IMG/VR virus record: IMGVR_UViG_3300028883_000127
Span: 1 to 25,748 of that record
Reading direction: 5' to 3' (one strand)
DNA length: 25,748 nt
From: a virus
Shown here: positions 1 to 25,748 of the stretch, piece by piece
How the letters are laid out: each line of letters begins with the position of its first letter
How positions within the stretch are numbered: the stretch's first letter is position 1
The notes under the pieces: model-generated
The model's input: only the letters and a program-made list of their open reading frames with translations
What the model was told of the DNA's origin: nothing
The model's database searches: none
Program-made: the position numbers and the translations under genes

Positions 1-7
1 CGAGGCA

Positions 8-235
8 TTACAACTCAGGTGCGGGTGCTGGTTTAATCTGCTCGAACGGCATACTCGCTGCAGGGTATAGTGCTTCGTCGTAAGCGCGGATGGCTTCCTT
101 GATCTTCTTATCCAGACCATAAGGAGTGCCTTCTTCGCACTCAGCAGCAACGATCATCACGGCGATGACATCTTGGGCTGTCCGTCCTGCGGTAAGGGCG
201 TCCAGGGCTTTGGCAGTGATCGGATTACTTTTCAT
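8..235 (-). CDS. small hypothetical protein (75 aa)
   Basis: Short soluble, mostly helical protein with a Pro/Ala-rich tail (KPAPAPEL). I do not recognise a family. The ATG is preceded by GGAG at good spacing (AAGGAGACTACTG before the start). Its start overlaps the end of the upstream leftward gene by 11 bases, so the two are probably translationally coupled. It is the last gene of the leftward array inside the window. Confidence 0.75.
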   Translation of the reverse strand: MKSNPITAKALDALTAGRTAQDVIAVMIVAAECEEGTPYGLDKKIKEAIRAYDEALYPAASMPFEQIKPAPAPEL

Positions 236-536
236 CAGTAGTCTCCTTCTTCGGTGCGTCTTGGTCAGGCCAAAGGAACTCAGTGGGCATCTGGTTGCGC
301 AGGTTGCTGATGAGCGCGTTCACAGTGTCGCGTACTTCCAGCAGTTTGTTCATCGTAGCTGCGGCGGGTGCTACGACTGACTTGCTGAGCTGCGCATCGT
401 GCGCGCTGTTCTTGTGGAACAAGTTGAACTGGTGCTCGGCCTCACGAGAGGCACGCTTGAGATAAGCAAACCCAGTCTTGATACCGTACTCACGGATATC
501 TTTGCTTATCTGGGACTGTAGACCGATTCTAGGCAT
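225..536 (-). CDS. hypothetical helical protein (103 aa)
   Basis: Unrecognised protein starting MPRIGLQSQ and ending in a charged tail (KKETTDEK). Two ATGs lie near the 5' end, at 542 and 536. The strong AGGAGG lies only 1-2 bases before the first but 7 bases before the second, so I chose 536. A longer open frame continues upstream through the tRNA-like segment without a ribosome site and is not believed. It overlaps the next leftward gene by 11 bases. Function unknown. Confidence 0.7.
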   Translation of the reverse strand: MPRIGLQSQISKDIREYGIKTGFAYLKRASREAEHQFNLFHKNSAHDAQLSKSVVAPAAATMNKLLEVRDTVNALISNLRNQMPTEFLWPDQDAPKKETTDEK

Positions 537-560
537 GGTCATTCCTCCTATATGGGTTAG

Positions 561-646
561 TGGGCTGGGAGGGACTCGAACCTCCCTGTCTGCCACCAAG
601 AAGCACAAGCTGCTACGCTGTAAGTGCTGTGTCGGCCACGTAGCCC
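561..646 (-). other. tRNA-3'-end-like segment (degenerate tRNA or attachment-type sequence)
   Basis: Read on the minus strand the segment ends with a T-arm-like GGAGG-TTCGAGTC-CCTCC followed by AGCCCA. An 86-nt stretch upstream begins GGGCT, which can pair with the terminal AGCCC. That is the length of a class II tRNA, and TTCGAGTC matches the T-loop consensus. However the 51:63 pair would be A-C, the 6-bp stem is out of register with a 7-nt T-loop, and I could not fold a D-arm or an anticodon arm with U33. A working tRNA is therefore unlikely. It may be a decayed tRNA or a tRNA 3' fragment such as those in phage attachment sites; no integrase is present in the window. Confidence 0.3.
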
Positions 647-679
647 TGGGATTGCGCGGTTACAGAATACGAACAGCGC

Positions 680-713
680 AAAAAAGAAGGGGCCAGCGTT
701 GGCCAGCCCCTTC
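680..713 (-). terminator. Rho-independent terminator
   Basis: On the minus strand a 12-bp stem (GAAGGGGCTGGC pairing with GCTGGCCCCTTC, two G-U pairs) with loop CAAC is followed directly by six T. It lies 17 bases after the stop of the gene at 730-1080 and should end that leftward transcript. Confidence 0.9.
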
Positions 714-729
714 GGGCGGAGAGTGGGTG

Positions 730-1080
730 TTAGGCCAGGAGCTCCTTGAGGGTGGCTTCCTTCTCCTCGTCGCTCATGGTGGCGAGCTTGCGCTTCAGTG
801 CCACGAGCGGGTCCACAGCGACGGCCTTGAGGGTCTCGCCGGGCTTCCATCCGGAGACGATGGTCTGGATCTCCTCGTCGGACTTTCCGGCCTTCTTGTA
901 GCGCCGAATCGCGCCCTGGAGCGTGACTGTCGAGGCGGCAACGAAGCGATCGAAGACCACCTTCTCGCCGAACTTGTCAGCGGCTTCCTCGAGGTTGTCG
1001 CCGAAGTCGTACACGACCTCCACAACTTCCTGGCTCTCGTCGTCCATGTTCACGGTTGCTTTGATGGTCTGGTCGGACAT
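730..1080 (-). CDS. hypothetical acidic protein (116 aa)
   Basis: Soluble protein starting MSDQTIKATVNMDDESQEVV. The N-terminal half looks like beta strands and the C-terminal half like charged helices ending SDEEKEATLKELLA. No family recognised. The start is supported by AAAGGAGGACAAG before the ATG. It has its own long leader with several inverted repeats (1098-1210) and a strong terminator just downstream, so it may be expressed as a single unit. Its composition looks more GC-rich than neighbouring small genes, by eye only. Confidence 0.8.
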   Translation of the reverse strand: MSDQTIKATVNMDDESQEVVEVVYDFGDNLEEAADKFGEKVVFDRFVAASTVTLQGAIRRYKKAGKSDEEIQTIVSGWKPGETLKAVAVDPLVALKRKLATMSDEEKEATLKELLA

Positions 1081-1097
1081 CTTGTCCTCCTTTGTTT

Positions 1098-1210
1098 GAC
1101 GCTGAGCGTCGGTTAATGCAGGTTGTCAGTTGGACGTCCACCTGCGCGTTATAGCTGAGCGCCCTTCAGTTGGAGAACCGCAGCGGGGGGAGACTACGGG
1201 TGAAGGGCGC
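1098..1210 (-). promoter_or_regulatory. leader with four inverted repeats upstream of the 730-1080 gene
   Basis: The 135-base gap holds GACGC-TGA-GCGTC (1098-1110), GCAGGT/ACCTGC arms (1118-1123, 1140-1145) enclosing the 10-bp palindrome TGGACGTCCA (1131-1140), and GCGCCCTTCA/TGAAGGGCGC arms (1159-1168, 1201-1210) around a 32-base loop. No clear -35/-10 pair was found. It could act as an RNA leader, an operator cluster or a processing signal. The large 10-bp stem lies just after the stop of the gene at 1216-1449 and could also end that transcript, although no T-run follows. Confidence 0.4.
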
Positions 1211-1215
1211 GTTCA

Positions 1216-1449
1216 TTAGAGCACACCGACTTTGCCAAAGGCCTGTTCATAGTCCTGCACAAACTGGACCTGGGCATTGAAGGGAGCCTTGCTGAGGGCG
1301 GCGGCAAGGTCTGGCTTGGATACTGAGACCAAGCGTATGAACCTTGTTACGCGGATTATGTTCCTGGGCACAAGGTTCTGCCGTGGTACTGGCAAGGCTC
1401 GAGCGTCGATGCGCTTACGTTCAACAAGTTCTAAGTTCAAGTTGGCCAT
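1216..1449 (-). CDS. small basic hypothetical protein (77 aa)
   Basis: Basic N-terminal half (ERKRIDARALPVPRQNLVPR) followed by a helical C-terminal half. No family recognised. The start is supported by GGAAGGAGAACCGCG before ATG and by a good promoter ending 27 bases upstream (1476-1504). It is the first gene of that transcript, which may continue into the 730-1080 gene. Confidence 0.75.
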   Translation of the reverse strand: MANLNLELVERKRIDARALPVPRQNLVPRNIIRVTRFIRLVSVSKPDLAAALSKAPFNAQVQFVQDYEQAFGKVGVL

Positions 1450-1475
1450 CGCGGTTCTCCTTCCGTTGTGGGCAT

Positions 1476-1504
1476 AATATACAGCGGCATGGGGTGAATG
1501 TCAA
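1476..1504 (-). promoter_or_regulatory. sigma-70-like promoter, minus strand
   Basis: A perfect -35 TTGACA (1499-1504), a 17-base spacer and a -10 TATATT (1476-1481) read leftward, with the gene at 1216-1449 starting 27 bases downstream. This is the best host-type promoter in the window. The promoter at 7175-7203 has the same -10 and spacer. Confidence 0.8.
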
Positions 1505-1516
1505 TAATTATTTTCA

Positions 1517-1774
1517 TTAGCAGTGTTTTTGCAGGTCCTGGTCGCCCGCCAAAAGGATCGCTAGTGAGTTAAGTGCTTCGCGCAACTTCATGCAGCCCAA
1601 CGCACTCAGCGTCATCTCACCTCCGGCCATTGCATCAGACGCTAGGTCCGCGGAGACTACGTTGATGTGGAAAGCGCCGTTGGGCATCTCGATGATGGTG
1701 ACCTGCGACAGGAGGTTGTGCTGCTCGTTCTTGAACCGCTCGATGATCGGCGGAATGTTAGTTGCTGTTCTCAT
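1517..1774 (-). CDS. hypothetical protein (85 aa)
   Basis: Starts MRTATNIPPIIERFKNEQHN and looks like a beta-hairpin followed by a helical C-terminus (LREALNSLAILLAG). No family recognised. Its ATG overlaps the TGA of the upstream gene (ATGA), so it is translationally coupled to the gene at 1771-2121. It lies directly upstream of the promoter at 1476-1504. Confidence 0.75.
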   Translation of the reverse strand: MRTATNIPPIIERFKNEQHNLLSQVTIIEMPNGAFHINVVSADLASDAMAGGEMTLSALGCMKLREALNSLAILLAGDQDLQKHC

Positions 1775-2121
1775 TTAGCCCTCTCGTCCTTTAGTTTGCT
1801 AAGGATGTCCATCGCTTCGTCGCGCTTATGCTCAATCTCTTCAGGCATCTGCACCTGCGAAACAATGTTGCTGATGCTACGCCTAGTGCGACGCTGCAAG
1901 CGAAAGTTGTTGTGAATGTACGCTGCCGCATCCTTCGGCGTCATGTTGCGCTCAGCGAGGCCGTTGCTTTCGAGGATGCCAGCGAGGTCCAGGATCGCTT
2001 GGGCAATGAGGCCAGACATAGTGTTAACCTCTAGGCCCTTGATGCGATAGAACTTGCCAATAGCAGCCAGCGACACTGGGTCTATGCGCGACTCGGCGGT
2101 AATAGTTAGTGACTTACTCAT
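1771..2121 (-). CDS. hypothetical protein (116 aa)
   Basis: Begins MSKSLTITAESRIDPVSL and ends in a charged helix (DEAMDILSKLKDERAK). The middle contains a basic RLQRRTRRS stretch. The pattern TMSGLIAQAILDLAGILES suggests an amphipathic helix. I chose ATG 2121, which overlaps the TGA of the upstream small gene as ATGA. A TTG 24 bases further upstream has no better ribosome site. No family recognised; the basic stretch would allow nucleic-acid binding, but that is speculation. Confidence 0.7.
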   Translation of the reverse strand: MSKSLTITAESRIDPVSLAAIGKFYRIKGLEVNTMSGLIAQAILDLAGILESNGLAERNMTPKDAAAYIHNNFRLQRRTRRSISNIVSQVQMPEEIEHKRDEAMDILSKLKDERAK

Positions 2122-2291
2122 ATGTGCAGGCGTCTCCTCTTCCAAAACTTTAGGTAACAGGTTATGTGATAGTAGTAGCTGCGGCTGCGCACAGCGTTGC
2201 GCTTAACTGAGCGTAGGCACTTCGCGCAAACTGGGTACCAAACGTGCTTGCCCTTTGGGAGTCGTAGGCCTGGGGACTTAATTAGTTTCAT
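2118..2291 (-). CDS. small basic Cys/His protein (57 aa), possible zinc knuckle
   Basis: A 57-codon gene starting MKLIKSPGLRLPKG. It is strongly basic, with C-x2-C at residues 22-25 (VCAKC) and H-x2-C at 42-45 (HITC), a spacing compatible with one zinc site, and it ends KRRRLHI. GGAG precedes the ATG by 6 bases and is contributed by the right arm of the dispersed palindrome at 2300-2322. The stop overlaps the next start as ATGA. The coupling, the ribosome site and the sensible composition support it as real. Function unknown; nucleic-acid binding is plausible from charge and Cys pattern. Confidence 0.65.
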   Translation of the reverse strand: MKLIKSPGLRLPKGKHVWYPVCAKCLRSVKRNAVRSRSYYYHITCYLKFWKRRRLHI

Positions 2292-2299
2292 TGATGCTC

Positions 2300-2322
2300 C
2301 TTCGGTTAAAATTTGACCGAAG
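2300..2322. repeat. dispersed palindrome, copy 1
   Basis: Arms CTTCGGTTAAA and TTTGACCGAAG around an A/T centre, nearly perfect. In the leftward sense it lies just before the gene at 2118-2291, and the right arm runs straight into the GGAG ribosome site (CCGAAGGAG). As RNA it would fold into an 11-bp hairpin that pairs part of that site. Confidence 0.85.
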
Positions 2323-2344
2323 CCGGTTTTGCACTAGATATGAA

Positions 2345-2683
2345 TCACCCCTGTTCATTTGATAGCTCCCCCTTTGCTTGTTCGATGAACGCGTTTTGCA
2401 TCTCAAGCGACTTTTTGGCTATCTTAGTCTCTATTTCTTCAAGGCTCTCGCCATTCTCAAGACCCAGACTAACGACTTGTGCATCACAGATTAGCTTCAG
2501 CGCCAGCAGGAGGGTGTCGTAGTAGGGGGCTTTGACGAATTTAGTATAAAACGTCTTTCCCTCGGTTTCCGCATAGGCTACACCGTGAAGCCTTGCATCT
2601 GCTCGGTCAAGTATTGACTGCCCCTTTTGTGCGATAACTTCCGTTGCTATTTCGCCACCTGTGTATCGTTTAACTTCGTCCAT
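2345..2683 (-). CDS. hypothetical protein of a duplicated family (VKRYTxGEI / APYYDTL), copy A (112 aa)
   Basis: Starts MDEVKRYTGGEI, has APYYDTLLLALKL at about residues 52-64 and ends near FIEQAKGELSNEQG. The gene at 2879-3121 shares the N-terminus, the APYYDTL core and the C-terminal IEQAKGE. A 17-nt stretch encoding the core is identical in DNA (2514-2530 and 3018-3034). I chose ATG 2683 over 2689 because GGGAGG sits 8 bases before it, the paralogue starts the same way, and it overlaps the previous stop as TGATG. Function unknown. Confidence 0.75.
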   Translation of the reverse strand: MDEVKRYTGGEIATEVIAQKGQSILDRADARLHGVAYAETEGKTFYTKFVKAPYYDTLLLALKLICDAQVVSLGLENGESLEEIETKIAKKSLEMQNAFIEQAKGELSNEQG

Positions 2684-2892
2684 CACCATGTCCTCCCTTT
2701 CTCATTCAAGGTTTCTGCCTCGCCAGTACAACAAGGGCCGCACATATCCGTAGCAGCCATGCCGCCCTTTATCCCAAGCTCTTGTCCACAGACGATGCAA
2801 TGAGTTGCGCCGTGCTTCTTGGCGCGGGCAAGGCGTTTACATTGACATGGGGAGCAGCCACATTTCTCACAGAAGTCTTTATCTCTGTCCAT
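2683..2892 (-). CDS. Cys-rich zinc-ribbon-like protein (69 aa)
   Basis: Ten cysteines arranged as CEKCGCSPCQC near the N-terminus, CIVCGQ in the middle and CGPCC near the end, typical of small zinc-binding phage proteins. The central CIVCGQELG with the later CGPCC resembles a DksA/TraR-type or generic zinc ribbon, but I cannot assign one. The start ATG 2892 follows GGGAGGCGACTG; a longer frame upstream lacks a ribosome site. It lies between the two paralogues at 2345-2683 and 2879-3121, overlapping both. Confidence 0.75.
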   Translation of the reverse strand: MDRDKDFCEKCGCSPCQCKRLARAKKHGATHCIVCGQELGIKGGMAATDMCGPCCTGEAETLNEKGRTW

Positions 2893-3121
2893 CAGTCGCC
2901 TCCCCCTTCGCTTGCTCAATCCAATCCGCAGGCGTTTTGACAACAGGCTTTCCACCCACCGTCTTTAGTCGTGCGCTTATCAATGGGTTTGAGGCCAGCT
3001 CCAGCGCCCGCATTAAAGTGTCGTAGTAGGGGGCAAACACAAGCAACGGAATCTCCTCACCGTCGGCAAGGTTGTTCACCATCTCGCGTATTTCTCCTGC
3101 TGTGTACCGCTTAACGTCCAT
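2879..3121 (-). CDS. hypothetical protein of a duplicated family (VKRYTxGEI / APYYDTL), copy B (80 aa)
   Basis: MDVKRYTAGEI at the N-terminus, APYYDTLMRALEL at about residues 30-42 and DWIEQAKGEATDGQR at the C-terminus. Shorter than copy A, which has about 22 extra residues between the N-terminal motif and the core. GGAGGTGACTG precedes the ATG. It overlaps both neighbours (11 bases upstream, 14 downstream), so the set is coupled. Function unknown. Confidence 0.8.
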   Translation of the reverse strand: MDVKRYTAGEIREMVNNLADGEEIPLLVFAPYYDTLMRALELASNPLISARLKTVGGKPVVKTPADWIEQAKGEATDGQR

Positions 3122-3458
3122 CAGTCACCTCCAGCCGCTTACGGGCTTCGGATTCGGCCCATTCACGCTTCTTCTCGTTGGAATCGTATGCTTCATAATC
3201 TGGCAGGAGGATTGCAGACAGCTTTTCCTTTTTACCATTGATTATGTCGATTAGTGCGGCATTGAGGGTTGCTGCATCAACAGCCAACACCTCTATCATG
3301 CTCTCTTTGAGGGCGATTTCGGCTTCAAGTCGGTCAACTTCAGCAAGGGCAATACTGTTTTTACAGAGCCACAAATCCTCGCTAATCATTCCGCACTTGA
3401 TTCCGGCCCGTATGCTTCCTGCCCTCGCCGGTTTTAATCTTTTATCAATGTCTCTCAT
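3111..3458 (-). CDS. hypothetical coiled-coil protein (115 aa)
   Basis: Begins MRDIDKRLKPARAG. The central region (EVDRLEAEIALKESMIEVLAVDAATLNAAL) has heptad-like leucines, suggesting a coiled coil, and the tail is charged (KKREWAESEARKRLE). ATG 3458 follows GAGGTAAGTG, and a GTG immediately upstream is less likely. It overlaps the start of the next gene by 11 bases. No family recognised. Confidence 0.75.
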   Translation of the reverse strand: MRDIDKRLKPARAGSIRAGIKCGMISEDLWLCKNSIALAEVDRLEAEIALKESMIEVLAVDAATLNAALIDIINGKKEKLSAILLPDYEAYDSNEKKREWAESEARKRLEVTDGR

Positions 3459-3461
3459 CAC

Positions 3462-3596
3462 TTACCTCGCTATCCATTCAATATGTATGTGGGAGATTAA
3501 CCACCACAGTCCAGCGATAACAACGACCAACCCTGCACCGATTAAAACTCCAAGCGTAATCAGTCCTGACACAAAACGGATCCCAATATCACTCAT
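3462..3596 (-). CDS. small single-span membrane protein (44 aa)
   Basis: MSDIGIRFVSG followed by a hydrophobic stretch at about residues 10-34 (Leu/Ile/Val/Gly-rich, ending WWLI), then HIHIEWIAR. One transmembrane helix is predicted by eye. Several in-frame ATGs exist (3608, 3602, 3599, 3596). I chose 3596 because the upstream residues belong to the overlapping frame of the interrupted gene at 3589-3804, whose stop overlaps this start by 8 bases. No strong ribosome site, so coupling is likely. Function unknown. Confidence 0.55.
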   Translation of the reverse strand: MSDIGIRFVSGLITLGVLIGAGLVVVIAGLWWLISHIHIEWIAR

Positions 3597-3804
3597 CATC
3601 ATTCTCATCGCTTTCTGGTGGGTTGGGGAGTGGGCTGTGTGCTTCAATCAGCGAACTAACCTCCCGCAGTATCTTTTCGCGCTCTGTTAACCATAGTCCA
3701 TGATTAGGATTCCATCCCTACAGCGTCAACCAATAGACAGCGGGGCGGCAAGGTTGCCATCCTTGTTCGCGCTTGAGGAAGCGGCGCTCATAATCTCCAC
3801 GCAC
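3589..3804 (-). pseudogene. small gene interrupted by an in-frame amber codon
   Basis: From a GTG at 3804 the frame reads RGDYERRFLKREQGWQPCRP..YWLTL, meets TAG at 3718-3720, then continues open for 42 codons (GWNPNHGLWLTEREKILREV.. to PESDENDDE) to TGA at 3589. Both halves have the charged, protein-like composition of neighbouring genes. The second half has no in-frame ATG, GTG or TTG near its beginning and would fit as the continuation of the first. Other genes here do end in TAG (for example at 19602, 21123 and 24518), so wholesale recoding is unlikely. This is either a nonsense mutation, a sequencing error or amber readthrough. An alternative 28-codon ORF from ATG 3812 in another frame is less protein-like. 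Confidence 0.5.
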
Positions 3805-3817
3805 CGCCCCATTGCTG

Positions 3818-4042
3818 TCAGTTACTTAAGAGCGCTAAGATTTCTGCTTTGCTCTTCCCAGCAAGCATTCTCTTAACGCGATTGCGCTCGGCCTCGGCTT
3901 GCGAAGCTAGCTTGTATGTAGTTATGTGGTGGCAGAACGCACAGGCATATGCACGCTCGCCCTTGAGTTTGTTCGTGCTGTCAAGTTGCATACCGCACTT
4001 CTCACACTTGCGTGGATGGTCAGGGTGCTTTGATGCTGGCAT
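3818..4042 (-). CDS. zinc-ribbon-like small protein (74 aa)
   Basis: CEKCGMQL at residues 13-16 and CAFCHH about 20 residues later form a C-x2-C...C-x2-C zinc ribbon, followed by a basic helical tail (ERNRVKRMLAGKSKAEIL). Start ATG 4042 follows GGAGGTGAGTG and overlaps the TGA of the upstream gene as TGATG. Such proteins often bind nucleic acid or host proteins; the role here is unknown. Confidence 0.75.
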   Translation of the reverse strand: MPASKHPDHPRKCEKCGMQLDSTNKLKGERAYACAFCHHITTYKLASQAEAERNRVKRMLAGKSKAEILALLSN

Positions 4043-4320
4043 CACTCACCTCCGATTGCTAAGCGTAGGCTGTCGTAGTAGCTCGTAACGTCTATAATAT
4101 ACAAACCTCGCTCGAATGTTATAATCCAATGCAGTTCACTGAGGAGCTGCTCTGCTGTCTCGAGGCGCTTGTCCACAGCAGATACTGTAGCTACTGCGCT
4201 GTCCAACTGAGCTTGTGCATCAGCTTGTGCAGACGCTCGACCTAAGCTGTACGACCACGCAAGGGCGCCTGAAAGGACGAGAAACAGGACGCCCCTTGTT
4301 ATGCGTGATCGAGAAGTCAT
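4042..4320 (-). CDS. membrane-anchored coiled-coil protein (92 aa)
   Basis: Basic N-terminus (MTSRSRITRG), one hydrophobic segment at about residues 10-26, then an Ala/Gln-rich stretch with coiled-coil character (residues 30-64). The topology is that of an inner-membrane spanin (Rz-like) or a generic signal-anchor protein. The C-terminal TSYYDSLRLAIGGE resembles the YYDTLxxAL core of the duplicated pair at 2345-2683 and 2879-3121. It sits among early-type genes rather than beside the endolysin, which argues against a spanin. ATGA overlap with the upstream gene. Confidence 0.65.
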   Translation of the reverse strand: MTSRSRITRGVLFLVLSGALAWSYSLGRASAQADAQAQLDSAVATVSAVDKRLETAEQLLSELHWIITFERGLYIIDVTSYYDSLRLAIGGE

Positions 4321-4643
4321 AAGGCTTGTGCTTTTTTGAAGTCTGCCCAGGCTTGCTTGCGGCCTTTGTACAAGCCCTTTGCTTTCGCTATGAGTAGGGC
4401 ATGTGCGAGGGCTTGGAGCATGGCATCCTCAGGGTACGCTCCGGCAGCGTTTGCCGAAGCCTCTCCGCTGATGTAGTCGCCCTGCCTGCCGTAGCGGGCA
4501 ATCGGCGTCTGTTCTACGCCTGTACAGAAGTGCAGATCAACTGGCTTGCCGTTAACGAGAATGGTCTTGAGGTACACGCATTTCTCGCAGTAGTGCTCAT
4601 GCACAGGGCCTGGAACCTGTTCGTAGCCTGCGTCGCTAGTCAT
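4317..4643 (-). CDS. hypothetical protein with a Cys pair (108 aa)
   Basis: Contains HEHYCEKCVYLK near residue 20 and HFCTGV near residue 40, which could make a metal site. The C-terminal half is helical and Ala/Lys-rich (LAHALLIAKAKGLYKGRKQAWADFKKAQAL). No family recognised. Start and stop both overlap neighbours as ATGA, so it belongs to a coupled run covering 4042-5519. Confidence 0.75.
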   Translation of the reverse strand: MTSDAGYEQVPGPVHEHYCEKCVYLKTILVNGKPVDLHFCTGVEQTPIARYGRQGDYISGEASANAAGAYPEDAMLQALAHALLIAKAKGLYKGRKQAWADFKKAQAL

Positions 4644-4936
4644 TGCATGGCTCCGATCTGTTCGGTGAGCAAACCCCAGAAGGCATTGAAGTCCTCATTT
4701 GGGTACGTCTCAACGAGCCAGCGTGACGCCTCTGCCTTCAGGTCCAACGTGTCCCATGCGTCAGGCTCTAGGCTACAGTCCTCAGCCTGCACAGCGTGCT
4801 CCACCATAAACTCGATGGCGTGGAGCAGCAAGCGTGTGCTGTTGCCCTGCTCCTCAGGTGTACCAACGAACGATATGTCGTTCTTGATGAGGTTCGCGCA
4901 AATGTTGCGCAACGTTAGCACTTGTTCTTTGTTCAT
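4640..4936 (-). CDS. hypothetical protein (98 aa)
   Basis: MNKEQVLTLRNICANLIKNDISF, predominantly helical and acidic, ending AFWGLLTEQIGAMQ. Preceded by AGGAGAACGCT at good spacing and overlapping the stop of the upstream gene (ATGA). No recognised family. Confidence 0.75.
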   Translation of the reverse strand: MNKEQVLTLRNICANLIKNDISFVGTPEEQGNSTRLLLHAIEFMVEHAVQAEDCSLEPDAWDTLDLKAEASRWLVETYPNEDFNAFWGLLTEQIGAMQ

Positions 4937-5175
4937 AGCGTTCTCCTTTTCTTGACAATCTTCACCTCGGTTAGGTCGAACGAGCCAAGCGCGAAGGCCT
5001 TGGTCCAGGTGAGGCCGCTACGTTCCTTGTAGCGCGTGTTTGCGAAGGCCTTGTCGCGCGTCTGGTAGTACGCCTCAACTGCGGCGGCGTGATTGCTAAG
5101 GCGCGTTGTTGCGAGCAGCGTACCACGATGGTTGATCCAGGTGATCTCGTAGAACGTGCGCGGTGCTTCGGTCAT
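4933..5175 (-). CDS. hypothetical protein (80 aa)
   Basis: Compact alpha/beta-looking protein, MTEAPRTFYEITWINHRG to KIVKKRRTL. Its first codons ATG ACC GAA GC lie inside the right arm of the palindrome at 5164-5190. Its ATG overlaps the TGA of the upstream gene, so the palindrome spans the junction of the two genes. The similar YRITCLDEYG opening of the upstream protein (both resemble xYxITxxxxxG) hints at a distant paralogy, which is weak. Confidence 0.75.
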   Translation of the reverse strand: MTEAPRTFYEITWINHRGTLLATTRLSNHAAAVEAYYQTRDKAFANTRYKERSGLTWTKAFALGSFDLTEVKIVKKRRTL

Positions 5176-5190
5176 AATTTAACCGAAGCA
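5164..5190. repeat. dispersed palindrome, copy 2 (spans a gene junction)
   Basis: Perfect 9-bp outer arms TGCTTCGGT and ACCGAAGCA around an A/T-rich centre. In the leftward sense it encodes the last residues ASVKL and the stop of the gene at 5172-5519, and contains the ATG and first codons of the gene at 4933-5175. Confidence 0.85.
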
Positions 5191-5519
5191 TTTGCGCGAC
5201 GTCTGCGCAGCTCTTTGCCCAGGATGTTGCTAAGCACCGTCTCAACGTAGGCACGGCCGAAGCGCTCTATCGCATCGTCGAGGAGGCTTGTGGTCTCGCT
5301 TGGCAGATCGGGTTCCCACGTTAAACGGACCTCGGTGACTTCGTCGTAGATGGGCATGCCCAGCGCTACGAGGTCGTTGTTGGCGTCGAGGCGAATGTTG
5401 TCTTCGAGACCAGCTGCTTCGACCTCAGCCTTGAACATGTCGATGGCCTTGGCGTAGCTTGGTTCTGTGATCTCGTTGTGGAGTGCGCCGTACTCGTCGA
5501 GGCAAGTGATGCGGTACAT
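5172..5519 (-). CDS. hypothetical protein (115 aa)
   Basis: MYRITCLDEYGALHNEI, alpha/beta-looking, C-terminal helix FGRAYVETVLSNILGKELRRRRA then ASVKL. The final codons and the stop are supplied by the palindrome at 5164-5190. The ribosome site is GAAAGGACGACTA before ATG, the first (in this direction of reading) of the GAAAGGACRA-type leaders. No family recognised. Confidence 0.75.
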   Translation of the reverse strand: MYRITCLDEYGALHNEITEPSYAKAIDMFKAEVEAAGLEDNIRLDANNDLVALGMPIYDEVTEVRLTWEPDLPSETTSLLDDAIERFGRAYVETVLSNILGKELRRRRANASVKL

Positions 5520-5534
5520 TAGTCGTCCTTTCTG

Positions 5535-5750
5535 TTAACGTAGCTCGGCGTAGATGCCGCTGACGGTTGCTTTGAACTGGCGACAGAACTTAACCATGTT
5601 GTTCTGTGTCTGCTCTTTGGTGTAGTAGCGTTTGTAGACGACTGCTTCGCGCCGGTTCCCAAGTATGTCGATGGTGGCGAAGTATTCGACCACGTAGGAT
5701 GATGCGTCGGTTGCTTTGTGTAGGCGTTGCGTGGCCGTTGAGACGTCCAT
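5535..5750 (-). CDS. hypothetical protein (71 aa)
   Basis: MDVSTATQRLHKATDASSYVVEYFATIDILG, a small, probably alpha/beta protein with many Tyr and basic residues (VVYKRYYTKEQ). It starts 2 bases after the stop of the preceding gene; a purine-rich AAGGTGTAAGC precedes it. Function unknown. Confidence 0.7.
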   Translation of the reverse strand: MDVSTATQRLHKATDASSYVVEYFATIDILGNRREAVVYKRYYTKEQTQNNMVKFCRQFKATVSGIYAELR

Positions 5751-5752
5751 GC

Positions 5753-6007
5753 TTACACCTTACCCAGCTCTGCCTCATCCGAGGCGGCTGCACGTTTGCA
5801 CGCATCGCTGAGGCGCAGTAGACGGTCGTCGAACTGCTTGTCGTTGCGGCGTACACCAACGAGGTGGCGCAGTTGCTCGATAGCCATGCCTGCAGCACGG
5901 TTGGGCTTGCGTAGGGCTGCGTGAATGTTGCGCGAGACGGCCTGCTGATACTTTTCCTCCTTACGTGCTTTGATGTTACGGCGAAAACGTTTTACTTCTT
6001 TGGTCAT
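5753..6007 (-). CDS. basic helical hypothetical protein (84 aa)
   Basis: MTKEVKRFRRNIKARKEEKYQQ, very basic at the N-terminus, helical throughout, ending SDEAELGKV. ATG 6007 has an excellent GGAGGTCTATC in front. The open frame continues a further 89 codons upstream through a hairpin-rich gap and an overlapping gene, without a ribosome site, so the short form is preferred. The charge suggests nucleic-acid binding, unproven. Confidence 0.75.
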   Translation of the reverse strand: MTKEVKRFRRNIKARKEEKYQQAVSRNIHAALRKPNRAAGMAIEQLRHLVGVRRNDKQFDDRLLRLSDACKRAAASDEAELGKV

Positions 6008-6099
6008 GATAGACCTCCATGTTACGTTCGCGCATAGCGTTGTTGCTACGCGCATAGCACCCACGCACGCGATCAAACGCACGTGGGTAGGTTGCGACG
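6008..6099. other. intergenic segment with inverted and direct repeats
   Basis: Contains CCCACG/CGTGGG arms (about 6058-6088) and a direct repeat GCTATGCGCG on the minus strand, about 20 bases apart. No T-run follows the hairpin, so it is a weak terminator candidate; it could be an RNA-processing or regulatory site. Confidence 0.3.
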
Positions 6100-6355
6100 T
6101 TAGAAGTCGCGCGGCTCGATGTGGTTGCGGATGGTACGATAGCAGCCCCAGATCATCGGTCCGTTTTCTGGGAGTAGACGGTCCAGCATCATCAAAGCAC
6201 GGAACCAATCGTAGAAGTCTTCTTCCGATACGTTGGGTCCATGCGTTACATAGAATGTAGCTGCGTAAGGCCACGAGGGTGAATCGTCCACGATTTCAAT
6301 CTCGTGTATTGCGCGTGCTACCTGATAGATGCGCGTTTTCCATTGGTGTGTTCAT
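6100..6355 (-). pseudogene. small gene with an apparent +1 frameshift near its start
   Basis: A well-spaced GAAAGGACAACGC precedes ATG at 6355, which opens MNTPM and then ends early in that frame. The next frame, starting at AAA (6337-6339), runs KTRIYQVARAIHEIEIVDDSPSW onward for 79 codons to the stop at 6100, with convincing protein composition throughout. Removing one base at about 6340 would give one continuous protein of about 84 residues beginning MNTPMKTRIYQ. In the second frame the only start is GTG 6291, with a poor ribosome site, giving a 63-residue product. Either a real mutation, a sequencing error or a shorter GTG-started gene. Confidence 0.55.
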
Positions 6356-6380
6356 GCGTTGTCCTTTCGTTAGCTGTTGG

Positions 6381-6800
6381 TTATTCGTTTGCGCCGGATA
6401 GTTGTTTCCATACGAAGTATGCATCTTGGCATTTCTCCGTATCATAGCCCCAACGTCCGAGGTGCCACATCACGGTGTCACCATCGACCATTCCAAGCCG
6501 GTCGAATAGGTATTGGCCCATTACGTGAGGATCACGCGTAACGGGAGGTGGGTCGGTTGCGCAGTAGTCGGCATACTCCATGATGTTGTCGATGTGCTTG
6601 CACACGGCGTCGACGTCCGTGTATAGGTCACGTTTCGCACACCATAGCGCGACCACAGGTGGTGCGGGTCGATGGCCGAGGTCGATGTAGATACGCGCCG
6701 CAGCTTGTGCGTCCCAATCTATGGTGCTTGGCGCGTTGTGTCGTGCATGCTCCGACGTCCATGAGATGGCGGTGTCGATGCGTTGTTCGAGAGTGTCCAT
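6381..6800 (-). CDS. hypothetical protein (139 aa)
   Basis: MDTLEQRIDTAISWTSEHARHN to YFVWKQLSGANE. Mostly helical and acidic, rich in Trp and His. The ribosome site is CGAAAGGACGAAAC before ATG, one of the conserved leader type. No family recognised. It is separated from the gene downstream (6100-6355) by only 25 bases and likely shares a transcript. Confidence 0.8.
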   Translation of the reverse strand: MDTLEQRIDTAISWTSEHARHNAPSTIDWDAQAAARIYIDLGHRPAPPVVALWCAKRDLYTDVDAVCKHIDNIMEYADYCATDPPPVTRDPHVMGQYLFDRLGMVDGDTVMWHLGRWGYDTEKCQDAYFVWKQLSGANE

Positions 6801-6824
6801 GTTTCGTCCTTTCGGTTTGCGACG

Positions 6825-7115
6825 TTAGTCGCGGTTGTCTTTGATGGCTTGGATAGCAATGGTCTTCACGCCACCACGTCCCAAGATGCCACGTCCCAAA
6901 CGTGCGACGTGCACGCCAGGTGCGTCGATGTGCGTCCAAGCTGTGGACCGTGGGAAGGTGGCGCGTTGGAGTAGGTTGTACGCGTGGAAGGCGTCGTTGC
7001 TGTCGTCGAACTTCGCGCGTGTTAACGTTGTGCCGTTTGCGTTGGTGCTAACCAAGAGCCACGGCTTGTTGAGGTTGTGCGTGCGTTGCGTTGTGCGTTG
7101 CGTTGTGCGTTGCAT
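6825..7115 (-). CDS. hypothetical protein with a TTQR repeat N-terminus (96 aa)
   Basis: Starts MQRTTQRTTQRTHNLNKPW. The first residues are encoded by a 12-bp tandem repeat (7081-7113). The rest looks like a small alpha/beta fold. ATG 7115 follows GAAAGGACGAACCATC; upstream ATGs at 7133 and 7196 lack this leader. It is the first gene after the promoter at 7175-7203, so it probably heads a long leftward operon. No family recognised. Confidence 0.7.
   Translation of the reverse strand: MQRTTQRTTQRTHNLNKPWLLVSTNANGTTLTRAKFDDSNDAFHAYNLLQRATFPRSTAWTHIDAPGVHVARLGRGILGRGGVKTIAIQAIKDNRD
7081..7113. repeat. 12-bp tandem repeat inside a coding region
   Basis: GTTGTGCGTTGC occurs at 7090-7101 and 7102-7113, with a partial unit before (7081-7089). 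On the minus strand it encodes the QRTT repeats at the N-terminus of the 6825-7115 protein. Confidence 0.8.
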
Positions 7116-7174
7116 GATGGTTCGTCCTTTCATTAGGTGCGGGTAACGTTGTTGTTTCCCGTGGGTTGTGCCAA

Positions 7175-7203
7175 AATATATGCCAGAACCGGGCAATTTG
7201 CAA
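7175..7203 (-). promoter_or_regulatory. sigma-70-like promoter, minus strand, with upstream inverted repeat
   Basis: -35 TTGCAA (7198-7203), 17-base spacer, -10 TATATT (7175-7180), reading into the gene at 6825-7115. TAGCAC-N7-GTGCTA (7217-7235) starts 14 bases upstream of the -35 and could be an operator. Confidence 0.6.
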
Positions 7204-7284
7204 CAATTATTTGCGTTAGCACGGCAATTGTGCTATGTGCGTGTTTGGCGGGTTTCATGTAGGTACCCTGGGATTATTTGGCGT

Positions 7285-7414
7285 GTTTGACCGAAGGAGC
7301 TGTATTTGATAGAGTGTTATTGTGCGTAGAATTCTCTATCTATTATAAGATTTTTTTTTTAACAAAAACGACAACTCTACGGAGAATCAGAACCAATCGC
7401 GCTTCGGTCAAACG
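7285..7414. repeat. split arms of the dispersed palindrome
   Basis: TTTGACCGAAGG (left, 7286-7297) and CTTCGGTCAAACG (right, about 7402-7414) are the palindrome arms in reversed order, about 105 bases apart. Flanking bases also match (GGCG before TTTGACC, with two extra bases; CGCC after GGTCAAA). Transcribed, they would close a very large hairpin. The interior includes the T10 run. Confidence 0.6.
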
Positions 7415-7579
7415 CCCCAAAAAACGCCACCGTACATACATGAAACACGCCCTACATGCCCTACATGCACCTTACGGGCGTAGCCCGAGGTCTTAAGTCT
7501 GCGCGGCGTTGCGGTGTCCAGCGGGCACCTATGAACTCGCAACCATATGCGGCGACAACGTGCATAGGCGTCGCAACGG

Positions 7580-7606
7580 TGCTTCGGTCAAAATATGGAC
7601 GAAGCA
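7580..7606. repeat. dispersed palindrome, copy 3
   Basis: TGCTTCGGTC arm and a slightly changed right arm GGACGAAGCA around AAAATAT. It lies in a non-coding region, not directly before a gene, flanked by direct repeats of GTGCATAGG and AACCATATGCGG. Confidence 0.75.
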
Positions 7607-7667
7607 TGGGTGCATAGGTGTATAGGCGTAACCATATGCGGCCACGGTTGGAATAGTTGGCGCAAAC

Positions 7668-7695
7668 AAAAAACCCCGATCCGAAGACCGGGGTT
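7668..7695 (-). terminator. Rho-independent terminator after the 7704-8171 gene
   Basis: Stem AACCCCG(A)TC..GA(C)CGGGGTT with a CGAA-type loop at 7672-7695, followed in the leftward direction by six T. It lies 8 bases past the stop of the gene at 7704-8171. Confidence 0.85.
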
Positions 7696-7703
7696 TGTTG
7701 TTG

Positions 7704-8171
7704 TTAGTCGTTGCTTGCCGCAACGATTGCTTCCATGATCGTTTCGTCGATGCCCAGCTTTTCCGCTGCGGCTTTCAACGTGACCCGTTCAGCTTTCACA
7801 TCGGCAACGAGCTCCGACATGATTTGCTTTTCGGACTTCGTTGAGACGGTCCGCGAGTCCGGTTTGACGGTCCGGACGTCTTCGGCTGGTGCACGTTCAT
7901 TGTTCCGATACTTCTGTTGCACCGCGATGATGTTGCGCGCCAGGACTTCATCTATCAAATCATTGATAGACCATCCGTCAAACGTCACTATGTGCTTCGT
8001 TTTGACGGATTCGGTTAACACGTTTTTACCGTCTGGACCAACGACAAACTTTCCATCATCGCCGCGCATTTTCCAACGCGTGCCGGATTCCTTCACCCGT
8101 TCAACGTTGGGCAACGTTGCGTTCATGTCGATGGTCGTTGCATTGGTCGTCTCGTTTGATTTGGCGTTCAT
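7704..8171 (-). CDS. hypothetical protein with HTH-like C-terminus (155 aa)
   Basis: MNAKSNETTNATTIDMNATLPNV, then KMRGDDGKFVVGPDGKNV (beta hairpin), IVTFDGWSINDLIDEVLARNIIAVQQKYR and a C-terminal stretch TLKAAAEKLGIDETIMEAIV that resembles a helix-turn-helix. ATG 8171 follows GAAAGGGCGAAAC, a variant of the conserved leader. It is the gene next to the TGCAAC array and has its own terminator, so a DNA-binding or replication/control role acting on that array is an attractive but untested idea. Confidence 0.75.
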   Translation of the reverse strand: MNAKSNETTNATTIDMNATLPNVERVKESGTRWKMRGDDGKFVVGPDGKNVLTESVKTKHIVTFDGWSINDLIDEVLARNIIAVQQKYRNNERAPAEDVRTVKPDSRTVSTKSEKQIMSELVADVKAERVTLKAAAEKLGIDETIMEAIVAASND

Positions 8172-8208
8172 GTTTCGCCCTTTCAAATGTATGCACGTTT
8201 GTGTTTAT

Positions 8209-8556
8209 GTTGCATGGTCGTGCATGTTTACCATGTTTACGTTGCACCATGACACCATACGGCATACATGCAACCCATGCAACGTTTGCTAATTGTCAAA
8301 TAACGTTTGCCCGGTTTTGTGGGGCACGGGAGTATTACAAACGTGCAACGTGAAATGCAACAACATTCGACACATGCAACGTGCAATGATGCAACGGTGT
8401 GACAAATATCACATTCACAAATACGGGGCGTGTTGTTGGCACAATCTTTGGCACGGTTGCAACATCCAATGTATGCAACGTGCAATGGTTCAAACGTGCA
8501 ACGCATGGTACGTGCCAACGTGCAACGTTTGCATGGTGCAACGTTTTATAGTTGCA
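8209..8556. repeat. iteron-like array of TGCAAC(GT)
   Basis: TGCAAC or its complement GTTGCA occurs at about 8209, 8241, 8269, 8278, 8344, 8356, 8375, 8390, 8456 (as palindromic GTTGCAAC), 8474, 8497, 8521, 8537 and 8551; most copies extend to TGCAACGT. Related GTGCAATG and AACGTTTGC words interleave. Copies are in both orientations with irregular spacing, so it is not a CRISPR array. Such clusters are typical of initiator or regulator binding sites. Confidence 0.8.
8398..8413. promoter_or_regulatory. TGTGA-N6-TCACA palindrome (CRP/FNR-family-like site)
   Basis: TGTGACAAATATCACA matches both half-sites of the CRP consensus exactly. It lies in the middle of the TGCAAC array. No promoter with a suitable position was found, so binding by a host CRP-family protein is a guess. 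Confidence 0.4.
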
Positions 8557-8679
8557 CATGGGGCCGGGACCGGGGGAATCGTCATACGTGCGGGCGGGAG
8601 AGGTGTTTTTAGATCGCTACTCGCTGTACTTAATTTGTGGTTTTGCAGACGGCTTCGCCGTTGCACAACGACCTGCGCG

Positions 8680-8693
8680 GCGCAGCGCTGCGC
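8680..8693. repeat. 14-bp perfect palindrome
   Basis: GCGCAGCGCTGCGC, within a GC-rich stretch that also has a small ACGGC-TTC-GCCGT hairpin just upstream. Function unknown. Confidence 0.6.
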
Positions 8694-8710
8694 GTCCGCG
8701 TCCGGCGGGT

Positions 8711-8738
8711 GCGCGTGCTTCGTTGCGCGTGCTTCGTT
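8711..8738. repeat. tandem 14-bp duplication ending in a palindrome arm
   Basis: GCGCGTGCTTCGTT occurs twice head to tail (8711-8724, 8725-8738). The second copy supplies the left arm of palindrome copy 4. Confidence 0.75.
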
Positions 8739-8755
8739 CAAAATTTGACCGAAGC
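8731..8755. repeat. dispersed palindrome, copy 4
   Basis: GCTTCGTTCAAA and TTTGACCGAAGC with one mismatch in the left arm. It lies 118 bases before the first rightward gene, downstream of the GC-rich segment. Confidence 0.8.
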
Positions 8756-8825
8756 GTTGGGCAGGTGTGCAGGCTTGCGCAGTCTGTGGCTGTTTGTGCT
8801 CAGGAGCGATTTGTAGGGAATTGTC

Positions 8826-8854
8826 TTGTTTAGCGGGCATTTTCGCTGTATCTT
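8826..8854 (+). promoter_or_regulatory. weak promoter candidate for the rightward block
   Basis: TTGTTT (8826-8831), 17-base spacer, TATCTT (8849-8854) preceded by TG. Neither box is strong. It is placed about 20 bases before the ATG at 8874. Confidence 0.25.
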
Positions 8855-8873
8855 GTTGTGACATGGAGGAAGT

Positions 8874-9404
8874 ATGCCAACCATCGGAAGACACCCGCTT
8901 CCGCCTAATGAGCGGAAGTTTGAGCTCGGACATCTGTACGCAGTACACAAAGAAATCCTGCGCCGTCTTGTCCTTGGGCAGAAGCCGAAAGATATTGCGG
9001 AGGCCCTGGGCGTGACGCGCACAGTCGTTACGTATACGCAGAACAGCGAGTTGGGGCGACAGCACATGCGTACGCTTGAAGCAGCGCGTGATGCACAGAC
9101 CGCAGACGTCAGCCGCGCGATTTTAGAAACTGCGCCAGAGTCCTTATCCATCTTGCAGGACCTTCAGCGAGACGAAGATACGCCAAGAGCCTTGCGTGCC
9201 CGCGTAGCCTTTGGAATCCTGGATCGTGGAGGTTATGGGCCTACGAAGAAAAGCATCATCGACGATAAGCGTAGCGGGACAGGTGGTATCTTTTCTCAGA
9301 AGGACATCGAGGCCTTGAAGCAGCGTGCATTGGAGCAGGGCAAGATTGTTAGCGTCAGCAACGCTCAGGTCGACGCGGTCGATGCGGAGGTCGTAGATGG
9401 CTAA
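8874..9404 (+). CDS. small terminase subunit-like HTH protein (176 aa)
   Basis: Residues 26-60 (EILRRLVLGQKPKDIAEALG then VTRTVVTY) form a clear helix-turn-helix. The middle is helical (ILETAPESLSILQDL) and the tail carries GGIFSQKDIEALKQRALEQ. Length, the N-terminal HTH, helical core and position as first gene of the packaging/structural block suggest the DNA-recognition subunit of terminase, although the large subunit is 6 kb downstream. An HTH regulator is the alternative. GGAGGAAGT precedes the ATG. Its end overlaps the endolysin start by 8 bases. Confidence 0.7.
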   Translation: MPTIGRHPLPPNERKFELGHLYAVHKEILRRLVLGQKPKDIAEALGVTRTVVTYTQNSELGRQHMRTLEAARDAQTADVSRAILETAPESLSILQDLQRDEDTPRALRARVAFGILDRGGYGPTKKSIIDDKRSGTGGIFSQKDIEALKQRALEQGKIVSVSNAQVDAVDAEVVDG

Positions 9405-9999
9405 CTTCGCCGACGCTTTAGCTGCTGTGTATGAGTTCGAGGGCGGTTACGCTAACGACCCAGATGACTACGGCGGCGAGACGTACAGGGGTATCAGCCG
9501 CCGCTATCAGCCGACGTGGCCAGGGTGGGATACTATTGACCGCTTGAAGGATCGCTTCGCAGAAGGCTTTGTCGTGCATCTGGACAGTGATGAGCGCCTG
9601 CAAGAGCAGGTGCGCACGCTGTACAAGGAGCGCTTCTGGAATAAGCTCTGGGGCGATCAGATCGAGTGTGATGCTGTGGCCGCGGAGATGCTCGACATTG
9701 CAGTTAACCTCGGCACCTCTCGGGCCGTCAGGTTCCTTCAGAAGTCCCTCAACGCCCTGTCCAAAGATGGCCGTTTGTGGAGGCAGTTAGCGAAGGATGG
9801 CAAGATGGGGCCCAACACTTTCGCCGCCCTTCAGGAGGCGTTGGAGCACGGAGACGCAGAGTACATCGTCCTTATGCTTAACATCCTTCAGGGCAATCAC
9901 TATTATTATCAGACGGAGAAGCGTCCTCGGCAAGGCAAGTTCTTGCGCGGGTGGCTTAAGCGCGTTTCTGTTACTAAGGACTACCAATTAGCGCAATAG
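9397..9999 (+). CDS. endolysin, glycoside hydrolase family 108 with peptidoglycan-binding C-terminus (200 aa)
   Basis: Residues 13-18 (EFEGGY) carry the catalytic Glu15 of the GH108 (DUF847) EGGY motif, followed by DPDDYGGETYRGIS (21-34), the second family signature. The C-terminal half has the AVRFLQKSLN..GKMGPNT pattern of the PG_binding_3 domain that usually accompanies GH108. It cleaves the peptidoglycan glycan strand at the end of infection. No signal peptide or signal anchor is seen, so it needs a holin; candidates are the membrane genes at 15052-15632. The start follows GGAGGTCGTAG. Confidence 0.92.
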   Translation: MANFADALAAVYEFEGGYANDPDDYGGETYRGISRRYQPTWPGWDTIDRLKDRFAEGFVVHLDSDERLQEQVRTLYKERFWNKLWGDQIECDAVAAEMLDIAVNLGTSRAVRFLQKSLNALSKDGRLWRQLAKDGKMGPNTFAALQEALEHGDAEYIVLMLNILQGNHYYYQTEKRPRQGKFLRGWLKRVSVTKDYQLAQ

Positions 10000-10013
10000 C
10001 GCGGAGGTTTGTT

Positions 10014-10358
10014 ATGTCAGGTCGTAATGAAGTTATTATCACTGGAGCTGCAGTTAGTACAAGCAGCCCAACGGCTCATCTGAATAGCACTAATGCTAGT
10101 CAGTCCATCCCTGATGCAAACAAGTATCGTGATGGAGCTAGTGAGGGCAAGGCTGTGGCGATCATGATTTCTGTAGAGACTAATCCTATTAGGGTAGCAT
10201 GGGGAACTGCACCAGTTCCTGCTACACCAGTAGGCCATGTGATACAACCTGGCGGCGATCCTATCCTTTTGAGCAGCTGGTCACAGATTAACCAGTTTCG
10301 CTTTATTAGCGAAAACTCTGGAGCCCATGCTGACCTCAACGTAACACCTTTTTTCTAA
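10014..10358 (+). CDS. small beta-rich phage structural-type protein (114 aa)
   Basis: MSGRNEVIITGAAVSTSSPT, with VAIMISVETNPIRVAWG and a C-terminal LLSSWSQINQFRFISENSGAHADLNVTPFF. This is a beta-sandwich-like composition often seen in small proteins beside phage tail fibres. The GCGGAGGTTTGTT ribosome site is good. It lies 11 bases before the large tail gene and may be a cofactor or structural partner of it. Its base composition is more A/T-rich than that of the endolysin gene, by eye. Confidence 0.75.
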   Translation: MSGRNEVIITGAAVSTSSPTAHLNSTNASQSIPDANKYRDGASEGKAVAIMISVETNPIRVAWGTAPVPATPVGHVIQPGGDPILLSSWSQINQFRFISENSGAHADLNVTPFF

Positions 10359-10369
10359 GGAGTTAAACT

Positions 10370-13300
10370 ATGAGTGGTTTTCAATCCAATGCTGTGCCGT
10401 ACCTGCCTCCAGACTACGCACCATTAGTCTATTCAGAGAGTGCTCCAACCTCTTCTGACATTAGACGCATTGGAACTATTTGGATCAACACTGTCACAGA
10501 TACGGCGTACTTCTTAGTAGACGTCACCTCTGGTACAGCTGATTGGGCAATCATTAGTGACGGTAGAGTTGAACTAACCTCTGTTACAGACCCAGCAGAG
10601 AATGCTGCCGTCTCCTTGGAGAACATTCACAACTACGCTGGAATTAGCGTTACAGATTCTGTTGGCAACGATCAGAATCTTCCTACTGCCTCTGATATTA
10701 AGGATTGGTGGGCACAGCTTGTTGACAGTGATGATCAAGGCGGCAATTACCAAAAGTCTTGTTTCCACACACATAATGGTTCTACGTATGTAGTAGTTGC
10801 TATGGACGACGCTGGGCTTACCATTTATTCTGTTAGTGCTGCTGGTGAGTTAACTGCTGTAGACACGCAGGATGACGGTGGGGACTACCGTGATGTTTGC
10901 TCTGATGGGACATATATCTACGCTGCCTGTAGTAGCAGCGGTGTTCGTGCGTACAGCTTCGATGGTAGTACCCTTACGCACATAGCATCTAACGCAGCAG
11001 TTGACTCTGGTGTAGCGTACGGGGTAGAGGCTGTTACTACTGGTGTAGTTGCCGTTGCTGAAGGTGCTGCAGGCCTTCGGACATACATATTTAATGGAAC
11101 GGCTTTTACCCATAAAGACGGCTACGATTATGGGTCTACGTATATAGCTATTTCTCAAGACACAACATACTTTTACTGCGCTTCTCGTGGAGGAGGCGGA
11201 GGTGTGTCAGCTTATACCATCGATGCAGATGGTGTAGTTACTGAGAAAGATTTCATGGCCAATACATCGTATGGTAGTTCTGACACTGCTTACGATATTT
11301 CAGGTATTGTCAACAGCGTTGGGCATATCTATTTGGCTAACGATACTGATGGCCTAAGGGCATTTAGGTTTGATGGCGCAACTATTACAACTAACGGCAA
11401 TACAGATGCCGGTGGTAACTATAGGGGTGTGTACGCTTACAGCGACAAGATTTTTATCGGTGCTGGTTCATTGGGTCTCAGAGTGTACTTCAATGATGGC
11501 GGTACTTTAGAGTACATGCTTATAGAGGACATTCTTGCTGGCGGCTATGGAGTGCTGTTTGACGGAACCTATGTTTACTACTCTAGAGCAACCAACGGCC
11601 TTTCTACCTATTCATTCACCGAAGAAGATGACCCTATTCCTGTTGGAACTACTTACACAATAATCAGTAAGGCTGCGTCAACAGCTGACTTTGATGTTAT
11701 TGGCGCGCAGACTATTACCATGTCTCCTGGCGAGGCTCAAAAGTTTATCTACGACGGTACCAGCTGGGTTCCCTCTAGTGGTGTAGATGCGGATGATATT
11801 GATTTCAACCCAGCAACTTCGTATCTTTCAGCAGGTGACGTCCAAGCAGCAATTGATGGATTTGCTCCCACCGCAGTCAAGACTGCCGAGGCAAATCGCG
11901 CCCTTGTTCCTGATGGAAGTCTGGACCTGGATGGACTGAATGAGTTTGGCCTGACTGGCGATATTGCGATGTCCGATACGAAGGGCATCATCTGGGCCGC
12001 AACCGACTCGATGAAGCGCAGCGCAGCCAACACCATGACGCTTTCAGGCTTTACTACTTGGGATTTCGGTGCGGTAACAACGCTTGATTTTGATAGTGCG
12101 GTTGACTTTACCGATGGCGGTCCCTATGGATTTGATGGCAATCAGAATCTAAACGGAAACCATGTCTTAAACAGCGCAACCCACCTCGGCCTAGCAGCTT
12201 CGGGGCCGTTCTATCGGTTTGATAAAGTTGATGACCAAATAAACTGCGGTTCAGGTACATCGCTAGACAACTGTTTTGCAAGTGGTGGTTCTGTTTCAGT
12301 GTTGATAAACCCAGCAAGTGATGGCGAGGGCAGTTCTGGCCGCATTTTAAGTAAACGTGCCGCCGCTGCCGGATGGTTTATAAATATAGAGGATGAGGCA
12401 GGTGGTCTTGTTCGGCTAAAATTTCACCAAGAATGTGCAACAACCGATGGAGACTGGATCACGCCAGTCGAGATTCCAATTAATGAATGGTCTCACATCG
12501 TTTTAACCTATGATACAAGCGACCCAACGACGGCACCGGTCATTTACAGAAACGGCGTTTCGCTTTCTGTTAGCGTCGAAAATACACCAGTTGGGGCCGC
12601 GCTAAGTGATTCAAGTCAAAGCCTTATTGTGGGCGGTGACGGGTCAGGCGGTTCCACCTTCGACGGCCAAATCGCAGGCTGGGGTCTCTTAAACCGCGCC
12701 CTCACCGCTGACGAGGTTAAAGCCGCTTACGCCGCAGGCCCGGACGGGCTTGAGACTTTGGGCTTTGCCGCAATCGGGGCGAGTCAGACGGAAATGATCA
12801 CCGACTCTGATAACACCGATTTCGCGGATGAGACCATAAACGAGTGGATAGTACAAACGACGGGCGGCGGCACTTGTGTATATGATGCTGGACCGGCAGC
12901 AGAGAAAACTGCGCTGATAACTGTCGGGGTGTCGCCGGGAACCATGACCGCTGGCGCACTTCCGACTTCTGAAATTATCACACTTGAATCTGGGAAACGG
13001 TACAGAATAAAGGCTGACATATATATACCATCGACACATAATAACTGGACAGCTATTTTTGTGAACCTAAACAGCGTCGATGGGACCACAATCGACGAGC
13101 AGCGGGCCGTCCTGACAACGGAAGATAGCTGGCAAGATATATATCTTGACGTCCTGATTGGTGCGGACACTTCCGGATACATTCAGATTCGAGGGAACTC
13201 CACAACCACGGGCGACCAATTCTATTTCGACAACATCTCGATTACCCAAATTGGCATCGTCGGCAACTGGCACGACTTCAGCGCGGCCACGGCATACGAC

Positions 13301-13801
13301 TCAAGCGGGAATGACAACTATGCAGCGGTGACGGGCGCGACGCTGCATAACGTGACGGAGAGCATTGAGAGTACGTTTGTTTATCACCTGAGCTGTGCGA
13401 ACTTTAACAACAGTACATCATCTGAGACACCGACGCTCGCTGGCGGTGCCGCACACCCCACAACATTAAACGAAGTTATATATGCACCGTTCAACCCGCC
13501 GCTTTTTCTGGGTGGCCGGGTGTTAGTATTAGATCAGGTTACTGTTTGGTACAATACTGATGCAAACGGTGACGATTTCGATTTCGCCCTAACCCGGACA
13601 GACAGGGATGGGTCAACAACCGCCGATATTAGTGTCGCCAATATTGGCAATGGAGAAACCGGCGACCAGTCTGCCGAGTTACTTTCTGCGCCCGTGACGC
13701 TATCTGATTTCGGCTATTTCGTTTCATGTAATGTAAACAACACCGACGCGGCCACCGATGTTAAAATCTACGACGTCAAATTTGAAGGGCACTACGAATG
13801 A
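10370..13801 (+). CDS. large receptor-binding-type tail protein: beta-propeller, LamG and carbohydrate-binding-like domains (1143 aa)
   Basis: The N-terminus (about 1-65) has the WINTVTDTAYFLVDVTSG pattern common in phage tail-fibre heads. Residues about 125-415 hold seven repeats of 41-50 residues, each with a G-[LV]-x-x-Y/F motif (GLTIYSV, GVRAYSF, GLRTYIF, GVSAYTI, GLRAFRF, GLRVYFN, GLSTYSF), which fits a seven-bladed propeller of the LVIVD kind. Residues about 605-780 match a LamG/concanavalin-like lectin (DKVDDQINCG, WSHIVLTYD, FDGQIAGWGLLNRALTADEV). Residues about 805-960 (AGALPTSEIITLESGKRYRI, FYFDNISITQ) resemble a CBM_4_9-type module. The C-terminal 180 residues are beta-rich and unassigned. 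Likely the host-recognition fibre or spike. AAGGAG precedes the ATG. Codon use changes near 11800-12100, suggesting mosaic assembly. Confidence 0.85.
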   Translation: MSGFQSNAVPYLPPDYAPLVYSESAPTSSDIRRIGTIWINTVTDTAYFLVDVTSGTADWAIISDGRVELTSVTDPAENAAVSLENIHNYAGISVTDSVGNDQNLPTASDIKDWWAQLVDSDDQGGNYQKSCFHTHNGSTYVVVAMDDAGLTIYSVSAAGELTAVDTQDDGGDYRDVCSDGTYIYAACSSSGVRAYSFDGSTLTHIASNAAVDSGVAYGVEAVTTGVVAVAEGAAGLRTYIFNGTAFTHKDGYDYGSTYIAISQDTTYFYCASRGGGGGVSAYTIDADGVVTEKDFMANTSYGSSDTAYDISGIVNSVGHIYLANDTDGLRAFRFDGATITTNGNTDAGGNYRGVYAYSDKIFIGAGSLGLRVYFNDGGTLEYMLIEDILAGGYGVLFDGTYVYYSRATNGLSTYSFTEEDDPIPVGTTYTIISKAASTADFDVIGAQTITMSPGEAQKFIYDGTSWVPSSGVDADDIDFNPATSYLSAGDVQAAIDGFAPTAVKTAEANRALVPDGSLDLDGLNEFGLTGDIAMSDTKGIIWAATDSMKRSAANTMTLSGFTTWDFGAVTTLDFDSAVDFTDGGPYGFDGNQNLNGNHVLNSATHLGLAASGPFYRFDKVDDQINCGSGTSLDNCFASGGSVSVLINPASDGEGSSGRILSKRAAAAGWFINIEDEAGGLVRLKFHQECATTDGDWITPVEIPINEWSHIVLTYDTSDPTTAPVIYRNGVSLSVSVENTPVGAALSDSSQSLIVGGDGSGGSTFDGQIAGWGLLNRALTADEVKAAYAAGPDGLETLGFAAIGASQTEMITDSDNTDFADETINEWIVQTTGGGTCVYDAGPAAEKTALITVGVSPGTMTAGALPTSEIITLESGKRYRIKADIYIPSTHNNWTAIFVNLNSVDGTTIDEQRAVLTTEDSWQDIYLDVLIGADTSGYIQIRGNSTTTGDQFYFDNISITQIGIVGNWHDFSAATAYDSSGNDNYAAVTGATLHNVTESIESTFVYHLSCANFNNSTSSETPTLAGGAAHPTTLNEVIYAPFNPPLFLGGRVLVLDQVTVWYNTDANGDDFDFALTRTDRDGSTTADISVANIGNGETGDQSAELLSAPVTLSDFGYFVSCNVNNTDAATDVKIYDVKFEGHYE

Positions 13802-14106
13802 TCCTTGAGTATAACGGCGACCGCTTTTGCGCGGAGCCACGTTCCGAGGGTAATGAATATCGCAATGGTAAACTCCTCGCCCAAAATGGCGTCCTTGAGC
13901 CGGGTTACTCCGTTGTCTGGACAGACCGCCCCGTCTATGTAACGGAGGTGGTGGACAACGAGGACGGCGAGGGGTCGAAAGTTATAACCCTTGTCGAACC
14001 CGACCTCTACAAGATCGGGGAACGCAAAGGCGAGGTGAAGCCCTGCACGGTCGCAGGGTTTGACGAGTACGGGAAGCCGGAGGCTGTGGGTGATCCTTCG
14101 ATTTAA
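13798..14106 (+). CDS. hypothetical protein coupled to the tail gene (102 aa)
   Basis: MILEYNGDRFCAEPRSEGNEY, all-beta-looking, acidic. Its ATG overlaps the TGA of the tail gene as ATGA, a coupling often seen for tail-fibre chaperones or small tail proteins. No family recognised, so chaperone is only a possibility. Confidence 0.75.
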   Translation: MILEYNGDRFCAEPRSEGNEYRNGKLLAQNGVLEPGYSVVWTDRPVYVTEVVDNEDGEGSKVITLVEPDLYKIGERKGEVKPCTVAGFDEYGKPEAVGDPSI

Positions 14107-14266
14107 CCCATACTTTTGGCATCACCTCTATTTAGGACTCGCTTTAATGGTGGCGGGCTGGTGGCTTGGCTTGGGCGTGTACATCGTCGGCGCTATCATC
14201 TTCCTTGATGAACAATTCGGCACAGATTTCTTCAATGAATGGGCTGAAGAAATTGCTGAGGCATAA
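14090..14266 (+). CDS. small membrane protein (58 aa)
   Basis: From GTG 14090 with GGAGG six bases upstream: ILRFNPYFWHHLYLGLALMV, then a hydrophobic stretch to about residue 40 (GLGVYIVGAIIFL) and an acidic tail (FNEWAEEIAEA). One or two transmembrane segments. A TTG 30 bases upstream in frame has no ribosome site. It overlaps the previous gene by 17 bases. Possible lysis accessory or membrane protein of unknown role. Confidence 0.7.
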   Translation: MILRFNPYFWHHLYLGLALMVAGWWLGLGVYIVGAIIFLDEQFGTDFFNEWAEEIAEA

Positions 14267-14269
14267 AAC

Positions 14270-14323
14270 ATGAGCGGACCTAAGTTTGGTGATCTTGCTA
14301 ATGATCACAACAGGGATGTATAA
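14270..14323 (+). CDS. possible 17-residue micro-ORF
   Basis: ATG AGC GGA ... GTA TAA encodes MSGPKFGDLANDHNRDV. It starts 4 bases after the previous stop but has no clear ribosome site of its own. The final codons overlap the TATAAT of the promoter candidate. It may be a remnant of a longer gene or chance. Confidence 0.25.
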   Translation: MSGPKFGDLANDHNRDV

Positions 14324-14324
14324 T
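14289..14324 (+). promoter_or_regulatory. promoter with operator-like inverted repeat
   Basis: -35 TTGCTA (14295-14300), 18-base spacer, perfect -10 TATAAT (14319-14324). The -35 sits inside GTGATC-N8-GATCAC (14289-14308), as an operator would. It would drive the genes from 14375 onward, including the lysis candidates and terminase. Confidence 0.5.
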
Positions 14325-14374
14325 AGGAAACAAACGTTGGCAATGACGCTAGCAGACAACCTAAGGAGAATCTG

Positions 14375-14782
14375 ATGGAACTTACTGTAAGCAAAAGTAC
14401 TATCGCTAAGTCAATGGGTCCAATGAACAAGCTGTCAAGTACGCACTTCAAGAACAACGTACTCGCTTGGAAAATAGCTTCTATGAAACGCAAGGTAGCG
14501 GATGCCTTTACACTTTATGAGGAGTATCGGTCAGATCTTTGGGTAGATGCTGGTGCTGAGCTGAAGGTCGTAGACACACCTCACGGACAGCGTGCGTTCT
14601 TTCAACTAAAGGATAAGGATAAGCGTGAGGAAGTAGAGGCTAAGGTAAAGGAGTTGGATAAAGAGGAGGTTACCCTTTCTGGTATGCCAAAGATCTCTTT
14701 AGACATGCTAAAAGGAGAAGAGTGCTCACTAACTCCTGATGACCTCCTTGCACTTGAGTGGTTAATAACAATGGAGAGTTAG
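14375..14782 (+). CDS. hypothetical protein (135 aa)
   Basis: MELTVSKSTIAKSMGPMNKLSS, helical, with a basic N-terminal half and an acidic Lys/Glu-rich middle (KDKDKREEVEAKVKELDKEE), ending LTPDDLLALEWLITMES. AAGGAGAATCTG precedes the ATG. It is the first gene after the promoter at 14289-14324. The size and charge pattern recall small phage proteins encoded near tail genes, but no family is certain. Confidence 0.75.
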   Translation: MELTVSKSTIAKSMGPMNKLSSTHFKNNVLAWKIASMKRKVADAFTLYEEYRSDLWVDAGAELKVVDTPHGQRAFFQLKDKDKREEVEAKVKELDKEEVTLSGMPKISLDMLKGEECSLTPDDLLALEWLITMES

Positions 14783-14783
14783 T

Positions 14784-15029
14784 ATGCATATCTTAGTCTT
14801 CGGCCGTACGCACGAAGTCCACTGGGACAATCGTAACAAACTGGTTAACGCTTCTGGCAAGGTCTTCGGAGAACTAGCTGACGGAGTCCGCCTCCCACAG
14901 GCGCAGCCTGCACCTGAGGACCCGATTCGTCGCCTCCTTAGCGAGGTCGCTCGACCCGAGGAGAAGTGGCTTAAGCGAGACATTCTGGCTTGGGTTGATC
15001 GCTTGTACGATGCTTCGGTCAAAATTTAA
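14784..15029 (+). CDS. hypothetical protein ending within the palindrome (81 aa)
   Basis: MHILVFGRTHEVHWDNRNKL, a beta-start protein with a helical C-terminus (LKRDILAWVDRLYDASVKI). The last codons ASVKI and the TAA lie inside palindrome copy 5 (15011-15037). The gene at 5172-5519 ends ASVKL in the same way. GGAGAGTTAGT precedes the ATG. Function unknown. Confidence 0.7.
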   Translation: MHILVFGRTHEVHWDNRNKLVNASGKVFGELADGVRLPQAQPAPEDPIRRLLSEVARPEEKWLKRDILAWVDRLYDASVKI

Positions 15030-15037
15030 CCAAAGCA
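15011..15037. repeat. dispersed palindrome, copy 5 (encodes the end of a gene)
   Basis: TGCTTCGGTCAAA and TTTAACCAAAGCA. It contains the stop codon of the 14784-15029 gene and precedes the ATG at 15052 by 14 bases. Confidence 0.85.
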
Positions 15038-15051
15038 TTTAGGGTAACACT

Positions 15052-15336
15052 ATGGCTCAGTGGCTGTTAGACCATGTTCCGTTCATTAAGTATGGGTTCT
15101 GTCTCAACTATTGGGTTTGGTTTCATATTTTAGCAGGTGCCTTGGCAGGACGCTTGCTGAGACGGATGGAGGACTATTGGAAGGCTGTCTCACTGATTGC
15201 AGTGGGAGCGATCCTCTGGGAAGGGATCGAGCTAGCTATCGATGGAATCTCCGCATATAGCAGTTGGGTACGTTGGCTATACGATAGCCTGGGTGACGTT
15301 GTAGGGTCGGTTGTGGCCGCCCTGTTTGCGCTGTAG
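15052..15336 (+). CDS. membrane protein, holin candidate (94 aa)
   Basis: Hydrophobic segments at about residues 18-36, 44-62 and 76-94 (FHILAGALAGRLL, AVSLIAVGAILWEGIELAI, LGDVVGSVVAALFAL) predict two or three transmembrane helices. The size and its place next to another membrane protein and upstream of terminase fit a holin or holin-like protein, but no family signature is certain. A weak AGGGTAACACT precedes the ATG; the palindrome at 15011-15037 lies just upstream. Confidence 0.65.
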   Translation: MAQWLLDHVPFIKYGFCLNYWVWFHILAGALAGRLLRRMEDYWKAVSLIAVGAILWEGIELAIDGISAYSSWVRWLYDSLGDVVGSVVAALFAL

Positions 15337-15356
15337 CTGAGAAGAAGGAGATTATC

Positions 15357-15632
15357 GTGGCTAATGGCAATGATCCTGTAACTAAATGCAACTGGATAGG
15401 CTATCTTCAGCTTGTTCCCTGGGCAATAGTTGGTCTATGGTTCGTGTTCGGGAACAACACGTCCTCTGGTCAGAACGCTATTGACATTGGGCAGAATGCC
15501 ACCTCCATCAAGGCCAATGCTAGCCAGATTGTGGAGCTGAAGGAGTTTAAGGCGTCGATGGAGAGTGAGCTAAGGCATATTAATGCACAGCTTGCTAGCA
15601 TTGACAACAAGCTTGAGAAGATAACGCAGTAA
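15357..15632 (+). CDS. membrane-anchored coiled-coil protein, spanin- or holin-like (91 aa)
   Basis: A GTG start with AAGGAGATTATC in front. One transmembrane segment at about residues 13-31 (GYLQLVPWAIVGLWFVFG) is followed by a hydrophilic heptad-like region (IVELKEFKASMESELRHINA then QLASIDNKLEKI). This topology is that of an inner-membrane spanin subunit or a small phage membrane protein of the lysis module. No outer-membrane lipoprotein partner was found nearby. Confidence 0.6.
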   Translation: MANGNDPVTKCNWIGYLQLVPWAIVGLWFVFGNNTSSGQNAIDIGQNATSIKANASQIVELKEFKASMESELRHINAQLASIDNKLEKITQ

Positions 15633-15642
15633 GGAGATCATA

Positions 15643-15834
15643 ATGGGTTGGAAAACTTGGATCGTTAGTTGGGCGCTTGGGCAGCTGATTGCACTGCTGA
15701 CTCGCTATGAAGACGAGATCGTGGCCTTTATCAACAAGAAGGTCGACCTCCCGCGCATGGATGAGGCTAACGAGGCGAAGCTGATCCGCAGCATCCTCGA
15801 GGCCATCCGTCTGTTCGTTCGCGGCGAACGCTAA
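15643..15834 (+). CDS. small amphipathic hypothetical protein (63 aa)
   Basis: MGWKTWIVSWALGQLIALLT at the N-terminus is amphipathic or membrane-associating, followed by charged helices (EANEAKLIRSILEAIRLFVRGER). AAGGAGATCATA precedes the ATG. It lies between the membrane genes and terminase, 5 bases before the latter, so it may belong to the lysis group. Confidence 0.65.
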   Translation: MGWKTWIVSWALGQLIALLTRYEDEIVAFINKKVDLPRMDEANEAKLIRSILEAIRLFVRGER

Positions 15835-15839
15835 GCCGC

Positions 15840-17369
15840 ATGATTGACCTGGACTCGGCGTCGAAAGCCGAGCTCAATGAGATCGTACAAGAGTGCTATG
15901 TAGACAGAAAGTTCGCTTGTAAGATTCTCTTCCCAGAACTCTTCGAACTGCCTTTCAGCGAGAAGATTCACGACAAGATCTTTGACATGATCCAAAGCGG
16001 CGTCCAGAAGGGCGCTATTGCTGCACCTCGTGGCATCGGCAAGACGAGTATCGTCAACATCGCTATACCTGGGACGGAGATTCTGTTCCGTACGTCTAAG
16101 TTCATCGTACCAGTTAGCGCAACGAATACGTTAGCGGTAATGCAGAGCGAGAACCTTAAGTTTGAACTCAAGAGCAACGACAACATTCGGAAGCTCTTCG
16201 GCAACCTTGAGTCTCGACAGTTCTCCAAGGAGCAGTGGACAGCGAATAACTTTGAGGACAGCAGGTTCCCTGGAACTTGCGTCATGCCGCGTGGTGCTGG
16301 ACAGCAGGTCCGCGGACTCAACTACTTCGGTATGCGCCCCGACTTTCTGATCGTAGATGATCTTGAGGACCCAGAGCAGACTGATTCAGAAGAACAGCGT
16401 GCCAAGAAACTTAAGTGGTTCTACGCTGATCTCCTCAAGACTGTACCTAGGTACAAGAAGGACTGGCGCGTTTTCGTCATCGGCACGATCCTTCATGAGG
16501 ACAGTTTGCTAAACAACCTCCTTGAGAGTCCTGATTGGGAGAGCGAGCTGCTGGAGCTGTGTGACGATAACCTTGAGTCGCATTGGCCAGAGTTCATTCC
16601 AACGGCTGATATTAAGAAGGACTACGCTGAGCACGAGCGCCTTAACATGCTGGACGTTTGGTATCGGGAGAACAGGAACCTTCCAGGTGTCCGCGGTCTT
16701 AGTGGCTTCGATGCAAAGGATTGGGTTGAGTACAACGAGCTCGATCCTAATGACGACTTCCACAAGCGTGGGCATCTGCCAACGGCTGTTATTGTGGACC
16801 CTGCTAAGACGGTCACGCTGAACAGCGCAGAGAGTGCAATCGTTTGCGTAAGTGTGGACGTTGAGCAGGGCGTGCTGTGGTGGCGGGAGACGTTGGGCCT
16901 GAAGTTGCACCCAGATGAACTCTATGACGTAGCCCATGATATGGCTGTCCGCCGCAACGCTGACATCATTGCAGTTGAAGAAACGTCGTTGAATGAGTTT
17001 ATTACAAAGCCTTTCACCGACTTGTTGGCCAGGCGTGGGTGGCGTGGCCAGTTTCTCCCGCTCAAGGCTCGTGGTAAGAAGGAGGAGCGAATCCGTGCAC
17101 TCGTGCCGTACAGCCGCCAGGGTCAGATGCGCTTTAACAAGGGCTCTTGTGAGCGGCTTAAGGCGCAGCTTCTGGGCTTCCCGCGCAGCAAGCTGGTTGA
17201 TGTTAGCGATGCTGCAGCATACGTTGTTAAGTTAATGGAAGAAGGTCACCTTGAAATTGGCTTCCTCAGCGACGATCAGTACAACAGCCCAGATACAATA
17301 GCAGCTGAGCTTCGCTTGCTTGACAGACTTGACAGGCAGCCAGCCATAGACAGCTTTAGGATCATATAA
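15840..17369 (+). CDS. terminase large subunit (509 aa)
   Basis: The ATPase-nuclease motor that packages DNA into the prohead. Walker A PRGIGKTS at residues 63-70, Walker B FLIVDDLED at 169-177, coupling motif VIGT at about 213-216. The C-terminal RNase H-like nuclease shows VDPAKT (Asp320), AVEET (Glu380) and DVSDAAAYV (Asp457). The length is normal for the family. The ATG has no good ribosome site and follows the previous stop by 5 bases, so translational coupling is likely. Palindrome copy 6 follows its stop. Confidence 0.95.
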   Translation: MIDLDSASKAELNEIVQECYVDRKFACKILFPELFELPFSEKIHDKIFDMIQSGVQKGAIAAPRGIGKTSIVNIAIPGTEILFRTSKFIVPVSATNTLAVMQSENLKFELKSNDNIRKLFGNLESRQFSKEQWTANNFEDSRFPGTCVMPRGAGQQVRGLNYFGMRPDFLIVDDLEDPEQTDSEEQRAKKLKWFYADLLKTVPRYKKDWRVFVIGTILHEDSLLNNLLESPDWESELLELCDDNLESHWPEFIPTADIKKDYAEHERLNMLDVWYRENRNLPGVRGLSGFDAKDWVEYNELDPNDDFHKRGHLPTAVIVDPAKTVTLNSAESAIVCVSVDVEQGVLWWRETLGLKLHPDELYDVAHDMAVRRNADIIAVEETSLNEFITKPFTDLLARRGWRGQFLPLKARGKKEERIRALVPYSRQGQMRFNKGSCERLKAQLLGFPRSKLVDVSDAAAYVVKLMEEGHLEIGFLSDDQYNSPDTIAAELRLLDRLDRQPAIDSFRII

Positions 17370-17372
17370 CCG

Positions 17373-17399
17373 TGCTTCGGTCAAAATTTGAACGCAGGA
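17373..17399. repeat. dispersed palindrome, copy 6 (degenerate right arm)
   Basis: A perfect left arm GTGCTTCGGTCAAA, but the right arm reads TTTGAACGCAGG; the AGGA there serves as the ribosome site of the portal gene. It lies between terminase and portal. Confidence 0.75.
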
Positions 17400-17405
17400 A
17401 TTGTT

Positions 17406-19352
17406 ATGAGTAGAATGCCAGGATACTATGGACAGAACGCTACTCGCGGGTTTGACACCTCATATAGGTATAAGTATCCTGATGGTAGGAAACTGAAGCC
17501 TGGTAGCGAGCTGCATGATACAATTGTGCAGATGCTGTTGGACCGTGCGCAGGAGTCGTATGACCAGATCAGCAGTCGGTTCGACTCGTGGGATGAGATT
17601 GGCAAGACGCTTCGTGCGTACGTTTCGCCGGATCAGAAGGACGATGAGGACGCTGTTGGTGATCAGACCAACAGTATCGTTATTCCAGTTAGCTATGCTA
17701 ACATGGAGACGGTGCTGACGTACATGACCAAGACTTTTCTGGGCGACTCTATCTTCCGGTTCAGTCCGGTTGGACCAGAGGACGAACTGGGGTCTCGGCT
17801 CATGGAGCTGTTGGTGCAGAGGCAGATGGTGCTGAGTGGTGCTGGGTTGGAGCTGCATACGAGCTGGCGCGATGGCTTTGCGTATGGTTTCGGAGCAGCT
17901 GTGCCAGTATGGACTGAGCATTATGCGTACAAGCGGCAGTTCAAGGAAGAAGGCTTTCTGTCTATGATTAATAGCTTGTTCCAGTCGTCTGGTATTCGTG
18001 AGACGACGGATCAGCAGCTGGTGCGTGAAGGCAACGAAATTATTACGATTAGCCCGTATCGGACGCTTCCTGATCCGACTGTGGCTATTCATAAGGTGCA
18101 AAAGGGTGAGTTCTTTGGATGGACAGACAGTGAGAACTTCGCGAGTCTGATGGCCAGAGACCAGGGCAATGGCGGTGACTTGTTTAACGTTAAGTACCTG
18201 CGGCACATGAATGGTGGCATGAGTGCGTTCTCTTCGTTTCGTGAGGACTCTGGAGACAGGGACGCGGCAGCGGACGATAGTGTGCGAGAGGGCTCCGTCA
18301 CAAGGCCCTTCGACATCGTCTACATGTACGTGAATCTAATTCCTGAGGAGTGGGGCCTTGGCAAGGGTGAGTATCCTGAGAAGTGGATGTTTGGTGTTGC
18401 TGGGGATAGGGTGCTGATCAAGGCGGAGCCTGCAGGCTTGGATCATGGAAAGTTTCCAGTATCAATCTGTGCACCTGACTACGACGGCTACAGCGCAAGT
18501 CCGATTAGCCGGATGGAGCTAGTGAATGGTATGCAGCAGGTTGTGGACTTTGTTATTAACAGCCACATAGCGAATGTGCGCAAGGCTGTGAACGATATGC
18601 TCATTGTTGATCCACTGCTGGTCAACATGGACGACTTAGCGAATCCAAAGCCTGGCAAGCTGATTCGCTTACGACAGAGAGGTTGGGGCAGAGGCGTAGA
18701 GAATGTGGTGAAGCAGCTTCAGGTTAGTGATGTGACCAGAGGCAACGTGCAAGATGCAGGCTTCATTATGAACATGATTCAGCAGACAACTGGGGCTGTG
18801 GATGTTGTACAAGGTTTGATGAAGGACCGCGGAGAGAGACGCAGCGCCACGGAAGTTAATACGGCAAGGTCTAGTGCGCTGAGCCGCCTGGAGAAAACGG
18901 CGCAGATCATCAGTATGCAGATGATGCAGCCGCTAGGCGGGCTCATCGCCAGCCAGACACAGCAACTGATGTCTGAGGAAACGTTCGTGAAGATAGCTGG
19001 ACGCTATCGCGAGGAGCTGGCTGCAACATATGGCCAGGAGTATGCGAACGTTACGCCACAGGACATTAGTGTTAACTTCGACGTTGAGATCAGCGACGGC
19101 AGCATGCCTGGAGGTGAGCCACCTGAGACATGGGTAAACCTGTTCCAGGTGCTTGGGCAGAATGAGATGCTATCACAGCAGTTTGACATGGTGCGAATCT
19201 TTAAGCATATTGCAAGGCAGCTTGGTGCGAAGAACGTTGAACAGTTTGCACTTAAGCCGCCGCAGCAAGGGAAGCTGATGGAAGACGATCAGCTGCTCAA
19301 CGAGATTGACAAAGGAAACCTCATTGAAAGGGGACAGAGTGCAACACCTTAA
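17406..19352 (+). CDS. portal protein (648 aa)
   Basis: The dodecameric head-tail connector through which DNA passes. Identified by position directly after the large terminase and before scaffold, by length, and by sequence pattern: PVSYANMETVLTYMTKTFLG near the N-terminus, a long central part with IVDPLLVNMDDLANPKPGK, and the helical NMIQQTTGAVDVVQG..RSATEVNTARSSALSRLEK block typical of portals. ATG 17406 has AGGA at good spacing; an upstream in-frame TTG inside the palindrome is less likely. Confidence 0.88.
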   Translation: MSRMPGYYGQNATRGFDTSYRYKYPDGRKLKPGSELHDTIVQMLLDRAQESYDQISSRFDSWDEIGKTLRAYVSPDQKDDEDAVGDQTNSIVIPVSYANMETVLTYMTKTFLGDSIFRFSPVGPEDELGSRLMELLVQRQMVLSGAGLELHTSWRDGFAYGFGAAVPVWTEHYAYKRQFKEEGFLSMINSLFQSSGIRETTDQQLVREGNEIITISPYRTLPDPTVAIHKVQKGEFFGWTDSENFASLMARDQGNGGDLFNVKYLRHMNGGMSAFSSFREDSGDRDAAADDSVREGSVTRPFDIVYMYVNLIPEEWGLGKGEYPEKWMFGVAGDRVLIKAEPAGLDHGKFPVSICAPDYDGYSASPISRMELVNGMQQVVDFVINSHIANVRKAVNDMLIVDPLLVNMDDLANPKPGKLIRLRQRGWGRGVENVVKQLQVSDVTRGNVQDAGFIMNMIQQTTGAVDVVQGLMKDRGERRSATEVNTARSSALSRLEKTAQIISMQMMQPLGGLIASQTQQLMSEETFVKIAGRYREELAATYGQEYANVTPQDISVNFDVEISDGSMPGGEPPETWVNLFQVLGQNEMLSQQFDMVRIFKHIARQLGAKNVEQFALKPPQQGKLMEDDQLLNEIDKGNLIERGQSATP

Positions 19353-19602
19353 CTTCGAGCAGTTTGAACAGGACAACGCGTTCTGGCAGGTCATCAGAGA
19401 GTCCATCCAAATGATGATTGATGGTGCGAAAGATGACTTGGCCCAGGCCAGCGACTTACTGTCTATTGGCCGCTACCAGGGCGAGATTGAAGGGTACAAG
19501 AAGGTCCTAGACATTCCTAGTGTGCTGGCGCAAGAGGCTGCTGCGCAGGCTGGAGAGGACCGCGAACGTATAGACGAGTTCCAGACGGAACAGGAGGACT
19601 AG
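19339..19602 (+). CDS. small helical hypothetical protein between portal and scaffold (87 aa)
   Basis: From GTG 19339: QHLNFEQFEQDNAFWQVI, helical, with an acidic tail (DRERIDEFQTEQED). AAGGGGACAGA precedes the GTG. TTG starts at 19306 or 19324 are possible and would add 11 or 5 residues. It overlaps the portal end and stops one base before the scaffold gene, so it is probably a head-assembly protein. The stop is TAG. Confidence 0.65.
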   Translation: MQHLNFEQFEQDNAFWQVIRESIQMMIDGAKDDLAQASDLLSIGRYQGEIEGYKKVLDIPSVLAQEAAAQAGEDRERIDEFQTEQED

Positions 19603-19603
19603 G

Positions 19604-20668
19604 ATGGCTAAGGACAGGATGGCCGAAGAAGTTGCTGACATTCTGAATGTGGATGAGCTGCCGGACAAGGACCCTCGGGACAAGGAAACGACCGAGGACA
19701 GCATCGACGACGACTACGCGGAGTTGCACGACATCGACGAAGACGACGATGAAGATGAAGACGACGCAGAGGACGCAGAGGACGATGATGCTGAGGATGA
19801 GGATGACGACGAAGATGAGGACGATGATGAAGACGACGAGGACGAGCCAGACTATTCTGAGATGTCCCGTAAGGAGCTCATCAAACTGATCAAGGACGAA
19901 GACCTCGACATCGACTACGCTGATCTGGAGACCGACGAGATTCGGGAGGCCCTGGCAGACGTAGAGCCTAATGAGCAGGGTGCGCAGATCAAGCAGCTCC
20001 TTGCCCAGATGCAGGCGGCTGGCTACGGTACGCAGCAGAAGCCGCAGCAGGACCAGCCTGCGGGCGTTGAGCAGATGGTGCAGAAGTACCTGAAGGACGC
20101 TGGTGTGCTGAAGGATAAGCCTGCAGAGAAGGAGAAGCCTGAGTTTAAGGACCAGGACTTTTTGAAGGACGAAGATTTCGATCTGGTGACACAGGACCCG
20201 AAGGCGCTGAACAAGTTGCTGAACAAGGTGGCGAAGCAAGCTTACGAGGCTGCTGGACCCACCCAGGACCCTGTGAATGTGCAGGAGCTGACGCAGAACA
20301 TCAGTCAGCAGGTGCAGAGTCAGATCTTGGCGGTGCAGGCTGCGAATGAGTTCTATCGGGCCAACGCAGACCTCGCACAGTTTAAGCCTGTTATTGGCTA
20401 CTTGGTTGGTGAGTACGTGAAGGAAAACCCCAACGATGCCAACGACTATATGAAGGTTCTCAACGAAGTTGGTGTGAGAGCCAGGAAGATGTTAGGCTTG
20501 CAGAAGAAGGGACGGAAGTCCTCTGCCTCTGGTGACCGTAAGCCTCGACGTAAAACAAAAAAGCCCTCCTTCCCGAGGACACCGAAAAGCGGCAGGGCTA
20601 GGAAACGCGGGAAAAAGATGTCTGATACACAGAAAGACATCTTGGACACATTGGGAATTAAAACTTAA
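19604..20668 (+). CDS. capsid scaffold protein with a possible -1 frameshift site (354 aa)
   Basis: Scaffold proteins guide prohead assembly and leave before packaging. Support: position between portal and capsid, low complexity, Glu/Asp-rich N-terminus (residues 43-81 almost all Asp/Glu), Gln-rich middle, basic C-terminal region (about 305-340) and a final MSDTQKDILDTLGIKT. At codons AAA AAG (20558-20563) it carries the heptamer A AAA AAG in the correct phase, as in dnaX. A -1 slip would replace the tail with ALLPEDTEKRQG and stop at TAG 20599-20601. The ATG at 19604 follows CAGGAGGACTAGG. Confidence 0.8.
   Translation: MAKDRMAEEVADILNVDELPDKDPRDKETTEDSIDDDYAELHDIDEDDDEDEDDAEDAEDDDAEDEDDDEDEDDDEDDEDEPDYSEMSRKELIKLIKDEDLDIDYADLETDEIREALADVEPNEQGAQIKQLLAQMQAAGYGTQQKPQQDQPAGVEQMVQKYLKDAGVLKDKPAEKEKPEFKDQDFLKDEDFDLVTQDPKALNKLLNKVAKQAYEAAGPTQDPVNVQELTQNISQQVQSQILAVQAANEFYRANADLAQFKPVIGYLVGEYVKENPNDANDYMKVLNEVGVRARKMLGLQKKGRKSSASGDRKPRRKTKKPSFPRTPKSGRARKRGKKMSDTQKDILDTLGIKT
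20557..20598 (+). promoter_or_regulatory. candidate -1 frameshift signal
   Basis: Slippery heptamer A AAA AAG (20557-20563), in frame. Just downstream, AGCCCT and AGGGCT arms (20562-20567, 20594-20599) could form a stem enclosing CCT..AGG and CCG-AAAAG-CGG hairpins. The stem starts inside the heptamer, closer than the usual 5-8 base spacing, so the inner hairpins would be the more plausible stimulators. Confidence 0.45.
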
Positions 20669-20679
20669 AGGAGTTTCAC

Positions 20680-21123
20680 ATGAAAAAGGTTGGTATTCCC
20701 CTCGACCTTCGGAGCCTATCCAGCCGCCAGAGCAAGCATCTGGAGCATCCGATGTACGGGGTTCTCTACCCGACCCTCCAGGCCGATGCGGTGGAGTTGG
20801 CAAAGACTGCCGACTACACCATCCTGGACGCCGACTTCGGCAAGTGGATGACCAACGAAGGTGATAACGGTGCTATCGTCTTCACCCTTCCTGCCTACGA
20901 TGCCGACGAGCACGAAGGCAAGGTCATCGGCTTCAAGGCGTTGGCTGCTCAGCAGATCAGCGTCAGCCCCAACTCTGCCAACATGATCTTCCTCGCCGGT
21001 GACGGAGTCGCTAACAAGGACCTGGTGATCGCTGGCACCATCGGCAACTTCGCCGTGATCGCTGGTTACAACGGGGCCTGGCACTGTGTGCAGGCGAATG
21101 GCGTTGTCACCAAGGAAGGGTAG
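20680..21123 (+). CDS. small head protein, decoration- or fibre-like (147 aa)
   Basis: After KRLSS-type start residues (MKKVGIPLDLRSLSSRQSKH), the core KWMTNEGDNGAIVFTLPAYD and FLAGDGVANKDLVIAGTIGN matches a beta-sandwich motif widespread in phage structural proteins between scaffold and capsid. Probably displayed on the head surface. AAGGAGTTTCAC precedes the ATG. The stop is TAG, and the next gene follows after a fresh AGGAGGTGACCC. Confidence 0.7.
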   Translation: MKKVGIPLDLRSLSSRQSKHLEHPMYGVLYPTLQADAVELAKTADYTILDADFGKWMTNEGDNGAIVFTLPAYDADEHEGKVIGFKALAAQQISVSPNSANMIFLAGDGVANKDLVIAGTIGNFAVIAGYNGAWHCVQANGVVTKEG

Positions 21124-21133
21124 GAGGTGACCC

Positions 21134-22072
21134 ATGACTATGATTGATGCTGCCCTGGAGCGCCTCGGACTGCATTTTGTCGGCGACAAGATGCGGTTCT
21201 CTGGCCACATTCAGGCAGACAACATTCTGGGTACTCGGGGCGATGTGTACTATGTACACAGTGGTAGTGGCAGTGATGCTGTCTATTACGGTGGTCGCCC
21301 TGACAAGGCCTTCGCAACCATCGACTACGCCATCGGTAAGTGTACAGCGAACCAAGGCGATGTCATCATCGTGCTTCCAGGACATACGGAGGACATTGCC
21401 TCTGCTACTGAACTGGTGGCTGACGTTGCTGGCATCAGCATCATCGGTGTGGGGTCTGGAGGAGATCGTCCGACCCTCACACTGACTGCGAGTGCGAGCA
21501 CGATCAGCATCACAGCTGCATCTGTTGTCTTCCAGAATTTCATTCTGGTATCGGAGTTTACGAATGGCGTTGCTGCTGGCATCACTGTCGGCGCTGCAGC
21601 CCATGGAGTAAGGCTCCTCGACATCGAGATGCGTGAGACACTGGTTACCCAGGAGTGGTTAATCGGTGTTAGCGTGGCAGCTGGGTGCGACTACGGCATC
21701 ATCGACGGTTTCAACTACTATGGTATTCCTGGTGGTGGTACCACCCAGGTTATCAAGTTCGCTGGAGCTAGCGATTGGTGGGTCGTTAAGAACTTCTTGA
21801 TCTACGTCGACGCGAGTGGCGCAGTGATTGATGCTCTTACGGCCGCCAGCGTTTGGATGACTATCAGCAATGGAGTCATCCACAATCTGGACACCGGTGC
21901 TGGTCTGTCTGTTTCTGTTAAGTCTGACACAACCGGCTTCATGCACGATCTTCGGATCAGCGCACTGAAGGCTGGAGCCGTACCTGCTGGTGCTGCTATG
22001 GCCGTTAGCGAAGTGTATGTCAGTAACGTCATCTTCACGCAGGGCTTCTACCAGCCTGTGCAAGATAGTTAA
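21134..22072 (+). CDS. right-handed beta-helix head-associated protein (312 aa)
   Basis: Contains VYYVHSGSGSDAVYYGGRPD, then KAFATIDYAIGKCTANQGDV and IIVLPGHTEDI (residues about 35-95), the entry motif of phage beta-helix proteins, followed by repeated short strands (VADVAGISIIGVG, LTLTASASTISIT, VVFQNFIL) of a pectate-lyase-like fold. The place just before the capsid gene suggests a head fibre or decoration protein; glycan binding is possible. No catalytic residues can be assigned. ATG 21134 has GGAGGTGACCC before it. Confidence 0.75.
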   Translation: MTMIDAALERLGLHFVGDKMRFSGHIQADNILGTRGDVYYVHSGSGSDAVYYGGRPDKAFATIDYAIGKCTANQGDVIIVLPGHTEDIASATELVADVAGISIIGVGSGGDRPTLTLTASASTISITAASVVFQNFILVSEFTNGVAAGITVGAAAHGVRLLDIEMRETLVTQEWLIGVSVAAGCDYGIIDGFNYYGIPGGGTTQVIKFAGASDWWVVKNFLIYVDASGAVIDALTAASVWMTISNGVIHNLDTGAGLSVSVKSDTTGFMHDLRISALKAGAVPAGAAMAVSEVYVSNVIFTQGFYQPVQDS

Positions 22073-22089
22073 AGAGGAGGCATAGTAAT

Positions 22090-23379
22090 ATGGCTGCTTT
22101 TCTAGGTATGCGCGGTACGGGCGACTGGGGAACCAACGATCGTCCCCAGAACTGGCGTCAGGGAATTCTCTATGAGTACCCGAACGGCAAGGCCCCTCTC
22201 ACCGCTATTCAGTCCATGCTTTCCAGTGAGCCGACTGATGATCCGAAGTTCCACTGGTTCACCAAAGCGCTGCCTACACAGGCTGGCGCGATTACCGACA
22301 TCTACACTGACGTAGCGCTGGCAACTGCCTACTCCAGTGGCGGTGTGGCAGGCGATCTGCTGTATGTGAAGATGGCTGAGGCTCTGAGCGAAGAGATTCG
22401 TGAAGGCCATGAAGTCCTTCTTCGCTACGCCAGTGATCCTGATGTTGACTGTGTTGGCGTGGTCGAGGCATCCGTGCAGAATGGTGCCAGCTCCTATGTT
22501 GTGGTCAAACTCCTGGAGGATGATGACAACAGTGCGAGCTACGATCTGTCCGACGCTGACCGTATCCTGGTGCTCAGTAGCGGTCAGGGTGAAGGTGCTG
22601 CCATCCCGGACGCCATCGCCTACGATCCGACTGAGTACGACAACTACACGCAGATTCACGAGACCTCCCTGGAGATCACGCGTACTGCCCGAAAGACGAA
22701 ACTTCGTACGAAGGAGCAGTACAAGGAATCCAAGCGTGAGGCCCTGGAGCTGCACTCCATCGAAATGGAGAAGCAGAAGTTCTTCGGTATCTATGCCATG
22801 GTCACTGCTGACAACGGCAAGCCGAAGCGTTTCTCTCGCGGTATCGTTCCTGCCATCAAGGAATACGCTGCAAGTAACTCCATCAACTTCCCGACGCTGA
22901 CAGCCTACTCTGGTAAGACCTGGCTCCAGTATGGGGAGGACGCGATCGACACCTATCTGGAACAGGTGTTCCGTCACGGTAACCAAGAGAAGGTGGGCTT
23001 CTGTGGGTCGGGCGCTCTGCTCGGTATCCAGAAACTCGTCAAGAGCCTGGGCTTCTACAACTTCGACGTAAAGACCGTCTCCTACGGCATCCAGGTCGTG
23101 GAGTGGGTCACTCCGTTCGGCGTCTTGTATCTCAAGAGCCATCCGCTCTTCAACTACGAGACCACGAACCGGAACTCCGTCGTGATCGTGGACGCAAGGA
23201 ACCTGAAGGAACGTCCGCTGGATAATACCTTCTTCAAGAAGGACATGAGCTACCGGAAGGGTGGCCGTGCCAGCATCGACGGTCTAAAGGAATCCTACCT
23301 GACCGAGACTGGGGACGAGCACCACATGCTCGATGGGATGATGTATTGGACCGGAGTCGGCCAGGACAACAGCCTCTAA
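22090..23379 (+). CDS. major capsid protein, SU10/DUF5309-like (429 aa)
   Basis: Expected to form the HK97-fold shell. Starts MAAFLGMRGTGDWGTN. Diagnostic for the DUF5309 (SU10-type) family is the stretch QIHETSLEITRTARKTKLRT, then KEQYKESKREALELHSIEME and KQKFFG, followed by FRHGNQEKVGFCGSGALLG and an E-loop/P-domain-like C-terminal half with LNFN-like YLKSHPLFNYE. Position and size fit. AGAGGAGGCATAGTAAT precedes the ATG. A strong hairpin follows the stop. Confidence 0.85.
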   Translation: MAAFLGMRGTGDWGTNDRPQNWRQGILYEYPNGKAPLTAIQSMLSSEPTDDPKFHWFTKALPTQAGAITDIYTDVALATAYSSGGVAGDLLYVKMAEALSEEIREGHEVLLRYASDPDVDCVGVVEASVQNGASSYVVVKLLEDDDNSASYDLSDADRILVLSSGQGEGAAIPDAIAYDPTEYDNYTQIHETSLEITRTARKTKLRTKEQYKESKREALELHSIEMEKQKFFGIYAMVTADNGKPKRFSRGIVPAIKEYAASNSINFPTLTAYSGKTWLQYGEDAIDTYLEQVFRHGNQEKVGFCGSGALLGIQKLVKSLGFYNFDVKTVSYGIQVVEWVTPFGVLYLKSHPLFNYETTNRNSVVIVDARNLKERPLDNTFFKKDMSYRKGGRASIDGLKESYLTETGDEHHMLDGMMYWTGVGQDNSL

Positions 23380-23398
23380 GCCCCGTAACTGACCAATG

Positions 23399-23422
23399 GG
23401 AGCAGGCCTTCGGGTCTGCTCC
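23399..23422 (+). terminator. hairpin after the capsid gene (terminator or mRNA stabiliser)
   Basis: GGAGCAGGCC-TTCG-GGTCTGCTCC: a 10-bp stem with a UUCG tetraloop, 20 bases after the capsid stop. No T-run follows directly; the palindrome copy 7 starts within its last two bases. It may slow transcription or protect the capsid mRNA. Confidence 0.6.
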
Positions 23423-23445
23423 TTCGGTCAAATTTTAACCGAAGG
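23421..23445. repeat. dispersed palindrome, copy 7
   Basis: CCTTCGGTCAAA and TTTAACCGAAGG around the centre. The right arm includes AAGGA, the ribosome site of the gene at 23454 (GTG start). It is stacked directly on the UUCG hairpin. Confidence 0.85.
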
Positions 23446-23453
23446 AATTTGCT

Positions 23454-24518
23454 GTGAATCTAACCGACATTAGAGCCTGGGTTATTAAGCTCAGTGGGCG
23501 TGTTGATCTGGGTGCGCTAGATGGCAGCACTGACAACGGTGTTAATGATCTGATTGCCTTTGGGCAGCGGATGCTAGACAGGATGCAACCGACACCTGGT
23601 AGCAAGCGTCGCCTAGTCGCTGATTTAGCGTCTGGGGAGTATAAGGTTTCAATCGAGTCTGCAAGGGCCGTAGAAGAGGTTTGGATAGCCGACAGTAGTG
23701 GGAACCGCTGGGAGCTGGAGCCTAAGGACCTTTCGTGGATTCGTAGTCAGTATGCAACGAGCTGGGATCAGGTGGATTCTGGCCCTCCGTTGTACTACGC
23801 GGCGAATGTGCAAACGCTTGCACCTACACAGCAGGGCTTCTTGTCTGATGCGCTAACCGGAATGGAAGATGTTGGAGGCGTCGTGTTCGGCGCTGATGAA
23901 GGCGTTAGGGGCCTGATTGTTGCGCCACCTTCAGATGGATGGCATACAGTAACAGTGTTTGGGAGGTTCTATGAAAGACAGCTCGGAAGCTCTATCGCGG
24001 CAGTTGGCGATCTCACGCTCAGCGGTCTTCCGGTTGCGGATGAGACGTTTGCTATCGACAGCACAACCTTTACCTGGAAAGCAGCAGCTGGCGGTGATAC
24101 GGAGATTACGATCGCAAGCACGGCGCAAGCGTGCATCGACAATGCGGTCACAGTAGTCAATGCGAAGTTGAGTACGTGCGTCGTAGCGCGTGTTCGGGAC
24201 GACATTCTGCGCGTCACCTGGGGCACGCTTGGTACGGCAGGGAACGCCATTACCTTCACAGAGGCAATGACGAATGCGAGTGCCAACGGTAGCGGCACGC
24301 TTGGCGGCACGCAGTTGGGCGCAGAGATCGTGGAGAACTGGTGGAGCGCTGAGGAACCGTTTGCGCTGATCTATGCAGCGCTGTGGGCCATCGAGACAGG
24401 CTACCGGAACACAGAGGGCGCGAAGGACTGGATGAACTCCTTGATGGACGTACTGACTGGCGTGGACAAGGACAATGCGTTTGAGTCTGCGAACGCAGAA
24501 GTGCAGATGAGGGGCTAG
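23454..24518 (+). CDS. head-tail adaptor-like protein with an inserted beta domain (354 aa)
   Basis: The N-terminal part (LTDIRAWVIKLSGRVDLGAL, FGQRMLDRM) and C-terminal part (FALIYAALWAIETGYRNTEG) are helical and match phage adaptor/gatekeeper proteins that follow the capsid gene. Between them, residues about 184-287 (LTLSGLPVADETFAIDSTTF, TWKAAAGG, ITIASTAQACIDNAVTVVNA, GNAITFTEAMTNASANGSG) form a domain that also occurs in phage tail proteins (GxPxAxETFxIxxTxxT pattern). The GTG start has AAGGAATTTGCT before it, and the stop is TAG. Confidence 0.7.
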   Translation: MNLTDIRAWVIKLSGRVDLGALDGSTDNGVNDLIAFGQRMLDRMQPTPGSKRRLVADLASGEYKVSIESARAVEEVWIADSSGNRWELEPKDLSWIRSQYATSWDQVDSGPPLYYAANVQTLAPTQQGFLSDALTGMEDVGGVVFGADEGVRGLIVAPPSDGWHTVTVFGRFYERQLGSSIAAVGDLTLSGLPVADETFAIDSTTFTWKAAAGGDTEITIASTAQACIDNAVTVVNAKLSTCVVARVRDDILRVTWGTLGTAGNAITFTEAMTNASANGSGTLGGTQLGAEIVENWWSAEEPFALIYAALWAIETGYRNTEGAKDWMNSLMDVLTGVDKDNAFESANAEVQMRG

Positions 24519-24519
24519 C

Positions 24520-25748
24520 GTGAAAGCTGAAACCAGACGGTTCAGTCTTGGCGATAAGGGCCTGCGTCCACACGCGAGTGTGCGCAAGGACCAAGGTTGG
24601 GCGGAGAAGGCGTCTGGGTTACGCCTACGTGAGCATGGCCCTGAGTCTTTCAGCGGGATCGACAGTATTATTGATGCTGCTACGCTGTACGACACATACG
24701 ATATTAGCGTCAACACTCCGCACCCGCAGATTATGAAAGGCATAGGCATTCGGTACTTGGTGACGAAGCAGCGCCTGTACAAGATAGACTATAGTGCTGG
24801 CGCATATTCGTTAACGCGTATCTGGACGTATGACTCGCGGGACAGCGAGACAAAGTTGGCTCCGCTGGGTGGTGGTGCTTGGCAGTTCATCGACTTTGAT
24901 CAGACGTGGATGATGGTGAACGGTAGCGCGACGATGTTTAAGGCTAGCAGCCAGGTGGAGTTGCCGATTAGTCGATATGACAGTACGCAGGTCTATGTGG
25001 AGAACAGCGTTAGTATTAACGCAGGTTGCCAGTTTCAGGGTCGTGCTGTTATCGGCGGCTTCAACAATCAGAATTTCTATAACGCGGACTGGCGTGAGTT
25101 CTGGGAGTACTGGTCACAGAAGAACAATCCTGGGATGCAGTTTCAGGTAGGCTTCGACCAGAACTGGGTCATGTGGACTATGGTAGGGGCCGCGGACTTG
25201 CTGTGGTTGTTCTATCCGGAGCTGGCTAACCAAGGTGTGTCCAGTGGCTCTGGCTACGACAGCGACAATCCGATTATCTTTGACATGCTGAAGCGTGGAG
25301 ATAGCGGCTTTGCAGTGATGCCCTTCCAGGGTGCCGTGAAGGATATTCGGCAGATGGGCGGTAAGGTTATGGTCTTCGGTGAGGATGGTTCCGCGGAGTT
25401 GCGGCCATTCGTTGATCCAGCGCCTAGCTTTGGCGTGTGGCCTGCAGATGTGCCAGGCATCGCGAACACTGGCGCGGTGGCAGGTGACAAGAACATGCAG
25501 GCGCTGATGGACCCAGAGGGCAACGTCTGGCTCATCACACCTGAGGAGACGAAGAACCTTGGGTACAAGGAATTCGGCGCAGCGCTGCTTGGAGAGGACG
25601 ACGTAATGGTTTCCTTTAATCCAGTGGAGCGAGAGTTCTACTTTAGCAACGGCTTTGAATCGTTAGTTCTGACTCAGCGAGGCATGACGCAGACTGATCA
25701 GGCTATTATAACGACTATGTATGATAACGGCAAAGTGTATGGAGTAAC
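24520..25748 (+). CDS. tail protein, partial (at least 409 aa)
   Basis: The GTG start lies one base after the adaptor stop, with GAGGGGCTAGC in front, and the frame stays open to the window edge. It reads KAETRRFSLGDKGLRPHASV, then WQFIDFDQTWMMVNGSATMF, VMVFGEDGSAELRPFVDP, NVWLITPEETKNLGYKEF and FNPVEREFYFSNGFESLVL. The repeated short beta motifs suggest a propeller-like tail protein such as a nozzle or tail-tube component. Its place after the adaptor supports this; the specific name is uncertain. The C-terminus is missing. Confidence 0.7.
   Translation, partial: MKAETRRFSLGDKGLRPHASVRKDQGWAEKASGLRLREHGPESFSGIDSIIDAATLYDTYDISVNTPHPQIMKGIGIRYLVTKQRLYKIDYSAGAYSLTRIWTYDSRDSETKLAPLGGGAWQFIDFDQTWMMVNGSATMFKASSQVELPISRYDSTQVYVENSVSINAGCQFQGRAVIGGFNNQNFYNADWREFWEYWSQKNNPGMQFQVGFDQNWVMWTMVGAADLLWLFYPELANQGVSSGSGYDSDNPIIFDMLKRGDSGFAVMPFQGAVKDIRQMGGKVMVFGEDGSAELRPFVDPAPSFGVWPADVPGIANTGAVAGDKNMQALMDPEGNVWLITPEETKNLGYKEFGAALLGEDDVMVSFNPVEREFYFSNGFESLVLTQRGMTQTDQAIITTMYDNGKVYGV

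Follow-up and report, generated by a model that had tools for sequence, protein, structure and literature searches.

What does a dense array of short TGCAAC repeats do in a phage genome, at the very point where transcription changes direction? We examined this question in an entire IMG/VR record, a linear fragment of 25,748 bases (hereafter, the window). The original prediction described the array as iteron-like and as an initiator- or regulator-binding region, possibly the origin of replication. We compared the locus with those of related phages and searched the window for additional elements that could serve either role.

The TGCAAC array and its genomic setting

Small genes in the window run leftward on the minus strand up to position 8171, and from position 8874 onward genes run rightward on the plus strand, placing the array (8209–8556) at a switch of transcription direction, as predicted. 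The first rightward gene is terS, encoding the terminase small subunit (8874–9404, plus strand; phrog_2538, E 4e-5). It is followed by genes encoding a GH108 endolysin (from 9397), a large laminin-G-domain protein (from 10370), TerL (from 15840), and an SU10-type portal protein (from 17388). The gene at 19604–20668 contains an acidic coding repeat (GAAGACGACGATGATGAT-like) at positions 19735–19845.

No close DNA match to the window was found among phage records. A TerL profile search recovered 310 relatives, and we fetched the best 80 of them. Desulfofustis phage LS06-2018-MD01 (L009; TerL identity of 39%), the best annotated relative, originates from a study that predicts a strictly lytic lifestyle for its phages (PMC10370329). 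Closer relatives are L005 (73% identity in TerL and 61% in TerS) and L003, and the more distant L006 (TerS identity of 40%), L007, and L008 share the layout of the window. A scan of genome contigs detected seven relatives in metagenome-assembled genome bins, which are no trustworthy guide to the host.

Overall, the window holds 29 copies of TGCAAC, 15 of which start between 8209 and 8551 (11 on the plus strand and four on the minus strand), in agreement with the predicted cluster of about fifteen copies per 350 bases in both orientations. Seven of these 15 are extended to TGCAACGT. Markov models of orders 1–3 trained on the window yielded a mean of 0.3–0.4 and a maximum of three copies per 404 bp, and an order-1 model trained on the region itself yielded a mean of 1.7 and a maximum of eight. 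Similarly, the clustering of the window’s own TGCAAC copies had a binomial P of 5e-20. No other 6-mer clusters to this size in the window, L003, or L005–L009, with the relatives reaching at most nine per 404 bp, and TGCAAC itself reached at most six per 350 bp in approximately 100 loci that were not chosen for this feature. No relative keeps the array at the density of the window, and its conservation therefore cannot be used as functional evidence.

Within the array, the TGCAAC core is exact and the flanks are variable. The copies are irregularly spaced (7, 8, 9, 12, 16, 19, 24, 26, 32, 66, and 68), no period reached R above 0.45, and a tandem-repeat finder returned only a weak match (period 7, 66% matches). 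The predicted repeats are thus genuine, whereas the label “iteron-like” fails in its strict sense of equal spacing because the distances are irregular. A 39-nt module at 8361–8399 recurs at 8460–8498, 99 bp apart and 77% identical. The copies are spread over every frame of both strands, and the stretch is therefore non-coding; a coding origin of the repeats was rejected, as all frames are used and none offers a plausible protein. The GC content of the array is 37–53% in 60-bp windows, and an AT core is absent.

Searches with array fragments matched unrelated phages only, some of which likewise harbor TGCAAC clusters (L224, L217, and L227). Among these phages, which were chosen by the motif, L224 and L217 exceed the window’s count, with 23 and 17 copies, respectively, and have no terS, portal, capsid, or 155-aa gene in common with the window. 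In the L224 contig, a 12-bp repeat, TGCAACGNGGGA, occurs approximately 50 times at 4501–5290, in blocks with a conserved AT-rich unit between them. The dense cluster of L217 (486–850) consists of AACGTTGCAACGTT-type repeats, and in that of L227 (2790–2995) a perfect dyad, GTTGCATTTTGCAAC, is repeated.

An origin-like element to the left of the array

Approximately 1 kb to the left of the array, we detected an element at 7239–7459 comprising two inverted arms (7239–7296 and 7402–7459; 58 nt, 79% complementary) around an AT-rich core of 105 nt that contains a T10 tract. The lowest GC content, about 23%, is found here, at 7310–7369, and the region of the right arm includes 2.7 copies of a 9-bp tandem repeat, ACATGCCCT (7445–7468). 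A systematic search within 2.8 kb upstream of terS placed the lowest-GC segment between such arms in 17 of 29 relatives (a set that includes the window), whereas none of 104 downstream stretches from the same loci and none of 150 from unrelated phages showed this design. The arrangement was located at 7501–7715 in L005, 7571–8169 in L006, 2676–3114 in L007, 5046–5302 in L008, and 43054–43434 in L009; in L007 and L008 the arms contain tandem repeats with a 9-bp period. The element at 7239–7459 has the conserved, repeat-flanked AT-rich core expected of an origin. It is a more likely site of replication initiation than the array, and we propose the arms-plus-core arrangement as a candidate origin for the whole phage group.

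The array itself has neither the direct repeats of ~17–22 bp at near-helical regular spacing nor the adjacent AT-rich unwinding region of an iteron-type origin. Cumulative GC skew, suggested as a check of the predicted origin, stays flat over the array, running from 77 to 82. The window minimum lies at 4968, and the element at 7239–7459 shows a small local hump of the kind that inverted arms alone produce. For L009, a relative whose genome is complete, the cumulative skew minimum (41467) lies in the divergent region; it is not origin-specific, since the coding-strand switch falls there too. Skew is therefore uninformative on the origin here. Taken together, the spacing, AT content, and skew of the array and the better element elsewhere removed it as the first-choice origin and weakened this part of the original prediction.

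A putative operator cluster and its alternatives

The array adjoins, on its left, a 155-aa gene (7704–8171, minus strand) with a terminator-like stem-loop directly downstream (7671–7696, minus strand). A small gene is conserved at this position in at least 13 relatives, and the 155-aa protein appears to belong to an uncharacterized family. The membership of the window’s protein relies on synteny and a weak profile score (E about 1; about 0.5 for L005), and the window and L005 proteins share their position, a hydrophobic strand, a helix, and a Q-x(3)-R motif. In the Desulfofustis phage, an unannotated ORF at 42356–42817 (plus strand) matches the family profile. AlphaFold predicted two strands plus helices for the family, with a pLDDT of 67 for the window’s protein and of 80 for a relative that aligned better, and Foldseek searches against PDB and BFVD returned no match with E below 0.001. 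The HTH-like segment previously proposed for this protein was modeled as a helical C-terminus; no recognized DNA-binding fold was found, and DNA binding was not supported.

Inside the array we identified a perfect CRP-type dyad, TGTGACAAATATCACA (8398–8413); TGTGAN6TCACA occurs nowhere else in the window without mismatch. The other loci tested yielded a single further exact match, at 8354 in L006, again within the divergent region, and the nearest relative, L005, carries a dyad with one mismatch in its divergent region (8556), with three TGCAAC copies around it. The motif was spotted post hoc, which somewhat weakens its statistics. In L006, the −10 end of a strong promoter (TTGACA-17-TATATT, an 11/12 match) lies 73.5 bp from the dyad center, and the dyad is therefore ~80 bp upstream of the expected start. 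Position −81 is a known dyad position at CRP-activated promoters, and the L006 arrangement is close to it. We claim this spacing for L006 alone, because in a systematic promoter scan the window and L005 reached only weak 8/12 matches; a shared ~73-bp spacing in all three phages was accordingly dropped. A sigma-54 site was rejected by eye owing to its wrong spacing.

These observations are best read as a lineage-specific cluster of cis-regulatory operators controlling divergent transcription, an explanation to which we assign about even chances; it retains the regulator half of the predicted initiator- or regulator-binding role. The reading draws on the dense two-orientation cluster, far above expectation, on its position across the gap between divergent genes, where promoters must lie, and on the perfect CRP-type dyad, which recurs in L006 and nearly so in L005. 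Furthermore, the origin-like element of the group lies elsewhere, freeing the array from that role, and the array changes rapidly among relatives, as the operators of a fast-evolving regulator would. Mechanistically, the leftward block of small genes, probably early, diverges at the array from the rightward packaging and structural block. A DNA-binding protein, probably encoded by the phage, would recognize TGCAAC half-sites and could coat the ~350 bp between the blocks, repressing or timing one or both of them. The CRP-type dyad might add an input from a host CRP-family activator, if the host has CRP. Several observations argue against an operator cluster: no sigma-70 promoter above threshold resides in the array, and the candidate suggested by analogy is a weak one (8/12); judging from the structural models, the adjacent 155-aa protein is without a recognized DNA-binding fold; and a cooperative operator would not usually have so many single half-sites at irregular distances.

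Alternatively, the array could provide the initiator-binding repeats of an origin, either alone or together with the AT-rich element ~1 kb away. The presence of several short repeats between genes, where the coding strand switches, would suit this role, as would the skew minimum within the divergent region of L009, and origins with separated initiator sites exist. We nevertheless consider it unlikely: the conserved arms-plus-core element fits better, the 9-bp-period repeats of L007 and L008 lie in the arms of that element, the array combines irregular spacing with no AT core and no skew change, and the L009 minimum also coincides with the coding-strand switch. The proximity of terS, which starts ~320 bp downstream, raises another option, a packaging-initiation region (pac/cos-type) bound by TerS. 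TerS often binds within or next to its own gene, and this TerS family has an HTH-like N-terminal segment, as judged by eye. However, TerS is 61% identical between the window and L005 and the array is hardly kept, the window record has no mapped genome end, and the number of repeats is far above that of known pac or cosB sites, leaving packaging a very doubtful explanation.

The array might also have no function, arising by slippage or duplication of a 7–9 bp word in unconstrained intergenic DNA. Its density is specific to this phage, the 39-nt module is duplicated, and several spacings are near 8 or its multiples, all compatible with such a history. Yet TGCAAC is kept exact where its flanks differ, the sites occur in both orientations, tandem repetition is barely detectable, and a perfect CRP-type dyad is embedded among the copies; we find a functionless by-product rather improbable.

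Dispersed palindromes and comparison with known systems

Beyond the array, a 23-bp palindrome, CTTCGGTCAAAATTTGACCGAAG and its variants, occurs seven times in the window and not at all in the reversed control. The copies are located at 2300–2322 (CTTCGGTTAAAATTTGACCGAAG), 5166–5188, 7582–7604 (left of the 155-aa gene), 8732–8754 (between the array and terS), 15013–15035 (17 nt before a start codon), 17375–17397 (directly in front of the portal gene, 9 nt before a start codon), and 23422–23444 (10 nt before a start codon). The copies at 7582 and 8732 bracket the 155-aa gene and the array. The window’s palindrome had no match in IMG/VR. The palindrome comes in a version specific to each phage: the outer ends approximate CTWYG...CRWAG, and the inner letters differ. 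L006 has nine copies, L009 seven, L207 eleven, and L180 and L185 six each; dispersed versions also occur in L159 and L008. Shuffled sequences gave palindrome families of only one or two. ORFs occupy 78–89% of the sequence in eight phages, yet 47 of their 55 copies lie between genes, and many copies end 4–17 nt ahead of start codons. This pattern, several intergenic copies across the genome, is the one expected of dispersed operators.

More speculatively, each genome of the group may arrange its own control sequences in a fixed layout, the array being this phage’s fast-diverging operator set. The constant parts of such a tentative layout would be the inverted-arm/AT-core origin, the fast-evolving small protein, and the phage-specific 23-bp palindromes before start codons. 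If matching phage regulators read the palindromes and the array, these apparently lytic phages would possess strain-specific, immunity-like regulation. Our analysis shifts the probable origin of a widespread group of uncultured phages from the array to a conserved element, and flags two candidate regulatory layers, the CRP-type dyad and the dispersed palindromes, which may give access to the timing of early and late genes and to a possible influence of the host’s carbon state (through cAMP-CRP) on infection.

Iteron-type origins, such as those bound by plasmid Rep or PLE RepA (PMC7145576), resemble the array in having many short intergenic repeats. The array differs from them in lacking regular spacing, an adjacent AT-rich core, and a recognized initiator gene nearby, with origin-like features residing 1 kb away. 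CRP-dependent control regions share with the array a perfect TGTGAN6TCACA, and with L006 a dyad ~80 bp before the expected start, whereas dense TGCAAC half-sites do not belong to CRP regions; the host may lack CRP. The 23-bp palindromes, rather than the array, resemble the 17-bp dispersed palindromes of Cluster O mycobacteriophages, whose function is unknown, in being spread across the genome and mostly intergenic (PMC4351075). The stoperators of Cluster A are likewise genome-dispersed palindromes, comparable with the 23-bp dyads that bracket the array and not with the array itself. The conserved inverted repeats of phiC31 are also dispersed across the genome and show the same resemblance to the palindromes and not to the array. 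Unlike these known dispersed palindromes, those described here are 23 bp long and combine near-constant outer ends with phage-specific inner letters, and, in contrast to those of Cluster O (PMC4351075), they often lie 4–17 nt ahead of start codons.
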